Of a stretch of DNA of 64,000 bases, positions 1 to 64,000 are shown piece by piece (position 1 is the stretch's first letter; every line of letters starts with the position of its first letter). The notes beneath the pieces are model-generated. The model was not told the origin of the DNA. It made no database searches and worked only from the letters and a program-made list of their open reading frames with translations. This stretch comes from Cytobacillus pseudoceanisediminis (GTDB lineage Bacteria; Bacillota; Bacilli; Bacillales; Cytobacillaceae): the NCBI RefSeq assembly GCF_023516215.1, contig NZ_CP097349.1:806001-870000 (forward strand). Direction: 5' to 3'. Position numbers and translations under genes: made by a program.

Positions 1-10
1 TTCGGTAGAT

Positions 11-59
11 TATCGGTCAGAAATTGAATATATCGGTCACTTTTCCAATATATCGGTCA
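11..59. repeat. 20-bp-period tandem repeat (TATCGGTCA core), array 1
   Basis: The nonamer TATCGGTCA occurs at 11, 31 and 51, exactly 20 bp apart, with AT-rich variable spacers between. The window edge truncates the array, so more units may lie to the left. A second, more degenerate array with the same core and period lies at 19050-19137. I see no coding potential or hairpin in it. The role is unknown; a protein-binding array or a decayed dispersed repeat are both possible. Confidence 0.7.
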
Positions 60-121
60 GTTGCTTTAATGCGGGGCTTTTACTAAGGCAGAAACCACTA
101 AACTGAAAATCATAATAGGAA

Positions 122-184
122 TTACAAACTCTTAACAGAAATTTACATCCCGTTAACCTATCTGGCTTGGCACCAAGTTATTCT
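122..184 (+). promoter_or_regulatory. Pho box, inverted-repeat operator and -10 of the PHP/acyltransferase operon
   Basis: Four TTAACA-like hexamers lie at 122 (TTACAA), 132 (TTAACA), 143 (TTACAT) and 153 (TTAACC), a 10-11 bp period that matches the direct-repeat architecture known for Bacillus PhoP~P sites. A perfect dyad CTTGG-CA-CCAAG follows at 166-177 and abuts a -10-like TATTCT at 179-184. The same Pho box plus dyad arrangement recurs upstream of phnG. Inference: PhoP activates under phosphate starvation, and the dyad is a candidate operator for the PhnF repressor encoded in the locus. Confidence 0.65.
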
Positions 185-216
185 AGTAAAAAAGGCTGCA
201 AATGGGAGGAATGGAG

Positions 217-1083
217 ATGAAAGCAGAGCTGCATTGCCATACGAATATTTCTGATTGCCCGCTATCAATTGATGAGGTTTTGAATCTGGCCATTGCCAAT
301 GAGGTTTCACATTTGGCCATTACGAACCATGACACCACAAAAGGGCTGAGGGAAGCAATTGAGCGAGGTAAGAGGTATGGAGTGGAGGTGATCCCTGGTA
401 TTGAAATTTCTGCTTTTGATTTTGACAGGGCACGCCGGGTCCACATTCTGGGCTATTTTATCGAACCTGGGCATAAGTCAATTGAAACGCTGTGCCAGCC
501 GATCATTGAGCGGAGGCATAAGCTTTCGTTCGAAATGGTTCAAAGGCTGATATCAGCAGGCTACAGCATTACATGGGACCGCTGTCTGGAGCTTTCTGCG
601 GGTGGAACGGGAGTTTATAAGCAGCACATCATGGAAGCTCTTATTGAAACTGGATATGCAGATTCTATATATGGTTCCCAATACAAAAAATTATTTGGCC
701 GCGGTCAAAATGGAGAATCGAAAGGAGTGGCTTTTATCCCGATGGAATATGTGGATGCGAGGCTTGCTGTTGAGGCAATTCTTGAAGCAGGCGGTGTGCC
801 GGTACTTGCCCACCCTGGCCAATATGGAAATTTTGAAAAAGTGCCTGAGCTGGTTGAAGCCGGCCTGCAGGGGATAGAAGTCTGGCACCCCCTTCATAAT
901 AAACAGCATGAAGAAATGGCAAGGAAACTGGCCATACAATATGGATTAACCATGACTGGAGGCTCCGACTTTCATGGTGCTTATGGTGAGAAACCGGTTG
1001 TGCTGGGCTGCATGTCTCCGGGTGTGGAGAGAGTGCATGAATTAGCTGCAAGACGGCAGAGACTGAAAAGCCAGCGATTATAG
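217..1083 (+). CDS. PHP-family phosphoesterase of the phn locus (PhnPP-like cyclic phosphodiesterase)
   Basis: A 288-residue PHP-domain protein. The N-terminal metal motif is HCH (His6, His8 from the chosen start), followed by a NHDT motif and later HPGQYG and GGSDFHG motifs, all typical PHP metal ligands. Upstream in-frame ATGs at 202 and 211 exist, but GGGAGGA at 204-210 is spaced correctly only for the ATG at 217. No phnP or phnN is present in this locus. A characterised PHP enzyme linked to C-P lyase (PhnPP) hydrolyses 5-phosphoribosyl 1,2-cyclic phosphate, the product of PhnJ, so the same job is inferred here. General PHP nucleotidase activity is the alternative. Confidence 0.8.
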   Translation: MKAELHCHTNISDCPLSIDEVLNLAIANEVSHLAITNHDTTKGLREAIERGKRYGVEVIPGIEISAFDFDRARRVHILGYFIEPGHKSIETLCQPIIERRHKLSFEMVQRLISAGYSITWDRCLELSAGGTGVYKQHIMEALIETGYADSIYGSQYKKLFGRGQNGESKGVAFIPMEYVDARLAVEAILEAGGVPVLAHPGQYGNFEKVPELVEAGLQGIEVWHPLHNKQHEEMARKLAIQYGLTMTGGSDFHGAYGEKPVVLGCMSPGVERVHELAARRQRLKSQRL

Positions 1084-1109
1084 GCAGCACATTTAAAAAG
1101 GGGTGGGAT

Positions 1110-1751
1110 ATGCACATGTCAATGATTTATAAACCAAAAAAGGATGAAAAACTCTCTGTTTCACCTGCTGTACATCATTCCAGCTTCATCATTGACAGCT
1201 ATGCGGGAGAATGGACATCAATCGGAGAAAGAAATAAAATTATCGAATCAAAATTTGGCGACTACACTTATACAATGGATGATGTGACAGTCAACTATGC
1301 TGAAATCGGCAAGTTCTGTTCCATTGCTTCTCATGCATGCATTAATCCCGTTCAGCATCCGATGGACCGGGTGACCCAGCACCATATGACCTATCGGAAA
1401 GTCGATTATGGTTTTGGCAATCAGGATGATCATGAATTTTTTGATTGGCGCCGAACCAATCGGGTCAAAATTGGCCATGATGTATGGATTGGGCACGGTG
1501 CCATCATCATGAAGGGCGTTGAAATCGGCACGGGATCGGTCATCGGGTCCGGGGCAGTCGTTACAAAGGATGTTGACCCCTATACGATTGCAGCCGGCGT
1601 GCCCGCTAAGCCGTTGAAAAGAAGGTTCACTGAAGAAACAGCTGGAAAGCTGCTTGAGATTGCCTGGTGGGATTGGCCACGAGAAAAGCTGGAAGCCCAT
1701 TTTGATGAATTAAACGATACGGAAGCTTTCATCAGGAAATTTGGGAGCTGA
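1110..1751 (+). CDS. Left-handed beta-helix (hexapeptide repeat) acyltransferase of phosphonate metabolism
   Basis: A 213-residue protein with hexapeptide repeats in the middle and C-terminal half (for example IGHDVWIGHGAIIMKGVEIG) ending in the AAGVPAKPLKRRF motif common to chloramphenicol/xenobiotic O-acetyltransferases. Members of this subgroup (DapH/DapD/GlmU-related) are repeatedly found inside phn gene clusters. The acceptor is unknown; acetylation of an amino-phosphonate or a pathway intermediate is a guess. It is co-transcribed with the PHP gene (26 bp gap) and followed by a terminator. The start ATG has GGGGTGGG just upstream. Confidence 0.8.
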   Translation: MHMSMIYKPKKDEKLSVSPAVHHSSFIIDSYAGEWTSIGERNKIIESKFGDYTYTMDDVTVNYAEIGKFCSIASHACINPVQHPMDRVTQHHMTYRKVDYGFGNQDDHEFFDWRRTNRVKIGHDVWIGHGAIIMKGVEIGTGSVIGSGAVVTKDVDPYTIAAGVPAKPLKRRFTEETAGKLLEIAWWDWPREKLEAHFDELNDTEAFIRKFGS

Positions 1752-1766
1752 AACATAGCCTTACAA

Positions 1767-1805
1767 GACCCAGTCACTAAAAGGATTGGGTCATTTTCAT
1801 TTTTT
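1767..1805 (+). terminator. Rho-independent terminator after the hexapeptide acyltransferase
   Basis: GACCCAGT (1767-1774) pairs with ATTGGGTC (1785-1792), an 8-bp stem with one G-T pair, followed by a T-rich tail. It separates the PHP/acyltransferase pair from phnF. Confidence 0.7.
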
Positions 1806-1891
1806 ATAAAAACATTACATTCATGTAACTCTCCATATAAACTCTTTCTTTAGACTTAAATTGTTTCCGGATTCCGAAAGGGGCTGATTGT

Positions 1892-2593
1892 ATGAGTGAA
1901 AAAATGCTGCTGGTAGACGAGCTGATTACCCAAATAAAGGAAGGGGTGTATAAACCAAATGAAAAACTTCCTTCTGAGAATGAGCTTGCAGATCAATATG
2001 GGATACCAAGGATGGTTGTACGGAAAGCATATGAACAATTGCAGGATCTGGGGTTCATTTTTTCAAAGCAGGGAAGGGGCAGCTATGTCCAAAATAGGAA
2101 ACAGCAGATTCCGCTGATTTTGACAGGAGATATCAGCTTTAGTGAAAAGATGAATGAGCATGGGTATGACTTCAGGTCGGAGAATGTTTGCTTTGAAAAG
2201 ATCCCCTATGAATCTGATATCTATCATTCGTTAAAGGTCAATAAGCAGGATGAAGTCTATAAAATTTCCAGATTAAGAATCGTGGACGGCTGCCCGATTG
2301 CCTTGCATACATCTTATGCAGCCAAATCAGTTTTTCCGCAAATTGATAGGGATGGACCAGGAATTACCTCTATTTTTCATTATTACAAAACGCATGGCTA
2401 TAAAGAATTCACTTCGGGCCAAAGTCAGCTGAGTGTGGTTTTCCCGAATGAATCTGAACGAAAAATCCTGCAATGCTCGAGCTTGATTCCGCTTCTGCTT
2501 CTGGAGTCCCTCTGTAAGGACAAGGAGACGGGAACAGTACTGGAAGCCTCAAGAATCAAATATAGGAGCGATTGCTTTACTTACTTAATTTAA
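1892..2593 (+). CDS. phnF: GntR/HutC-family transcriptional regulator (PhnF-like)
   Basis: A 233-residue protein with an N-terminal winged helix (about residues 10-75, including LPSENELADQYGIPRMVVRKA) and a C-terminal UTRA ligand-binding domain (about 90-230), the HutC subfamily layout of PhnF. Its position between the PHP pair and phnG supports control of phosphonate use. Family knowledge: PhnF represses phosphonate genes and is released by phosphonates or intermediates. The shared CTTGG/CCAAG dyads at 166 and 2662 are candidate operators. RBS GAAAGGGG precedes ATG 1892. Confidence 0.85.
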   Translation: MSEKMLLVDELITQIKEGVYKPNEKLPSENELADQYGIPRMVVRKAYEQLQDLGFIFSKQGRGSYVQNRKQQIPLILTGDISFSEKMNEHGYDFRSENVCFEKIPYESDIYHSLKVNKQDEVYKISRLRIVDGCPIALHTSYAAKSVFPQIDRDGPGITSIFHYYKTHGYKEFTSGQSQLSVVFPNESERKILQCSSLIPLLLLESLCKDKETGTVLEASRIKYRSDCFTYLI

Positions 2594-2616
2594 TTTGGCT
2601 TTGGAGATAGATCAGG

Positions 2617-2680
2617 TTAATAAAACTCTTACATAATTTACACTTCTTTAACATCCGCCAGCTTGGCAACAAGATAGATT
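2617..2680 (+). promoter_or_regulatory. Pho box, inverted-repeat operator and -10 upstream of phnG
   Basis: TTAATA (2617), TTACAT (2629), TTACAC (2638) and TTAACA (2648) form a four-hexamer Pho-box-like array with slightly irregular spacing. The imperfect dyad CTTGGCAACAAG (2662-2673) sits against TAGATT (2675-2680), the likely -10. The block from the hexamers through the dyad is clearly related to the one at 122-184, so both operons probably share PhoP activation and a common repressor. Confidence 0.6.
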
Positions 2681-2715
2681 TAAGATGCAGAACAAAAACA
2701 GATGGAGGCCAAAAG

Positions 2716-3138
2716 GTGAAAAGAAAACAGCGAACAGAAATTTTGATTGAAGGTTCACATGAATTGGCAAAATCTTTAGCGAAAGAAATTGAGCAAAAAT
2801 ATTCAGTTTCTGTTATACAGGAACCGGAAAATGGGCTTGTGATGTTAAAGGTACGGGAGACTTCCAGGAAAAGCCTGTTTTATTTAGGGGAAGTGCTGGT
2901 GACAGAATGCAAGGCAAAGGTGGAAGGAAAGATCGGCATAGGAATTGTGAAAGGCGATCACCCAGATCTGGCTTATCATCTTGCCGTGATTGACGCGGCA
3001 TTTCTCGGGGATCTTCCCGAAACCAAACCATGGACCGGGATATTCGAAATTGAAAAGTATTATATAGAACAGAAAAGAAAAGCAAAGAATGAAGCCATTT
3101 TAAGAACAAAAGTCAGCTTTGAGACGATGGATGTTTAA
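2716..3138 (+). CDS. phnG: C-P lyase core complex subunit PhnG
   Basis: A 140-residue protein starting at GTG (ATGGAGGCC upstream as ribosome site). Small size, position directly before phnH and the conserved stretch around GIGIVKGDHPDLAYHLAVIDAA (split here by G-D turns) identify PhnG. With PhnH, PhnI and PhnJ it forms the soluble core complex; with PhnI and PhnL it helps transfer phosphonate onto the ribose C1 of ATP. First gene of the phnGHIJKML run. Confidence 0.9.
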   Translation: MKRKQRTEILIEGSHELAKSLAKEIEQKYSVSVIQEPENGLVMLKVRETSRKSLFYLGEVLVTECKAKVEGKIGIGIVKGDHPDLAYHLAVIDAAFLGDLPETKPWTGIFEIEKYYIEQKRKAKNEAILRTKVSFETMDV

Positions 3139-3156
3139 TAGAAGGAGGAACAGGCT

Positions 3157-3777
3157 TTGAAATTGGATGTTGTTCATGACCTGCAATCTGTATATAGAAA
3201 ATTAGTCGATTCCACTTCAAGGCCAGGACTGATATCAGACCTGGGCAAGGAGGCAGCAATACTGGACGGAGAGAATGCTGCTGGCTGCTCGAGCTCAATT
3301 TTACTGCTGGCACTCACGCTGCTTGATCCTGAGGTTACGTTTAAGGTGTATGGCAGTAAGGCTGAAGCAGTTGAAAAAGAAATCAATCAATTAACATTCG
3401 CAAAAGCGGTACAAGCGGGTCAGGCAGATTATTTATTTCTCCTGAAGGATACCGGGGCTGGGTCTCTGGAACATGCCATTGAAATAGCGAATCCGGGGAC
3501 GTTCATAAACCCGCACAAATCCGCAGTGATTATAGCAGAAACAGGAGCGATCACGGTTGGTAATGACCTGCTTTTGAAAGGACCTGGCATTCAAACAAGC
3601 ACCGGAATCAGTATAGATCTAACAGGAAATTGGATTGAAAGACGTAGTGAAAAAAATAAAGAGTATCCAACAGGGGTCGACCTGATATTCGTGGACCGAT
3701 ATCATCAGCTTTTATCACTGCCAAGAACGACTCAAATAACTGAAAGCAGGGAGGTGGAGAAAGAATGGGTTATGTAG
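3157..3777 (+). CDS. phnH: C-P lyase core complex subunit PhnH
   Basis: A 206-residue protein with TTG start behind GAAGGAGG. The C-terminal part has FINPHKSAVIIAE and the GPGI motif typical of PhnH, a PLP-transferase-fold protein that binds PhnJ in the core complex and lacks known catalysis. It overlaps phnI by 13 bp, consistent with translational coupling. Confidence 0.9.
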   Translation: MKLDVVHDLQSVYRKLVDSTSRPGLISDLGKEAAILDGENAAGCSSSILLLALTLLDPEVTFKVYGSKAEAVEKEINQLTFAKAVQAGQADYLFLLKDTGAGSLEHAIEIANPGTFINPHKSAVIIAETGAITVGNDLLLKGPGIQTSTGISIDLTGNWIERRSEKNKEYPTGVDLIFVDRYHQLLSLPRTTQITESREVEKEWVM

Positions 3778-4898
3778 CGGTAAAAGGCGGGACACAAGCC
3801 ATTGAAGAATCGATAAAACGCTTGAAATATGAAAGGATTCATAAGGAACAAGTGCTGGAAACCGGACAGATTGAAGCAGGGATGAGAGGGTTAATCGATC
3901 AAGTGATGTCAGAAAGCAGCTTATATAATGAAAAGCTTGCAGCATTAGCGATCAAGCAGGCTGAAGGAAATCCGGAAGAAGCAGTATTCCTGCTTCGCGC
4001 ATACCGCTCGACGCTGCCGAGAAAGTACTGCTCGAAAACCATTGAAACCGGGGAAATGAAGGTTGAACGCCGGATTTCAGCAAGCTTCAAAGATATTCCC
4101 GGCGGCCAGATTTTAGGGGCGACAACGGATTATACCCACCGGCTCCTCGATTTCAATCTGATGAAGGAAACGGAAAAGACGGTAAAAGAATGGCTGTCAT
4201 CTTATGCTTCAGAAAATAACCCATTTGGTGAATTGCAGCAGGAGCCCGATCTTATATTACCGAAGGTGCTGGATTATTTGAGGAAAGAAGGCTTAATTCC
4301 TCCACTTGAAAACAATGATGCTGAGCCGGATGATGTGACGAGGGAAAGCCTTGACTTTCCCTCAAGCCGCAGCCAGCGCCTGCAAATTCTGACAAGAGGA
4401 GAGACAGGAGCTGTTACTTCACTGGCTTATGCGGTTATCAGAGGCTATGGCGCTCTGCATCCGACTGTTGGGGAGCTAAGAGTTGGAAGCCTGCCAATAT
4501 ACGTGGGCCATCCGAATGACGAGGGCAGTGATGAAGATGACTATTACATTGGTGATATCAAAACAACAGAAGCGGAAATGCTGATGCCGTTCATGGCTGA
4601 AAAGGAAAAAGGCAAAAAGGAATTGGAGTTTGAAATCGGATACGGATTATGTTTCGGACAGAATGAGACAAAAGCGATCGCAATGGGCATTCTGGATAAT
4701 TGTCTGGAGCATCCTGATAATAGCTTCCCAAGCCATAATGAGGAATTTGTCCTTTTTCATATTGATTCTGTCGAGTCAACCGGCTTTATATCGCACTTGA
4801 AAATGCCGCATTATGTAACGTTCCAGTCGAAGCTTGACAGTGTGAGAAAGACAAAAACAAAAGCAGACGAACGGGAAGAGGTGCAAGCATATGAATAA
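3765..4898 (+). CDS. phnI: C-P lyase core complex subunit PhnI (nucleosidase component)
   Basis: A 377-residue protein beginning MGYVAVKGG, the conserved PhnI N-terminus, with GGGAGGTGG upstream. PhnI supplies the nucleosidase/transferase activity that, with PhnGHL, displaces adenine from ATP by phosphonate to give ribose 1-phosphonate 5-triphosphate. Length and the internal RGYGALHPTVGELRVG stretch fit the family. It overlaps phnH and phnJ at its ends. Confidence 0.92.
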   Translation: MGYVAVKGGTQAIEESIKRLKYERIHKEQVLETGQIEAGMRGLIDQVMSESSLYNEKLAALAIKQAEGNPEEAVFLLRAYRSTLPRKYCSKTIETGEMKVERRISASFKDIPGGQILGATTDYTHRLLDFNLMKETEKTVKEWLSSYASENNPFGELQQEPDLILPKVLDYLRKEGLIPPLENNDAEPDDVTRESLDFPSSRSQRLQILTRGETGAVTSLAYAVIRGYGALHPTVGELRVGSLPIYVGHPNDEGSDEDDYYIGDIKTTEAEMLMPFMAEKEKGKKELEFEIGYGLCFGQNETKAIAMGILDNCLEHPDNSFPSHNEEFVLFHIDSVESTGFISHLKMPHYVTFQSKLDSVRKTKTKADEREEVQAYE

Positions 4899-5745
4899 CG
4901 CCTATAACTTTGCTTTCTTTGACGAAGGTTCGAAGCGGGAAATTAGAAGAGCTACCTTAAAAGCGATTGCTATCCCGGGTTATCAGGTTCCATTTGCATC
5001 AAGGGAAATGCCGATTGGGAGAGGCTGGGGGACAGGCGGCCTGCAGCTGACACTCTCATTGATCGGGAGAGAGGATATTTTAAAGGTAATTGATCAGGGT
5101 TCAGATGAATCTGTCAATGCGGTCAGTATTAAAAAGCTTGTATCAGATACAACAGGTGTTCAGATAACGGAACATACTTCTCAGGCGACCATTATTCAAT
5201 CACGGCACAGAATTCCTGAGGTACCGCTGAAAAAGGAACAAATCCTTGTGCTGCAGGTACCGCTTCCTGAACCGCTCCGTTATTTTGAACCGAGTGAGCA
5301 TGTGACGAAAAAGCTGCATGCAGAAAAAGAATACAGCGGTGCCTGGCTCATGCTCTTTGAACAGATCATGAAATACGGAAGCATGACAACAGGTGCAGAT
5401 CATCCGGTCATGGTTCACGGCCGCTATGTAATGGCACCAAGCCCGATCCCCCGCTTTGATAATCCGAAAATGGATAAAAACGAAGTACTCATTTTATTGG
5501 GAGCAGGTCGCGAAAAGAAGATATATGCAGTTCCGCCATTTACGAGAATCGTTTCCCTTGATTTTGAAGATTATCCGTTTGAAGGGGAAAGTTTTGATGG
5601 GAAATGCTGCAGATTGTGCGGCTCTCGGGGAGTGTTCCTTGACGAACTGATCGATGAGACAACAGGAGAGACATATTACCAATGCAATGATACAAGCTAT
5701 TGCTATGAAATATTAAACGAAGTCGAAAAGACAGGAGTGAATTAA
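4891..5745 (+). CDS. phnJ: Alpha-D-ribose 1-methylphosphonate 5-phosphate C-P lyase (PhnJ)
   Basis: A 284-residue radical-SAM-type enzyme that breaks the C-P bond, releasing the hydrocarbon and 5-phosphoribosyl 1,2-cyclic phosphate. Cys240, Cys243 and Cys265 correspond to the 4Fe-4S ligands (241/244/266 in the E. coli protein), and Cys271 to the catalytic thiyl cysteine (272), with spacing fully conserved. The GGLQ and GAGREKKIYAVPP motifs are also present. It overlaps phnI by 8 bp and ends immediately before phnK. Confidence 0.95.
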   Translation: MNNAYNFAFFDEGSKREIRRATLKAIAIPGYQVPFASREMPIGRGWGTGGLQLTLSLIGREDILKVIDQGSDESVNAVSIKKLVSDTTGVQITEHTSQATIIQSRHRIPEVPLKKEQILVLQVPLPEPLRYFEPSEHVTKKLHAEKEYSGAWLMLFEQIMKYGSMTTGADHPVMVHGRYVMAPSPIPRFDNPKMDKNEVLILLGAGREKKIYAVPPFTRIVSLDFEDYPFEGESFDGKCCRLCGSRGVFLDELIDETTGETYYQCNDTSYCYEILNEVEKTGVN

Positions 5746-6591
5746 ATGACTGAATTTGAGGTTCCGGTCTTATCTATAAAAAACTTAAACAAGCAATTCG
5801 GTCCCGGCTGCGATCATTGCAGAAACCCTGAGCCTTTGACCCAGATCAAAAATTACTGCAGTGTGTGCGGAACGGTCTATGCATGCAGGGATGTGTCATT
5901 TGATGTCTACCCTGGAGAGGTGCTTGGAATTGTAGGGGAAAGCGGAAGCGGCAAGTCCACCTTAATGCAATGCCTGTACTTTGACCAGGAAACAACTTCA
6001 GGGGAAGCGTATATTTCTACCTACCAGGATGGGCTTAAGAATCTTTTTGAGGAGTCTTCCCAGCAACAACGGTATATCCGCAACCACTTAATGGGGAAAG
6101 TCTATCAAAACCCTCTATTGGGATTAAGAATCGACTTTTCTTCGATTGGAAATATTGCCGAAAAATTGATTGCAGCCGGCAGCAGAAATGTAGGAATGAT
6201 GGAAGACAGGGGATCAGAACTGCTCAGCAAGGTGAATATTCCCGTCCATCGCCGGAAAGAAGCTCCAAAGAATTTTTCCGGAGGAATGCAGCAGCGTGTG
6301 CAAATTGCCAAGGCACTTTCTAATCAGCCTCCGATTCTGCTTTTGGATGAGGTTACGACCGGACTGGATCTATCTGTACAGGCAAGTGTTCTGGATTTAA
6401 TTAAAAGCCTGCAGAGGGAGATGAATATTAGTATAGTGCTTGTTTCGCATGATTTGGGCGTTATCCGGATGCTTGCGGACAGAACATTGGTCATGCTGGA
6501 GGGAAAGGTCATTGAACAGGGGCTGACAGATCAAATACTCGAAGATCCTCAAGCTCCATTTACTCAAAGCTTGGTTCATTCGCTTCTTTAA
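5746..6591 (+). CDS. phnK: Phosphonate C-P lyase ATP-binding protein PhnK
   Basis: A 281-residue ABC-type ATPase: Walker A GESGSGKST (about 65-73), signature FSGGMQQRVQ, Walker B ILLLDEV and a switch His in SHDLGV. PhnK docks on PhnJ in the core complex rather than driving import. Before the Walker A there is an inserted Cys cluster, CDHC (about 22-25) and CSVC plus a further Cys (about 39-49), which looks like a small zinc knuckle and is absent from the E. coli protein as I recall it. ATG follows the phnJ stop directly. Confidence 0.9.
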   Translation: MTEFEVPVLSIKNLNKQFGPGCDHCRNPEPLTQIKNYCSVCGTVYACRDVSFDVYPGEVLGIVGESGSGKSTLMQCLYFDQETTSGEAYISTYQDGLKNLFEESSQQQRYIRNHLMGKVYQNPLLGLRIDFSSIGNIAEKLIAAGSRNVGMMEDRGSELLSKVNIPVHRRKEAPKNFSGGMQQRVQIAKALSNQPPILLLDEVTTGLDLSVQASVLDLIKSLQREMNISIVLVSHDLGVIRMLADRTLVMLEGKVIEQGLTDQILEDPQAPFTQSLVHSLL

Positions 6592-6635
6592 GGCTTAATC
6601 GGAATATATTTCATTTCAAATTAGGGGGAAGCACA

Positions 6636-7813
6636 TTGTACGTCATTACGAACGGAAAACTTATTACAGAGGATACTATTCTGCAAGGCTATGATCTTCT
6701 GATTGAGAATGATAGGATCAGCAGAATTGCTCCAAAGGGAGAAATGAAATTTGAAGATTCCATGGAAGTGATAGATGCAGCGGGCGGCTATGTCACACCT
6801 GGATTTATCGATATCCACTCCGACTATATTGAGCATATGGCGGCACCGAGGCCAACCTCATTAATGAACTTTCATTTAAGTCTAAGGGAAGCAGAGAAGG
6901 AGCTCATATCCCATGGAATCACAACGATGTTCCACTCCCTTTCCCTATTTAAAGAAACAGAATATGCATACAAGCCGATCCGGGAACCGGAAAATGTCAG
7001 AAAGCTCATCGACCTGATCGATGAGACACACAGTACAAAGCATCTTGTCCGACATCGCTTCCATGCACGAATGGAAATTGATAATGTGGATGAAATCGAA
7101 AACCTCAAAAGCTATATAAGCGAAGATAAGGTGCACTTGATTTCGTTTATGGACCATACACCCGGACAAGGGCAATATCGCCATCTGGAAATTTACCGGA
7201 ACACGGTTAAAAGCTATAACAGCATGAGCGATGCCGCTATAGACGTTTTAATCCGAAATCACCAAACGAAGGAAAAGCTTTCTGTCGAAGATATGAAGGA
7301 GATTGCAGAGCACGCACGGGCACATAATATAGCAGTTGCTTCACATGATGATGACAGTTTCGAAAAGCTGGAGCTGGTCAAAAGCTTTGGCACGACCATC
7401 AGTGAATTCCCGATTACCCAGGAGGTGGCGTACAAGGCGAAGGGGCTTGGCATGTATACAGTGGCCGGAGCCCCAAATGTGCTGCTCGGAGGCTCCCACA
7501 GTGGAAATCTGGGTGCTGCCGACGCGATTCAAAATGATTCAATTGATATCTTGTGCAGTGATTACTATCCGGCTGCCATGCTCCATGCCATTTTTGAACT
7601 GGTAAGGAAGTATGGGATGGATCTGGCAGACATGATCAGGCTTGTCACCATTAATCCTGCAAAAGCCGTGAATATGGATGAGGAAATCGGTTCGATCGAG
7701 GAAGGAAAAAAGCAGACCTTTTGATCATTGAAAAATTGGCAGACGATTTTCCGGTAATCACGGGCGTATTCGTTGATGGGAAGCTGATCCAAAAAACGAA
7801 TTACAGAATTTAA
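6636..7813 (+). pseudogene. phnM: PhnM, ribose 1-methylphosphonate 5-triphosphate diphosphatase (C-terminal single-base frameshift)
   Basis: An amidohydrolase that removes pyrophosphate from the triphosphorylated phosphonate nucleoside. The TTG start at 6636 lies behind AGGGGGA. Visible motifs are GFIDIHSDYIEH (metal His) and SHDDD. The frame as given stops at 7724, but adding one A to the A6 run at 7706-7711 restores ADLLIIE and continues to a natural stop at 7813, giving about 392 residues, the normal PhnM length. The lost tail is the last amidohydrolase beta-strand, so a true truncation would matter. I consider it a probable base-call error, as elsewhere in this window. Confidence 0.88.
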
Positions 7814-7839
7814 TACTACTTTGAGAGAAAGCAGGTGGA

Positions 7840-8547
7840 TTGGTGGAAAATCTATTGGAAATCAGGGAACTGTCCAAATCATTTACCCTTCATAATCTGG
7901 GGAAAAATATCCATGCAGTGAGCGGCATTGATATCAGATTAGGGGAAGGAGACTTTGTTGGAATTACTGGAAAAAGCGGAAGCGGAAAATCAACAATCCT
8001 GAAATGTATTTTTGGAACATACAGACTTCAACATGGAAGCATTTGGTACAATTCCAAAAAGTTCGGTCCTCTCAATATTGCAGAGGCAACAAATAGACAA
8101 ATGATTTATTTGCGCAAGCATGAAATAGGCTATGTATCTCAATTTCTGAATGTTATGCCAAGAACCACTGCCAGGCAGCTTGTAATGCAGGCCCTTATTG
8201 AAATGGGACGGGACCAGGTTCATGCTGAGAAAGAGACAGAGCAGATCCTTTCGCATTTCGAGCTGGACCCAGAGCTATGGGACAGCTATCCTGCCACCTT
8301 TTCTGGCGGGGAAAAACTCAGACTCAACATTGCGCGGGCGATGGTCAAGAAGCCAAGACTGCTTCTTCTGGATGAACCGACCGCAAGCCTGGACTATGAA
8401 TCTAAAATGAAGGTGAAAGTCTTAATAGAGCAACTAATGCAAGAAGGCACGACGATGCTGGGAATCTTTCATGATCTTGAATTTATGAACAACTTATGTG
8501 ACAGGGAATACAACATGCAGAATGGTGTATTTACATTATCTCATTAA
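7840..8547 (+). CDS. phnL: Phosphonate C-P lyase ATP-binding protein PhnL
   Basis: A 235-residue ABC ATPase with Walker A GKSGSGKST, signature FSGGEKLRLN and Walker B LLLLDEPTASLD. The ERL-type GGEKLRLN signature and the position after phnM indicate PhnL, which acts with PhnGHI in the first step of phosphonate activation. The gene starts at TTG (TTG-GTG) behind GCAGGTGGA. The order phnK-phnM-phnL differs from the E. coli KLM order. Confidence 0.9.
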   Translation: MVENLLEIRELSKSFTLHNLGKNIHAVSGIDIRLGEGDFVGITGKSGSGKSTILKCIFGTYRLQHGSIWYNSKKFGPLNIAEATNRQMIYLRKHEIGYVSQFLNVMPRTTARQLVMQALIEMGRDQVHAEKETEQILSHFELDPELWDSYPATFSGGEKLRLNIARAMVKKPRLLLLDEPTASLDYESKMKVKVLIEQLMQEGTTMLGIFHDLEFMNNLCDREYNMQNGVFTLSH

Positions 8548-8551
8548 TTCT

Positions 8552-8631
8552 TTACCAGTGCTTAACGATTTCTCATAATGCCTTATCAGTAGATTAATAT
8601 TCTTTCGCTATAGTTAGGTCAATGGTATTAT
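8552..8631 (+). promoter_or_regulatory. Possible weak Pho-box-like element upstream of phnD
   Basis: TTACCA (8552), TTAACG (8562), a degenerate TTCTCA (8570) and TTATCA (8583) have roughly 10-bp spacing, and TATTAT (about 8626-8631) could be a -10. The hexamers are poorer than those at 122 and 2617, the CTTGG dyad is missing, and the distance to the -10 is longer. This may simply be AT-rich leader DNA. Confidence 0.25.
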
Positions 8632-8664
8632 AAAAATTTTTCCAAATAAGAGGGGGAAAAAATT

Positions 8665-9699
8665 ATGAAGAAAATGGCGCTATTTCTGCTTTCTATGGCT
8701 ATGACAGTTGTATTTGCAGGCTGTTCGTTCACTGCAAACTCAGAGAAGGATGATACACTGACGATCGCTTGGCTTCCAAACGAATCAGGCGCTGATTTAG
8801 GTGAGGCACGTGACGAAATTGGGAAATTAATAGAAGAGAAAACAGGAAAGAAAGTGGAGCATCAAACAACGACTGACTATATTGTGGCAATTGAAGCGAT
8901 TGCGAACGGCAATGCAGATATGGCGTTTCTTGGTGCACAAGGATACATAGAAGCCCATAAAAAGAATGAAAAGGTTCTTCCGCTGGTTGTTCCAAGCGGC
9001 GAGTCCGGCACTTTGGAGGACGCTGTGTATTACAGCTGGCTGGCTGTTCAGCAGGAAAATGCAGATGAATACAAAAACGGCGGGGAATTTGCCATAGACA
9101 ATATTCAAGGAAAGAAATTCTCCTTTGTTTCAAACAGTTCCACATCAGGATTCAAGGTTCCATCTACAGGCATTACTGATTATTTCAGCGAAAAAGAAGA
9201 GTTTAAGAGTTTGACAGCTGAGGATTTACTTGAGGGCGGAGAGGACAAGTTCTTCAATGAAGTATTATTTGGCGGCTCCCACCAGGGTTCTGCTGTCAAT
9301 CTATTAACCGGCAAAGCGGATGTAGCGGCATTCTGTGATACATGTGTGAACAATTATGTGGAGCTTGCAGAAGGTGATGCTAACAAGCCAGGCGCAGTTT
9401 ATAAAGTGAAAGATGATGCTGCTGAACCATTGAACACGGTTGCCGGAAAAGAATTCTCCTTAATCTCAGTAACTCCTGTTTTAAATGCACCATTTGTAAT
9501 TAATTCCGGTACATTGAGCGAAGAAGACCAAAAACAGCTGCTTGAAATCATGACATCAGATGAAGTGGCAAATAACGAAAAAATCTTTGTTCCGGAGGAC
9601 TCCGAATTTTCCGGATTATTCAGCAAGAAATCTGGAAATGAGCGTCTGGTTGAAGTAGAGGATGAGTGGTTCAATCCGATCCGCGAGCTTGCAAAATAA
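8665..9699 (+). CDS. phnD: Phosphonate ABC transporter substrate-binding lipoprotein PhnD
   Basis: A 344-residue lipoprotein with a signal peptide ending in VFAGC (Cys19 lipidated). The body is a PhnD/SsuA-type periplasmic-binding fold, with the motif FVSNSSTSGFKVPS lining the phosphonate pocket region and GGSHQGSAVNLLTGKADVAA in the second lobe. It captures phosphonates or phosphate-like anions at the cell surface for PhnC/PhnE. RBS AGAGGGGG. A strong hairpin follows the gene before phnC. Confidence 0.92.
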   Translation: MKKMALFLLSMAMTVVFAGCSFTANSEKDDTLTIAWLPNESGADLGEARDEIGKLIEEKTGKKVEHQTTTDYIVAIEAIANGNADMAFLGAQGYIEAHKKNEKVLPLVVPSGESGTLEDAVYYSWLAVQQENADEYKNGGEFAIDNIQGKKFSFVSNSSTSGFKVPSTGITDYFSEKEEFKSLTAEDLLEGGEDKFFNEVLFGGSHQGSAVNLLTGKADVAAFCDTCVNNYVELAEGDANKPGAVYKVKDDAAEPLNTVAGKEFSLISVTPVLNAPFVINSGTLSEEDQKQLLEIMTSDEVANNEKIFVPEDSEFSGLFSKKSGNERLVEVEDEWFNPIRELAK

Positions 9700-9709
9700 A
9701 GTTAAGCAT

Positions 9710-9748
9710 TCATCAGTGGGGGCTTCCATTCCCCGCTGATGACTTTTA
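9710..9748 (+). terminator. Hairpin terminator/attenuator between phnD and phnC
   Basis: A 12-bp stem (9710-9721 with 9731-9742, one G-T pair) followed by CTTTTACT. Because phnC has no obvious own promoter, partial read-through would yield more binding protein than ATPase/permease, a common design for ABC importers. The rest of the 9749-9938 gap is AT-rich with nothing else I can identify. Confidence 0.75.
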
Positions 9749-9938
9749 CTTAATTGTCTTTGGGGATAGATTAATTTATTTGCATAGAATAGAGAATTTT
9801 TTAGGTATATTTCTGATTTATTTTCGGATAAAATTATTAATTTGCTTACAGTCAAGATTTATTTGCAGTTAGAACAGAGTGATGAAATCTTCTGCCCGTT
9901 AAAGCAGGATAAAACAATTGGATAGGAGGGGTTAACTC

Positions 9939-10726
9939 ATGACAGCATTATTGGAAGTTAATCACCTTACAAAGCAATTTGGCAAAGATTCGAAAGCATT
10001 AACTGATGTAAGCTTCTCAGTCCAGGAAGGGGAGTTCGTTTCCATTATCGGCCCATCAGGAGCAGGGAAATCAACTCTCCTCCGCTGCATCAACCGCATG
10101 ATTGATGCGACAGGCGGAGAAATAAGGTTCCAGGATCTCCAGGTAATGGACTTGAAGAAAAAGAATTAAAGCAGGTCCGCACCAAAATTGGCATGATCTT
10201 TCAGCACTATAACTTAGTGAATCGATTATCGGTAATCGAAAACACGCTGCATGGAAAATTGGGAACCAAATCAACACTGGCTGGAGTTCTTGGATATTAC
10301 AGCAAAGAGGAAAAGCAGCAGGCCGCCCAGATTTTGAATGTGCTTGGACTGAACGAAATGATATATAAGCGTGCAGACCAATTAAGCGGCGGGCAAAAAC
10401 AGCGAGTTGGCATTGCCCGTGCGCTTATCCAAAATCCGCGGATGCTTTTGTGCGACGAACCCATTGCGTCCCTGGATCCTAATTCGGCAAAAGTGATCAT
10501 GGATCATTTGAAGAAGGTTTCAACAACAATGGGCATTACCGTTGTTGTCAATCTTCATCAGGTAGATGTAGCAATCAAATATTCAGACAGAATCATCGGC
10601 ATTAACAAAGGGCAAGTAGTGTATAATGGATCGGCTAAAGGCTTGACTTCAGAAGACATTCAGAGAATATATGGATCGGAAGCAGAAGATTTAATCTTTG
10701 ACATTGGAGGCATACATGCAGGCTGA
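9939..10726 (+). pseudogene. phnC: Phosphonate ABC transporter ATP-binding protein PhnC (single-base frameshift)
   Basis: The ATPase of the phosphonate importer. Walker A GPSGAGKST is in the first frame (9939-10169); Q-loop, signature LSGGQKQRVGIARA and Walker B LLCDEPIASLDP are in the second (to 10726). One A missing from the A5 run at 10158-10162 splits the gene; restoring it gives LKKKELKQVRTKIGMIFQHYNL-like sequence (an 11-residue bridge normal for PhnC) and a full 262-residue protein. The C-terminus overlaps phnE by 11 bp. Likely a sequencing error. Confidence 0.88.
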
Positions 10727-11501
10727 TATCTTTGCTAAGAAAAAGCGAAACACACTTGCCTTCCTATTACTCCTTGGAGCCGTGACCATCCTTGCCATGA
10801 TTATTACGGAGTACAATGCTTTAAAGGGCTTTGCTTCAATCCCGAAAGCCATTCAATGGGGAATGGCGAACTTTTATCCAACCACAGAATCCTTAGAAAA
10901 GCTGCCAGTTATTCTGGAAAAGCTGCAGGAAACACTCCTGGTTTCGATTGCGGCTACGACAGCAGCTGCTGTATTTGCCCTATTATTTTCCATTTTCGGT
11001 TCGAATACAACAAGAGTAAATCCCTTTTTTGGAGCGATTACAAGAGGAATTGCCACTGTCTTTCGAAACATCGATGTTGCCGCATGGGCGCTGATTTTGC
11101 TGTTTTCATTCGGCCAAAGTTCTTTAACTGGCTATTTTGCTTTATTCTTCGGGTCATTTGGATTTTTAACAAGGGCTTTTACGGAAACGATTGATGAAGT
11201 GAGCGGGGGATCAGTAGAGGCGTTAAAAGCGACAGGTGCGGGCTACTTTTCTATCATCTTCCAATCAGTGATCCCATCAAGCATACCGCAATTAATCAGC
11301 TGGGTTTTGTTCATGATCGAAACGAATATCCGAAGTGCCACATTAATTGGACTGCTGACAGGATCTGGAATCGGCTTTACATTCAACTTATACTATAAGA
11401 GTTTGGCTTATGACACAGCAAGTCTGGTCGTTGTTGTCATCATTGCTGCTATCCTATTGATCGAATATGCATCCAATTATGTAAGGAAGGTGATATTGTA
11501 A
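10716..11501 (+). CDS. phnE: Phosphonate ABC transporter permease PhnE (first copy)
   Basis: A 261-residue inner-membrane protein with about six hydrophobic segments and the permease EAA loop (EALKATGAGYFSIIFQSVIPSS split at the conserved G). An in-frame TTG at 10698 is available, but GGAGG at 10706-10710 selects ATG 10716. Pairs with the second PhnE to form a heterodimeric channel. Confidence 0.9.
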   Translation: MQADIFAKKKRNTLAFLLLLGAVTILAMIITEYNALKGFASIPKAIQWGMANFYPTTESLEKLPVILEKLQETLLVSIAATTAAAVFALLFSIFGSNTTRVNPFFGAITRGIATVFRNIDVAAWALILLFSFGQSSLTGYFALFFGSFGFLTRAFTETIDEVSGGSVEALKATGAGYFSIIFQSVIPSSIPQLISWVLFMIETNIRSATLIGLLTGSGIGFTFNLYYKSLAYDTASLVVVVIIAAILLIEYASNYVRKVIL

Positions 11502-12358
11502 TGGAGGTAAAGGAACAGCTGAGTAATGTAACAGCACCAGCCGATCATCTGCTTGGCAAAAGAATGCCGGCTAAGCCTTTGAACAAAGCGGCCATTGTGA
11601 CAAGATTAACCCTCTTTATTCTGGCTGCGGTGACAGTCTATGCATTTTACAGCTTTGATTATAAGGAACTGGACTTTATGGATGCGCTTCTTGGCACATT
11701 CGCCAATTTAAAAACCATCTTCCTTGAACCGCACTTGAAGCATTTCTCCTTTGGACATGCCCTTTACCAAGTTATGGTCACACTCGGGCTGGCTTTCCTG
11801 ACAACCTTGTTTGGAGCCATAATTGCAGTCCTGTTCGGATTGCTGGCTGCTGAGAATCTGTCCTCGAAAAGGGTTTCAATAGTCATTAAAAGCATGGTAG
11901 CCTTTATAAGAGCTGTGCCGACCGTCCTGTGGGTGCTGATCTTCGCGGTTGCAGCCGGACTTGGAAGTACAGCTGCAGTTATTGGAATGACCTTCCATTC
12001 GATCGGTTATCTAATCAAAGCTTATTCGGAGTCCTTTGAAGAATTGGATAGGGGAGTGATTGAAGCGCTGCAGGCGAGCGGAGCCAATTGGTGGCAAATT
12101 GTCTTTCAAGCGGTTATCCCATCTTCCATCACTTATATGATTTCCTGGACATTTCTCCGCTTTGAGATTAACTTTGCAGTAGCCGTTGCCATGGGAGCAG
12201 CAGCAGGGGCCGGCGGAATCGGATTTGACATGTTCATGGCAAGCAGCTTTTACCTGGATATGAGGGAAATAGGGGCAATTACTTATTTTATCCTGGCCGT
12301 AGCGATTATCCTTGAAGTCTTTGCTGCCAGGATTAAAAGAAAGCTGAAAACAGCTTAA
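11501..12358 (+). CDS. phnE: Phosphonate ABC transporter permease PhnE (second copy)
   Basis: A 285-residue permease with a longer cytoplasmic N-terminus, about six membrane segments and an EAA loop (EALQASGANWWQIVFQAVIPSS, broken here at the Gly). ATG overlaps the stop of the previous permease (TAATGG), indicating coupling. Two tandem phnE genes are common in Firmicute phosphonate importers. Confidence 0.9.
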   Translation: MEVKEQLSNVTAPADHLLGKRMPAKPLNKAAIVTRLTLFILAAVTVYAFYSFDYKELDFMDALLGTFANLKTIFLEPHLKHFSFGHALYQVMVTLGLAFLTTLFGAIIAVLFGLLAAENLSSKRVSIVIKSMVAFIRAVPTVLWVLIFAVAAGLGSTAAVIGMTFHSIGYLIKAYSESFEELDRGVIEALQASGANWWQIVFQAVIPSSITYMISWTFLRFEINFAVAVAMGAAAGAGGIGFDMFMASSFYLDMREIGAITYFILAVAIILEVFAARIKRKLKTA

Positions 12359-12371
12359 TAAGCAAGAATTT

Positions 12372-12405
12372 GACCAGGTGCTGATATGCCTGGTCTATTA
12401 ATTTT
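12372..12405 (+). terminator. Weak terminator after phnE
   Basis: GACCAGG (12372-12378) pairs with CCTGGTC (12389-12395), then TATTAATTTT. The stem is short and the T-tract broken. The rest of the gap up to 12651 holds nothing I can recognise. Confidence 0.5.
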
Positions 12406-12651
12406 ATAAGAAGAATTTCGGTGGTTATCAAATTTGATGTTTTCAATGGATTTGAGGAAAAGGGACGATTAGCCAGGCAACAAGATTGAAATGAATTGGT
12501 CTTATTGGCAAGTTCATTTAACGGGGCCAAAAATCTGAAGTTAAGCCTGGAATCTGGGAAATTGTTCCGATATGCTCATTCATCAGGTGACCCCGACATT
12601 GTCAAAAAGAATCAGATATCCATAAGTCAAAGCGGAAGCTGATTTAATGCG

Positions 12652-13155
12652 TTAAATAGGCTCAGAAAGAGCTTTATTTGCAAGGTTTACATCGTTTTTA
12701 AGTAATTTGTTTAAATTGTAAGAAGGATAAAAGCCTCTTTTATACATATACTGGTAAATTTTTGCGTGTAAATCAATTGCTACCATAAGATGTTTAGTTA
12801 ATACAATTCTTACTGAATCCGTCGCTGTTTCGGTAATGGCAATTGCATAATTCCTGACAGAAGTTTTGGCCAGGCCTAATAAATCCCCAGAGTAAAATGG
12901 CAGTTTATCCACTCTTTCCTCATCAAATCGATCCGATCCTGGAGCCATGGGATAAAACTGAAGAAGCTCGCTGATATTTTTACTTAGGGCATGAATGGAC
13001 TGTCTGTATATTTCCTTTAAATCCGGGTCAGTTATTTCCCGGTATGCTTTTTTTAGTTTCATAAGTCCAATAGATTGAAAAGCGACTAATTCATGGATTT
13101 CCAATGTTTCGTGCCATGCGAGATGCTGCGGGGGACGGTTATAGCTTTGTTCCAT
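12652..13155 (-). CDS. CotF-family spore coat protein
   Basis: A 167-residue, mostly helical protein in the CotF/coat-F family (ferritin-like four-helix arrangement), with the typical [14 protein letters not shown]-terminal helix and an [14 protein letters not shown] aromatic C-terminal motif. A TTG two codons earlier (13161) is in frame, but GGAGG spaced 7 bp before the ATG at 13155 fixes the start. Expected in the spore coat, expressed in the mother cell. It is transcribed against its neighbours. Confidence 0.8.
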
Positions 13156-13161
13156 TATCAA

Positions 13162-13541
13162 ACCTCCAGTAAAGAATTTATATAACTGTATTCAAAAAAA
13201 TGAATCTGGGACTTTGTCTATTGAATTTTAAATTTCCGGCTTATAAGTTCGGTATTTCTCTGCCTTGTACGAAACTAAAAATAAAGGGAAGAGATAAGAA
13301 GTACACCGTGAAAAATAAAAAAATATAAAATTTTCAGAATTTAATATTGAAATCACGAGAATATCAATCTATAATAAATTTAATTATTTTCATCAGTGGA
13401 GAAAATAATATGTAAAACAAACTAAAATACGCTAAAATACATAATTTTTTTTGCATATTTATTAACTTGGTGAAATTAATTATCTAAATTGAACTTCCAA
13501 GAAAAGCAAAAAAGACAAAATTGTTCGAGGGGGAAAGCAAT
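13162..13541. other. AT-rich divergent intergenic region
   Basis: About 380 bp between the coat gene and the peptide transporter. It is very AT-rich, with a short direct repeat CTAAAATAC at about 13424 and 13434. No convincing hairpin, riboswitch fold or ORF was found. Promoters for both neighbours must lie here, but I cannot choose among many TATAAT-like words. Confidence 0.5.
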
Positions 13542-15122
13542 TTGAGAAGGGTAAACGTGTGGAAAATGCTATTTGTTGTTTTTGTTTCTTTGGTACTAAT
13601 GGCTGGCTGCTCCAGCAAAGAAAGCGGAACGGATGAGAAAGAAAGCTCTGGAAGCTCTTCAAGCTCGAATGAAGAAGAATTAGTGATTGCGGTAAATGAA
13701 AACTTTATATCCATGGACCCGCATAATACGGGCGATACGAATTCAAATTCTGTCCAGACGGCCATGTTTGAGGGATTGCTGGGGTCGGATGAAGAAGGGC
13801 AAATTATTCCGCAGCTGGCTGAGGAATACAGTGTCAGTGACAATGCACTGGAATATTCATTCAAACTCCGGCAGGGTGTTACCTTCCATGATGGAGAGCC
13901 GTTCAATGCAGAGGCGGTTAAAACCAGCTTTGAAAGGATTATGAAGGATGAGAGCCTCAGGTTAAATAGCCGCGGTTTCAATCTTATTACCAGCATCGAT
14001 GTGATTGATGATTATCAAATTAAAGTCACATTAAAGGAACCATATGCAGGTATGCTGACAAGATTTGTTTCCGCTAAAATCTTAAGCCCGAAGCTGATCA
14101 ATGATTCTTCCGGTGATATCGGCAAAACACCAGTTGGCACCGGTCCATTCAAGTTTGTGGAATGGGTTCAGGGGGATCATCTAACAGTTGAAAGATTCGA
14201 TGATTATTGGGATAAGGCTGATCGTGTGAAAAAGATTACTTACAAACCTGTTCCGGAAAACGGCTCCCGTGTAGCTATGCTTAAAACAGGCGAAGCACAT
14301 GTGATCTATCCGGCGCCAGTTCAAAACTTGAAGGAATTGGAGAGCAATACAGACGTTGAAATTCATAAGATTCCTTCCACGATTGCCCGATATGTATCCA
14401 TCAATACGATGAAAGAGCCTTATGATGACGTCCGCATTCGCCAGGCCATTAACTATGCAGTGAATAAAGAGGCATTCATAAGTGTCGTAAATTCCGGCTA
14501 CGGCTTGCCGCTGGACTCGATTATACCTAGCAAAACCCAGTTTTACTCCAAACAGGAAACCTATGATCACAACATTGAGAAAGCAAAAGAATTAATGAAA
14601 GAGGCTGGATTTGAAGATGGCTTCAATGCTGAAATTTGGGGTAACACCAATTCAGATACATTGAAGGGAATGCAGTTTATCCAGCAGCAGTTAAAAGAAA
14701 TTGGCATTACGGTTGAAATTAAATCAATGGAAGAAGGCACGCTGTCAGATGAGATTTATGGAGCTCAGACACCGGAAGAGGCAAAGGTGCAAATGTGGTA
14801 TGTCAGCTGGTCTGCGTATCCATCCGATACCACCAATGCAACGAAGCCATTGTTCAGCAGCAGCTCATTCCCGCCGGATGGAGCGAATACTGCATACTAC
14901 AAAAATGATGATGTAGATAAGTGGATTACAGAGGTAAATCAAACAGCAGATCCTGACAAGCAGGCAGAAATCTACAGCAATATTCAATCAGCTATCTACA
15001 AAGATGCACCTTGGATCTTCCTTGGGGTAGATGAGATTCTGGCTGGTTCAAGGTCCAATGTCGAGGGCGTCTTCATTTCTCCAACAGGCGGAATTAATGT
15101 GACAGACGCGAATCTTAAGTAA
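13542..15122 (+). CDS. Dipeptide/oligopeptide-type ABC transporter substrate-binding lipoprotein
   Basis: A 526-residue SBP family 5 protein (DppA/OppA/GsiB type). The signal peptide ends LMAGC followed by a Ser/Glu-rich linker. Motifs include the NFISMDPHNTGD start of the mature domain, GTGPFKFVEW and YVSINTMKEPYDDVRIRQAI (split). TTG 13542 is preferred over in-frame TTG 13521 because GAGGGGGA at 13527-13534 is 7 bp upstream. Substrate may be a peptide, opine, glyco-amino acid or glutathione; the sugar/asparaginase genes downstream hint at a modified amino acid. Confidence 0.88.
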   Translation: MRRVNVWKMLFVVFVSLVLMAGCSSKESGTDEKESSGSSSSSNEEELVIAVNENFISMDPHNTGDTNSNSVQTAMFEGLLGSDEEGQIIPQLAEEYSVSDNALEYSFKLRQGVTFHDGEPFNAEAVKTSFERIMKDESLRLNSRGFNLITSIDVIDDYQIKVTLKEPYAGMLTRFVSAKILSPKLINDSSGDIGKTPVGTGPFKFVEWVQGDHLTVERFDDYWDKADRVKKITYKPVPENGSRVAMLKTGEAHVIYPAPVQNLKELESNTDVEIHKIPSTIARYVSINTMKEPYDDVRIRQAINYAVNKEAFISVVNSGYGLPLDSIIPSKTQFYSKQETYDHNIEKAKELMKEAGFEDGFNAEIWGNTNSDTLKGMQFIQQQLKEIGITVEIKSMEEGTLSDEIYGAQTPEEAKVQMWYVSWSAYPSDTTNATKPLFSSSSFPPDGANTAYYKNDDVDKWITEVNQTADPDKQAEIYSNIQSAIYKDAPWIFLGVDEILAGSRSNVEGVFISPTGGINVTDANLK

Positions 15123-15197
15123 AAGCAAGGTAATCCGAAGAGGCAAAGGTTCTGCACCACCCAATGCCTCTTCCTTTCTAAGAAAGGGGTTTTCATT

Positions 15198-16121
15198 TTG
15201 CTTCAATATATCCTGAAGAGAATCCTGGAAATGATCCCAATCCTATTTATTGTTTCAATATTAATCTTTTTCTTCACTCATTTAATTCCTGGAGATCCTG
15301 CCAGATTAGTTGCCGGAAAGGATGCAACTCTTGATGAGGTCAATATCATCAGGGCGGAACTGGGGCTCGATAAACCTATTTGGGATCAATACATTACATA
15401 CATGAGCAATTTGTTTCAAGGAGATTTGGGGACTTCCTTAAAGACAGGTCTTCCGGTTTCAGAGATGTTTGCAGACCGCTTCATGCCCTCCATCTATTTA
15501 ACGTTCATGAGTATGGGCTGGGCATTGGTGCTTGGTTTGTTAATAGGCACACTGTCTGCGGTATTCAAAAATAAGTGGCCGGATTATCTTGGGATGGTCA
15601 CTGCTGTTTCTGGAATTTCCATGCCGGGATTCTGGCTTGGGTTGATTCTTATTCAGATTTTTTCTGTCCAGCTGGGCTGGTTTCCAACAGGTGGGGCCGA
15701 GAGCTGGAAAAGCTATATATTGCCTTCCCTCACTTTAGGCGCAGGCATCATGTCCATGCTTGCCAGGTTTACCCGGTCATCATTGCTTGAAACATTAAGA
15801 GCCGATTTTATCCGGACGGGAAGAGCGAAAGGGTTAAAGGAATCAGTAGTCATTCCAAAGCATGCACTGAGAAACTCTTTAATTCCTGTAGTCACTATTG
15901 CAGGGCTGCAGTTTGGCTTCCTGCTTGGAGGATCAGTTGTAGTAGAAACCGTCTTTAGTTTTCCGGGAATGGGACGATTGCTGATTGATTCCATTGCCTT
16001 CAGGGACTATCCAGTCATCCAGGCCGAGCTATTGCTTTTTTCCATTGAATTTATTCTCGTTAATTTAATAGTAGACATCATGTACAGTATGCTGAATCCG
16101 AAAATACGCTACGTTTCCTAG
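15198..16121 (+). CDS. ABC transporter permease, DppB/GsiC type
   Basis: A 307-residue permease of the peptide/nickel family: MLQYILKRILEMIPILF start, LIPGDPARL, and the EAA motif RAKGLKESVVIPKHALRNS. Six membrane helices expected. Start TTG 15198 behind AGAAAGGGG. Second gene of the importer operon. Confidence 0.92.
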   Translation: MLQYILKRILEMIPILFIVSILIFFFTHLIPGDPARLVAGKDATLDEVNIIRAELGLDKPIWDQYITYMSNLFQGDLGTSLKTGLPVSEMFADRFMPSIYLTFMSMGWALVLGLLIGTLSAVFKNKWPDYLGMVTAVSGISMPGFWLGLILIQIFSVQLGWFPTGGAESWKSYILPSLTLGAGIMSMLARFTRSSLLETLRADFIRTGRAKGLKESVVIPKHALRNSLIPVVTIAGLQFGFLLGGSVVVETVFSFPGMGRLLIDSIAFRDYPVIQAELLLFSIEFILVNLIVDIMYSMLNPKIRYVS

Positions 16122-16133
16122 AGGAGGGGAATC

Positions 16134-17030
16134 ATGGAAATCATAAAAGAAGTAAATGCCTATACCCCAGTGATTCCAAAGAAAAAATACTCACCTGTTA
16201 AAGAATTCTTTAAGAATTGGAAAAAGCAAAAAATGGCATTTGGGGCAAGCATTTTTATCCTGCTGCTAATCATCATTGCCATCATTGGGCCTTATATTGC
16301 ACCCTATGATCCTTATGAGCCCGATTATAATACGACGCTGCAGGGTCCGAGCAATGAACATTGGGCAGGCACGGATGAATACGGACGCGATATTTTCAGC
16401 CGGCTGCTCGTCGGTGCGAGAATTTCGCTTGGTGTCAGTTTTCTGGCTGTTTTTTTGGGAGCGGCTGGAGGAATCATCCTTGGACTAATGAGCGGTTATT
16501 TTGGCGGCTGGCTGGATCGTCTTATAATGCGGGGCAGTGATGTCATGTTTGCGTTTCCGGATCTGCTGCTGGCAATCGCCATTGTGGCCATTTTAGGGCC
16601 GGGATTAACGAATGTGGTAATTGCAGTATCCGTTTTCAGTATTCCATCTTTTGCAAGACTGGTAAGGGGCTCGACATTGGAGGGGAAAGAGACCGTCTTT
16701 GTGGAAGCAGCGAAATCAATGGGAGCCTCGCACCGAAGAATTATGTTCAAGCACATTTTCCCTGAAACTCTTGGAAGTTTAATTGTATTTATTACGATGA
16801 GAATTGGCACGGCAATCTTAGCGGCCTCCAGTTTGAGTTTCCTGGGTCTCGGTGCCAGTCCTGAAACACCGGATTGGGGTGCTATGCTCAGCCTTGGCCG
16901 TGATTATTTAGGAACAGCTTCCCATGTTGTCATGATGCCGGGATTAGCGATCTTTTTGACAGTGCTTGCTTTCAATCTTGTCGGAGATGGGCTCCGGGAT
17001 GTCCTGGACCCTAAAACGAAGAATGAGTAA
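16134..17030 (+). CDS. ABC transporter permease, DppC/GsiD type
   Basis: A 298-residue permease with the family N-terminal extension (WKKQKMAFGASIFILLL), the GTDEYGRDIFSRLLVGARIS motif (broken after 20 residues) and the EAAKSMGASHRRIMFKHIFPE EAA loop region. ATG follows GAGGAGGGG by 5 bp. Forms the channel with the preceding DppB-like protein. Confidence 0.92.
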   Translation: MEIIKEVNAYTPVIPKKKYSPVKEFFKNWKKQKMAFGASIFILLLIIIAIIGPYIAPYDPYEPDYNTTLQGPSNEHWAGTDEYGRDIFSRLLVGARISLGVSFLAVFLGAAGGIILGLMSGYFGGWLDRLIMRGSDVMFAFPDLLLAIAIVAILGPGLTNVVIAVSVFSIPSFARLVRGSTLEGKETVFVEAAKSMGASHRRIMFKHIFPETLGSLIVFITMRIGTAILAASSLSFLGLGASPETPDWGAMLSLGRDYLGTASHVVMMPGLAIFLTVLAFNLVGDGLRDVLDPKTKNE

Positions 17031-17043
17031 GGGAGATTGAATA

Positions 17044-18032
17044 ATGGAGAAGCTATTGCAGGTAAACGAGCTGGAGACGCAATTTACAAAGGATAAGGAA
17101 AAGCTGAAAATTTTGCGGGGTGTCAGTTTTCATATCAATAAAGGAGAGGTACTCGGGCTCGTAGGGGAATCCGGCTGCGGCAAAAGTTTAACCTCCCTGT
17201 CAATCATGAAATTATTTAAAGGCACAAGCGGAGAAATATCGGGCGGGAGAATTTCCTTTAAAGGCGAGGATCTTACACATAAATCAGAGCGGGAAATGAG
17301 AAAGATCCGCGGAAAACAAATGGCCATGATCTTTCAGGAGCCGATGACTTCATTAAATCCCGTAATGAAAATAGGAGAACAGCTGCTTGAGCCAATCCGG
17401 CTGCATCTTGCTTTAAACGAAAAACAGGCGAAGGAGCATGTGATTTTTAGTTTAAAGAAAGTTGGGATTCCCCGGGCAGAAGAAATCGTTTATGAATTTC
17501 CCCATCAGCTGTCCGGGGGATGCGGCAAAGGATTATGATTGCCATGGCCATGTCCTGCAATCCTCAGCTTCTAATAGCAGATGAGCCGACGACTGCACTG
17601 GATGTAACCATTCAGGCGCAAATATTGGAGTTGATGAAACAGCTGCAGCGAGAGGAAGGCATGTCCGTTCTATTAATTACCCATGATCTGGGTGTAGTGG
17701 CGGAAATGTGTGACCGGGTAGCAGTCATGTATGCAGGCCGGGTAGTAGAGGAAGCAAATGTATTCGATTTATTTGAAAGCCCTAAGCATCCTTATACGAA
17801 AGGACTGATAGGATCTGTTCCAAAAATCGGGCAGAGGAAGGATAAACTGACATCCATTAAAGGGAATGTGCCTGACCCCAGCAATATGCCAAAGGGCTGC
17901 AAATTTGCGCCAAGATGCACTGAGGCCATGGCCATTTGTTTAGAGGAAGAGCCGAATGCCACTGATTTGGGAAATGGGAGAATGTGCAGCTGCTGGATGA
18001 TTGAAGAAGGGAGGAAGAATGTATATGCCTGA
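17044..18032 (+). pseudogene. Peptide ABC transporter ATP-binding protein, DppD/OppD type (single-base frameshift)
   Basis: The ATPase has Walker A GESGCGKS in the first frame and Walker [13 protein letters not shown], the SHD-like THDLGV switch and the C-terminal oligopeptide-binding extension (CKFAPRC) in the second. The G5 run at 17515-17519 lacks one G; with six, [14 protein letters not shown] is restored exactly at the ABC signature. The full protein would be about 329 residues. A real mutation here would destroy the ATPase, while the partner genes are intact. Confidence 0.88.
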
Positions 18033-18993
18033 GACACTGCTGAAAATAAACGGGCTGAAGAAGTCATTCACGCTTCCGGGCGGCATGTTTGCCAAAAAGA
18101 GATCATTAAAGGCAGTTCATGATGTGTCGTTCAGGATCGAGGAAGGAACTACATACAGTCTGGTTGGAGAAAGCGGCTGCGGCAAGTCTACAACAGGACG
18201 GCTGATCTCAAGGCTGCTGACTCCCAGCCACGGTGAAATCTGGATTGATGGCGAAGAAATTTCACAAAAGAAAGAATCACAGCTGAAAATGGTAAGAAAA
18301 AAGGTGCAGATGATCTTTCAGGACCCTTATGCATCTCTTAATCCAAGAATGAAAGTAAGAGAGATTATTGCCGAGCCTCTTGTGATCCATACGAAACTAT
18401 CAAAAGCCGAACGGAATCACCTGGTGTCAGAAATGCTCGAAGTCGTTGGACTGACAGAACATCATGCAGACCGGTATGCTCATGAATTCAGCGGCGGCCA
18501 GCGCCAGCGGATTGGCATAGCCAGAGCGCTGATTATGAAGCCTAAGCTCATTATAGCTGATGAACCCGTATCCGCTCTTGATGTTTCCATTCAATCTCAA
18601 ATCCTGAACTTATTAAAGGATTTGCAGACTGAATTTAATCTTACGTATCTATTTATTTCTCATGATCTAAGTGTAGTCGAACATATCAGCGACAGCATCG
18701 GGGTCATGTATCTTGGCACCATAGTTGAATCAGGCCCGAAGGATGTCATCTTCTCAAATCCGCAGCATCCTTATACAAAAGCACTGTTATCTTCTGTGCC
18801 AGTCCCGGATCCGCGGCTGAGAAGGGAGCGGATTGTCCTGCAGGGAGACTTGCCGAGTCCGGTTAACCCTCCTTCCGGTTGCCGCTTTCACACGAGGTGT
18901 CCTGCCTGTATGGATATTTGCAGAACAGTGGAACCAGAGGTGAAAAAAGGACTGGCTGATGATCATTTTGTTGCATGTCATTTAATGGATTAG
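18025..18993 (+). CDS. Peptide ABC transporter ATP-binding protein, DppF/OppF type
   Basis: A 322-residue ATPase with Walker [14 protein letters not shown]-loop [12 protein letters not shown], signature [15 protein letters not shown], Walker [13 protein letters not shown] and the C-terminal CRFHTRCP oligopeptide domain. Several starts are possible in the overlap with the previous gene; ATG 18025 has GGGAGGA at best spacing, and ATG 18019 is the alternative. Last gene of the importer. Confidence 0.9.
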
Positions 18994-19049
18994 CCAAACG
19001 TGCTGATTCAAGGAGATTTATCTTAAGGATTTTACGCACTGCAGGAATT

Positions 19050-19137
19050 TATCGGTCACTTTTCGGAGATATAGTTCAGAATTTAATTTTTTCGGTCACA
19101 TGTTTAAAATATCGGCCACTTGGCGGAATATCAGCAT
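19050..19137. repeat. 20-bp-period tandem repeat (TATCGGTCA core), array 2
   Basis: Units with the core TATCGGTCA or one to three changes start at 19050, 19070, 19090, 19110 and 19129, again a 20-bp step, filling the gap between the peptide importer and the sugar operon. It matches array 1 at 11-59 in core and period but is more degenerate. Function unknown. Confidence 0.68.
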
Positions 19138-19183
19138 TCCTGCAAATTCACTATAAAAATATAAGAAATAGGAGAGGATTTTC

Positions 19184-20092
19184 ATGAAGGTTGGACTTAG
19201 CACGTACAGTTTGGTAAGAGAATTAAGAGATGGCAATATGACGGTTCTGGATGTGATCGACTGGATTGCCGAAAATGGCGGGGAACATATGGAAATAGTC
19301 CCTTATGGTTTTTCGGTTGTGGATAATGCGGAGCTGGCACATCAAATTAAGAAGAGAGCAGAATCAGCAGGTATTGAACTTTCTGCCTATTCCCTGCCGG
19401 CCAATTTTGTTCAGCCGACACAGGAAGCATTCGAACAAGAAGTGGAGAGGCTGAAGGAGCATGTCGATATCGTTAATCTCATGGGCATTAAGATTATGCG
19501 CCATGATGTAACAGCATTTCAGCTGAAGCCGGAAGAAATGACGATTCACTACTTCGAAGAGCATTTTGATAAGCTAGTAGAAGGAAGCCGTCAAATCGCA
19601 GATTACGCAGCACAATACGGCATTACGACAACCATTGAAAACCACGGATTCAATGTCCAATCGAGCGACCGGGTACAGCGGGTCATTCATGAGGTGGACC
19701 GTCCTAACTTCAAAACAACTCTCGATGTCGGCAACTTCCTTTGCATTGATGAGGATCCGCTCGTTGGGGTGAAAAAGAATCTGAAATACGCGGCAACTGT
19801 CCATTTAAAAGATTTCTATATTCGCCCATATTATGAGAATCCGGGTGATGGAGTATGGTTCAGAACGGTAAATGAAAACTATTTGCGCGGAGCCATCGTG
19901 GGCCACGGAGATCTAAATATACGCGAGATTATCAGATTGATAAAAGACTCCGGCTATGACGGCTATCTAACAGTGGAATTTGAAGGCATGGAAGATTGCA
20001 GGACCGGTTCGAAAATTGGCATGGATAATGTAAGAAGATTATGGAACGAAGTGCAGGCAGTGAATGATACTAAGCCGGTTTTGAAAGGGTGA
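19184..20092 (+). CDS. Sugar phosphate isomerase/epimerase-like TIM-barrel protein
   Basis: A 302-residue AP-endonuclease-2/IolE-type barrel. The conserved metal ligands are visible as IENHGF (Glu), TLDVGNF (Asp), HLKDFY (His) and VEFEGMED (Glu). These proteins isomerise or beta-eliminate keto-sugars or inositols made by Gfo/Idh dehydrogenases. The next gene is such a dehydrogenase and overlaps by 4 bp. RBS AGGAGAGG. Substrate unknown. Confidence 0.85.
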   Translation: MKVGLSTYSLVRELRDGNMTVLDVIDWIAENGGEHMEIVPYGFSVVDNAELAHQIKKRAESAGIELSAYSLPANFVQPTQEAFEQEVERLKEHVDIVNLMGIKIMRHDVTAFQLKPEEMTIHYFEEHFDKLVEGSRQIADYAAQYGITTTIENHGFNVQSSDRVQRVIHEVDRPNFKTTLDVGNFLCIDEDPLVGVKKNLKYAATVHLKDFYIRPYYENPGDGVWFRTVNENYLRGAIVGHGDLNIREIIRLIKDSGYDGYLTVEFEGMEDCRTGSKIGMDNVRRLWNEVQAVNDTKPVLKG

Positions 20093-21158
20093 AGAAAGTG
20101 GAGCCTTTAAGAGTCTGTATTATAGGAGCCGGATCCATATCTGATATGCACTTCAAGTCCTTTGCCAGCAATTCTGATGCTGTCCTGTACGGAGTTTTTG
20201 ATTATTCTGCGGAAAGAGCGGAAGCGAAAGCGCTGGAGTATGGAATCACCCATGTATATAGGAATATAGAAGAAGTGTATAGTGACACGAAAATCGATGC
20301 AGTAAGCATTTGCACTTGGAATAATAGCCATGCGGAAATATCTGTTGGGGCACTACACGCTGGAAAACATGTACTGGTAGAAAAGCCTTTGGCCATGAAT
20401 GTGGAAGAAGCGTTAAAAGTGGAAGCGGCTGTAAGGAATAGCGGGAAAACCCTGCAGGTAGGATTCGTCCGAAGGTTTGCAACAAATACAAAAGTGCTGA
20501 AAGCTTTTGTAGATAACGGAACTTTAGGCGACATTTACTATGCGAAAGCATCATGCCTGCGCCGTCTCGGAAATCCCGGGGGCTGGTTTGCTGACAAGGA
20601 TCGCTCAGGGGGAGGCCCTTTAATTGACCTGGGTGTTCATGTCATCGATGTGTGCTGGTATCTTATGGGCCGCCCTAAAGTGAAGTCGATTTCCGGAAAT
20701 GTGTACAGCAAGCTGGGGAACAGAGGGAATGTCGAGAATTTGCGCTTTTATAAAGCGGCAGATTATCAAAAAAACTGTAATACAGTAGAAGATTTAGCAA
20801 ATGCCCTTATAACGTTTGAGAATGGTGCCTCTTTATTTGTGGATGTATCCTATACACTTCATGCGAAGCAAGATGAAATTGAGTCAAATTATATGGCACA
20901 AAAGGCGGGGCAGAACTTGAGCCAGAATTGACCATTGTAAGTGAAGAAAATAACACCATTTTAAATATTCATCCGCAAATGGATCATCTAACATTTGATT
21001 TTGCCAATGCCTTTCAGAATCAGATCGATTCCTTTGTTTCAAGCAGCATAACAGGTACAAATCCATTGGCGCCCGTTGAAGATGGAGTGGAAATGATGAA
21101 GATCCTCGCTGGCATTTATGAAGCGGCTGATAAGAAAAGTGAGGTGACGTTTGCTTAA
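20089..21158 (+). pseudogene. Gfo/Idh/MocA-family oxidoreductase (single-base frameshift)
   Basis: NAD(P)-dependent sugar dehydrogenase: Rossmann motif IIGAGSISDMH at the N-terminus, EKPLAMN, and the GGGPLIDLGVHVIDV motif holding the catalytic Asp/His. The frame breaks at about 20880-20883; adding one A restores EIEVKLYGTKGGAELEPE-like sequence and the C-terminal region to 21158, about 356 residues. GTG 20089 overlaps the preceding stop; GTG 20098 is a possible alternative start. Likely makes a 3-keto-sugar for the flanking isomerases. Confidence 0.85.
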
Positions 21159-22047
21159 AATGAAGACTGTGAAACTTTCAAATAAAATTGGTGTCATGGT
21201 GGATAGTCTTCGGCTGCCCTTGTACGAAGGACTTAAAGTCTGCAGGGATATGGGGGCGGATGGTGTACAAATATACGCCGTTGAAGGAGAAATGGCTCCT
21301 GAAAATATAGATCAAGCTTCCCGAAAAAAACTTAAAAGCTATTTGGATTCCATTGGCCTGGAAATATCGGCACTTTGCGGCGACCTTGGAGGGCATGGGT
21401 TTCAGGATGCTGAGCAAAATCCTATTAAGATCGAAAAATCCAAACGCATTTTGGATCTCGCTGCAGAATTGGGAACAAATATTGTGACGACGCATATTGG
21501 CATTATTCCTGAAGAGCAGGACAGCCCCATATATGAAGCCATGCAGACAGCATGTGAAGAACTGGCTGTTTACGCAAGAAGCATGAATGCCTACTTTGCC
21601 ATTGAGACAGGTCCTGAACCTTCTGTCAGGCTTAAAGACTTCCTGGATACCCTGAGCACAAATGGAGTATCAGTTAATTTCGATCCAGCGAATATGGTTA
21701 TGGTAACCGGAGATGACCCGGCAGCTGGTGTTAGGCTCCTAAAGGATTATATTGTCCATACACATGTGAAGGATGGAAAGAGGCTTAAGCCTGCTGATCC
21801 CCGTGATGTCTACGGGTTCCTTGGATATGGCGGCGGTACAGACCATGCGAAAATTGCCGAAATGGTTGCCTCAGGTGAATATTTTAGGGAGCTTCCGCTC
21901 GGAAAGGGAAATGTTGACTTCGAGGCTTACTTCAATGCTTTGAACGAAATTAATTATCAAGGGTACTTAACGATTGAAAGAGAAGTGGACCAAAATCCAA
22001 TCCGTGATATCGCGGAAGCGGTAGGGTTCATTAAAAGCTTTAGGTAA
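21151..22047 (+). CDS. Second sugar phosphate isomerase/epimerase-like TIM-barrel protein
   Basis: A 298-residue AP-endonuclease-2-like barrel with metal-ligand motifs AIETGPEP, NFDPANM, HTHVKDGK and TIEREVD. TTG 21151 overlaps the dehydrogenase end behind GAGGTGACG; ATG 21160 is also possible. Two barrels flanking one Gfo/Idh enzyme is a layout known from 3-keto-glycoside pathways, where one acts as lyase or hydratase. Exact reaction not assignable. Confidence 0.83.
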   Translation: MLKMKTVKLSNKIGVMVDSLRLPLYEGLKVCRDMGADGVQIYAVEGEMAPENIDQASRKKLKSYLDSIGLEISALCGDLGGHGFQDAEQNPIKIEKSKRILDLAAELGTNIVTTHIGIIPEEQDSPIYEAMQTACEELAVYARSMNAYFAIETGPEPSVRLKDFLDTLSTNGVSVNFDPANMVMVTGDDPAAGVRLLKDYIVHTHVKDGKRLKPADPRDVYGFLGYGGGTDHAKIAEMVASGEYFRELPLGKGNVDFEAYFNALNEINYQGYLTIEREVDQNPIRDIAEAVGFIKSFR

Positions 22048-22094
22048 ATGGATTCATGCTTTGAACAAAGTGTATAATGAGATAGGGATTTCCA

Positions 22095-22253
22095 ATGAAA
22101 GCTTCCAAAATGGAAACGTATGATTTCTCTTTTGGAAGCTTTAACGAACTTGCACAGAAAAGTGATTTAGTTTTAAAGGATGTTGTTGGTTTTTCCAATG
22201 AAGGCGAGAGTCAACACGATTCTTTAAATGCACCTTCAGAGTTGGAAGTCTAA
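22095..22253 (+). CDS. Possible 52-residue protein between the barrel gene and the ROK regulator
   Basis: An open frame with ATG 22095 and an AGGG-type ribosome site, encoding a hydrophilic, acidic peptide with no motif I know. The same DNA contains a perfect 13-bp inverted repeat (22098-22110 with 22130-22142, 19-nt loop) without a T-tract, so the region could instead be an RNA structure or a regulator-binding site. Coding status uncertain. Confidence 0.3.
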   Translation: MKASKMETYDFSFGSFNELAQKSDLVLKDVVGFSNEGESQHDSLNAPSELEV

Positions 22254-22280
22254 ATCTGCAGGCATAAAGAAGGTAGGATA

Positions 22281-23435
22281 ATGGAGAAACACGATCAGCT
22301 TTTAATGAAAAGACAAAATAAAAATCTTGTTCTTGATATTTTAAAGACCAAGTCTCCTATATCAAGGATAGATATTGCAAAAATGACGGGGATGAGCCCG
22401 ACTTCCATAACACGAATTGTCACTGAGCTTCAGCTGCAGGGCTATCTAAGGGAAACGGAGGCAGTTGCATCGGGAGTAGGGAGAAAAGCAACCTTGCTGG
22501 AAGTTCGCGGAGATGTGCTTTATACAGTTGGCATTGAAATTGATAAATCCCTGCTGAAGGTTGGAATTGTCAATTATATTGGAGAAATGGTTTCATTACA
22601 TAAGAGTAAAAGAAATGAATCAGAGAGTTATATGGAAACACTTCATAAAATAGATGCGGTCATTCGAAAGATCATGGATGAAAACGAGATTCCTGCTGCT
22701 AAAATAATGGGCCTGGCAGTCGGTTTACCTGGATATATTGATTATAAAAACGGAATTGTAAAGATATCGGATCAGTTAAAGTGGAAAGATGCAAGCCTGG
22801 CTGAAGATCTGCAAAAGCTTACCTCTTTTAATGTCATAGTAGATAATGAATTAAAAATGAAGATTGTGGCAGAGAGCTTTACAGGCAAAGCGAAGAATTC
22901 GCAGAATTCCATATTAATAGGCATTGGGTCAGGAATAGGCTCTTCTATCATGCTTAATGGAGACATTTACAGAGGGGAAACCAATAATGCAGGGGAAATC
23001 GGGCATACCGTGATTGATCCTACTGGCAATGTCTGCAATTGCGGCAAAATAGGCTGTCTTGCAACCTATATTTCTGAAGGGGCGATCCTTGCTGACAGCA
23101 GGAAGGTGAAGGATATTTCTTCTATAGAAGATGTGTTCCAATCCTACCGTGACCGGGAGCCCTGGGCACTTAATATTATGGATAGAGCCTCCACTTATAT
23201 TGCATTGGCCATCAGCAACCTCCTCTGTCTGTATAATCCTGAAGTCATTATCTTGAGCGGCAATACGATTGAGAAGCTGCCTGAAATGAAGCAAGCCATT
23301 GAGCAAAAATGCGAGTTATATATATGGGAGCCATTGAAGCAATCGGTGAGAATCGTATATTCGGAATTAAGTGAGAACGGAGTTGTTCTTGGGGCGGCCA
23401 TACAGGCCCAAAATCTCATGCTGGAGCTTGAGTAG
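22281..23435 (+). CDS. ROK-family transcriptional regulator (NagC/XylR type)
   Basis: A 384-residue protein: N-terminal winged helix (PISRIDIAKMTGMSPTSITR) and a ROK sugar-kinase-like domain with the zinc motif CNCGKIGCLATY and the GIGSGIGSSI phosphate loop. Probably senses a sugar and controls the surrounding catabolic genes. It reads in the same direction as the operon, before the asparaginase. RBS AAGGTAGGA. Confidence 0.88.
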   Translation: MEKHDQLLMKRQNKNLVLDILKTKSPISRIDIAKMTGMSPTSITRIVTELQLQGYLRETEAVASGVGRKATLLEVRGDVLYTVGIEIDKSLLKVGIVNYIGEMVSLHKSKRNESESYMETLHKIDAVIRKIMDENEIPAAKIMGLAVGLPGYIDYKNGIVKISDQLKWKDASLAEDLQKLTSFNVIVDNELKMKIVAESFTGKAKNSQNSILIGIGSGIGSSIMLNGDIYRGETNNAGEIGHTVIDPTGNVCNCGKIGCLATYISEGAILADSRKVKDISSIEDVFQSYRDREPWALNIMDRASTYIALAISNLLCLYNPEVIILSGNTIEKLPEMKQAIEQKCELYIWEPLKQSVRIVYSELSENGVVLGAAIQAQNLMLELE

Positions 23436-23463
23436 ATAAGCTAATTTTAAGGAGAGAACTGAA

Positions 23464-24479
23464 TTGAAATACACTGCATTAGTAGAGGAAGTCAGGGGAG
23501 GACTGGTTGAGAATATTCATACGGGGATCATTTGCGGTATGAATGATCAATTAGAATCCTTTTATCAGGTTGGTGATGAAGAGCATTACACATACTTTCG
23601 CTCTGCATCTAAGCCAATCCAGGCACTGCCGGTGTTTCTGACTGACATAATTGATAAGTACGGATTAACAGAGCAGGAAGCTGCACTGTTTACAGCTTCC
23701 CATCGAGGAGAACCCTACCATATTAAGGCGCTGGAATCCATGTTAGCAAAACTCCCTGTAAAGGAAGAAGAACTTTATTGCCCGCCTTCTTATCCTTTAA
23801 ATATACAGCCAAGAGAAGAGATGATCAGACAAGGGATTCAGAAAAGGAGGCTTTATCACAATTGCGCAGGCAAACATATGGGATTTATTGCAGTATGCCG
23901 TGAATGGGGATTTCCAGTGGAGGGATACTGGAAAGAAGACCATCCTTTACAAAAGCACATCATGGATATTCTTTCTCATTTATCGGGCATCCCGGTCTCT
24001 GCTATTCATATTGGTATTGATGGCTGCGGGACCCCGTTTTTGCCATTCCTTTAAAGAGGATGTCAGAAGTATACCTGAAGCTGGCTTGTCCCGATCTGAT
24101 TCAAGACCCCCAGCTCCAGCTGGCAGTTAATAAGATGACGGCCATTATGAATAACCAGTTCAATATGGTTGCATCACAGCATTTTATCTGTTCGATTTTA
24201 TTGGAAGACAAGAATATTGTAGCTAAAGGCGGGGCCCAGGGTGTGTATTGCTTCGGACTAAAAAAAGAACGGGCTGGATTTGCCCTCAAAGTGTTAAATG
24301 GATCTGAGGATGTCTGGCCAAACATTGTAGCATCTATTCTTGAACAAATACACTATAGCAATCACGAAACCATAAAAAACCTGAGAAACCTAAGGCCATC
24401 CGTTATTCGAAATGATGCTGGAATGGAAGTGGGATCTATAAAGGAAATATTCCAGTCCGAGAAATTGCCTTTAAATTAA
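23464..24479 (+). pseudogene. Asparaginase of the AnsA-like PF06089 family (single-base frameshift)
   Basis: The protein begins VEEVRGGLVENIHTGIICG-like, with RSASKPIQALPV, NCAGKH and GCGTP motifs that define the bacterial PF06089 asparaginase family. The frame breaks at about 24031-24040; one additional G after ACCCC restores GCGTPVFAIPLKRM and runs to 24479, about 338 residues. TTG start behind AAGGAGAG. In an operon with sugar enzymes it suggests release of ammonia from an asparagine- or amide-linked sugar compound. Probable sequencing error. Confidence 0.83.
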
Positions 24480-24511
24480 AATTAGAACGCACGATTAAAG
24501 GAGATACATAC

Positions 24512-25198
24512 ATGTTAATAGAAGTGATCGCAGATACCCTAAGTGATGCGCTAATTGCCCAGGAAGCAGGAGCAGGCAGAATTGAACTGGTAACCGGGCT
24601 CGCAGAGGGCGGTCTGACACCAGGCTATGGAGTCATTGAAAGAGTGTGCAAGGAATTAAAGATTCCAGTAAATGTGATGATCCGTCCGCACAGCCGCGGG
24701 TTTTTCTATTCGGAAGAAGACCTTGACATTATGATTCAGGATATTAAAGTATGCAATAAATTAGGAGCGGCGGGTGTAGTGCTTGGCGTTCTTACACCTG
24801 ATCATCAAGTACATAACGATCATTTGAAACGTCTAATCGACGCAGCAGGTGGGTTGGATATAACCTTCCACCGTGCCTTTGATGAGGCCGATGATCAATT
24901 TGCAGCATTGGAAAGTCTAAAACAGTATCCGCAAATTTCGAGAATCCTTACTTCCGGAGGCCGGAGAAGTGCAGCTGATGCAGCAGAAAGACTAAAGAGC
25001 CTGCATGAACGTACAGCAAATAGTCATTTAAAGATCATGGCGGGTGCAGGTCTTTCCATTGAAAATATCAGTGTGTTTTTGGATGAGGTGCCAGTCACTG
25101 AAGTTCATTTTGGTACAGGAGTTCGTGTGGAATCAAGCTATGAGCATGCGATTGATCCTGAGAGAGTGCAAAAGGTAAAGAAAATAATCGGTGCATAA
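24512..25198 (+). CDS. cutC: CutC-family TIM-barrel protein
   Basis: A 228-residue protein with the CutC motifs AGAGRIELVTGLAEGGLTP (N-terminus), VMIRPHSRGFFYS and FHRAFDE, and ILTSGGRRSA near the C-terminus. Historically called copper homeostasis protein, but its true function is not established; an enzymatic role in sugar or amino-sugar metabolism would fit its place at the end of this catabolic run. RBS AAAGGAG. Confidence 0.88.
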   Translation: MLIEVIADTLSDALIAQEAGAGRIELVTGLAEGGLTPGYGVIERVCKELKIPVNVMIRPHSRGFFYSEEDLDIMIQDIKVCNKLGAAGVVLGVLTPDHQVHNDHLKRLIDAAGGLDITFHRAFDEADDQFAALESLKQYPQISRILTSGGRRSAADAAERLKSLHERTANSHLKIMAGAGLSIENISVFLDEVPVTEVHFGTGVRVESSYEHAIDPERVQKVKKIIGA

Positions 25199-25252
25199 TG
25201 TGAAAAGGCTTTAGCGGAATGCGACCTGCTGAAGCAATATAAATTACAAGCC

Positions 25253-25285
25253 AAAACGCTCAGAGTTATTCTGAGCGTTTTTTTT
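25253..25285 (+). terminator. Bidirectional terminator after cutC
   Basis: AAAACGCTCAGA (25253-25264) and TCTGAGCGTTTT (25270-25281) form a perfect 12-bp stem with a 5-nt loop and an eight-T tract. The left arm is A-rich, so it can also stop transcription of the convergent serine-hydrolase gene. Confidence 0.9.
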
Positions 25286-25306
25286 GAGTGTAATTTTCTA
25301 TAATCC

Positions 25307-26767
25307 TTAATCTTTATTTAAGGTGAATCGATGATAGATTCTTAAAGCGGTAAGAACCAATCCAATAATGAAAACAATCGCTAATAAGACCATTGCAGCA
25401 GGAAAAAGACCAAATGCATCAATTGTGGTTGAACTATTATTTTGTAATGTTGGGACAATAAAGAACAACCATCCGATTAATGATGCTGGAATTAATTGAG
25501 GAATTAATCGAAGGATAAATCTCCAAGTTGGTTGATGTTTCCGTTTTTTCGACCATTTTTTACTTCGCAGTATACCTCTTATTCCTAAAAGTAAGTAAAT
25601 CAATGTGATAGCGCCAAGTGATAAATCGATTATTTTTGGTGAAGGAGCTTTTGATTCAGGTTCTTGTCCCTCGGCTAATTGGATAATACCTGAACTAATC
25701 TCATAAGCGTGTTCTAAAGTAGGGGTAAAGCTATTTAGTAAAACTGCAACCCCATAGCCAATGCCAGGAACAATATCTTGTTGAGTTTGATACGTTGATA
25801 CTGCACCGCTATGTGAGATTCGGACTGGTTTGACGCTTGGTGAGCTTAAAGACCAGCCAAGTCCGTATTTATTGCTGCCAGGCTGCTGTGAATAAGATTC
25901 TTCCAATAATTCTTTGGATAAAAGCTGTTGCCCAGAACTGTTTTTCCCTTCGTTCGTGTGCATAGCAAGCCATTTCCCCATATCTGATGCAGTTGATATG
26001 ACACTTCCAGCCCCCATATTCATCGCTTCAAGCTCTGTCCAAGGTATTGCAGTTCCATAAGCTGTTACATATCCTTTAGGCAGTCCTTGTACAAAATCAG
26101 TAGAGTTCACTGCTGCAAGTGAATCACCCATTCCTAATGGAGAGAATATCTTTTGTTTAAGATATTGAGAGAATTCTATTCCGCTTACTTCTTCCACTAA
26201 GCGGGCTAAGAGCCAGTAGTTTGCATTGCTATAATAGTGTTTCTCTCCTGGATTTGATTGCAGATTCCAATCATATAAACGTTCCACTCCTGCTTTTAAG
26301 CTGCTCGCTGGCGAAACAATTATCCGATTCGGAATCCCTGATGTGTGACTCATTAATTGACGTATTGTAACTTCTTTCCATCGTGTGTCGTCAAGTTTTA
26401 CCTCTGGTAAATATTTTATTACTGGGTCATCCAGTTGGATTTTCCCTTCGTCAACGAGCTGTAAAACAGCAAATGAAGTAAATGATTTGGATGCGGAACC
26501 GATTCTCATTAATGAGTTTTCATTTATAGACATACCTTCAGAATCGTGACCATATCCTTTCTCATATACTAATTTACCATCTTCTACCACTACGATGGAT
26601 GCACCGGGTAGTCCGTTACGTTCCATATAGTTAGTAACAAATTTATCAACATCTTCAGTTCTAAACGATTGAGCAGCATGTGCAGAAAAAGGGAGGTGGA
26701 ACATAGGCATTACAAGAATTATTAACAGAGGAATAAAAAATAATTTCTTCGTATTAAAAGGTATCAA
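25307..26767 (-). CDS. Secreted, membrane-anchored serine hydrolase (beta-lactamase class C/PBP4* family)
   Basis: About 486 residues: signal peptide, a beta-lactamase-type domain with SASK (catalytic Ser-x-x-Lys), YSN (Tyr-x-Asn) and HSGA replacing the KTG box, then three to four C-terminal hydrophobic segments. Typical of Bacillus PbpE/PbpX-like esterases or peptidases, possibly active on D-Ala peptides or conferring envelope stress tolerance. The longest frame starts at 26818, but GGAGG at 26776-26780 points to TTG at 26765-26767. Transcribed convergently with cutC. Confidence 0.85.
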   Translation of the reverse strand: MIPFNTKKLFFIPLLIILVMPMFHLPFSAHAAQSFRTEDVDKFVTNYMERNGLPGASIVVVEDGKLVYEKGYGHDSEGMSINENSLMRIGSASKSFTSFAVLQLVDEGKIQLDDPVIKYLPEVKLDDTRWKEVTIRQLMSHTSGIPNRIIVSPASSLKAGVERLYDWNLQSNPGEKHYYSNANYWLLARLVEEVSGIEFSQYLKQKIFSPLGMGDSLAAVNSTDFVQGLPKGYVTAYGTAIPWTELEAMNMGAGSVISTASDMGKWLAMHTNEGKNSSGQQLLSKELLEESYSQQPGSNKYGLGWSLSSPSVKPVRISHSGAVSTYQTQQDIVPGIGYGVAVLLNSFTPTLEHAYEISSGIIQLAEGQEPESKAPSPKIIDLSLGAITLIYLLLGIRGILRSKKWSKKRKHQPTWRFILRLIPQLIPASLIGWLFFIVPTLQNNSSTTIDAFGLFPAAMVLLAIVFIIGLVLTALRIYHRFTLNKD

Positions 26768-26961
26768 ATAATTTTCCTCCAGTAGATTTGTGTTTATTAT
26801 GAAAGGCTCGAAGTACAAACATAATCATACAAGATAGTCTTTATTAGGTTAACCTGCTATAGACTAATTATTTTCTAAGCCCTCAGTCGTATTTGAATAT
26901 TCTGCTGTTAATATGATGGTTATTTTCCATGTCAATTCATTGCAAACATTGTTATGACAAT

Positions 26962-26997
26962 AAAAAAACAGACCAAATTGATATGCTGAATGGTCTG
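26962..26997 (-). terminator. Terminator of the HAD gene (minus strand)
   Basis: On the minus strand CAGACCA and TGGTCTG (26991-26997 and 26969-26975) form a 7-bp stem followed by seven Ts. It lies about 90 bp after the end of the HAD gene. The rest of the 26768-27090 gap shows nothing else. Confidence 0.7.
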
Positions 26998-27090
26998 CTT
27001 CATATACTAATTCAATTGTTCTCTCCCTTATCGGAACCCGTTAACGAATTACACCTGTCTTTTTTATTTCAAAAAGACCTATAAAATACT

Positions 27091-27879
27091 TTAAATCGCA
27101 TAAGATTTAAGAAGATAACGTTCAATAAACTCAGCTAATCCATCATTTTCGTGGTGCCCTGTAACAAAATCAGCTGCGTCTTTAACCAGTTTGCCGGCGT
27201 TCCCCATTGCCACACCCGTACCGGCATGACGAAGCATCTCTATATCATTGGGGCCATCTCCAATGGCTGCGACTTCATTTGGGCTGATTCCAAGTTCGTT
27301 AAGTAAGCTTTTGATAGCAGCCCATTTGGAAACATCGGGAGCAACCAGCTCAAACCCGTCATTCCAATCGATGACTGCTGCTTCCGTTTTAAACAAAGCA
27401 GATATTTCTTGGCTTGGGGAACCAGTTCGAACACTATATTTAAGAACATCCTGATAAGCAGCCTGTCTTAAATCTCCAATATACTGCGGCGGAATTTGCC
27501 CAACTTTCGTCCAATAATCGATTTCTTCATTTGTTTCCTTACAATATAGCCCAGTTGATGTATGGATCATAACATTACATGGACTTTCTGCGGTCAGATG
27601 GTGAAAGCGTTCCTCGTTCAATCGTACGGTTTTTATTTGCGTAGCCCTTCCTGTCTCTGCATCGTGAATAGAGGCACCATTCAAACAGATCATGGGAGTT
27701 TGCAATCCAATTTCTTTATGGTAGGGAGCAGTTACTTCATAGTGCCGGCCAGTGGCTAGAAACACCATGACTCCCTGATCTATGAGCCGATAAATGGCTT
27801 CCATGTTTCGGCGGGAAATGCAGTTTGAGGCTTTCAGGAGTGTACCATCCATATCAATAAATACTGCACGCATATTCAT
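27091..27879 (-). CDS. HAD-superfamily (Cof-type) phosphatase
   Basis: A 262-residue HAD IIB phosphatase: motif I DMDGTLL with both Asp, motif II FLATGR, Lys-containing motif III and motif IV GDGPNDIEML. The C2-type cap lies between motifs. Cof/YidA-type enzymes dephosphorylate sugar phosphates, flavins or PLP; the substrate is not predictable. The second start residue option (MRAVFIDMDG) is two codons in. Confidence 0.88.
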   Translation of the reverse strand: MNMRAVFIDMDGTLLKASNCISRRNMEAIYRLIDQGVMVFLATGRHYEVTAPYHKEIGLQTPMICLNGASIHDAETGRATQIKTVRLNEERFHHLTAESPCNVMIHTSTGLYCKETNEEIDYWTKVGQIPPQYIGDLRQAAYQDVLKYSVRTGSPSQEISALFKTEAAVIDWNDGFELVAPDVSKWAAIKSLLNELGISPNEVAAIGDGPNDIEMLRHAGTGVAMGNAGKLVKDAADFVTGHHENDGLAEFIERYLLKSYAI

Positions 27880-28010
27880 TTATATTGCCTCCTCTTTCGT
27901 TGATAAACCAATCATATCCTCTTAATATTAAAGCCAGGTAAACTCAGTGTATAGTTTTGTGTTTTTTATTTATCGAGTTGAAACATCCACAAAGAATAGA
28001 GGGGCAGACT

Positions 28011-28610
28011 ATGAATATTATTCTTGCTAGTGAAGCAAAAGGAAATATAAGAAATGAGATGAGTGTCATTTTTGTAGACGGCTTTTATCAATGGCTGAAT
28101 TACTTTTCAAAGGATAAAGCTAAACTTTACAGGACATTTGCCCATATGTTTAATACTGAGGTCTTCTATACGGCTGCAGATGACAATCATATTGCAGCTA
28201 TAGCCGCCTGTACAAACAATACACCTGCAGTGAGATTAAAATATAGTGAATTTAGAAAGCATCTTGGTTTAATTATGGGAAGTATTGCTTATATCGTTCT
28301 CAAAAAAGAATTTGAGAAAAATCAATATCCCTTTCAAATATCTGAAAATATGGGTGCAATAGAGTTTGTGGCAACATCAGTTAATTATAGAGGACAGGGT
28401 GTGGCGGCAGAACTGCTAAAATCCATAATGGATTCAAATCCATTTGACGAATATGTTCTAGAGGTAGCAGATACCAATACAAATGCCATCAAGCTTTATG
28501 AAAAACTGGGCTTTTCAGAGTTTATGCGTATACCTCAAAAGCATAGTGAAAGAAGTGGTGTCAATAATCTTGTCTATATGAAGCATGTGAAGAAGAAAGA
28601 AGTTGAGTAG
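28011..28610 (+). CDS. GNAT-family N-acetyltransferase
   Basis: A 199-residue protein with the GNAT fold; motif A is VNYRGQGVAAELLKSI (acetyl-CoA pyrophosphate loop R/QxxGxG/A) and motif B contains NAIKLYEKLGF. The longest frame begins at 27957, but GAGGGGC at 28000-28006 selects ATG 28011. Acceptor unknown. Monocistronic. Confidence 0.82.
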   Translation: MNIILASEAKGNIRNEMSVIFVDGFYQWLNYFSKDKAKLYRTFAHMFNTEVFYTAADDNHIAAIAACTNNTPAVRLKYSEFRKHLGLIMGSIAYIVLKKEFEKNQYPFQISENMGAIEFVATSVNYRGQGVAAELLKSIMDSNPFDEYVLEVADTNTNAIKLYEKLGFSEFMRIPQKHSERSGVNNLVYMKHVKKKEVE

Positions 28611-28801
28611 CTGGGGCCTGTCCTGTGATGTGATGGCTAAATGGACGAACTGAGAAACCCTGATGCTGTATAGTTGATTTGAATCCATTTATCTAAAAAT
28701 ACGTTATTTTCACGAAAAAGAAGTTTAATAGAAGTAAAGTTAAGACATCAATTATACTAGGCTTCGATTATAAAATATTTCTAAGAAGGAGATTAATATC
28801 A

Positions 28802-29109
28802 ATGGCATCTGTATTCAAAGAAGAGAAACTGTATCGGATTCAGATTATTAAACCATGCCAGGTAATAGGCATTCTCGATAATGTTTTTGGAGGGTTTTAT
28901 CCCTTTTTAGACGATATTAAAGCAGAAAACTGGGGATGATCCCGGCAGGCTGTGAAGGGTGGTTAATCAAAAAATGGGGACGAACATACTTTTTGCCTGA
29001 TGAAAACCAGAATGGAATCGAGCAATTCACACCTACAGACCAGCCATTTGTGTTAATTCCCTATCATAAAATAAAAGACTCTTACAAAAAAAGAGCTAAC
29101 GGGGACTAA
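28802..29109 (+). pseudogene. Small hypothetical protein, about 102 residues (single-base frameshift)
   Basis: An ORF from ATG 28802 (GAAGGAG upstream) stops early at TGA after KAENWG. Adding one G to the G4 run at 28932-28935 restores a continuous frame (WGMIPAGCEGWLIKKWGRT...) to TAA 29107-29109. No hydrophobic segment, no family I recognise. The aromatic, basic C-terminus ends in YKKRANGD. The break resembles the other homopolymer errors in this window. Confidence 0.6.
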
Positions 29110-29151
29110 AACTTAATCGGTTATAGAAAAAAATAAGGAGCGGCGGCTGCG

Positions 29152-29418
29152 GTGATTAATGACTGGATTCTTACAATTATTATCTTGCTGATTATAATCC
29201 TTTGTCTTTACTTTATTGCCAGACATAAAAAACAAGCGGTTCAGGTATTTACTTTAGAGAGTTTTTTAAATGCACATCACTGGAATGAAAGTGAAGATAC
29301 GAATAAAAATATACTGGATTCGATTAAAGGATTTTTTGATGAAGCTGATCATGCCGGGAACGGCGATGAGAGTAATACAGGAGACAGCGATGATGGAGGG
29401 GACGACGGTGGAGAATGA
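29152..29418 (+). CDS. Small membrane protein with acidic Gly/Asp-rich tail
   Basis: An 88-residue protein from GTG 29152 (AAGGAGCGG upstream): one N-terminal membrane helix (about 4-23), a short basic stretch, then a cytoplasmic or external soluble part ending in a low-complexity GDGGDDGGE-like tail. No family recognised. It lies between two other small-protein genes. Confidence 0.6.
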   Translation: MINDWILTIIILLIIILCLYFIARHKKQAVQVFTLESFLNAHHWNESEDTNKNILDSIKGFFDEADHAGNGDESNTGDSDDGGDDGGE

Positions 29419-29640
29419 GTGCCAGCAGTTACCCTGAAATAAATTAGATCATGAGTTTCAAGGTACCCGTTTGTGAAGGGCTTTTAGTCCCGCTCTTTGA
29501 AAAAGCTATGTTTTATTTTCATGAACTTTCTTAAAAGAAGGTTAATGAATGTAAAAAAATGGATTGTGACCTTCTATTTCCGTTCGGATTCTTCTATGAT
29601 TACTACTGTAACAAATATAGCAGCCAAGGAGGAATTGGAA

Positions 29641-29814
29641 ATGAAAAAATGGTTATTAGCTATGATGGCAGTTTTAATGATTACAGGTGTGGCTACAGGC
29701 TGCAACAATGAAGATGATACTGACGAGACTAACACAGAAGAAACTGAAGATACGGGAACAGAAGAAGGCACTGAAGAAGGAACAGAAGAAGGAACAGAAG
29801 AGGAAACTGAGTAA
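29641..29814 (+). CDS. Small lipoprotein with EEGT repeats
   Basis: A 57-residue lipoprotein: signal peptide ending VATGC (Cys21), then an almost purely Glu/Thr/Asp tail with four EEGT units encoded by near-identical 12-bp repeats (about 29758-29807). Frames extending upstream to 29497 are not translated, because GGAGG at 29630-29634 selects ATG 29641. Similar tiny acidic lipoproteins occur in Bacillaceae without known function. Confidence 0.75.
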   Translation: MKKWLLAMMAVLMITGVATGCNNEDDTDETNTEETEDTGTEEGTEEGTEEGTEEETE

Positions 29815-29829
29815 GATTCAAATTCAAAG

Positions 29830-29866
29830 AAAGTGCGCCTTTTGAAGAAGGTGCACTTTTCTTTGG
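29830..29866 (+). terminator. Terminator after the small lipoprotein
   Basis: A 12-bp stem (29830-29841 with 29848-29859, one G-T pair), six-base loop, then TTTTCTTT. Confidence 0.85.
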
Positions 29867-29934
29867 AAAAACAGCTTTATAAACAAGGCTGTTTTCGCAA
29901 GGTTTGTTGCTTTTTATATATTATTATTTACTGA

Positions 29935-30063
29935 GTTGATTGTAGCGGAAGGTGCGAGACTCCTGCGGGAGTAGCGGGACAGGTGAGACCCCGCAGATGC
30001 GCAGCGTCGAGGAGGCTCACCGCCCGCCCCGCGGAAAGCGAGCATCCTGGAGCGGAAATCAAC
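29935..30063. repeat. Bacillus-type dispersed palindromic repeat, copy A (~129 bp)
   Basis: A GC-rich block in AT-rich surroundings, bounded by GTTGAT (29935-29940) and ATCAAC (30058-30063). Characteristic words are AAGGTGCGAGACTCCTGCGGG, GAGGAGGCTCACCGCCCGC and GCGGAAAGCGAGCATC; inner GTGAG/CTCAC arms allow a cruciform or long RNA hairpin. I recognise this as a repeat scattered through many Bacillaceae genomes. A diverged copy is at 46070-46196. Non-coding. Confidence 0.85.
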
Positions 30064-30141
30064 GGACAACATTGATAGACGAAAAACAACAATTTATACG
30101 AAAAGAGCCTTAAACAATGTACAAATAATTCCAAAAGTTGT

Positions 30142-30171
30142 TTGACGAGACTGGCAGTTCCGTGCTACATT
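30142..30171 (+). promoter_or_regulatory. Predicted vegetative promoter of the MutS2-like gene
   Basis: TTGACG (30142-30147) and TACATT (30166-30171) are separated by 18 bp, giving a start of transcription near 30178 and a leader of about 315 nt. Confidence 0.5.
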
Positions 30172-30202
30172 AATTTCATAATACAAAAAGGTGTGGTGAA
30201 GT

Positions 30203-30226
30203 ATGTCGGTAGTAGGTGTCAACTAA
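30203..30226 (+). CDS. Seven-codon leader peptide MSVVGVN
   Basis: ATG 30203 has an excellent ribosome site (AAAGGTGTGGTGA) and encodes MSVVGVN before TAA 30224-30226. The stop codon lies inside a perfect 8-bp hairpin, and codons 2-5 can pair with a distal element. Such tiny, well-initiated ORFs ahead of attenuators usually report ribosome stalling by antibiotics. Not a stand-alone gene. Confidence 0.55.
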   Translation: MSVVGVN

Positions 30227-30320
30227 TTGTTATTAGTTGAATAAGGTGTTTATTTTTCTGGTTTTAGCCAGTTTATTAAGAATGCCTTTTTTCAAACATA
30301 ACTTGTTTGAATACCTACTA
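30220..30320 (+). promoter_or_regulatory. Attenuator-like leader of the MutS2 paralog with internal terminator
   Basis: Three structures are visible: a perfect hairpin CAACTAAT/ATTAGTTG (30220-30227, 30232-30239) over the uORF stop; an intrinsic terminator AAGGTGTT/AATGCCTT (30243-30250, 30281-30288, inner CTGG/CCAG) with T6 at 30287-30292; and TAGTAGGT inside the uORF (30210-30217), which is exactly complementary to ACCTACTA (30313-30320). A further long G/C-rich hairpin at about 30411-30468 lies before the gene. Ribosome position on the uORF could therefore decide between termination and read-through. Confidence 0.55.
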
Positions 30321-30494
30321 TAAGACTGCTTCCATTTCTATATTTTCGTGTAGCTTAAGACACTATTCCTGCTTTAGGGTTTAGTTTGTTTATGCCTGTT
30401 CGAAATAGAACGCCCGCGGAAGCTTTCTGCCCAATTCAATTTGGCGGTGGGGAAGGCTTTTGCGGGCTATTATATTTGGAGTGAGGCAGAGAAT

Positions 30495-32399
30495 ATGAAT
30501 AAAATGACTTTTGAAAAATTACAATACCACGAATTGAAGAATAAAGTGAAACAGCATTGCGTCAGCAGTTTAGGGAAAGAGTTAATCGACCGGTTACAGC
30601 CGAGCTCGAATATGAAAGCCGTCCGCAATCGCTTAAATGAAACAAGCGAGGCCAGAAGGCTGCTGGACGCCGAAAAGCATTTGCCATTAACAGGCATTTC
30701 CAATATCACAAGCCATATTGAAAAATTGGAAAAAGGCATCATATTAACTCCATCCGAGTTAAACGCTGTATCCGATTTTTTAAGAGGCTGCCGGAAAATC
30801 AAGAAGTTTATGGCTGATAAAGAATTCTTTGCGCCAGTTCTGTACACTTATGCGCTATCTATGACTGAATTTAGAAATATCGAAGAAGAGATCTTATATG
30901 CGATTAAAGGAAACATGGTTGATTCCGGTGCCAGCAAAGAGCTGAAACGAATCAGAAATCACATAGCAAAAACAGAAGGGAAAATAGAAGAACGTTTGAA
31001 TAAGTTTTTGCGCAGCGGAGCAAATAAGGAGTACATTCAAGAATTCTATATCAGCAAAAAGGATGACCGTTTTACAATTCCGATTAAAGCATCCTTTAAA
31101 AATCAGGTAGCCGGAACCGTAATCCAAACATCTTCAAAAGGGTCGACTGTTTTCATAGAGCCTGATGCAGTTTCAAAGCTCAATGTTGAATTGGCGATGC
31201 TAAAATCGGAGGAGTCGGTAGAGGAATATCAAATATTAGCCACGCTTTCCGGAGCCATTCTTGAATCCATTCATGAGATCCGCATCAATATTGAATGCAT
31301 CAGCCAGTACGACATGATTTTTGCGAAAGCGAAGTGCAGCAAAAGTACGGACGCCATTGAACCGGAGATTAATAATCATGGGTATATCAAATTAGTAAGC
31401 AGCAAACACCCCTTATTAGAAGGAACCATTGTCCCGCTGGATTTTGAAATCGGGAAAGATTATAGAAGTTTAGTCATAACAGGCCCAAATGCGGGCGGGA
31501 AAACCGTCGTCTTAAAGACAATCGGAATCCTCATTCTGGCTGTCATGTCCGGGTTTCATATTATGGCGAAACCGGGAAGTGAAATCGCCATCTTTGATCA
31601 TGTGTTTGTTGATATTGGCGATAATCAAAGCATAGAGAACGCTCTAAGCACGTTTTCTTCCCATATGAAGAACATATCAGAGGTCATGAGTGCTTCCACG
31701 AATAATACACTGCTTTTATTCGATGAGATCGGCAGCGGAACAGAGCCGAATGAAGGTGCCGCTTTAGCCATTGCCATTCTGGAAGAGTTTTATCATATGG
31801 GATGCATCACGGTTGCCACTACTCACTATGGTGAGATTAAACGATATTCTGAAATGCATGATGATTTTATGAATGCTGCCATGTTATTCGATAGTGCGGA
31901 ATTGAAGCCGATGTATAAGCTCTTAATAGGTGAATCAGGAGAGAGCAATGCGCTTTGGATTTCCAGAAAGATGAATATCCGCGAACATGTCCTGAAGCGT
32001 GCGCAAATGTATATTGAAAACAAGGATTATAATCTGGAAGCAGTAAGAGAGAACAGAATAAAGAAGCCGGTGATTGAAGTGACGCAGAACATAGAGGAAT
32101 ATCATTATGAAATCGGTGACCGGGTAAAATGGATCAGCCAGGATGATTACGCCATTGTCTACGAGGCAATAGATAAATTTAATAACATCAAGCTGTTCTA
32201 TAAAGATGAAATTGTGGAAGTGAACAGTAAGCGGGTTGAATTGGACATTAAAGCAAGCGAGCTTTATCCAGAAGGATATGATATGAATACCTTATTTACC
32301 AATTACCATCAACGGAAGCTGCAGCATGATCTGGAGAGAGGATCGAAAAAGGCGCTGAGAAAGGTTCAAAAGGAGATCAGAAATAGAAAGCAGGAATAG
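30495..32399 (+). CDS. MutS2-like ATPase lacking the Smr nuclease domain
   Basis: A 634-residue MutS-family protein. The core and clamp region (about 10-300) is followed by the ATPase: Walker A GPNAGGKT, Walker B LLLFDEIGSGTEPNEGA, and the TTHYGEIK switch. A KOW-like segment (IGDRVKWISQDDYAIV) follows, but no Smr domain; canonical MutS2 is about 785 residues. MutS2/RqcU in B. subtilis acts on collided ribosomes. An in-frame ATG at 30441 lies in the leader hairpin, so ATG 30495 is chosen. The leader suggests translation-stress control. Confidence 0.82.
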   Translation: MNKMTFEKLQYHELKNKVKQHCVSSLGKELIDRLQPSSNMKAVRNRLNETSEARRLLDAEKHLPLTGISNITSHIEKLEKGIILTPSELNAVSDFLRGCRKIKKFMADKEFFAPVLYTYALSMTEFRNIEEEILYAIKGNMVDSGASKELKRIRNHIAKTEGKIEERLNKFLRSGANKEYIQEFYISKKDDRFTIPIKASFKNQVAGTVIQTSSKGSTVFIEPDAVSKLNVELAMLKSEESVEEYQILATLSGAILESIHEIRINIECISQYDMIFAKAKCSKSTDAIEPEINNHGYIKLVSSKHPLLEGTIVPLDFEIGKDYRSLVITGPNAGGKTVVLKTIGILILAVMSGFHIMAKPGSEIAIFDHVFVDIGDNQSIENALSTFSSHMKNISEVMSASTNNTLLLFDEIGSGTEPNEGAALAIAILEEFYHMGCITVATTHYGEIKRYSEMHDDFMNAAMLFDSAELKPMYKLLIGESGESNALWISRKMNIREHVLKRAQMYIENKDYNLEAVRENRIKKPVIEVTQNIEEYHYEIGDRVKWISQDDYAIVYEAIDKFNNIKLFYKDEIVEVNSKRVELDIKASELYPEGYDMNTLFTNYHQRKLQHDLERGSKKALRKVQKEIRNRKQE

Positions 32400-32416
32400 T
32401 GTCTAATGGTATGAAG

Positions 32417-32450
32417 GCGATCCTCCAGTTTTGGAGAGATCGCTTTTTCT
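32417..32450 (+). terminator. Terminator after the MutS2-like gene
   Basis: GCGATC-CTCC (32417-32426) pairs with GGAG-A-GATCGC (32433-32443) with one bulge, followed by TTTTTCTT. Confidence 0.85.
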
Positions 32451-32557
32451 TCTTTGTGTCAATGCGTTTCGGCCCATAATATGAACTAATAGTTAGATAA
32501 TCCGTTTAAGCAGAAGTAGATTTCTAATCAGCCATTACACCAGTATTTAAAAATTAC

Positions 32558-34012
32558 TTACTTAGGCAAATCATTTACCTCATATGCAGCTTGTATGCCG
32601 GATTCGATTGCCCCTTGAATCCATGTCCGGGTTTTGGATGCATGCTCTCCGGCAAAATGGACACGCCCCGCAGGTGAAACAATACCGGGAAACAATTCGG
32701 TTTCCTGTCCTGGTTCAAAGAATGAAAATCCGCCAGAAGCAAAAGGATCCAGTGCCCAGCTGTATGAAGCACCTGCAGCAAATTCGCTATAAACGATATT
32801 GCCGTAAATATCCGCCAGGTTTTTTAGTGCGTATTGAATACGCATCTCCTCCGGCTGGCTATCCCACGTATGAGCCTCATCCGCCCAGGTATAGCTGGCA
32901 ATAAGAATGGCAGGGCCGCTTGTGCCAATCCCATGGCTTGGAAGATAGGTAAATCGAATCGGCTGGTCTGTAATGGTTTTGCCGCCCGGCTGGCCTGCTA
33001 TCTCCCAAAACCGGGACTTAAACTCAATGGCGATTTTGGTTGCTGCCATATAATTAAGTTCGCGAATAGCTCTCCGCTTGAAATAGGAAAATGAATGAAA
33101 GGGTTCGATATTTACGAATCTCATAACTGAAAAGGGGATAGTGATAATGGCAAGGTCTCCGGTTATGGTGGAATGCTCATTGGTCTGCTGATGGGTTAAT
33201 TGAATGGTCACGCTGTTTGTGTCCTGAATGATTCCAGTCATTTTTTGATGAAGATGAATATCATTTTTCAATTGAGGGAGGAAAGCCTTTGGCAATCGGT
33301 CCATTCCGCCTGTTATTTCATAGTAAGCTCCTGGAGAAGTGAAAATGACTAACTCACGTAAAACTTCGGTAAAAGACATTCCCATAAATGCTTCCAAATC
33401 CAGCAGCACACCGATCATATCAATCGCACCAGCTGAAAAATAAAGGTTTAATATGTAGCCAAAAGAGTATTTTTTATATTGGCTTTCCAAAATGGCCCAA
33501 TTTCTGGCGGGGTCTGTGCTGACAAAGTCAATAAAAGGCTGTACCGCTGTCAGCAGAAGCGTTTCAGCCGATTTTCCTCTCTCATTAGGATGAATGGGGA
33601 AATTTAATATGCCTGGATAGCGTTCAAACACCTCAAGCCGTGTTTTAATGCCATTTGCGTAAAGAAGATCCATAGGAGTGCGGTTTATAAAAACATTTAT
33701 AGGGAGCTTGAATTTTTTTATAAAGGACAAGGTAAGCGAATGGATATGAGGAATCCTCATTGGGCCTGCGTTAAAGAATAATCCTTTGCTGAAAGGGGAG
33801 CGCATGGTATATACCCGTCCGCCTATTCTGTCATTTGCTTCAAGAATGGTGATCTTATGCCCCGATTCCTTTAATAAAGAACCTGCCACCAGGCCAGCCA
33901 TACCTGCACCAACAATGATGATATGCTTTGGCGACTGTGTCTTTGGAAGGCCGTGATGAATCACATTCAGCATATGATCATTCGTTAATTCCGGCTTTTT
34001 CTTCCAAGTCAT
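32558..34012 (-). CDS. FAD-dependent flavin monoamine oxidase family protein
   Basis: A 484-residue amine oxidase: N-terminal FAD Rossmann motif [21 protein letters not shown]-like [10 protein letters not shown], and the C-terminal [11 protein letters not shown] flavin motif. Related Bacillus proteins oxidise L-amino acids or polyamines. TTG 34030 is in frame, but the GGGGCGGTGAG ribosome site selects ATG at 34012. No signal peptide is evident. Lies in tandem with the NhaC-type antiporter, both on the minus strand, with a 110-bp gap. Confidence 0.83.
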
Positions 34013-34123
34013 CTCACCGCCCCTTTGCAATAGGATTCATTGCAGTATATTCATCTGCATGAATCACTATGTGCATAAGTGGAAAAGGGACTGCTGGACA
34101 CAGCAGAAGTGAATACAAACTTC

Positions 34124-35548
34124 CTAGGAAATAAAAACCCCGCTTGCAATGAATAACCCCGCTGCAATCACACCGCCAATGGCTGAGACCTTCAATTTAT
34201 ATCGTGCATAATCCACAAGGTCCATATCTAAGATCGAAGCAGTGGTAATGGTCGTATCTCCAAGCGGTGAGGTTAACGCTCCGAATGCCCCGCTTGCGAA
34301 TACGGCTCCAACGGTAAGCGGAATGGAGGCGCCAGTCGAAACCGCCAGGGTAATTCCAAGCGGCATGAATAATCCCCAGGTCCCCCATGAGCTTCCTATA
34401 AAGTAGCCGACCACTGAACCGAGCACGAAGATGGCTGCTGGAGTCAGGAAGGCAGGCAGAAAGCTTCCGAGTGAACTCCCGATGAATTCGGAAAATCCAA
34501 GATCCTCTGCAGCTAAGGTCAGTGCCCAAATCAGGATGAGCAGGCTGATCGCCTCCATCATCTGATTGCCTCCATCATAAAAATGATAAAGGATTTCGTT
34601 CATCTTCTCCCGCCTTATTATGTAGAAAATAAAGGTTAAAACGAGGGTAATAAAAACAGCAAGCAGCATCACAAAGGTTGCATCTGCCATGGAAAAGGCC
34701 TCGAATATTGTATTTGCACCCTGTGCCATGCCATCCTGCCATAACAGGAACAGAGAAAAGGCAAGCAATAAAACCACCGGTAAAATCAAATGCCATGGCT
34801 GGGCTTTGACAAGGGATAATTCCTTTTTAATTCCCATCCGATGGAACTCATGCTCTTTTTCCTCCAAATCGGTATGGGCCTCCCCATTTTGCTCTCCGGT
34901 CTTTTTCCGGCGCCAAAAGGTTTGAATGATTCCGATCAGCAGCATAATGATCGCGTAAAAGTTAAACAAAATACTTAATAAAAAGATCTCATATGCCGAC
35001 ATATCCAGGTTCAGCCCGCTGATGCCGCCTTCAACCAGGGACACCATGAAGCCCACAAATGCCGTTGCAACCGGCAGGAGCACGATGACTGATTCGGTTG
35101 AAATATCCAATGTCATGCCCACTTTTTGCTTGGACAAATTCATCTTTTTGATTAAGGATTTTATAATAGGCCCAATCATCATAATCCTGAACATCGGCAT
35201 CATGAAAGTGAAAGGGAGGGTGATCCAGATGAACACAAGAAGACCCCGCTCAGATCGGATCCGCCTCCCGGCCCATTCGGAAAACCCCTTAATGCCTCCT
35301 GAGATATTCATCATCCCGACAAGCCCTCCGAACAAATATAAAAACCCGACAATCTTAATATTTGTTTCATCTGAAAGGGTTGTCACGATATAAGCGACTG
35401 ATTGCTCCGTACCTGTCAGCAAATCAGCTGAAACAATGATGGAACCAACGAGAATGCCGACTACTAAGCCTGGAAGGATGTTTTTCAGCCAGATGGACAT
35501 TCCGATTACGATTATAAATGGTATGAGAGATAACCAGGTATGATTCAA
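34124..35548 (-). CDS. NhaC-family Na+/H+ antiporter-type transporter
   Basis: A 474-residue membrane protein with about 11-12 helices. Motifs such as GFLYLFGGLVGMMNISGG, SWGTWGLFMPLGI and ASGAFGALTSPLGDTTI (the last typical of NhaC and ArsB/NhaD-like carriers) define the family. The longest frame starts at 35575, but GGAGG spaced 7 bp ahead of TTG at 35546-35548 fixes the start. Members exchange Na+ for H+ or carry organic acids/amino acids. Confidence 0.83.
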   Translation of the reverse strand: MNHTWLSLIPFIIVIGMSIWLKNILPGLVVGILVGSIIVSADLLTGTEQSVAYIVTTLSDETNIKIVGFLYLFGGLVGMMNISGGIKGFSEWAGRRIRSERGLLVFIWITLPFTFMMPMFRIMMIGPIIKSLIKKMNLSKQKVGMTLDISTESVIVLLPVATAFVGFMVSLVEGGISGLNLDMSAYEIFLLSILFNFYAIIMLLIGIIQTFWRRKKTGEQNGEAHTDLEEKEHEFHRMGIKKELSLVKAQPWHLILPVVLLLAFSLFLLWQDGMAQGANTIFEAFSMADATFVMLLAVFITLVLTFIFYIIRREKMNEILYHFYDGGNQMMEAISLLILIWALTLAAEDLGFSEFIGSSLGSFLPAFLTPAAIFVLGSVVGYFIGSSWGTWGLFMPLGITLAVSTGASIPLTVGAVFASGAFGALTSPLGDTTITTASILDMDLVDYARYKLKVSAIGGVIAAGLFIASGVFIS

Positions 35549-35833
35549 ATTTCTGCCCTCCATTAAGAATGCCATTACTTATTTAGTATTGCCCAAAATT
35601 GTACTATGTAGAGCTATAAATGCCATGAACCTTATTCCTTTCTGCATGGTTATATGGAACCCGATAAATCTGGGTGTTTGATTCAGTAACAATACCCCAG
35701 CCCGGCACATATTTTGATGAGGAGAGTATTCGGAGAATGGATGAATTCAAAGAAATGCCGATTGATTTCTGCTGTTCTTCATGATTGCCCTTTGTTGCAG
35801 GCACAGCTTATTAATATTTATGGAGGTATGAAC

Positions 35834-36097
35834 ATGAATGATTTTCAGAGAGATCTTCAAATGCTGAATGTTGGTGATTTCCATGCGAACGAGGCGGTTC
35901 CATGGGATCAAAGCCAGTATTATAATGATCAATCCCGGCAAATTGGTTTTGGTTTTGGCCGCTGCTTTAGCTGCTTTTTCTTCTTCTGTTTCAACTGCTT
36001 TAACTGTTTTAATTGTTTCAACTGTTTCAGATGCTCTAATTGTTTCAGATGCGGCGGTCGCTGCGGAGGCCGTTGTGGCGGCCGCTGCGGTGGTTGA
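35834..36097 (+). CDS. TOMM bacteriocin precursor peptide, heterocycloanthracin/sonorensin family
   Basis: An 87-residue precursor. Residues 1-42 form the leader (MNDFQRDLQMLNVGDF..., with FHANEAVPWDQ); the core from about residue 43 has 13 Cys: CFSC, then Cys every third residue from 52 to 73 (CFN, CFR, CSN), then three CGGR units and CGG. The ribosome site GGAGG lies 7 bp before ATG 35834; the longer frame from 35714 has none. Cys (and few Ser) are expected to become thiazol(in)es by the enzymes encoded next. A partial terminator follows. Confidence 0.9.
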   Translation: MNDFQRDLQMLNVGDFHANEAVPWDQSQYYNDQSRQIGFGFGRCFSCFFFFCFNCFNCFNCFNCFRCSNCFRCGGRCGGRCGGRCGG

Positions 36098-36143
36098 TAA
36101 CCATGAATCTATAAAACAATCCTTGCTGTATTGCAAAAGGAAG

Positions 36144-36175
36144 GCCCCTGCATTTTGCAGGGGCACTTCTCTTGA
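36144..36175 (+). terminator. Hairpin between TOMM precursor and maturation genes
   Basis: GCCCCTGCA and TGCAGGGGC (36144-36152, 36156-36164) make a perfect 9-bp stem with a 3-nt loop and a weak T-rich tail. Probably allows high precursor expression with partial read-through into the enzymes. Confidence 0.75.
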
Positions 36176-36268
36176 AGGTAAGACATATGAGACAAAGCCC
36201 GGTACATAGGATTATAGAGAAAGTAATGTTTAATAAATAGGAACAGTTTACGGGTAAGGAGGCGCGAA

Positions 36269-38224
36269 ATGAAAAATTTGACCCCTTCTATGCGGCTGAA
36301 GGTAAAAAGGGACACGTTTTTTCTCCCAGATCCAACTAAGGGTGTGTATTTCCGCAATAATGTAAGTTCCTTCCAAATGGAAGGAACTATGATCGATCAG
36401 TGGGTTCAAAAGCTGATGCCAATGTTTAATGGCGAGCATTCGCTGGGGGAATTGACAGCCGGCTTGCCGGGCCCGCATAGGGATCGGGTGTTTGAAATTG
36501 CAGAAGTGCTATACCGTAACGGCTTTGTAAGGGATGTAAGCGGGGACCATCCTCATCAATTGGAAGATCATGTCCTTAAAAAGTATTCTTCTCAAATCGA
36601 ATTATTGGAAAGCTTCGGTGACTCGGGTGCATACCGATTCCAGGCCTACCGGCAGGAAAAAGTGCTGGCAGCAGGATCTGGCCCTTTTTTGGTTTCGCTG
36701 GTTTCTTCGTTGATTGAGTCCGGATTGCCTAAAGTTCATATGGTCATTACAGACCCTGAATCGACGAATACAAGGCGGCTGAATGAGATTGTCGCACATG
36801 CCCGGCAAACAGACCCCGAAGTTTCAGTTGAGGACGTAACATACCAGAAGGAAGAAGACTGTCCCTGGGAGGAATTGATACAGCCTTATGATTCCATTTT
36901 ATATGTTTCGGAAGCAGGGAATGTAGAGGAACTGCAGGTTATACATGCCGCGTGCCGGAAAGAGAAGAAGATATTTCTTCCTGCAATTATCTACAAACAG
37001 GCTGGTATGGCAGGGCCTCTCGTGCATCCGGAATCAGAAGGCTGCTGGGAGTCTGCCTGGCATAGAGTCCATCAATCCGCGTTTTGCGAAGACAAGCAAT
37101 TGCACACCACCTCCCCAACGGCAGGAGCGATGCTGGCTAATTTAATCGTGTTTGAACTGTTTAAAGAGGTTACCGGATTAATCAGTGCTGAACAGAGAAA
37201 TCAGTTTTTCCTGCTGAATCTGGAGACGCTTGAAGGAAATTGGCATTCCTACCTGCCACATCCGAACCTGACCGGAAATGCTGCTGTGGAATGGATTCAA
37301 GATGTTGATCAGAGGATCGGGCAGAGTTCCGAAAGAAATAAGACTGACAGTTTGTTTCTGTTTTTCAGCCAATTGACTTCCAAAGAATCCGGGATTTTTC
37401 ATACATGGGAGGAGGGGGATTTAAAGCAGCTTCCGCTGGCACAGTGCAGCGTACAGGTAGCAGACCCGTTGTCAAAGGGCCCGGCAGAGCTCCTGCCAAA
37501 TATAATCTGTACAGACTTGAGGCATGACGAGGCGCGCAGGGAAGCGGGGTTGACCGGGATTGAAGCGTATGTATCGCGGATGGCTGGCCGGCTTGAACTG
37601 CCTCCAAATAGCGAAATAAAGGGGAATATTTTAAATTTAAATGAATTTGCTGGAATTGGAGCAGGGGAAACATTTGCGGAGGGTGTTTTACGCGGGCTGG
37701 ATAGGGGTTTGGAAGAGAAACTGGCTAAGCGTCAAGAGGTTCAGAAAACAGTTTCTCCGCTCCATTTGAATGCAGTAGAAGATGAACGATGCAGGTTCTA
37801 TTTGGATGCATTGACAACGATGCAGGGAGCACCGAAAATCTGCCGGGGTGAGGGAGTATACGGCTTCCCTGTGGTCTGGGTCGGCACGGACGATCGCTGG
37901 TATGGCAGTGTTGGCTTTAATAACACATTAGCTCTGAGGAAAGCGCTGCAGCATGCGATTATACAGATGCAAAACCAATTGGGGACTCATAAGGGGACCG
38001 CTGTGGAGGCACCATCTGTGCTTCTCGAAGAAAAGGAGCCTCAAAGTCTAGTCATTCCTCCTTGTGATGAGAAGGAACAAACCCAGCTATTGCTGTCTGC
38101 AAGAAGGGTGCTGGAAGAAAACAGCAAGCGGCTCTTAGTCTGTGAATTTTCGTTCGAGCCATTTTTGAAAGAGAGTCTGGCAGGGGTGTTTGGGGTGTTC
38201 ATAAGAGAGGAGGAATCTCAGTGA
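36269..38224 (+). CDS. Thiazole-containing bacteriocin maturation protein (ThiF-like, TOMM cluster)
   Basis: A 651-residue protein. Residues about 1-90 look like a peptide-recognition (RRE) winged helix (MRLKVKRDTFFLPDPTKGVYFRNN region), followed by a degenerate ThiF/E1-like Rossmann part (VLAAGSGPFLVSLVSSLIESG) without the usual ATP-site Arg/Lys set that I can see. This matches the ocin ThiF-like family found only with heterocycloanthracin precursors. It likely presents the leader peptide to the cyclodehydratase. RBS AAGGAGG; overlaps the next gene by 4 bp. Confidence 0.85.
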   Translation: MKNLTPSMRLKVKRDTFFLPDPTKGVYFRNNVSSFQMEGTMIDQWVQKLMPMFNGEHSLGELTAGLPGPHRDRVFEIAEVLYRNGFVRDVSGDHPHQLEDHVLKKYSSQIELLESFGDSGAYRFQAYRQEKVLAAGSGPFLVSLVSSLIESGLPKVHMVITDPESTNTRRLNEIVAHARQTDPEVSVEDVTYQKEEDCPWEELIQPYDSILYVSEAGNVEELQVIHAACRKEKKIFLPAIIYKQAGMAGPLVHPESEGCWESAWHRVHQSAFCEDKQLHTTSPTAGAMLANLIVFELFKEVTGLISAEQRNQFFLLNLETLEGNWHSYLPHPNLTGNAAVEWIQDVDQRIGQSSERNKTDSLFLFFSQLTSKESGIFHTWEEGDLKQLPLAQCSVQVADPLSKGPAELLPNIICTDLRHDEARREAGLTGIEAYVSRMAGRLELPPNSEIKGNILNLNEFAGIGAGETFAEGVLRGLDRGLEEKLAKRQEVQKTVSPLHLNAVEDERCRFYLDALTTMQGAPKICRGEGVYGFPVVWVGTDDRWYGSVGFNNTLALRKALQHAIIQMQNQLGTHKGTAVEAPSVLLEEKEPQSLVIPPCDEKEQTQLLLSARRVLEENSKRLLVCEFSFEPFLKESLAGVFGVFIREEESQ

Positions 38225-40164
38225 GTGCTGTCGTGGTAGTTGTCGGAGAGGGACTGCTGGCGGACAGCGTAAGCAAAGAACTGCTCGCCGAATATAAGGT
38301 AGTCCGTCATGTGAACTTTGAGCCTGAACTGCCGGTTGGGACTGATTTGATACTGGTGGTGCACGATAGCTGGATGCCTTCAGTTCATAAGAAAGCGGAG
38401 GAGGTGTCACGATCATCAGGTATTCCCTGGCTGCGGGGCTTTGTATCATTTGGAGAGGGTGTGATTGGCCCATTTGTTCACCCGTCCGCGCCGGGATGCT
38501 CACAGTGTGCGGACACTCGAAAACTCCTGGCAGGGCGTGACCGGGAAGAGATGTGGGAACTGCAGCAGAGACTCGAAGGGAGCAGCGGATTAGAGCGTGA
38601 TGCCTGGGCATCGCGCACAGGACTTTTACAGATGTCCTGCCTGCTTGTGTCAGAGGTAAAAAGGGTACTGGAGGGCAGTTTTGCGGATCTGGAAGGGCGA
38701 ATGTATTTGGTCAGCCTGAAAACATTTAAAACCTCTTGCCACCTCATTTTGCCGGATTCAATGTGCCCAGTGTGCAGCTCCCTGCCTGAAGATTCACAGG
38801 AAGCTGCAAGAATTACCATTAAGCCAAGTCCGAAAATAAGCGCAGCCAGTTACCGCTGCCGCTCATTGGAAGATTTAGATCAAACGCTAGTCAAAAATTA
38901 TCTGGATCCTCGGACTGGTTTAATGAATGGGAAAATGTATGATTTCACGCCGCCTTTTGCGGATGTAGTCGTAAACCTTCCGCTGTTTAGAGGGGACGAA
39001 GGCGTGGCTGGCCGCACTCATTCCTATAAGGTGAGCGAGCTGACAGCCATCCTGGAGGGGCTTGAGCGTTCATGCGGCATATCGCCCCGTGGAAAGAGGA
39101 CAGCAGTCTATGACAGTTTCCGCAACCTGGAAGATCGGGCTCTTAATCCTGTAAAAGTAGGTGTGCATGCGGATGATCAATATGCACGGCCCAACTTTCC
39201 ATTTAAAAAATTTAATCCAGATAACCCGATGAATTGGGTATGGGGTTATTCGTTTTTGCAGGAGCGCCCGATTTTGGTTCCTGAGCTGCTTGCTTATTAC
39301 AGCCTGGGCTGCGGGAATGGATTTGTCTATGAAACATCCAACGGATGCGCGCTGGGCGGCAGCCTGGAAGAAGCGATCTTCTACGGTATTTTAGAAGTGG
39401 TGGAGCGTGATTCATTCCTGATGACCTGGTATGGGCAGCTGTCCCTGCCGCGTCTTGATCCTTATTCCTCCAATGAACAGGAATTGCAGCTGATGATTGA
39501 TCGGGTGAGGACAGTGGCGGGATATGATCTGCATCTGTATAACGCCACAATGGAGCATGGAATTCCAAGTGTTTGGGCGATGGCGAAAAACAGGAAGAAA
39601 AAAGGATTGAATATCATTTGTGCGGCTGGAGCTCATCCCGACCCGGTCCGGGCGGTAAAAAGCGCTGTTCATGAGTTAGCCGGAATGATGGGGACACTGG
39701 ACGATAAACTCGAAGAAAACAAGGGGGAATTTTTGCGAATGCTGCAGGATTCTTCCCTCGTCGGCAAAATGGATGACCATGGGATGCTTTACGGCTTGCC
39801 GCAAGCGGAGGAGCGCCTGAAGTTTTTGCTGGATGAAAACCGTCCGCTCCGAACGTTTTCCGAGGAGTTCAAGCGGGAGAGAAGACATGCAGACCTGACA
39901 GATGATCTGCAGGACCTTCTTCAGGCATTGCACCGGCAAAATCTTGATGTAATAGTGGTGGATCAGACGACACCGGAAATACAGCAGAGCGGATTGCATT
40001 GTGTCAAAGTGCTGATTCCGGGTATGCTGTCAATGACATTTGGACACCACCTGACACGTGTAACAGGGCTTGAGAGGGTGCTTGAGGTCCCGATGAAACT
40101 GGGATATGCAAAAGAACCCCTTACAGTTGAACAGCTTAATCCACATCCTCACCCATTTCCATGA
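38221..40164 (+). CDS. Fused TOMM cyclodehydratase: E1-like leader-binding domain plus YcaO (SagC/SagD type)
   Basis: A 647-residue protein. The N-terminal part (about 1-210) is E1-like with two CxxC pairs (CSQC, CPVC) likely binding structural zinc. The C-terminal YcaO domain (about 230-647) carries the ATP-site Glu-rich helices GGSLEEAIFYGILEVVERD and AVKSAVHELAGMMG and ends in PHPHPFP, the Pro-rich tail needed for azoline formation. It uses ATP to cyclise Cys/Ser/Thr of the precursor. GTG start overlaps the previous stop (GTGAGTG). Confidence 0.92.
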   Translation: MSAVVVVVGEGLLADSVSKELLAEYKVVRHVNFEPELPVGTDLILVVHDSWMPSVHKKAEEVSRSSGIPWLRGFVSFGEGVIGPFVHPSAPGCSQCADTRKLLAGRDREEMWELQQRLEGSSGLERDAWASRTGLLQMSCLLVSEVKRVLEGSFADLEGRMYLVSLKTFKTSCHLILPDSMCPVCSSLPEDSQEAARITIKPSPKISAASYRCRSLEDLDQTLVKNYLDPRTGLMNGKMYDFTPPFADVVVNLPLFRGDEGVAGRTHSYKVSELTAILEGLERSCGISPRGKRTAVYDSFRNLEDRALNPVKVGVHADDQYARPNFPFKKFNPDNPMNWVWGYSFLQERPILVPELLAYYSLGCGNGFVYETSNGCALGGSLEEAIFYGILEVVERDSFLMTWYGQLSLPRLDPYSSNEQELQLMIDRVRTVAGYDLHLYNATMEHGIPSVWAMAKNRKKKGLNIICAAGAHPDPVRAVKSAVHELAGMMGTLDDKLEENKGEFLRMLQDSSLVGKMDDHGMLYGLPQAEERLKFLLDENRPLRTFSEEFKRERRHADLTDDLQDLLQALHRQNLDVIVVDQTTPEIQQSGLHCVKVLIPGMLSMTFGHHLTRVTGLERVLEVPMKLGYAKEPLTVEQLNPHPHPFP

Positions 40165-40186
40165 GCATGACCGGGAGGTAAAAAGG

Positions 40187-41761
40187 ATGAATCTAGATAC
40201 CTTTCTGCACAATTTGCATTTTGATATTGACCAAATAAGCCCGCCGGATTGGGAAGTGGATTGGGAAGATGCGCCGCTTGCCTATAAGCTTTACCGGGGC
40301 TTGCCAGTTGTTCCCCTGTCACTGGAGGTTCCCCTTTCCTGTAAAGAAATGGAGGAACCTGCAAAGCCTGAACTTAGGAGAATGGGTCATTTTCTTTGGT
40401 ACACATTCGGCCTTAATCAGGTTAGCCAATCCCTCTTTCCAATTGGGTCCAATGAAGAGGCGGATGGGTTTATGCAGTCGCTTCGGCGGTCTGTGCCTTC
40501 TGGCGGAGCGCTGTATCCTAACGAACTATACATGTTCCTGAAATTGGATGACTTGCCGGAGGGAATCTACCACTACGATGTGCTGCACCACCGCCTGGTG
40601 CTGCTGCACAAGGGTAATTTCGATTCCTATATAGCCCGTGCTCTTGGCAATCGCTGTGATGTGACATCTTGTTTTGGGACTGTATTTATGACGACCATGT
40701 TCTGGAAAAATTACTTTAAATACAATAACTTTGCTTATCGACTGCAGGGCTTGGATGGAGGTGCAGTGATGGGACAGTTATTAGAGGTTACAAAGAGGTT
40801 TGGTTTTGCAGCGGGAGTGTACTTCAACTTTCTTGATCGTGCCCTAAACCATCTCCTTGGACTGTCTGATCAGGAGGAGAGCGTATATGCCGTTATCCCG
40901 CTGTCAGTTGAACCGACCAGCTGGGCTGTGAACAGAAGCGGCAGGGATGGAATGGCCTCTGCCTCCGAATTGTGCGAGGAAGTAACATCGGTTCAGAATA
41001 ATGACTGGGTCAGGTCAATCAGAGTGAAAGACTTTCCGATGTTAACCGGCATCAATAAAGCGTCCATGCAGGAATCAGCTAAATCGTTTCGTCAAATCAG
41101 CCCTAGTGAAACCAATTGTGAGGGCCGGCCTTTGACTCTTCCTCATGTAAAAAGGATATCGTATGATTTGGCGTCAGTCTGCCGCGAGCGATTTTCACCG
41201 GACATGGATTTTGTTTCAGGAAAGGTTAGCCAAGAGCAGCTTGCTGCACTCCTTCAGGAGGCGACCGCATCCTGCTTGTATCGAAACGACTTAGATATGG
41301 CACTTGACAGGCGCGCGTCACGTGTAACTCTATATGTGTGTTTGAATAACGTCGAAGGGATTCCGGATGGAGCTTATTATTATGACAGCGATGCTCATTC
41401 ACTAAGGGAGCTTAATCCCGGAGACCATCGAATTGCGCTTCAAAACGGAATGCCTGCAGGCAATGTGAATCTGTTTCAAGTCCCGCTCTGCTTTCATATA
41501 GCAGGGGATAAAGATTTTCATAAAGCGGAAATGGGCTACAGAGGCTATCGCATCCAGCAAATAGAAGCGGGAATGCTTATGCAGCGGCTGCTTATAGCTG
41601 CGACAGCCCTTGGGATGGGCGGGCATCCGCTTCTCGGATTTGATGCGAAAATGTGTGATGAAATTTACAGAATGGAATCACAGGGAAAAACAACCCTTAT
41701 CCAAATCCCGATTGGCTTCTACCGGGCACGTCCATGGCTGAGAGGGAATTTAATCAGCTAG
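40187..41761 (+). CDS. SagB-type azoline dehydrogenase (tandem nitroreductase domains)
   Basis: A 524-residue FMN enzyme with two nitroreductase-like halves: the first with RRSVPSGGALYPNELYMFL, the second with DRRASRVTLYVCL and GMLMQRLLIAATALGMGG. It oxidises azolines to aromatic thiazoles/oxazoles. The longest frame starts at 40106 inside the YcaO gene, but GGGAGG 8 bp before ATG 40187 fixes the start. Third enzyme of the TOMM operon; a strong terminator follows. Confidence 0.9.
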   Translation: MNLDTFLHNLHFDIDQISPPDWEVDWEDAPLAYKLYRGLPVVPLSLEVPLSCKEMEEPAKPELRRMGHFLWYTFGLNQVSQSLFPIGSNEEADGFMQSLRRSVPSGGALYPNELYMFLKLDDLPEGIYHYDVLHHRLVLLHKGNFDSYIARALGNRCDVTSCFGTVFMTTMFWKNYFKYNNFAYRLQGLDGGAVMGQLLEVTKRFGFAAGVYFNFLDRALNHLLGLSDQEESVYAVIPLSVEPTSWAVNRSGRDGMASASELCEEVTSVQNNDWVRSIRVKDFPMLTGINKASMQESAKSFRQISPSETNCEGRPLTLPHVKRISYDLASVCRERFSPDMDFVSGKVSQEQLAALLQEATASCLYRNDLDMALDRRASRVTLYVCLNNVEGIPDGAYYYDSDAHSLRELNPGDHRIALQNGMPAGNVNLFQVPLCFHIAGDKDFHKAEMGYRGYRIQQIEAGMLMQRLLIAATALGMGGHPLLGFDAKMCDEIYRMESQGKTTLIQIPIGFYRARPWLRGNLIS

Positions 41762-41900
41762 GTGAAGAGATGATTTTATGAGAGGCATGCTTGGTAGATT
41801 TCCATGCTAATAATTCAATATAAGACTATATTGTAATTCTCATAGGAAACACTTATTAGTATAGTTGTACATTTTTTTTAATTTCATAACTTAAATATGT

Positions 41901-41950
41901 AAGGCCCCTGTTCTTGAATGAAGGATTCATTAACAGGGGCCTTATCTATT
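41901..41950 (+). terminator. Terminator of the TOMM operon
   Basis: AAGGCCCCTGTT (41901-41912) pairs perfectly with AACAGGGGCCTT (41932-41943), 12 bp, with an inner small hairpin and a TATCTATTTT tail. The remaining 41762-42153 sequence is AT-rich with nothing else recognised. No exporter or immunity gene lies here. Confidence 0.85.
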
Positions 41951-42153
41951 TTAGATGCCGCTTTAAACATACAAAATCTAGCTATTTGAGAGAGCCATGT
42001 GTGAAAAATAAAACGGCAAAATTGGATGGACTGGTGAGCTGAGTATTTATAGCTTTTTACAAATGCCTGCGCAAAATTTATTAAAGGGTAGCCTTTGAAT
42101 ATAGAGAATATTAAATATCATCAGAAAATAACCCGTTTTATAAGGAGGCCCTC

Positions 42154-43001
42154 ATGGACAAAAATCTTTACAGAAGATTCGATTTTCCGGAAACAGGAAT
42201 TAATTTGTATGAAAGCAAGCATCTCAGAGGCAAGTTTGTGGCTGAACATTATCATGATCATTTTCAAATTCTCTATGCGCTTGAAGGTGAAGGGGAGATT
42301 ACCCTTGATGGCAAGGCTTATAATTTTTCTAAAGACAAGGTAGTGCTGATAACTCCAAACTGTGTTCACTCGATAAAAGCGACTACTAAAATGACTGTTC
42401 TGGTTCTGGCATTTTCAGTACCTTTGCTGAATATTACCCTGCAAAATGAATTGCTTACTTTAATTCAGAAAAGCGCCCGCCATTTTGAGCTTGATTTATA
42501 TACGGCAAGTGAAATTCGGCCGTTAATTAGAAAAATGCTGTACGAACAAAAAAATGGGGACTTATTTGGAAAGCTGTCCATGCCTGTATATCTGATTGAA
42601 ATCATCATTCACCTTCTGCGTCAGCAGAATTTTTCATTTGTCCAGGACGCGAATGATATTCGGTCCATACAAATGAAGGAATACATAGAAAGGCATTATT
42701 TCAATAATATTACGGCAGAAAGCCTGTCTGCTGTGTTCGGAATTTCAACAAGATACATGAATGATATTTTTAAAAGGAAGTTTAATGATACCCCCTGCAA
42801 TATCTCCAGAAAGTAAGGATTAACCATGCAAAGGAATTGCTGCTCCAATCTGATCAGGATATCGTATCCATTTGCTTTGAGGTTGGATATGAAACATTAT
42901 CAACCTTTTATCGTACTTTCAGAAATCTGGTGGGGATTTCACCGAATAAATTCCGCTTGTCCTCTCAGTCAGCTTCAGATGTGTCAGATACCGTTTCCTG
43001 A
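42154..43001 (+). pseudogene. AraC-family transcriptional regulator with cupin domain (single-base frameshift)
   Basis: The N-terminal cupin ligand domain (GKFVAEHYHDHFQILYAL) and first HTH (ITAESLSAVFGISTRYMN) are in frame one. The C5 run at 42791-42795 lacks one C; restored, it gives TPLQYLQKVRINHAKELL and the second HTH (DIVSICFEVGYETLSTFYRTFRN-type) to TGA 42999-43001, about 282 residues. The normal AraC C-terminus is thus present. Likely controls the TRAP transporter genes immediately downstream. RBS AAGGAGG. Confidence 0.85.
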
Positions 43002-43117
43002 TGGCCTATCTCCAAAATTAAGAATTTTTCTCTCAATCTCATAAGACAATAGTTGAAAGAAAATTCAAAATAGTAAACAAGAGAGAAAATTATTTTACTT
43101 AGGAGGGCCAAAGGGAC

Positions 43118-44146
43118 ATGAAAAGAAAATGGGGATTATTTTCAATTTGTATTTTGATGCTCGCTATGTTTACAGCTGGCTGTGGAAAATCAGCATCATC
43201 AGGGGGAAGCGGCAAGGCTGAAGAAAAAGGGGAATATGTAATAAAATTCGCACATGTTGTAAGCGCTTCAACAGCAAAGGGCAAAGCTGCCGAGAAGTTT
43301 AAAGAGCTATTGGAAGAGCGGACAGACGGCCAAATTAAAGTGGAAGTCTTCCCGGATTCCCAATTGGGAGCTGACCGGGAAATCACAGAACAAATGCAGT
43401 CTGGAACCATTCAAATGAATGCTCCTTTTACTGGCGTTTTGCCTGCCTTTGTTAAACAATTTGAAGTGTTTGACCTTCCCTATTTATTTAAAGATCGTGA
43501 CCATGTGAAAAGCGCGGTAAATGGAAAAGTGGGTGAAATTTTCAACCAGCACTTAGAGAAACAGGGTCTTCGTGCCTTGGGATATTGGGACGGTGGATTC
43601 AAGCATCTGACGAATTCCCAGCAAACGATTCAAAAGCCGGAGGACCTGGATGGCCTGAAGATGCGTGTCTCCCAAAGCCCGCTCTTAATTTCTCAGTTCC
43701 AGGCGATGGGCGCTGGCGGGGTTTCCATTGACTTTGCGGAATTATATACGGCTCTTCAAACCAAAACGGTTGATGGGCAGGAAAATCCTTTAAGCAATAT
43801 CGTCAGCAAGAAATTTTATGAGGTCCAGGATTATTTAACCTTAAGCAGCCATGGATATATGGCTTATCCATTATTAATCAGCGAGCAATTCTATCAGAAG
43901 CTTCCTGCAGATCTTCAGAAAGCTGTCGATGAAGTGTCTGCTGAGGTAACGGATTGGCAATGGGAACAATCTGCAGCTGATGAAGAAGCCTATATGAAAA
44001 CATTAGAAGAATCAGGGATTGAGATTACCGAACTGACAGAATCGGATAAAGAGGCATTTATTGAGGCTACAAGTGGAGTATATGAAGACTTTAAGAAAGT
44101 GGAGGGCGGGCAGGAAGTACTGGATGCCATAAAAGAAGCGCAATAG
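43118..44146 (+). CDS. TRAP transporter solute-binding lipoprotein (DctP family)
   Basis: A 342-residue lipoprotein (signal ending FTAGC, Cys22) with the DctP motifs KFAHVVSASTAKGKAA, DLPYLFKDRDHVKSAV and DLDGLKMRVSQSP, including the carboxylate-binding Arg in KMRV. Binds an organic or sugar acid and delivers it to DctQM using a Na+ gradient. RBS AGGAGGG. Followed by a terminator-like hairpin. Confidence 0.9.
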   Translation: MKRKWGLFSICILMLAMFTAGCGKSASSGGSGKAEEKGEYVIKFAHVVSASTAKGKAAEKFKELLEERTDGQIKVEVFPDSQLGADREITEQMQSGTIQMNAPFTGVLPAFVKQFEVFDLPYLFKDRDHVKSAVNGKVGEIFNQHLEKQGLRALGYWDGGFKHLTNSQQTIQKPEDLDGLKMRVSQSPLLISQFQAMGAGGVSIDFAELYTALQTKTVDGQENPLSNIVSKKFYEVQDYLTLSSHGYMAYPLLISEQFYQKLPADLQKAVDEVSAEVTDWQWEQSAADEEAYMKTLEESGIEITELTESDKEAFIEATSGVYEDFKKVEGGQEVLDAIKEAQ

Positions 44147-44167
44147 CATTTTTAAAATACAATCAAG

Positions 44168-44192
44168 GACGGCTGATAGCCGTCTCTTTTTC
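44168..44192 (+). terminator. Hairpin between dctP and dctQ
   Basis: GACGGCT and AGCCGTC (44168-44174, 44178-44184), loop GAT, then TCTTTTTC. Probably a partial terminator favouring expression of the binding protein. Confidence 0.7.
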
Positions 44193-44210
44193 AAGAAGGA
44201 GGGATCTTCA

Positions 44211-44729
44211 TTGCAGAAAATCAATCATATTTTGAACTACCTTGAGGAATATGTCGGCGTTGTTTCCCTAATCTTTACTTCCTTGCTTGTTTTCGTCCAG
44301 GTGGTGTTAAGATATGTTTTCAATTATTCGCTGTCCTGGTCAGAGGAGGTGGCAAGATACTTAATAGTGTGGTTTGTATTTATAGGAAGCAGTATTGCCG
44401 TCAGAGAAAAAGCGCATGCCACGATGGATGCCCTTGTTACGTATTTGCCTGATAAGGGAAAAAATCTTCTCAACGATTGCCAATCTGATTTCCATTGTTT
44501 TCTGTGTCTTTTTAATGTGGTCAGGCAGCGGGATCGTTTCCAGTGTTATTGAATTCGGCAGTGTGACTCCGTCCACCGGAATGCCGATGTATCTCCCATA
44601 TCTGGCTCTCCCTGTTGGGGCAAGCCTGATGCTGATTCGTTTTCTGCAGCTATTGGTTCAGGATGTAAAAAGCTTGCGTACAGTAAACCAACAATTATTC
44701 CTCCAAAAGAGGAGGCACCCAAACTATGA
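44211..44729 (+). pseudogene. TRAP transporter small permease (DctQ family; two compensating indels)
   Basis: The membrane protein has four expected helices, starting LNYLEEYVGVVSLIFTS with the family SWSEEVARYLIVW motif. Two breaks are seen. At the A6 run 44459-44464 the conserved KIFSTIANLISIVFCV helix resumes one base later (one A too many, or two too few). At the A4 run 44705-44708 one A is missing; corrected, the protein ends KEEAPKL with TGA overlapping the dctM ATG. The net length is divisible by three. TTG start behind AAGGAGGG. Confidence 0.8.
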
Positions 44730-45993
44730 TGCTATTAATCATCTTTCTGGTTCTTCTTTTATTGGGGGTTCCAATTGCTATTTCCATTGCATTAAGTACG
44801 ATTATCGTCATCTTTCAAAGTAACGTTCCAATGGATACATTGGCGAGGACCATGTTTTCTGGAGTAGATTCCTTTTCACTGATGGCCATCCCTTTCTTTG
44901 TATTTGCAGGAGATTTAATGCTGGCAGGGGGACATCCAAGAGATTAATTGATTTTACGAAGAAATGGGTGGGATGGACAACCGGAGGCCTGCCAATTGCA
45001 GGGGTGCTATCGTCCATGTTTTTTGCTGCCCTTTCAGGATCAAGCCCTGCAACGGTGGCTGCGATTGGGGGCATCATGATTCCATCCTTAAAGGAAGCGC
45101 GGTTTTCAGAAAAATTCTCGGTTGGATTAATGTGTGCATCCGGCTCGCTCGGGATCATCATCCCTCCCAGTATAACGTTTCTAGTCTATGGCTCAGTTGC
45201 GGAAGTTTCAATCGGCAAATTGTTTATTGCCGGAATCATTCCGGGAATCTTTATCGGACTGATTCTTATGACTGTCGGGTATGTTATTGCAAAGAAACAG
45301 GGGCATAAGCCAGATCCAAGACCGACCGGAAAGGAATTATGGAAATCAACGGTTTCTGCCATCTGGGGAATTTTGATGCCAGTCATCGTCCTTGGCGGTA
45401 TTTACTTTGGCGTTTTCACCCCGACCGAAGCTGCAGCGGTTGCGATTGTATACAGCATGATTGTCGGCTTTTTTATCTATAAGGAACTGACCTTTAAAGA
45501 ATTATTTGCCGTTACAAAAAGATCGATTGTGACATCTGCCATGATTATGCTTGTCATTTCTGCTTCGAAGGTGTTCAGCTGGTATTTGACCTATGAACAG
45601 ATCCCGTCTACCGTCGCAGGAACACTGATAGAGTATGCATCAAATCCTATTGTTTTCTTAATTCTGGTCAATATCATCCTGCTGATCGTGGGCATGTTTA
45701 TGGATTCGAGCGCAGCAGTGCTGATCCTCGTCCCGCTGTTTTTGCCGGTGGTGCTTGAAATGGGAATAGATCCGATTCATTTCGGCGTTATCATGATTAT
45801 CAATCTGGCAATCGGAATGCTGACTCCTCCTTTTGGATTGAATCTATTTGTGGCATCAGGCATCAGCAAAATGTCGCTGGCTGGTGTAACAAGGGGTACC
45901 ATGCCGTTTATATTTGTGCTGATTGCAGCGCTAATGGTCATTACTTATGTTCCGCAGCTTTCTCTATATCTAGCAGATTTTGTTTACCAATGA
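44726..45993 (+). pseudogene. TRAP transporter large permease (DctM family; single-base frameshift)
   Basis: A membrane protein with about 12 helices. The frame from 44726 carries VPIAISIALSTI and SLMAIPFFVFAGDLMLAGG; the rest, from KRLIDFTKKWVGW to the end with LNLFVASGISK, is in another frame. One base is missing at about 44926-44934 (G5/A run); LAGG(T/I)SKRLIDF is the family consensus there. Repaired length is about 422 residues, normal for DctM. It overlaps dctQ by ATGA. Confidence 0.87.
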
Positions 45994-46003
45994 TCTCATT
46001 AAT

Positions 46004-46039
46004 TACCGTCCTTCTTCTGAGAAGTGACGGTATTTTTTT
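46004..46039 (+). terminator. Terminator of the TRAP operon
   Basis: TACCGTC (46004-46010) and GACGGTA (46026-46032) pair, with a smaller CTTC/GAAG extension inside, followed by seven Ts. Confidence 0.85.
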
Positions 46040-46069
46040 GAAAGTTTCTAAAAATGCTTTTAGCACCCT

Positions 46070-46196
46070 GTTGATTGGAGTGGAAGGTGCGGGACTCCTG
46101 CGGGAGAAGCGTGTCATCGGGAGACCGAAGGTGCGAAAGCGCCGAGGAGGCTCCCGGACCGCCCGCGGAAAGCGAGTAGCTGCAACGGAAATATAC
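46070..46196. repeat. Bacillus-type dispersed palindromic repeat, copy B (diverged)
   Basis: Same architecture as 29935-30063: starts GTTGATTGGAG, contains GGAAGGTGCGGGACTCCTGCG, GCGCCGAGGAGGCTC and CCGCCCGCGGAAAGCGAG, and ends near CGGAAATATAC. The middle part is replaced, but arms still pair (CGGGAG/CTCCCG). An ORF of 72 codons crossing it is an artefact. Non-coding. Confidence 0.8.
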
Positions 46197-46358
46197 AGGC
46201 AAATTTAACAGAGCCACGTGTAATAGATTTCCCCTCTTATCTCCGATATTGCAAATAGCCTTCCGATATGGATGAGATAATCCTTTCAAAAATTTTTAGA
46301 ATAAAAGTAAGCTAAACAACAAATTACTTGGCTTTAAAGTCAAAAGGAGGAAGTAGTT

Positions 46359-47549
46359 ATGGCAGTTAAAAATATTGGAATTATCATGAACGGTGTGACC
46401 GGTAGGATGGGAACGAATCAGCATCTAGTGAGATCTATCGTGGCAATCCGCGAGCAAGGCGGGGTGGAGCTGGCGAATGGTGATGTCATAATGCCGGACC
46501 CCATTCTTGTTGGAAGAAACAAAGATAAACTGCAATTGCTAGCTGAAAAGCACAATATCAGCCGATGGAGCACAGACCTTGATGAGTGCCTGGCAGATCC
46601 GCATAATGTAATTTATTTTGATTCTCAAACCACCGTCCGCAGGGCAGATGCGATTCGGAAAGCCATAAAAGCCGGAAAGCATATTTACTGTGAAAAGCCA
46701 ACTGCCACAAGCTTGGAGGAATCTATTGAGCTGGCAAAGCTGGCGTATGGGGCTGGGGTGAAAAATGGGGTTGTGCAGGATAAATTATTCCTGCCTGGAC
46801 TATTAAAATTAAAGAGACTGATAGATTCAGGGTTCTTCGGCAAAATCCTATCCGTTCAGATGGAATTTGGCTATTGGGTATTTGAAGGGGATTGGCAGGC
46901 TGGACAGAGGCCATCCTGGAATTACCGCAAGGAGGATGGAGGCGGAATTATTGTTGATATGTTCGCCCATTGGCGATATGTTCTCGACAACCTGTTTGGC
47001 AATGTAGAGTCTGTTTCCTGCCTGGGTAAAACCCATATTCCAAAACGGGTCGATGAGAATGGAAATACGTACGTGTGCACAGCCGATGATGCAGCATATG
47101 CAACCTTTGAACTCGAAGGCGGCATTATTGCACAGGTGAATTCCTCCTGGACTGTCCGGGTTAATCGGGAAGACTTATTAACGATTCAAGTAGATGGCAC
47201 ACACGGAAGCGCTGTAGCTGGTTTAAGAGATTGCAAGATTCAACATCGCATCAATACACCGAAGCCTGTATGGAATCCTGACATTGAGAATCCTTTTGCA
47301 TTTACAGAACAATGGCAAACAGTCCCGGATAACCAGGTTTTTGATAATGGCTTCAAGGTCCAGTGGGAGCTGTTTTTGAAGCATATTGCAGCCGGTGAAC
47401 CGTTTCCTTGGGATTTGCTCGAGGGTGCCAAAGGAACTCAGCTGGCTGAACTAGGGCTTAAATCGTGGGAGGAGCGGCGCTGGGTTGATGTACCGGAATT
47501 AAGCCTGGAGGTGAGAAAGAATGGTGAAGCAGTTAACTCTGCCAGATAA
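46359..47549 (+). CDS. Gfo/Idh/MocA-family oxidoreductase
   Basis: A 396-residue NAD(P)-dependent dehydrogenase with N-terminal IGIIMNGVTGRMGTNQH (a variant dinucleotide loop), the EKPTATSLEESI motif and GGGIIVDMFAHWRYVL, which holds the catalytic Asp/His region. Starts an operon with the DUF993 and TIM-barrel genes, overlapping the former by 29 bp. Probably oxidises a sugar or cyclitol to a keto form. RBS AAAGGAGG. Confidence 0.87.
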   Translation: MAVKNIGIIMNGVTGRMGTNQHLVRSIVAIREQGGVELANGDVIMPDPILVGRNKDKLQLLAEKHNISRWSTDLDECLADPHNVIYFDSQTTVRRADAIRKAIKAGKHIYCEKPTATSLEESIELAKLAYGAGVKNGVVQDKLFLPGLLKLKRLIDSGFFGKILSVQMEFGYWVFEGDWQAGQRPSWNYRKEDGGGIIVDMFAHWRYVLDNLFGNVESVSCLGKTHIPKRVDENGNTYVCTADDAAYATFELEGGIIAQVNSSWTVRVNREDLLTIQVDGTHGSAVAGLRDCKIQHRINTPKPVWNPDIENPFAFTEQWQTVPDNQVFDNGFKVQWELFLKHIAAGEPFPWDLLEGAKGTQLAELGLKSWEERRWVDVPELSLEVRKNGEAVNSAR

Positions 47550-48711
47550 AAACGGCAAGTCATATGAATATCACGCTGGGAATCAGAAAGTTTTCATCCT
47601 GCCGGAAGGCCCTTTCAAAAGCAGGATCGCCTTTTCAGCTGCCCATGTGGTTTGTGATCCTCTCGCAGATTCCGATCCCGTTTTAGAGGCAAAGATCGAC
47701 TGGGAAAACACCTTAGCTTATCGAAGACATCTATGGTCTATGGGTCTCTCGGTGGCAGAGGCGATGGATACGGCCCAGCGCGGAATGGGACTTAATTGGG
47801 AGCATGCAAAGGAGCTGATTCGCCGGTCGGCGGCGGAGGCAAAAGCAGAGGGTGGCAGGATAGCATGCGGAGCCGGGACAGATCAGCTGCTCCCTGGCCC
47901 ATCCGTCACCTTAGCGGATGTTCAGGCTGCCTATGAGGAGCAATGCGAATTTGTGGAATTGCATAACTCGCAAATCATCCTGATGGCAAGCAGGGCTCTG
48001 GCAGATTGTGCCCAAGGCCCTGAGGATTATGAGAGGATTTATGCCAATATTTTAAGACAGGTCTCTAAGCCGGTTATCCTTCACTGGCTTGGCGACATGT
48101 TTGATCCATCCTTAAAAGGATACTGGGGCTATAAGAATCTGGATGATGCGATGGAAGTCTGTCTGAATGTCATTTGGGATAACAAAGACAAAGTCGACGG
48201 AATTAAAATCTCTCTTCTTGATGCTTCCCGTGAAATAGAAATGCGCCGGCTTCTTCCACCAGGTGTGAAAATGTATACCGGTGATGATTTCAATTATCCT
48301 GAACTGATTAAAGGGGATGAACATGGATACAGCCATGCCCTGCTGGGGATTTTTGACGCCATCGCACCAGCTGCAGCTGCAGCCCTGCATGCTCTGGATG
48401 ATCGTGACTATGAGTCCTATCATGCATTATTGGAAAAAACAGTTCCGCTGTCACGTCATATTTTCCAGGCGCCAACTTATTCCTATAAAACCGGTATCGT
48501 CTTCATGGCTTATCTGAACGGGCACCAATCCCATTTCCGCATGATTGGCGGGGCTGAGAGTGCAAGGTCCATCGTGCATCTGTCGGAGCTGTTTGTATTG
48601 GCAGACCAGGCCGGACTGCTGTCGGACCCTGAGCTTGCTGCAGAAAGAATGAAGCTGGTATTGAATTTAGCCGGAATTCGTCAGGAGGAGTATTCCAGTG
48701 GAAAATTATGA
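47521..48711 (+). CDS. DUF993 / dihydrodipicolinate-synthase-like family protein
   Basis: A 396-residue protein of the DUF993 family, distantly DapA-like TIM barrel. Conserved stretches are WENTLAYRRHLWSMGLSVAEA, CGAGTDQL, and the GIKISLLD strand where the Schiff-base Lys of class I aldolases would lie. Inference: an aldolase or lyase cleaving a keto-sugar acid made by the preceding dehydrogenase. ATG behind GGAGGTGAG, overlapping both neighbours. Confidence 0.8.
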   Translation: MVKQLTLPDKNGKSYEYHAGNQKVFILPEGPFKSRIAFSAAHVVCDPLADSDPVLEAKIDWENTLAYRRHLWSMGLSVAEAMDTAQRGMGLNWEHAKELIRRSAAEAKAEGGRIACGAGTDQLLPGPSVTLADVQAAYEEQCEFVELHNSQIILMASRALADCAQGPEDYERIYANILRQVSKPVILHWLGDMFDPSLKGYWGYKNLDDAMEVCLNVIWDNKDKVDGIKISLLDASREIEMRRLLPPGVKMYTGDDFNYPELIKGDEHGYSHALLGIFDAIAPAAAAALHALDDRDYESYHALLEKTVPLSRHIFQAPTYSYKTGIVFMAYLNGHQSHFRMIGGAESARSIVHLSELFVLADQAGLLSDPELAAERMKLVLNLAGIRQEEYSSGKL

Positions 48712-49510
48712 GCGTTTAAGTCTAAATCAAATTACGACAGAGCAATGGAATTTAAAAGAAGCCATCGAGGGATGTGCCCGGGCAGAAGTTCCCTGGATCG
48801 CCCCCTGGCGGCATAAGGTAGAGGAGTTGGGCCTAGGCACAAGCAAACGGCTGATCAAGGATGCGGGATTAAAGGTTTCCAGTTTGTGCAGAGGCGGCAT
48901 GTTTCCCGCTGGAACTCCATCTGAGCGGCAAAAAAGAATAGAAGATAATAAAAGAGCGGTGGAAGAAGCTGCCGAGCTGGGTACGGATGTTCTCGTTCTG
49001 GTCTGCGGGCCGTCTCCTGACCGGGACATTGTATCTGCCCGGCAAATGGTCGAGGAAGGAATCTCCCAGCTGGTTCCATTCGCGGAATCGCATGGAGTGA
49101 AATTAGGAATCGAGCCGCTGCACCCTATGTATGCGGCGGAACGGTCGGTGGTCGTTTCTATGGACCTGGCTAACACTCTTGCGGAAGCATACCGGCCTGA
49201 ACAGGTAGGTGTCGTTGTCGATGTCTTTCATGTATGGTGGGATCCCGGCTTATATAACCAGATCAGCCGGGCCAAAGGCCGAATCTTAGGCTTCCATGTT
49301 TCCGATTGGCTCGTTCCTACACCTGATATGCTGAAGGGACGGGGCATGATGGGCGACGGAGTAATTGAAATCAACCGCATCCGCAAGGCTGTAGAGGAAA
49401 CAGGCTACTCGGGGCCCATTGAAGTGGAAATTTTCAATGATCAAATCTGGAGCCAGCCTGCCGATGATACATTAATTCAAATGAAAGAAAGCTACTTGAA
49501 GCATGTGTAG
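48698..49510 (+). CDS. Sugar phosphate isomerase/epimerase-like TIM-barrel protein
   Basis: A 270-residue AP-endonuclease-2-type barrel with metal-site motifs GIEPLHPMY (Glu), VVVDVFHVWWDP (Asp/His), GFHVSDWL (His) and IEVEIFND (Glu). GTG 48698 is preceded by AGGAGG and overlaps DUF993 by 14 bp. Third enzyme of the operon; substrate not known. Confidence 0.85.
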   Translation: MENYERLSLNQITTEQWNLKEAIEGCARAEVPWIAPWRHKVEELGLGTSKRLIKDAGLKVSSLCRGGMFPAGTPSERQKRIEDNKRAVEEAAELGTDVLVLVCGPSPDRDIVSARQMVEEGISQLVPFAESHGVKLGIEPLHPMYAAERSVVVSMDLANTLAEAYRPEQVGVVVDVFHVWWDPGLYNQISRAKGRILGFHVSDWLVPTPDMLKGRGMMGDGVIEINRIRKAVEETGYSGPIEVEIFNDQIWSQPADDTLIQMKESYLKHV

Positions 49511-49513
49511 TAA

Positions 49514-49546
49514 AAAAGAAGCGACAATAGTTGTCGCTTCTTTTTT
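49514..49546 (+). terminator. Terminator of the DUF993 operon
   Basis: A perfect 14-bp stem (49514-49527 with 49531-49544) with a 3-nt loop. T6 on the right and A-run on the left make it work on both strands. Confidence 0.9.
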
Positions 49547-49622
49547 GTATGCGGAAATCTGGCGCATTAAGTGCAAGGAGGTGATTAACATCTCTTTCCA
49601 CATTGGCTAATGGATCAACGCT

Positions 49623-51503
49623 TCATCCGAACTTCCGATGATAATGAGCCAAAGCCATCAGGGGGAAAATATACCGATAGCTATGATAATGGATGTAAAA
49701 GCTTCCTGCCATAGCCTGCCCTTTTGGATAGGCTGTTGTCCAATCCTCTTTATCAATTGAATGGACCAGGCAATGAATTCCTTTCTGGATTTCTTCGGTT
49801 GGCTGATCTTCCGCTGTAATTAAGGCATCCAGCGCCCATGCCGTGTCAGTTAAGGTACTTGCATGCAAAGGAACATATGATTTCTTGCTGTCACTCAGGC
49901 AGGATTCTCCCCAGCCGCCATCCTCGTTTTGAATACCCTTCAGCCAGTCAGCGGCTTTTTGGATGGAAGGATGGTCTTTTGACATGCCTGAAGCAATAAG
50001 CCCTGTTACGGCTGCCCACGTGCCATAAATATAGCAAACACCCCATCTGCCATACCATGAGCCATTCTGTTCCTGGTTGTTCAACAGCCAGTTAATGGCG
50101 TTTTGAACTGCAGGGTCATGATCAGGCAGGTTTGTATAATTCCCTAAAAACTCCAGTGTCCTTCCGGTCAGGTCTGCAGATGTGGGGTCTCCAAATATAT
50201 ATTCACCCTTTTCAATTGGCAGGAAGTCAAGCCATGGATTCTCGGTGTTTCTTTCAAAGGAGGGCCAGCCTCCATCATCATTTTGCATGGATAGCAGCCA
50301 TTGGGTGCCCCGATTCCAGGCCTCCTGATTTTTTGAATTGTCCTCCACACTCCTGGCTATCGCTCTTAACGAAGCAGTTGTATCGTCTATATCGGGATTG
50401 CGGGTGTTTACGTCGGAAAATCCCCATCCACCCGGCAGAGCATTCGGATTATGAATAACCCACTCTCCAAACTGATCATGCTGACGCTGCAGCAAATAGG
50501 TATTTGCTTTCTTTACAGCAGAATCTTCCGGTGAAAGGCCGGCTAACTGGAGAGCTGCATTAATCAGAGAAGTATTCCAGACACCGGCGTTAGCATACTG
50601 CATATGGGGGAGACCATCGATGTCAGTCCTGAGCGATTTCAGCCCTGCGACCGCATTTTTTACAATCGGATCATCCTTGGAGTAGCCAAGAGACAGGAGT
50701 GCAAAGATCATTAAAAAGGTAGAACTGAAATAACTATAGAATGTTCCATCCGGTTCAATCCGCTCGAGCATATATTTATTGGCCCGGTCCATAGCCAATG
50801 AGTGAAACTGTTCAGGCAGTCCTAAAAGATCTTCTACTCCTTCTTTGATGAATGATAATAATGACCGGTATTCCGGCTGGATATCCCATGGGACTTCTCC
50901 TGACCTTGTTAAAAGTAAATCTGAAAGGTCGGGGCTGTTTTTCGTTTTGATGCTGAACTTTTTCTCTGCCAGAATCAAAATCGGAGCCAGATTTACACGC
51001 CCATACACGGAAAACTGATAAAAGTTAAACGGGAAGGAGAGAGGCAGAAGCATAATCTCTACGGGAACCGGAAAGGATTCAGGCCATTTATACTGTCCTG
51101 TAGAGGAAAGCATAATTTTTGTGAAAACATTCACGCTTTCCATACCGCCATGCTCCAGTATGAATTCCCTGGCGGCTTTCATTCGGGGATCTTCCTTCTG
51201 AATATAACCCGAATATAATAGCCCGTAATAAGCCTCCAAAGTGGCAGTTGCATTTCCATCCTTTTCATCCTCAAAAATCTTCCAGGCGCCATTTTCCTCC
51301 TGTTTGCTTATGATCCTTGCTGCCAGCCCCTGTATTAATTTTTCATCATGTATCTCCAGTGTCTTTAATAAAATGATCATATAAGCATCTGTTGAAATGC
51401 CAGTTTCAAATGGATAATTCCAGGAACCATCAGGAGACTGGTCTTTTCTTAACAGGGTGATGAGATTGTTCATGCTAGAAACCGTATCAGTCATTTCATG
51501 CAC
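49623..51503 (-). CDS. sqhC: Squalene-hopene cyclase family protein, sporulenol synthase type
   Basis: A 626-residue terpene cyclase. The catalytic acid motif DIDD is at 371-374 (DxDD), and QW repeats occur throughout (QSPDGSW, NDDGGWPSF, QNEDGGWGES, QEQNGSWYGRWG). Length agrees with B. subtilis SqhC (about 632), which cyclises tetraprenyl-beta-curcumene to sporulenol in spores. Squalene is the alternative substrate. AGAGGAA precedes ATG 51503. Divergent from the DUF2515 gene. Confidence 0.88.
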   Translation of the reverse strand: MHEMTDTVSSMNNLITLLRKDQSPDGSWNYPFETGISTDAYMIILLKTLEIHDEKLIQGLAARIISKQEENGAWKIFEDEKDGNATATLEAYYGLLYSGYIQKEDPRMKAAREFILEHGGMESVNVFTKIMLSSTGQYKWPESFPVPVEIMLLPLSFPFNFYQFSVYGRVNLAPILILAEKKFSIKTKNSPDLSDLLLTRSGEVPWDIQPEYRSLLSFIKEGVEDLLGLPEQFHSLAMDRANKYMLERIEPDGTFYSYFSSTFLMIFALLSLGYSKDDPIVKNAVAGLKSLRTDIDGLPHMQYANAGVWNTSLINAALQLAGLSPEDSAVKKANTYLLQRQHDQFGEWVIHNPNALPGGWGFSDVNTRNPDIDDTTASLRAIARSVEDNSKNQEAWNRGTQWLLSMQNDDGGWPSFERNTENPWLDFLPIEKGEYIFGDPTSADLTGRTLEFLGNYTNLPDHDPAVQNAINWLLNNQEQNGSWYGRWGVCYIYGTWAAVTGLIASGMSKDHPSIQKAADWLKGIQNEDGGWGESCLSDSKKSYVPLHASTLTDTAWALDALITAEDQPTEEIQKGIHCLVHSIDKEDWTTAYPKGQAMAGSFYIHYHSYRYIFPLMALAHYHRKFG

Positions 51504-51574
51504 ATTCCTCTCAAGTAAAATGGATCCTTTAGATACATATTCATCTGACTGAAAGAGAATTCATGGAGGAGGGG

Positions 51575-52701
51575 ATGCTCATCTTTTTTCAAAAGAAACA
51601 AGGGAAGTCCCCAATGGGCTGGTTAAAGGAAGAATTAAAGAAAAGGACACGAACTCAAAAATCGATCCATCTTTCAGAAGAGGAGAAGGGAATCCTCAGC
51701 CATATTAAACGGGAGACAATGGGCTGGAATCTGAATAATGTCACCAGGACAAAAGCCTATCTTGATTTCTACCGGCAGCAACCGGAAATCCATTGGGCCT
51801 TTTTGGGACATATGGTTTCCCGCAATGGCGGATGGAATATGACCGATTTAAAGGGGGAGATTCTGTCCCGATTATTACCGAATCGCGAAAAACATTCCTT
51901 CTTTTCCTTTCTGGAAAGAGGGAATTGGCTCATTTTTCAAGATGCCTATCCGCAATTTTTGATTTACCGGGAAAGCCTGAAAAGAAATAAGCCATTATTT
52001 TACCTTTTTCCGCTCCTTAATATTTCCGTCTTCATGGAAACGGTCTGGAGCTGTTTTTGGAGAAAGCCCGATCCTTACCTTCTCACCATTGCCCTTGTCA
52101 TAAATGAACAAAGCTATTTAGAAAATAGGGTGATTCAAAATCCGCTATATAAACAAGAGGTTTTTCATAAGTTTGAATTTAAGCTGCAGGAGCTTCTGGC
52201 CTTGAATCACATCCTTTTTCCTTATGAAAGGAATGGCGTTACCCATATGAAGGGCCAGACATTGAATCATTTTGAATCGCTTCATGAACGGATCCTATTA
52301 GGGAAAAAGCTGTATGATATCCTGTTTAAGGACAAAGAGTTGCTTGCCTTAACGGAACAATGGGCATATGCTCACCCCCATACCGGTTCAAGGAAGGATT
52401 ATTGGCCGCATATTTTCAATGATGTCCATGAAGGACTGCCAGGCGAGCAATATCAGTTTCAATTAAAATCGTGCCAGCTGCGGCCGGGGGAAGACGGATT
52501 TATAGCCCAAGCCTTGAAACGGCCTGGAAAAATAGGAGCCAGCATGATGCCGAATCAGGGGATTGGTTTAGGGATTTTCACGTATTGGAGTATTTTCTGG
52601 AGTTAGACGATATGATCAATGGGGAGATCCAGCATGCATACTGTAAAACACTTGAAAGGCTCGAGCTCGCAGCCCTTGCGAAAAAAGCCGTCTGGAATTA
52701 G
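51575..52701 (+). pseudogene. DUF2515-family protein (YppC-like; single-base frameshift)
   Basis: About 375 residues once repaired. The GG run at 52571-52573 lacks one G; restored, it reads GLGDFHVLEYFLELDDMING and continues to 52701. GGAGGAGG before ATG 51575 chooses that start over 51563. I relate it to B. subtilis YppC/DUF2515, function unknown; no enzyme motif is evident. It is divergent from sqhC with a short shared promoter region. Confidence 0.75.
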
Positions 52702-52708
52702 AAGCTAT

Positions 52709-53083
52709 ATGCCGGCCATGCTATTGGCATCGCTGTTAGGCACATACTTAGATTTGTATTTTATCGGGAAGGGGATGTACTACTTCCCGAACCGGCCATT
52801 CTCAGCCATTTTTTCAATCAATATACTGTTCACCCTGGCAGTCCTTCCTATCTTCATGATTCCATTATTAAAAATCATGAAAAGCCTGAAGGGCTGGTTA
52901 AAAGGGATGTTTGTTTTATCCATCAGCTTAGCAATGGCAGCCTTGGAAAAAATGGGAGAGGACATGGGAATGTTTGTCCATGCAGAAAACTGGCATCATC
53001 ATTATACCTTTGTGGGATACAGCCTATTTATCGGATTGATCACTGCGTTTCATGGATGGATCAATAAAAAGAATAAGGAATGA
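52709..53083 (+). CDS. Small integral membrane protein, CBO0543-like family
   Basis: About 124 residues with four predicted helices (LLASLLGTYLDLYFIG, FSINILFTLAVLPIF, MFVLSISLAMAALE, FVGYSLFIGLITAFH) and an ENWHHHYT motif before the last helix, typical of the spore-former CBO0543 family of unknown function. The frame is open from 52619, but that part overlaps DUF2515, so ATG 52709 is preferred; no strong ribosome site is visible. Confidence 0.65.
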   Translation: MPAMLLASLLGTYLDLYFIGKGMYYFPNRPFSAIFSINILFTLAVLPIFMIPLLKIMKSLKGWLKGMFVLSISLAMAALEKMGEDMGMFVHAENWHHHYTFVGYSLFIGLITAFHGWINKKNKE

Positions 53084-53092
53084 ATTATGTTT

Positions 53093-53130
53093 AAAAGCCT
53101 ATTTCGATGGAAAATAGGCTTTTTCTTTTT
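53093..53130 (+). terminator. Terminator after the CBO0543-like gene
   Basis: AAAAGCCTATTT (53093-53104) pairs with AAATAGGCTTTT (53112-53123), followed by TCTTTTT. Confidence 0.85.
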
Positions 53131-53271
53131 CTGTATCAATTAATACGCATCAACGAAAATAGAAGACTATCTTTCAGTAATAATACAAAGATTAGAATTA
53201 TTAAAGACAGTTAACACTCTATTTACAAATCGGTAAAGGTGCGATTGTTCGACATATTTTTAAAAAACGCT

Positions 53272-53333
53272 TGATATAATGACAGTATTTTAAAGGGAGG
53301 GAGATGAAACCGGCTAAGTACTTGCATGTTTAA
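53272..53333 (+). promoter_or_regulatory. Extended -10 promoter and nine-codon mini-ORF
   Basis: TGATATAAT (53272-53280) is a perfect extended -10. Shortly after, GGGAGGGAG precedes ATG 53304, which opens a nine-codon frame (MKPAKYLHV, stop 53331-53333). The mini-ORF may be a leader or a chance frame ahead of the small membrane protein at 53414. Confidence 0.4.
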
Positions 53334-53413
53334 TACAATTTGACAATCCTTCGCAGCGAGAATTAACCCATCTATAAAGAAAAATTCACGTCAAAATCAT
53401 TGGGGGAGGAATC

Positions 53414-53509
53414 ATGACGGAGGTTTTACTTTATGTCGGTACATATATTTCTCTTACTTTTGCCCTCGGCTGGCTGATTACGGTTGCTTTTAATCTGTTT
53501 TTAAAATGA
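53414..53509 (+). CDS. 31-residue membrane miniprotein
   Basis: ATG 53414 with a very strong GGGGGAGGA site encodes a single hydrophobic helix (LLYVGTYISLTFALGWLI and following) ending NLFLK. Too short for usual ORF callers. A one-helix miniprotein of this kind may regulate a membrane complex; no family recognised. The ribosome site and clean hydrophobicity are the evidence for coding. Confidence 0.55.
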   Translation: MTEVLLYVGTYISLTFALGWLITVAFNLFLK

Positions 53510-53598
53510 ACACAACCTCCCACTTCCATACACGATAGAGGGTTCTGCAGATTGTGCTCATTCTTCAAGCATCTTTAAAACCAGGGAGGTTATAAGAT

Positions 53599-53766
53599 TT
53601 GTGGATTCTAACACTTTTTTTACATGACAAGGTCAAAATGTTTGAGTATGACAACAAGGATGAAGCCAGAACGGAGTTCGAGAAAGCAAATGGATGTAAG
53701 ATTCTTTCTGAGATCATCCATTACAGGGACTTTGAAAAAGAGGAAGTTAAATCCCTGGGCAAATGA
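53599..53766 (+). CDS. 55-residue hypothetical protein
   Basis: TTG 53599 sits 9 bp after GGGAGG and opens a 55-codon frame: hydrophobic-aromatic start MWILTLFLHDKVKMFEYD, then a charged part (DEARTEFEKANGCKIL, IIHYRDFEKEEV). It looks like a small beta-alpha fold seen in several Bacillus hypothetical proteins. A terminator follows 30 bp later, consistent with a real gene. Function unknown. Confidence 0.6.
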   Translation: MWILTLFLHDKVKMFEYDNKDEARTEFEKANGCKILSEIIHYRDFEKEEVKSLGK

Positions 53767-53795
53767 AGCAGAGTCGTAAATGGAGTAATAATGCC

Positions 53796-53823
53796 AGGCC
53801 TTCTTAACCGGAGGTCTTTTTTT
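53796..53823 (+). terminator. Terminator after the 55-residue ORF
   Basis: AGGCCTTC (53796-53803) pairs with GGAGGTCT (53810-53817) using two G-T pairs, then a T7 tract. Confidence 0.75.
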
Positions 53824-53989
53824 ATGAAAAATTTAAACCTTTTTGTTAGGTGTTTGGAAGTATGCAAACATTTAATAGGTGTGTTTGTTATTTCATTGAC
53901 TAAATTCAAACTTTGTATTATTATGTTTATCATAAAGCAAACAAAGTGATAATTTGTTTATTCATATGGATTAGGATGTGTATTGGCTA

Positions 53990-54745
53990 ATGGAATTATC
54001 AAATCTATTCTGGGACGCTTCTTTGGAGGAGCTTAAACAGGGCTATATCGAAGAAAAGGATTCATTTACATGCCTCTTATGCGGGGAAAAGATTGAAAAA
54101 GGGATTGTATATCCGTATAAAGATAGATTGTACGAAGCGGAACGGTATATGCGCATTCATATCGAAACGGCGCATAACTCGGTGTTTGATTATTTGCTGT
54201 CCATGGATAAGAAGCTTACAGGGCTTACCGATCATCAAAAAAGTCTTCTGCAGCTTTTTCATCAGGGTAAAAGCGATAAGGACATTCAGAAAGAACTGGA
54301 CATGGGGAGCACCTCGACCATCCGCCATCACCGTTTTGCTTTAAAGGAAAAGGAACGGCAGGCGAAGACCTTCCTGGCAATCATGGAATTGCTGAAGGCA
54401 AAGGATGAGTACGCACCAGCGTTCCTGCCTGTCCATAAAACAGCCACGATGGTGGATGACCGCTATAACATTACAGAAGAAGAACAGGAGAAAATCCTTA
54501 AGAAATACTTCCCTGAAGGCACTGATAAGCCCCTCGTAAAGTTTCCGCCAAAGGAGAAGCAAAGGCTGATTGTGCTGCGGGAGATTGCCGGGCAGCTTCA
54601 GCCTGAGCACACATATGGCGAGAAAGAGATAAATCGGGCATTGCAGGGCTTTTATGAGGATTATGCTTTGATCAGACGATATTTGATCGATTATGGATTT
54701 TTGGACCGGAAGCTGGATGGCAGCGAGTATTGGCTTAAAAAATAG
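53990..54745 (+). CDS. DUF2087-type transcriptional regulator with N-terminal zinc-finger-like motif
   Basis: About 251 residues. N-terminus has CLLCGEK followed by MRIHIETAH, a C2H2-like metal site (about 24-60); the middle has a LuxR-like HTH (KSDKDIQKELDMGSTSTIRHH); the C-terminus (KYFPEG...GEKEINRALQGFYEDYALIRRYLIDYG, split) is DUF2087, usually linked to DNA-binding regulators. GTG 53978 is an alternative start; neither has a strong ribosome site. The GIY-YIG gene follows by 17 bp and is probably co-transcribed. Confidence 0.75.
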   Translation: MELSNLFWDASLEELKQGYIEEKDSFTCLLCGEKIEKGIVYPYKDRLYEAERYMRIHIETAHNSVFDYLLSMDKKLTGLTDHQKSLLQLFHQGKSDKDIQKELDMGSTSTIRHHRFALKEKERQAKTFLAIMELLKAKDEYAPAFLPVHKTATMVDDRYNITEEEQEKILKKYFPEGTDKPLVKFPPKEKQRLIVLREIAGQLQPEHTYGEKEINRALQGFYEDYALIRRYLIDYGFLDRKLDGSEYWLKK

Positions 54746-54762
54746 ACAAACGGGGGATTATC

Positions 54763-55115
54763 ATGGAACGCAAAAGAGAATTAAAACAGCAGTTTAAAGA
54801 AACGCCCATTGAAGCAGGGTTTATCAAATAAAGAATACAGTGAACAATAAAATCTTCATTGGCAGCACAAATAATTTAAAAAGCTTGAATGGAGTAAGAT
54901 TTTCACTCGAAACAAACGGCTACATGCCTAATCGGGAGCTGCAGGACGAGTGGAATCAATACGGGAAAGAGGCATTTGAAATCGGCATTCTGGAGAAGCT
55001 GAAAAAGAAAAATGATCCGTATTTCAACGAAAAGGAAGCCCTGGAAAAGCTGGAAGAAAAGTGGCTGGAGGAGCTGCAGCCATATGGGGACAATGGATAT
55101 AACAAGAAGAAATGA
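54763..55115 (+). pseudogene. GIY-YIG nuclease-family protein (single-base frameshift)
   Basis: ATG 54763 behind GGGGGATT opens MERKRELKQQFKETPIEAG, then the frame stops after GFIK. Adding one G at 54817-54819 gives the family motif GVYQIKNTVNNKIFIGSTNN and continues to 55115, about 117 residues. GVYQI corresponds to GIY and IFIGST to YIG; a conserved Arg (NGVRF), and ELQPYGDNGYN near the end. Bacillus GIY-YIG proteins of this size are of unknown role. A diverged C-terminal remnant of a paralog is at 60403. Confidence 0.78.
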
Positions 55116-55137
55116 CGTGTGCACACGTCATTTTTTG
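55111..55137 (+). terminator. Terminator overlapping the GIY-YIG stop codon
   Basis: AATGACGTGTG and CACACGTCATT (55111-55132) form a perfect palindrome followed by T6; the TGA stop is inside the stem. Confidence 0.8.
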
Positions 55138-55300
55138 TTGCCGAAAAACTTACTCCACAGTCACGAATAGCTTTCTTATTATTGAATTTTTGGATGCAGT
55201 AACCATGATAATCGGGCAGCCTTAAAGAGTAATGAAAATTCTTTACGTAACTAATTTAACATGTTAGTCATATTTTGAAAATTCTGAACTAAAATATAAC

Positions 55301-55308
55301 TGTATACA
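55301..55308. promoter_or_regulatory. Candidate GntR operator TGTATACA
   Basis: The palindrome TGTATACA lies 17 bp upstream of the gntR ribosome site and just after an AT-rich TATAAC (55294-55299). FCD-type GntR regulators commonly bind NTNGTATACNAN sites, so autoregulation of the opine/ECF operon is inferred. Confidence 0.5.
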
Positions 55309-55332
55309 ATTATATTTTAGGAGGTGGTTAAA

Positions 55333-56013
55333 CTGAATAAAAAAGCAGCGGCAGTAAGAATTTCCGCAAAAGACTTCGCCTATCAGGAGATCAAAAATCG
55401 GATTCTTAAGTGTGAATATATGCCAAATCAGCCTATTGCAGAGGAGGAATTGGCTAAAGAGCTGGAAATTAGCCGAACTCCGCTCCGTGAAGCCATGCAG
55501 AGGCTTGAACTTGAGGAATTGGTAGTCAGACAGACGAATGGGCGGTTAAAGGTTGCACCTGTATCCGCACAAGAAGTGAGAGAGCTCTTTCTTATCCGCA
55601 GTATGCTGGAAGGCATTGTTGCAGCCGAAGCAGCAGAAAAATGCACAGAACAGGATATAAGGCATTTATCTTATTTTGCCCGCATGATCAAACAAACGGC
55701 TTATGAAGGTAACATGGAAGATATCAGCCATTTCGGGAGTCAATTTCATACGTATCTCTATGAACTAAGCCAAAACAAAACAGCTGTAAAAATACTTAGG
55801 CAGCTTAACGATCATATTATGCGTTATAGGAGGCTCGCTCATTTTATAGATACAAAAGAGACATCCTTTGAACATGAAGTGATTCTGAATTTTATAGTAA
55901 AGAAAGATAAACACAATGCCGAAGCTATGATGAAAAAGCATGTATTAAATTCTATGGAGAAGGCTGTAACAGCTATAAAACAGTATGAAAACAAGGTGAA
56001 TGAGATTAAATAG
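55333..56013 (+). CDS. GntR-family regulator with FCD domain
   Basis: About 226 residues: winged helix (about 10-75; PIAEEELAKELEISRTPLREAMQRL, split) and an FCD all-helical ligand domain with the metal-binding His/Asp pattern (FHTYLYELSQNK, HIMRYRR, HEVILNF). Start is unusual: the GTG at 55324 lies inside AGGAGGTGG, so initiation probably occurs at CTG 55333. First gene of the operon with the opine-type dehydrogenase and ECF transporter. Confidence 0.85.
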   Translation: MNKKAAAVRISAKDFAYQEIKNRILKCEYMPNQPIAEEELAKELEISRTPLREAMQRLELEELVVRQTNGRLKVAPVSAQEVRELFLIRSMLEGIVAAEAAEKCTEQDIRHLSYFARMIKQTAYEGNMEDISHFGSQFHTYLYELSQNKTAVKILRQLNDHIMRYRRLAHFIDTKETSFEHEVILNFIVKKDKHNAEAMMKKHVLNSMEKAVTAIKQYENKVNEIK

Positions 56014-56042
56014 AAAAAGCATATTGGGAAAAGGGGGATTCT

Positions 56043-57089
56043 ATGTCGTATGCCATCATTGGTGCTGGCAACACAGGGCAGGCTATTGCAGGTTATCTTT
56101 CTTTACAAGGCGAGGAGGTGAAATTATATAGCAGAGACTCCCGAAAAGCAGAGCTGATTTCCCGAAAGGGACTTACCCTTAAAGGTGTGTATTCAGGCAA
56201 AGTTCATTTAAAAGCATCGGTTGATTTAAAAGAAGTAATAGATGAAGCTGAGTTTATAATTATTTCAACTACAGCGTTTGGACACAGACCGATCTTTAAT
56301 CAGCTAAAGCCATTAATAAAAGCCAATCAGACGATTGTGATTTTTCCAGGGTATTGGGGAGCGGTCGAATGCAAAGAAATCCTTGGTGAAGAATTCGAGA
56401 AAAAGAATATCACGATAGCAGAGACAAGTGCCATGCCTTTTGTCAGTAAAGCAGATTATAACGGAAACGTCTCTATCAATAAAGTTAAGAAAAACGTTCA
56501 AATAGGCTCCATTTCACATTCCGCAAATACTCCAATCTCTAAAAAGTTCCTAAAAACTTTTCCGCAATTAACACCGACTAAGAATGTCTTTGAAACTTCC
56601 ATAAATAATACAAATGTTATTATCCACACGCCAATTGCCATATTTAATGCCAGCAGGATTGACGCTTCAGAGGAGTTTCAATTCTACCCGCAAGGTGCTT
56701 CACAAAAAACCGTTTCATATATTGAAAAAATTGATGAAGAAAGACTTCGCATAGCAAAAATTCTAGAGATAGAGACTCAGGATACCTTAACTTTATTAAA
56801 TGAATTCTACGAATCGGATTATTCAAGCTTATATAAAGCTTTATCGGGATTATTCCCTAAAGGCAGCGGACCTGTATCATTGGACCATAGGTATTTAATA
56901 GAAGATATTCCTTATGGTCTTGTTCCGATATCTGAATTAGGGAAATTGGCAGGAGTAAAGACTCCTTACACTGACGCCATTATTCAAACAGCTTCCTTGT
57001 TAATGGAAAGGGATTTTCGAAAGGAAGGAGTCGATTTTAAGGGGTTAACAAGGGAGGATGTGCAAGCCCTTAGAGGAGTTATTCAGTGA
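56043..57089 (+). CDS. NAD/NADP octopine/nopaline-type (opine) dehydrogenase family protein
   Basis: A 348-residue protein: N-terminal Rossmann motif AIIGAGNTGQAIAGYL, PGYWGAVE, then the all-helical octopine-dehydrogenase domain (NTNVIIHTPIAIFNASRID, with His of the catalytic pair; LDHRYLIEDIPYGLVP). Opine dehydrogenases link an amino acid with an alpha-keto acid, or oxidise the opine back. Adjacent uptake genes favour a catabolic role. RBS AGGGGG. Ketopantoate-reductase-like function is the alternative. Confidence 0.82.
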   Translation: MSYAIIGAGNTGQAIAGYLSLQGEEVKLYSRDSRKAELISRKGLTLKGVYSGKVHLKASVDLKEVIDEAEFIIISTTAFGHRPIFNQLKPLIKANQTIVIFPGYWGAVECKEILGEEFEKKNITIAETSAMPFVSKADYNGNVSINKVKKNVQIGSISHSANTPISKKFLKTFPQLTPTKNVFETSINNTNVIIHTPIAIFNASRIDASEEFQFYPQGASQKTVSYIEKIDEERLRIAKILEIETQDTLTLLNEFYESDYSSLYKALSGLFPKGSGPVSLDHRYLIEDIPYGLVPISELGKLAGVKTPYTDAIIQTASLLMERDFRKEGVDFKGLTREDVQALRGVIQ

Positions 57090-57128
57090 ATGTAAAGTGT
57101 TCCTTAATCTAATAGAGGGGGTACTAAG

Positions 57129-57707
57129 ATGGGTCAATTAGAAATGAACAATCCAGTTCAGCAGGTAAAGAATAAAATTACGGCTGTTGATTTGATTACC
57201 ATCGTCATCTTCGCTGTATTGTATAGAGTCCTCTGGTATTTCTTTAAATTTGCAGGAATTGTTTTCCCATTCAATCATACATTTGTCTACTTATTTTGTG
57301 CATTTTGCCTGGTTCTTTGCTGGGTTATTGTCAGGCGGCCTTATGCATCGTTTTACTTTACCGTAGCCTGGTGTGCGATTAACTTTTTCATTCAGGGAGA
57401 AATTCCTGTTTACTGGGTTCTTGTCGTCATCGCTCCGCTGCTGCCTGAGCTCTATTTGAACATCAGCAGAAAAGCATTTAGTAATCCGGATGACATCTAT
57501 TCAAGCACTAAACATTTGATCATCGCGGCAATCCTCTATAACGCCGTTTATGAAGCTTTTGTATGGTGGAGCATTGTTAGCGTGATGAAAATTCCTGTAC
57601 CATTCCATTTGATGGGCATTGTCTTTGCCATTTCCATTGTTGGTATGGTCATCGGAACCGTGTTTGGGAGAAAATTTGGTACTCGGATTAAAGCTCTCAT
57701 GGGCTAA
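57129..57707 (+). CDS. ECF transporter S-component-like membrane protein
   Basis: A 192-residue protein with five to six hydrophobic helices, placed before EcfT and EcfA genes and of typical S-component length (YkoE-like about 199). The conserved small-residue AxxxA motif is not obvious. It would bind the vitamin-like or opine-like substrate. RBS GAGGGGG. Confidence 0.75.
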   Translation: MGQLEMNNPVQQVKNKITAVDLITIVIFAVLYRVLWYFFKFAGIVFPFNHTFVYLFCAFCLVLCWVIVRRPYASFYFTVAWCAINFFIQGEIPVYWVLVVIAPLLPELYLNISRKAFSNPDDIYSSTKHLIIAAILYNAVYEAFVWWSIVSVMKIPVPFHLMGIVFAISIVGMVIGTVFGRKFGTRIKALMG

Positions 57708-57741
57708 GGTCAGCCCAATCAATCTTCGGGAGGTGTGACAA

Positions 57742-58554
57742 ATGGCGGCAATTGATTTTGTTTCCAACTTGGATGAAGAAACTTGGGTGCATAAACTTGA
57801 TCCAAGGGCAAAATTATGTTTAATTCTGGGCTTTGTGATCATTCCGCTTTTATTTATGGATCCTCTATATTTAACAGGAATCCTTCTATTGGGAATGGTG
57901 CTGTGGTTTTCGGCAAAGATCAAGATCAAACCGATTCTTCCTTTGCTGGTGACCATCTTAATTCTAGCCATGTCAGCAATCGTGTTTGCGACGTTTTACA
58001 ATTACAATCAGCCGGATGAAACCATCTTATTTTCAATCGGTTCTCTTCAGGCAACGGATGTTGGCCTTTATTCAGGCTTAATCCTGGGATATCGGATTGG
58101 CATCCCCTGTTTTATGACGATCATAATCATTTCTACCACAGACCCTGCCCTATTGGCTAAGGGGTTAATGAAAATGAAAGTGCCGATTAATGTGGCGTTT
58201 ATGTTCCTTGGCACTTTGCGATTTTTTCCGCTGGTTTTTGAAGAACTGACGAATATATCAAATGCCCAGACCATTCGAGGAGTCAATAAAAAAGGGATGA
58301 GAGGAAGCTGGAATAGTTTTAAACTGGCTGTATTTCCGCTCTTAATCAATTCCTTGAGAAAAAGCCGGACAATGGGTCTGGCTGTGGAAAGCAAAGGCTT
58401 TAGTAAAATGGCATGGAAAGAATACTATCAAGATATGAAGTTAAAAAAAATGGATTGGTTTGCAATCGCCTTCACCATTATCTTCTTTGCTGGTGCCATC
58501 TATATTCGATTCATCCTGGGGCTGGGAGGATCAAATTCAATCGTCTACAGCTAA
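57742..58554 (+). CDS. ECF transporter transmembrane component EcfT
   Basis: A 270-residue membrane protein starting with the family LDPRAKL motif, with several helices and the two coupling-helix Ala-Arg-Gly-like motifs AQTIRGVNKKG and AVESKGFSK near the C-terminus. It couples the ATPase to the S component. ATG behind GGGAGGTG. Confidence 0.88.
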   Translation: MAAIDFVSNLDEETWVHKLDPRAKLCLILGFVIIPLLFMDPLYLTGILLLGMVLWFSAKIKIKPILPLLVTILILAMSAIVFATFYNYNQPDETILFSIGSLQATDVGLYSGLILGYRIGIPCFMTIIIISTTDPALLAKGLMKMKVPINVAFMFLGTLRFFPLVFEELTNISNAQTIRGVNKKGMRGSWNSFKLAVFPLLINSLRKSRTMGLAVESKGFSKMAWKEYYQDMKLKKMDWFAIAFTIIFFAGAIYIRFILGLGGSNSIVYS

Positions 58555-58586
58555 ATTCAGGATCCCCTTAAGAAAGGAGTGAATGT

Positions 58587-60342
58587 ATGAATGACAATCC
58601 TATTGTTGAAGTAAGCGGGGTCAGTTTTTCTTATTCAGGCACGGAAAAGAAAGCACTACATGATATAAATATGAAGATAGGTAAGGGAGAATTTGTCCTT
58701 ATCTCCGGTACCAGCGGAAGTGGAAAAACGACTTTAGCGAAATGTCTAAACGGAATCATACCCCATCTGGCAGAGGGGAATCTAGCAGGAGAAATCGTTA
58801 TCAATGGAATGAATACTCAGCGTGTTCCTATGCATGACCTTGCCAGTGAGATTGGTATGGTCTTTCAAAATCCAGAGGATCAAATTTTCTCCATCCGGGT
58901 GGAGGATGAAATTGCCTTTGGAGTGGAATGTCAGGGCTGCCAGCAGGAAGTCATTCGGGAAAGAGTTCATTACGCGCTGAAAAAGCTAAAGCTTGAAGAC
59001 ATTAAGAAGCAAATTACCTTCTCATTATCAGGGGGCAAAAGCAAAAGGTCTCCATTGCCAGCAACCTGGCTATGCTCCCATCTATCCTTATATTGGATGA
59101 TCCTACAACCGATCTGGATCCGGTAAGCAAGCAGGAAGTAATGGACATTCTAATGGAATTGAAAGAAGAAATTGATACAACCTTTATCATTATTGAACAT
59201 GATTTAAATGATTTGATTGAAGCCGTTGACAGAGTAATCATAATGCACGAAGGATCTATTCTTTATAATGGGAGCCCAAGTGAAATCTTTTATACTTATT
59301 TTGATGAACTGAACAAGCTCGGAATCAGAATACCAGATCATATCAGGCTGGCTAAGTACCTCATAGAAAATGGAAACCAATGTGATTTTTATCCCATCTC
59401 AAAGAAAGAAGCATATGAATGGGCTAAAAAACTGCTTGTATCGGGAAAATTAAACCTGCCAAAACACAAGGTAGAAATAAATGATATGAATGAAGAGACT
59501 GTTGCTAAACTGGAAGCTGTAAATTTTAGTTACCAGAAAGGCAAGCAAATTCTATATGATATCAATCTTGAAGTTCAGAAAGGCGAATTCCTTGCAATTG
59601 TCGGGCACAATGGTTGTGGGAAGTCCACCTTAATGAAAAACTTAATTGGTTTGCTAAAGCCCCATCAAGGATCGGTTATCATCAATCATAAGAATACGAA
59701 AGAGCATAGAGTCCAGGATATCATATTGGATATCGGATATGTTTTCCAGAACCCCGACAACCAGCTTTTTTGCAACTCTGTGGAAGAGGAAGTGGCATTT
59801 GGACTGATAAACAGGGGCTACAGCAAAGAATTGGTCGAGGAGCAAGTCGAATTGGCCATCAGTACGGTAGGATTACAGAAAAAAGAAAAGATCATCCGTT
59901 TTCGCTTAGCAGGGGTGAAAGACAGCGGTTGGCTGTTGCCACGATGCTTGTATCGAACCCCAAAATAATTCTGCTTGATGAACCAACGACAGGTCAGGAT
60001 GAGCAAAGCCTTAAAGCCCTGTTAACGCTAATGAAAAAACTTATTGAAGAGAAGGATGCAACGATTATCATGATTACACATGATATGGAGGTTGTTGCGC
60101 AATATGCAAGTAGAGTAGTTGTCATTGATGACGGTAAAATCGTTCTGGATGGGCATCCGAGTGACGTATTTTTCAACAGCTGCCAAAAGCTGTATTCACT
60201 TAAATTAAAGCCGCCGATCATCTCGCAGTTTGCTGCAGATTTATCAGAAGAGGGGTTTCCAAAGGTTACAAATTGGAATATGTTCAGCAGCAATTTTATT
60301 AACAGTAAATCTGATAAATTCGGGAAGAAATCAATAATTTAA
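58587..60342 (+). pseudogene. Fused double ATPase of ECF transporter (YkoD-like; two single-base frameshifts)
   Basis: Two ABC ATPase domains in one chain of about 585 residues. Domain 1: GTSGSGKTT, then the signature broken at G5 59031-59035; six Gs give LSGGQKQKVSIASNLA, then ILILDDPTTDLDP. Domain 2: GHNGCGKST, then a break at T4 59899-59902; five Ts give FSLSRGERQRLAVATML, then IILLDEPTTGQD. Both breaks fall at ABC signatures, both are one missing base. Repaired, the order S-T-AA is a complete group II ECF importer. Confidence 0.85.
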
Positions 60343-60358
60343 AAGTTGTAATGTTATG

Positions 60359-60390
60359 AAGGACACTGCGGAGTTAACGGTGTCCTTTTT
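60359..60390 (+). terminator. Terminator of the ECF operon
   Basis: AAGGACAC (60359-60366) and GTGTCCTT (60380-60387), followed by T-run to 60390. Confidence 0.8.
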
Positions 60391-60402
60391 AGTGTAAAAA
60401 AA

Positions 60403-60492
60403 CAATTAGAAGAAAAGTGGCTTAGTGAACTGCAGCCGTTTGGAGATAAAGGATATATCAAAAGTCAAAAGAGCTGGCAAAAAGCGGGATGA
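60403..60492 (+). pseudogene. C-terminal remnant of a GIY-YIG family gene
   Basis: The frame reads QLEEKWLSELQPFGDKGYIK and ends at TGA 60490-60492. It parallels KLEEKWLEELQPYGDNGYNKKK of the gene at 54763, but the nucleotides differ clearly, so it is an older paralog, not a recent copy. No start or GIY motif remains, and the ECF terminator lies just before it. It marks a deletion or insertion junction. Confidence 0.6.
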
Positions 60493-60629
60493 TTTAGTGA
60501 AAAGGATATACACAAATATTTGAAAATAAGTAATAATTCACCGTGAATAAATTGATCGCAGAAGCTATAATCACTGATAGAAATACCCCTTTTTTCGGCA
60601 GCAAAATATCAAACAAAGGAGTGGCAGTG

Positions 60630-61088
60630 TTGGAAAGGAAAAGAATTGCCTATTGGGTTATCCCTCTCATCCTGTTCATTTGCTTTTTGGGAAGTGCTGT
60701 CTATACTGCAGGGCAGCCGGAAGCAGCGAGCGGTAAGAACCAATCCGCCCTAAAAGGGCAATATTATCTTGAAGACGTGGTAAAAATTTATGTGCCATCC
60801 ACCTATGATGTTGATCAGCCAATTGATAATACTCCCTATGTGAACAAAACTTTAGAAAAATTTTCGGGAATGTTTGGAGGGGCAACAGCTGTTGATGGAA
60901 CAGGTGCATGGCTGTCTGATGACGAGCAGCTTGTAAAGGAGAAAGTGACAATCGTGTACAGCTTTGCAGAGGATCTTGACAAGAAAAAGATTAAGGAAGT
61001 AGTTGCCTATGCCAAATCTTTAAAGGAAGAAATGAAACAATCATCCGTATCACTTGAAGTCAACGGAAAGATGTATTTTATTGAATAA
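60630..61088 (+). CDS. Small membrane-anchored/secreted protein of unknown family
   Basis: 152 residues from TTG 60630 (AAAGGAG 8 bp upstream; frame open from 60543). An N-terminal hydrophobic helix (IAYWVIPLILFICFLGSAVY) is followed by a soluble domain with KIYVPSTYDVDQPIDNT, FGGATAVDGTGAWLSDD and SVSLEVNGKMYFIE. I have seen domains with the GGATAxxGxGxW pattern in other bacterial hypothetical proteins but cannot name a function. It converges on the DAACS symporter. Confidence 0.7.
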   Translation: MERKRIAYWVIPLILFICFLGSAVYTAGQPEAASGKNQSALKGQYYLEDVVKIYVPSTYDVDQPIDNTPYVNKTLEKFSGMFGGATAVDGTGAWLSDDEQLVKEKVTIVYSFAEDLDKKKIKEVVAYAKSLKEEMKQSSVSLEVNGKMYFIE

Positions 61089-61094
61089 TATATA

Positions 61095-61135
61095 AAAAAG
61101 AGAGGCTGAAGGTGTGTATCCTTCCAGCCTCTCTG
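61095..61135. terminator. Bidirectional terminator between convergent genes
   Basis: AGAGAGGCTG and CAGCCTCTCT (61099-61108, 61125-61134) extended by AAGG/CCTT with one bulged C. The A-rich left flank supplies the T-tract for the minus-strand symporter gene. Confidence 0.75.
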
Positions 61136-61139
61136 ATTG

Positions 61140-62396
61140 CTATTTCAAGGCTAATGATTCCTTCAGCCAATTCTTTCCCTCGACAAATCGGCTGACCATC
61201 ATGGCCGAAACCGTATTGCCGGCTGAATTCAGAAGGGTTGCCGGTGCATCAATGATTGTAGAGATGACCGCGATGATCGGAAGTACTTCAGGCGGAAACC
61301 CGAATACGCTTAAAATCAGCATCTCGCCAATCATCCCGCCGCCAGGGATTGCCCCCATAACAGCTCCAACAAGGAATGAAACAGCAAGAATGGTTAGAAT
61401 GCTTGTCATGCTCGACATGTCTTTTCCAAACAAGCTGAACAGGAAAACAATCTTAAACACTCCGCCAAGAACAGAACCATCTTTATGCGTATTAGCCCCA
61501 AGCGGGATCATGGTCTCAGCAATATCCTGCGGAACACCCATCTTTCTGACAGCCGCAAGGTTAATCGGAATACATGCTGCACTCGAGCATGTGGCAATCG
61601 CACTGACTGAAGGAGTGATGGCATTCTTCCAGAACACCTTGACCCCATCCTTCCCGCCAGCCGCAAAGGCATACAGCGTAAAGAATCCAAAGAAGTAGAT
61701 TAGCGTTAATACAAGATAAAGGACAAACACACGTACATATCCGCCAAGAATCTGCGGGCCAAGCTCACCAATGATGGTTGCGAAGTAACAGCCAAGACCA
61801 ATCGGTGCATAGTACATCACAAATCCAACAATCTTCATCATGACAGCTGAACCAGAAGAAAGAAGATTTGCAATCGGCTTGCCTTTTTCACCAGACATCG
61901 CAGTTGCCAGTCCGAATAAAATCGAGAACACAATCAGCTGCAGCATATTATTTTTCGAAAACAGCATCTGGAAATCAGGCACCGTGAACGCCTGAACCAG
62001 CTGACCCAGGAACGTGACATCTTCTGCTTCAGGATCAACAGCTGCCTCCGTCATAATGCTCTTAATGGCAGAGATATCTGTGTTTTTCAGCGGATCCACA
62101 ATAGAAATTCCGATGAAGCCCAGAATAGCGGAAATAACAGCCGTAATGAAAAACACAGTGAAAATTCCGGCCATGATTTTCCCGAGCCTTTTCATACCGC
62201 CCATATTCGCCAGGCTTGAAGCGATGCTGAAGAAGACGAGCGGGACAATGATCATAAACAATAAATTTAAGAATAAATCCCCAAACGGCTTCACAACCGC
62301 TGTCTTCGGGCCAAAAACCACTCCGGCAATTCCGCCGATCAGGATGGAAAGGAGCAGGAAGATGGTTAGTTTGTAATTTGAAAGAACCTTTTTCAT
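61140..62396 (-). CDS. Dicarboxylate/amino acid:cation symporter (DAACS family)
   Basis: A 418-residue membrane protein with eight helices and re-entrant loops. SSAACIPINLA is the serine-rich substrate motif (usually SSSAATLP in GltP), GANTHKDGSVLGG replaces GATINMDG, and GGGMIGEMLIL lies in the second hairpin. These differences suggest a neutral or small amino acid (SstT-like) or dicarboxylate rather than glutamate. ATG 62396 follows AAAGGTTGAG. Confidence 0.83.
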   Translation of the reverse strand: MKKVLSNYKLTIFLLLSILIGGIAGVVFGPKTAVVKPFGDLFLNLLFMIIVPLVFFSIASSLANMGGMKRLGKIMAGIFTVFFITAVISAILGFIGISIVDPLKNTDISAIKSIMTEAAVDPEAEDVTFLGQLVQAFTVPDFQMLFSKNNMLQLIVFSILFGLATAMSGEKGKPIANLLSSGSAVMMKIVGFVMYYAPIGLGCYFATIIGELGPQILGGYVRVFVLYLVLTLIYFFGFFTLYAFAAGGKDGVKVFWKNAITPSVSAIATCSSAACIPINLAAVRKMGVPQDIAETMIPLGANTHKDGSVLGGVFKIVFLFSLFGKDMSSMTSILTILAVSFLVGAVMGAIPGGGMIGEMLILSVFGFPPEVLPIIAVISTIIDAPATLLNSAGNTVSAMMVSRFVEGKNWLKESLALK

Positions 62397-62537
62397 AATG
62401 TCTCAACCTTTCTATATATTCCAACACTCTATTATATTATCAAATACTGTTATAAAAAAGGCTGTAGAATTATTTTTTTAAATTCTGTCTGATTCGCTTT
62501 TTCTGGATAAGTATTTCCATCTTTGACCAAGCACCAT

Positions 62538-62566
62538 TTGACTTGAATCATTAAATATCTTACAGT
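62538..62566 (+). promoter_or_regulatory. Predicted promoter of the vgb leader
   Basis: TTGACT (62538-62543) and TACAGT (62561-62566) with exactly 17 bp between; transcription would begin near 62573, giving a leader of about 290 nt before vgb. Confidence 0.5.
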
Positions 62567-62572
62567 TAAAAC

Positions 62573-62863
62573 AACCAATAGTCGAAAGGGTGAAGAAAAG
62601 CACATGATCCTATAATCCTAGCTTTAGAGAAAATCGATATTTCAGCCTCTGGTTCAGTTCCGAAAATGTGTTGGAATGGGCTTTATTTATCGATTGTTTT
62701 TCTGAGATAGGATTAATGTGTGTGCTTTTTGACTTGAAAAGGGGCTGAACTAATCGAAAGCCTATTTAAGTCTATTTATGTGCTGCATTGCCTCCTGTCT
62801 CGGAAAAACAAGATAGGGGGCTTTTTGTTTTTGAAAAAAATATTGGTGTTCGGAGGGAACAGT
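62573..62863 (+). promoter_or_regulatory. Leader of vgb with short uORFs and an intrinsic terminator
   Basis: An 11-bp terminator stem (62790-62800 with 62811-62821, two G-T pairs) followed by TTTTTGTTTTT ends only 33 nt before the vgb start. Upstream, a very short ORF MIL (62604-62615) has a good AAAGGGTGA ribosome site, and two further small frames (MCWNGLYLSIVFLR, MCVLFDLKRG) occur with weak sites. The layout matches ribosome-mediated transcription attenuation, common for streptogramin/lincosamide/macrolide resistance genes in Firmicutes. Confidence 0.6.
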
Positions 62864-63757
62864 ATGGAATTTAAATTACAGGAAATAGATCTTGCCAGTA
62901 AAGATACAGGTCCATACGGAATCGCTGTTTCAGACAAGGGAGAGGTCTGGTTTACACAGCATAAAGCCAATAAGATAAGCTGCATTGGGTTGGATGGGGA
63001 ATTGACAGAATACCCGCTGCCGACACCCGATGCAAAGGTCATGTGTGTAATAGTGTCGTCAAAAGGAGAGGTCTGGTTTACCGAAAATGCAGCCAACAAC
63101 ATTGGGAGAATAACAAAAGAAGGCACTATTCAGGAATATCCCTTGCCCCATCCAGGTTCAGCACCCTATGGAATTACAGAAGGGTCAAACGGAGAGATAT
63201 GGTTTACTGAAATGAATGGAAATCGTATTGGGCGGATTAAGGATGACGGTTCTATCCATGAATACAATCTTCCTATTCAAGGTTCGTACCCAGCATTTAT
63301 TACGCTGGGATCTGATGATGCCCTATGGTTCACAGAAAACCAAAATAACGCGATCGGAAGAATTACTGAAAATGGAGAAGTGACAGAGTATACAATTCCA
63401 ACTCCAGCATCTGGACCGGTTGGGATTACAAAAGGAAACGATGGTGCACTCTGGTTTGTCGAGATTATCGGCAATAAAATTGGACGTATTAACACATCTG
63501 GAGAAATAACGGAATATGAAATTCCCACCCCGAATGCCCGCCCGCATGCCATCACAGCTGGGGCAGGCAACGATTTATGGTTCACAGAATGGGGAGCAAA
63601 TAAGATTGGAAGAATTACAGACAATAATATGATTGAGGAGTATCCGATTGAAACCCCTAATGCTGAACCGCATGGCATTTCAAGCAGTGATGGGAAGACC
63701 ATATGGTTTGCATTGGAGTGTGACAGGATTGGGAAAATCACTATAATGAATGATTGA
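62864..63757 (+). CDS. vgb: Virginiamycin B lyase (streptogramin B lyase)
   Basis: A 297-residue seven-bladed propeller with repeated WFTE motifs. Tyr18, His228, Glu268 and His270 fall at exactly the positions known for S. aureus Vgb (active site and Mg ligands), and Glu285 corresponds to its Glu284. Vgb linearises streptogramin B antibiotics by beta-elimination of the thr ester bond. The frame is open from 62780, but that crosses the terminator; CGGAGGG selects ATG 62864. Likely chromosomal resistance gene under attenuation control. Confidence 0.92.
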   Translation: MEFKLQEIDLASKDTGPYGIAVSDKGEVWFTQHKANKISCIGLDGELTEYPLPTPDAKVMCVIVSSKGEVWFTENAANNIGRITKEGTIQEYPLPHPGSAPYGITEGSNGEIWFTEMNGNRIGRIKDDGSIHEYNLPIQGSYPAFITLGSDDALWFTENQNNAIGRITENGEVTEYTIPTPASGPVGITKGNDGALWFVEIIGNKIGRINTSGEITEYEIPTPNARPHAITAGAGNDLWFTEWGANKIGRITDNNMIEEYPIETPNAEPHGISSSDGKTIWFALECDRIGKITIMND

Positions 63758-63790
63758 TCTCATTTTTTAGAGGAAATTTAATGAGTATTC

Positions 63791-63825
63791 AACCCCGTTA
63801 TAACTATTATACGGGGTTCTTCTAA
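63791..63825 (+). terminator. Terminator after vgb
   Basis: AACCCCGT (63791-63798) and ACGGGGTT (63811-63818) with inner TAT/ATA pairing, then CTTCT. No long T-run. Confidence 0.75.
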
Positions 63826-63926
63826 TTGGGTTTTAAAAACCAAAACTAATACCCTCAAAAAATTTTCATAAGTTATTGTTGTAATTTTGAGAATATTAAT
63901 TATAATAAAGTTGAGAGGTGATTCAG

Positions 63927-64000
63927 GTGTCAGTTAAAAATCCGACTGAGGAAAAAGTACTTACTCCAAGAGGAATTGAAACGCGTGAAAAACTGTTAAA
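63927..64000 (+). CDS. Start of a probable TetR/AcrR-family regulator (partial)
   Basis: GTG 63927 behind GAGAGGTGA opens a frame that runs off the window. The visible residues include TPRGIETREKLLK; the TRExLL pattern is the usual N-terminal start of TetR HTH domains. Only 24 codons are available, so the family call is tentative. Confidence 0.5.
   Translation, partial: MSVKNPTEEKVLTPRGIETREKLL

Follow-up and report, generated by a model that had tools for sequence, protein, structure and literature searches.

Conserved sigma-K-type and sigma-E-type promoter boxes in a heterocycloanthracin cassette of a Cytobacillus oceanisediminis relative, and their possible link to the sporulating mother cell

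A heterocycloanthracin (HCA) cassette in a relative of Cytobacillus oceanisediminis carries conserved sigma-K-type and sigma-E-type promoter boxes and a hairpin, and it is in this non-coding DNA that the novelty of the locus lies. The locus is recognisable as an HCA cassette because its four genes (precursor, F protein, fused cyclodehydratase and SagB dehydrogenase) score above curated cut-offs; a preliminary description had rightly called it a heterocycloanthracin/sonorensin-type TOMM cluster. As such, it is unremarkable within a known bacterial family of ring-modified peptides. On sequence grounds, we lean towards the view that the complete cassette would be run by the mother-cell sporulation programme, the peptide staying there or being freed at lysis. 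HCA precursors are common (TIGR03601 matches in 133 of the 193 genomes of the host family and in 94 of 397 genomes sampled from the host order), so it matters where and when the family is expressed. The features found in the window (the whole 64 kb stretch that was analysed) are as follows.

35687..35716 (+), predicted sigma-K-type promoter, TAACA-N16-CATATTTTG, 5' of the precursor, by sequence pattern
35834..36097 (+), HCA precursor peptide, 87 aa, 13 Cys (TIGR03601 52.4 bits, cut-off 35)
35834..35962 (+), leader part, residues 1–43, class I leader, Arg at QSR-Q, residues 33–36
35963..36094 (+), Cys core: aromatic block, residues 44–72, then CGGR block, 73–87
36144..36164 (+), hairpin GCCCCTGCA-TTT-TGCAGGGGC in the precursor/enzyme gap
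36184..36212 (+), predicted sigma-E-type promoter, CATA-N17-CATAGGAT, 5' of the enzyme operon, by sequence pattern
36269..38224 (+), F protein (ocin-ThiF-like), leader-binding partner by family (TIGR03693 784.5 bits, cut-off 561.9)
38221..40164 (+), fused cyclodehydratase (C-D), YcaO (TIGR03604 433 bits, TIGR03882 150 bits, both over cut-off)
40187..41761 (+), SagB-type dehydrogenase, two nitroreductase-like halves, 524 aa (TIGR03605 209.7 bits, cut-off 78.4)
41901..41943 (+), terminator-like hairpin closing the operon, AAGGCCCCTGTT ... AACAGGGGCCTT, as read from the sequence

The related loci come from 80 and 60 stretches around TIGR03601 matches in the host family and host order, respectively, hand-chosen and mostly high-scoring. 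One of them (L095, 10 bases) was useless, and among the remaining 139 the order precursor-F-CD-B is found in 127. Loci L033–L040 belong to the precursor-spacing set, where L039 alone contributes a precursor not otherwise represented; from the gene-order and F-tree analysis onward they were excluded.

When the regions 5' of the genes are compared, a clear contrast is seen between the HCA loci and the controls, which are 575 regions 5' of ORFs of at least 150 aa in host-family stretches. Upstream of the precursor, AACA-N16-CATANNNT is found in 81 of the 127 loci, as compared with 1 of the controls, and at least 9 of 11 matches to TAACA-N16-CATANNNTG are found in 117 loci, as compared with 25 controls; at no other value of the spacing between 8 and 23 does the AACA/CATANNNT pair occur in more than 9 loci. 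Upstream of F, [AC]ATA-N17-CATANNNT occurs in 116 loci and 3 controls, and the pair at other spacings in at most 7 loci. These counts are not independent events, because the loci are homologous. The strict sigma-K-type box is absent in 46 loci, 10 of the 127 fall below 9 of 11 matches, and the sigma-E-type box is absent in 11. Because part of the 575 controls is coding, 396 intergenic controls were added, which gave 1 sigma-K-type and 2 sigma-E-type boxes; 20 rounds of dinucleotide shuffling gave 0–2 and 0–1 per 127, respectively. In nine host-family loci without enzymes, the sigma-K-type box accompanies 7 of 10 precursors. The −35 and −10 of the window's sigma-E-type box are imperfect matches to the consensus. 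In 42 loci, the window included, the precursor box coincides in part with an [AC]ATA-N13-CATA arrangement, so that sigma-E might also read the box.

Within the window, TAACA-N16-CATANNNTG occurs on either strand only as the precursor box. Genome-wide, the strict sigma-K pattern is found at 41 places, against 22 for the backward control; with 12-nt spacing the numbers are 27 and 22. Of the 41 hits, 30 were examined, and besides the HCA site only 5 were intergenic with an ORF behind; the three of these five proteins that were searched were a BMQ_0737-family spore coat protein, an Hsp20-family protein and a phage-holin-type protein. Neither the boxes nor the hairpin had been mentioned in the preliminary description.

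The hairpin between the precursor and F likely acts as a terminator, leaky or complete, for the precursor's transcript. In 114 of the 127 loci it scores higher than the hairpin of an equally long region 5' of the precursor, where the pairing itself holds by construction because the best-pairing stems were selected. Across 2371 kb, the strict CCCTGC/GCAGGG form occurs at 10 sites outside the gaps; of the 127 gaps themselves, it is found in 56, a count that rests on the 101 gaps anchorable on a CCCT-like motif, which the anchoring favours. A known RNA family was rejected for this hairpin: the three matches listed by cmscan were far under the gathering scores, and none lay at the hairpin.

Several observations bear on a connection of the cassette with sporulation. 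In a sample of 250 genomes of the class, SpoIIID was found in every one of the 36 genomes whose F protein passes the cut-off and in 49 of the 50 genomes with an F match of any score, as compared with 177 of the 250 overall; the co-occurrence of the F protein and SpoIIID has a P of 1.2e-6, a value that ignores kinship. On the other side, SpoIIID-type sites in the gap are only weakly enriched (31/127 vs 84/575 controls). Biofilm cells of Bacillus cereus are reported to show raised expression of an HCA-family gene, and at 24 and 48 h of their sporulation genes as well (PMC6962202, in part). YabG is encoded in the host genome, and YabG of Clostridioides difficile cuts SR|QS (PMC6464247, in part); an Arg border is seen in the leader.

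We infer the use of the boxes by sigma-E and sigma-K, and likewise the timing, ring pattern, destination and protease, in the following scheme. Sigma-E would first transcribe F-CD-B, and sigma-K would later transcribe the precursor, whose message would stop at the conserved hairpin. F would bind the leader and carry the precursor to the fused cyclodehydratase, which would convert Cys to thiazolines, and SagB would oxidise these to thiazoles (the roles are those published for the family; PMC4603692, in part). The product would be a peptide of two parts, first a hydrophobic block of Phe and thiazole and then one of Arg, Gly and thiazole. The leader may be removed by a sporulation protease cutting after Arg, for which YabG is a candidate, and the peptide would be kept in the mother cell to reach the spore surface, or be freed at mother-cell lysis.

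Since the peptide would be made in the sporulating mother cell, an exporter would be unneeded, and the cluster contains none. The earlier statement that no protease, exporter or immunity gene lies between 35576 and 42153 holds for the listed ORFs of at least 50 aa. Such an absence is a family trait: none of the three was found in common among the related HCA loci, a point already published, the excerpted account listing the fused cyclodehydratase, F and B as the only genes that every cluster shares (PMC4603692). Among gene clusters present in at least 5 of 79 stretches, as judged by sizes and first residues only, only F, C-D and B exceed 17 stretches; an ABC-ATPase-type cluster (21 ORFs), probably generic ABC ATPases, occurs in 15 and the antiporter in 13. 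The published accounts, as excerpted, give no export route for HCA.

A rather unlikely alternative keeps the mother-cell timing but makes the peptide an antibiotic freed at mother-cell lysis and no component of the spore. It explains the absent exporter and immunity gene equally well as a role in the coat does, because dormant spores need no immunity and lysis replaces export. The variation of the core between strains (PMC2674419) fits it, as does sonorensin, a peptide assigned to the HCA family and reported as antibacterial (PMC4544038, in part); our computed results do not separate lysis release from a spore-surface role. The sonorensin report also speaks for an ordinary secreted bacteriocin, as do the family name and annotation, and it is partly against a mother-cell, exporter-free reading. 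A secreted bacteriocin would need an unlinked exporter and protease, with the boxes serving a different sigma factor or a regulator; HCA precursors and enzymes are sometimes far apart (PMC2674419), so further parts could be unlinked too. However, the box spacing and sequence match sigma-K and sigma-E, no sigma-70-type site with at least 9 of 12 matches was found on the + strand 5' of the precursor or F, and no gene cluster beyond F, C-D and B occurs in more than 17 of the 79 stretches, which makes secretion improbable.

Expression of the cassette in the mother cell is thus the reading that we prefer for this locus. For the family, we put forward with rather less than even confidence that HCAs are mainly sporulation peptides rather than secreted bacteriocins, with sigma-E enzymes, a later sigma-K substrate, a YabG-like leader cut and an amphipathic polythiazole peptide in or on the spore surface. 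Should HCA expression be confined to the mother cell during sporulation, looking for the peptides in growing cultures would be misplaced. Colony mass spectrometry of a Paenibacillus strain encoding an HCA peptide gave, in the excerpted report, no evidence of the peptide (PMC11594732).

The precursor starts at ATG 35834, with GGAGG 7 nt 5' of it, stops at 36097, and has the Cys-Xaa-Xaa repeat core by which the family is recognised. Its Cys residues lie at 44, 47, 52, 55, 58, 61, 64, 67, 70, 73, 77, 81 and 85 (spacings 3,5,3,3,3,3,3,3,3,4,4,4), which confirms the 13 Cys described earlier, with eight at exact three-residue spacing (52–73) and then CGGR units; Cys 44 and 47 and the five-residue step 5' of the main block had been omitted. 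When the core was shuffled 200,000 times, a run of seven 3-spacings came up once. The two-part periodicity that had been pointed out is real, but it is not peculiar to this locus: 76 of 91 distinct precursors use at least two spacings at least twice each, and the founding HCA member has 13 Cys with ten two-residue and two three-residue gaps (PMC2674419). A core unique to the window was rejected for this reason. The suggested comparison of close relatives revealed expansion and contraction by units: across 14 precursors of the Cytobacillus clade, CXX units number 5–8 and complete CGGR-type units 3–5. That the two registers are two products cut separately, as had been proposed, is very hard to credit: many precursors do have two compositional blocks, but the block order runs either way round in different clades, no conserved cut-like site was seen by eye between the blocks, and close relatives differ by whole units.

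Related precursors fall into leader classes I and II, and both types of box are found in both classes. In the first set, all 45 class I cores have Arg/His after the aromatics, whereas 45 of the 46 class II cores have Arg/His first. In the held-out set of 61 precursors, the leader profile kept this rule in 43 of 47 class I precursors (3 opposite, 1 undefined) and in only 10 of 14 of class II; a regular expression fixed beforehand gave 24/24 and 10/19, with 18 unclassified. On the F-protein tree (127 rows; a quick tree with no mixture model and with long-branch warnings), the leader class switches twice and the segment order five times. The held-out set and this tree weaken the idea that the leader class dictates segment order.

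The enzyme set described earlier (ThiF-like, fused SagC-D, SagB) stands as given, except for the SagB start, corrected from 40106, within the cyclodehydratase gene, to ATG 40187 behind GGGAGG, most likely the true start. The fused cyclodehydratase could be aligned to LynD through its C-terminal Pro-rich end and is shortened at the N-terminus, query residue 154 aligning with LynD residue 283; SagB matched 3eo7_A in two stretches. Degeneration of YcaO/SagB in all relatives, named earlier as one of the findings that would speak against the cluster, was looked at: enzyme dN/dS values are 0.14–0.31 (12 comparisons), indicating purifying selection, and a degenerate cluster was rejected on these values. 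The cassette is flanked by genes with matches to a Na+/H+ antiporter family (−), an amine oxidase (−) and an AraC-type regulator.

Comparison with known systems places these features as follows. The HCA boxes share their promoter spacing and the single-base −35 difference with the mother-cell sigma-E and sigma-K genes of B. subtilis, the boxes of the related loci agreeing with the spacing and C-versus-T rule given there (PMC517825, in part); the excerpted text does not mention HCA-type genes, and membership of HCA in these regulons is a prediction. With the thiopeptide F-protein systems (PbtF, 8t19), the window shares the PbtF-like N-terminal part of its F protein (residues 13–90 match chain 8t19_A, E 3.6e-7), whereas it has no thiopeptide-type precursor and its enzyme genes are only F, C-D and B. 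With the HCA/sonorensin family (TIGR03601; PMC2674419), it shares the leader, the Cys-repeat core with mixed spacing, the F protein, the N-terminally shortened fused cyclodehydratase and the SagB dehydrogenase. Its enzymes lie directly 3' of the precursor, nearer to the arrangement of B. licheniformis than to that of B. anthracis/B. cereus, and over much of its length the core has Phe-Asn spacers instead of Gly-Gly.

The window carries a run of four genes, in the order precursor, ocin-ThiF-like protein (F), fused cyclodehydratase (C-D) and SagB dehydrogenase (B), and in the profile search each of the four proteins exceeded the curated cut-off of a heterocycloanthracin (HCA) family model or of a model for the family's enzymes. 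The host genome is 5.69 Mb in size; the closest named relative among the 8 loci found was Cytobacillus oceanisediminis 2691 (99% in the cyclodehydratase). In the alignment of the cyclodehydratase with LynD, ILEGLER, SNGCALGGSLEEAIFYGILEVVERD and the C-terminal NPHPHPF are matched by clear LynD counterparts; these segments belong to the ATP-site residues and the C-terminal motif of such enzymes. Purifying selection acts on the enzyme genes: their dN/dS values were 0.14–0.31 (12 comparisons).

This arrangement is widespread: the precursor lies directly upstream of a colinear F-CD-B in 127 of the 139 usable stretches around related loci, while one stretch has the enzymes with the precursor elsewhere, and 11 have a precursor but not all of the enzymes within the stretch. 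When the ORFs of 79 stretches were clustered, F, C-D and B were each found in 70, and no other gene cluster occurred in more than 17. Only the cyclodehydratase, F and B are named as common to all HCA clusters in the available part of PMC4603692. One genome (G126, stretches L107–L110) has seven TIGR03601 matches, several without enzymes nearby, as if many substrates were served by one maturation set. In L069, L086, L093, L105, L106 and L116 (four genus codes), the cassette adjoins the same ribosomal-protein/truA/ECF-type region (names assigned by eye), which is perhaps a favoured insertion site.

The two Cys registers noted in the preliminary description were borne out by counting: the window precursor has 13 Cys at spacings of 3, 5, 3 (seven times), 4, 4 and 4. 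In the founding HCA paper (PMC2674419), 13 Cys were already described, ten of the gaps being two residues long and two being three residues long. Among 91 distinct precursors (from host-family genomes, plus that of locus L039), mixed spacing, with two or more spacings each occurring at least twice, is seen in 76, and 62 contain at least two runs that differ in spacing. The proposed comparison of the cores of relatives for gain or loss of units gave 5–8 CXX units and 3–5 complete CGGR-type units in 14 Cytobacillus-clade precursors; thus, whole units have been gained and lost in evolution. Cys intervals without aromatic or basic residues have a length of three in 249 of 265 cases in leader class I, to which the window precursor belongs, and in 99 of 107 in class II, while the class I basic intervals without aromatics range from three to seven; therefore, the register partly follows the unit type. 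One precursor unlike the others (L091, 9327–9608), about 5 kb from its own F gene, has Val/Ser between its Cys, some of which follow at steps of two residues.

Mapped onto the F-protein tree (127 rows), the two leader classes require two changes. In class I, aromatics come first and Arg/His last (45/45 in the first set, 43/47 in the held-out set), whereas the order is mostly reversed in class II (45/46 and 10/14, respectively). The exceptions are a class II group with L066, L160, L203, L206 and L208, and L150, L151 and L155, whose class I assignment rests on weaker scores. The relation between leader class and segment order is a strong tendency and no law. In our reading, the HCA cores have a common amphipathic design in two orientations.

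Near the leader-core border, an Arg following an acidic residue was found in 117 of the 127 loci by a loose pattern, and a Gln comes directly after this Arg in 54 (40 of class I, 14 of class II); the window's border reads QSR-Q. In C. difficile, according to the available part of PMC6464247, YabG cuts preproSleC between SR and QS, and a nearby Arg is cut once that site is deleted. YabG is encoded in the host genome and, by this analogy, may be regarded as a lead, a candidate leader protease.

The gap between the precursor and F contains a stem-loop. The best one surpasses that of a same-length region before the precursor in 114 of the 127 loci and, in 119, that of the gap sequence after a single shuffle; CCCC/GGGG or CCCT/AGGG occurs in the arms in 88. 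In 2371 kb, the strict CCCTGC/GCAGGG form is present in 56 of the 127 gaps and at 10 sites elsewhere. In 101 anchored stems, a change of letter at a flanking position is matched by its partner: pairing is kept in 99/99 at position −1 and in 97/97 at position +4, as compared with at most 75 and 70 with re-dealt partners, counts that reflect letter variety and are no independent proof of covariation, because the stems were chosen for pairing. The predicted hairpin is likely a terminator allowing the precursor to be produced in excess or alone. At nine enzyme-less host-family loci, 4 of the 10 precursors fit the loose hairpin pattern used, and the remaining 6 have, by eye, a similar GTG(T/C)CC...GGCAC-type stem. 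Similar hairpins lie behind the precursors without enzymes in L101, L103, L104, L108–L110, L112, L117 and L076, and in L109 the enzyme-promoter box is clearly recognisable there as well; for these reasons, descent of such precursors from full cassettes is suggested.

Alignments of the non-coding regions revealed blocks conserved in both leader classes on the two sides of the precursor. The 5′ order is TAACA, 16 nt, CATATTTTG and then GTTGA-GAGAGTA; in the gap, the hairpin is followed by CATA, 17 nt and CATA-NNN-T. AACA-N16-CATANNNT was found in the 250-nt regions 5′ of the precursor in 81 of the 127 loci as against 1 of 575 controls (regions before ORFs of at least 150 aa in host-family stretches, some coding), and [AC]ATA-N17-CATANNNT in the gap in 116 as against 3. 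Other spacings gave at most 9 loci for the former (8 to 23) and at most 7 for the latter; intergenic-only controls gave 1/396 and 2/396, and 20 rounds of dinucleotide shuffling gave 0–2/127 and 0–1/127, respectively. The precursor and F boxes occur in 55 and 78 of the 88 class I loci and in 26 and 38 of the 39 class II loci. The median distance between −10 box and start codon is 114 nt at the precursor, over 90 loci, and 46 nt at F, over the 26 loci that fit a stricter pattern. On the two strands of the window, TAACA-N16-CATANNNTG occurs once only, at 35687, and the sigma-E-type pattern occurs at 36184, 22983 (+) and 23201 (−). The block past the precursor −10, perhaps a regulator site, is as follows.

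35716–35731: conserved block past the precursor −10, GATGAGGAGAGTATTC in the window, GTTGA-GAGAGTA in the alignments, both leader classes

The family co-occurs with SpoIIID in the genomes sampled. F exceeded its cut-off in 36 of 250 sampled class genomes, all 36 of which have SpoIIID, as compared with 177 of the 250 overall; with any F match counted, SpoIIID was present in 49 of 50. A precursor match was found in 94 of 397 order genomes and in 0 of the 18 lacking SpoIIID (P 0.007, ignoring kinship). The literature search, with most subscription journals outside its scope, found no paper stating a sporulation link for the HCA family. In the host genome, similar boxes were seen by eye upstream of spoIID and dpaA, and the strict sigma-K pattern lies upstream of a BMQ_0737-family spore coat gene. 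In the available part of PMC517825, the −10 element is common to sigma-E and sigma-K, the fourth base of the −35 is T versus C, and the spacing is 12 ± 1 after an 8-mer or 15 ± 1 after a 5-mer. Judged by these rules as given there, the HCA TAACA-15-NCATATTTTG fits, as does TCATAATG-13-ACATAAAATG of class II; the class I form of the latter, the window's included, is a poorer fit.
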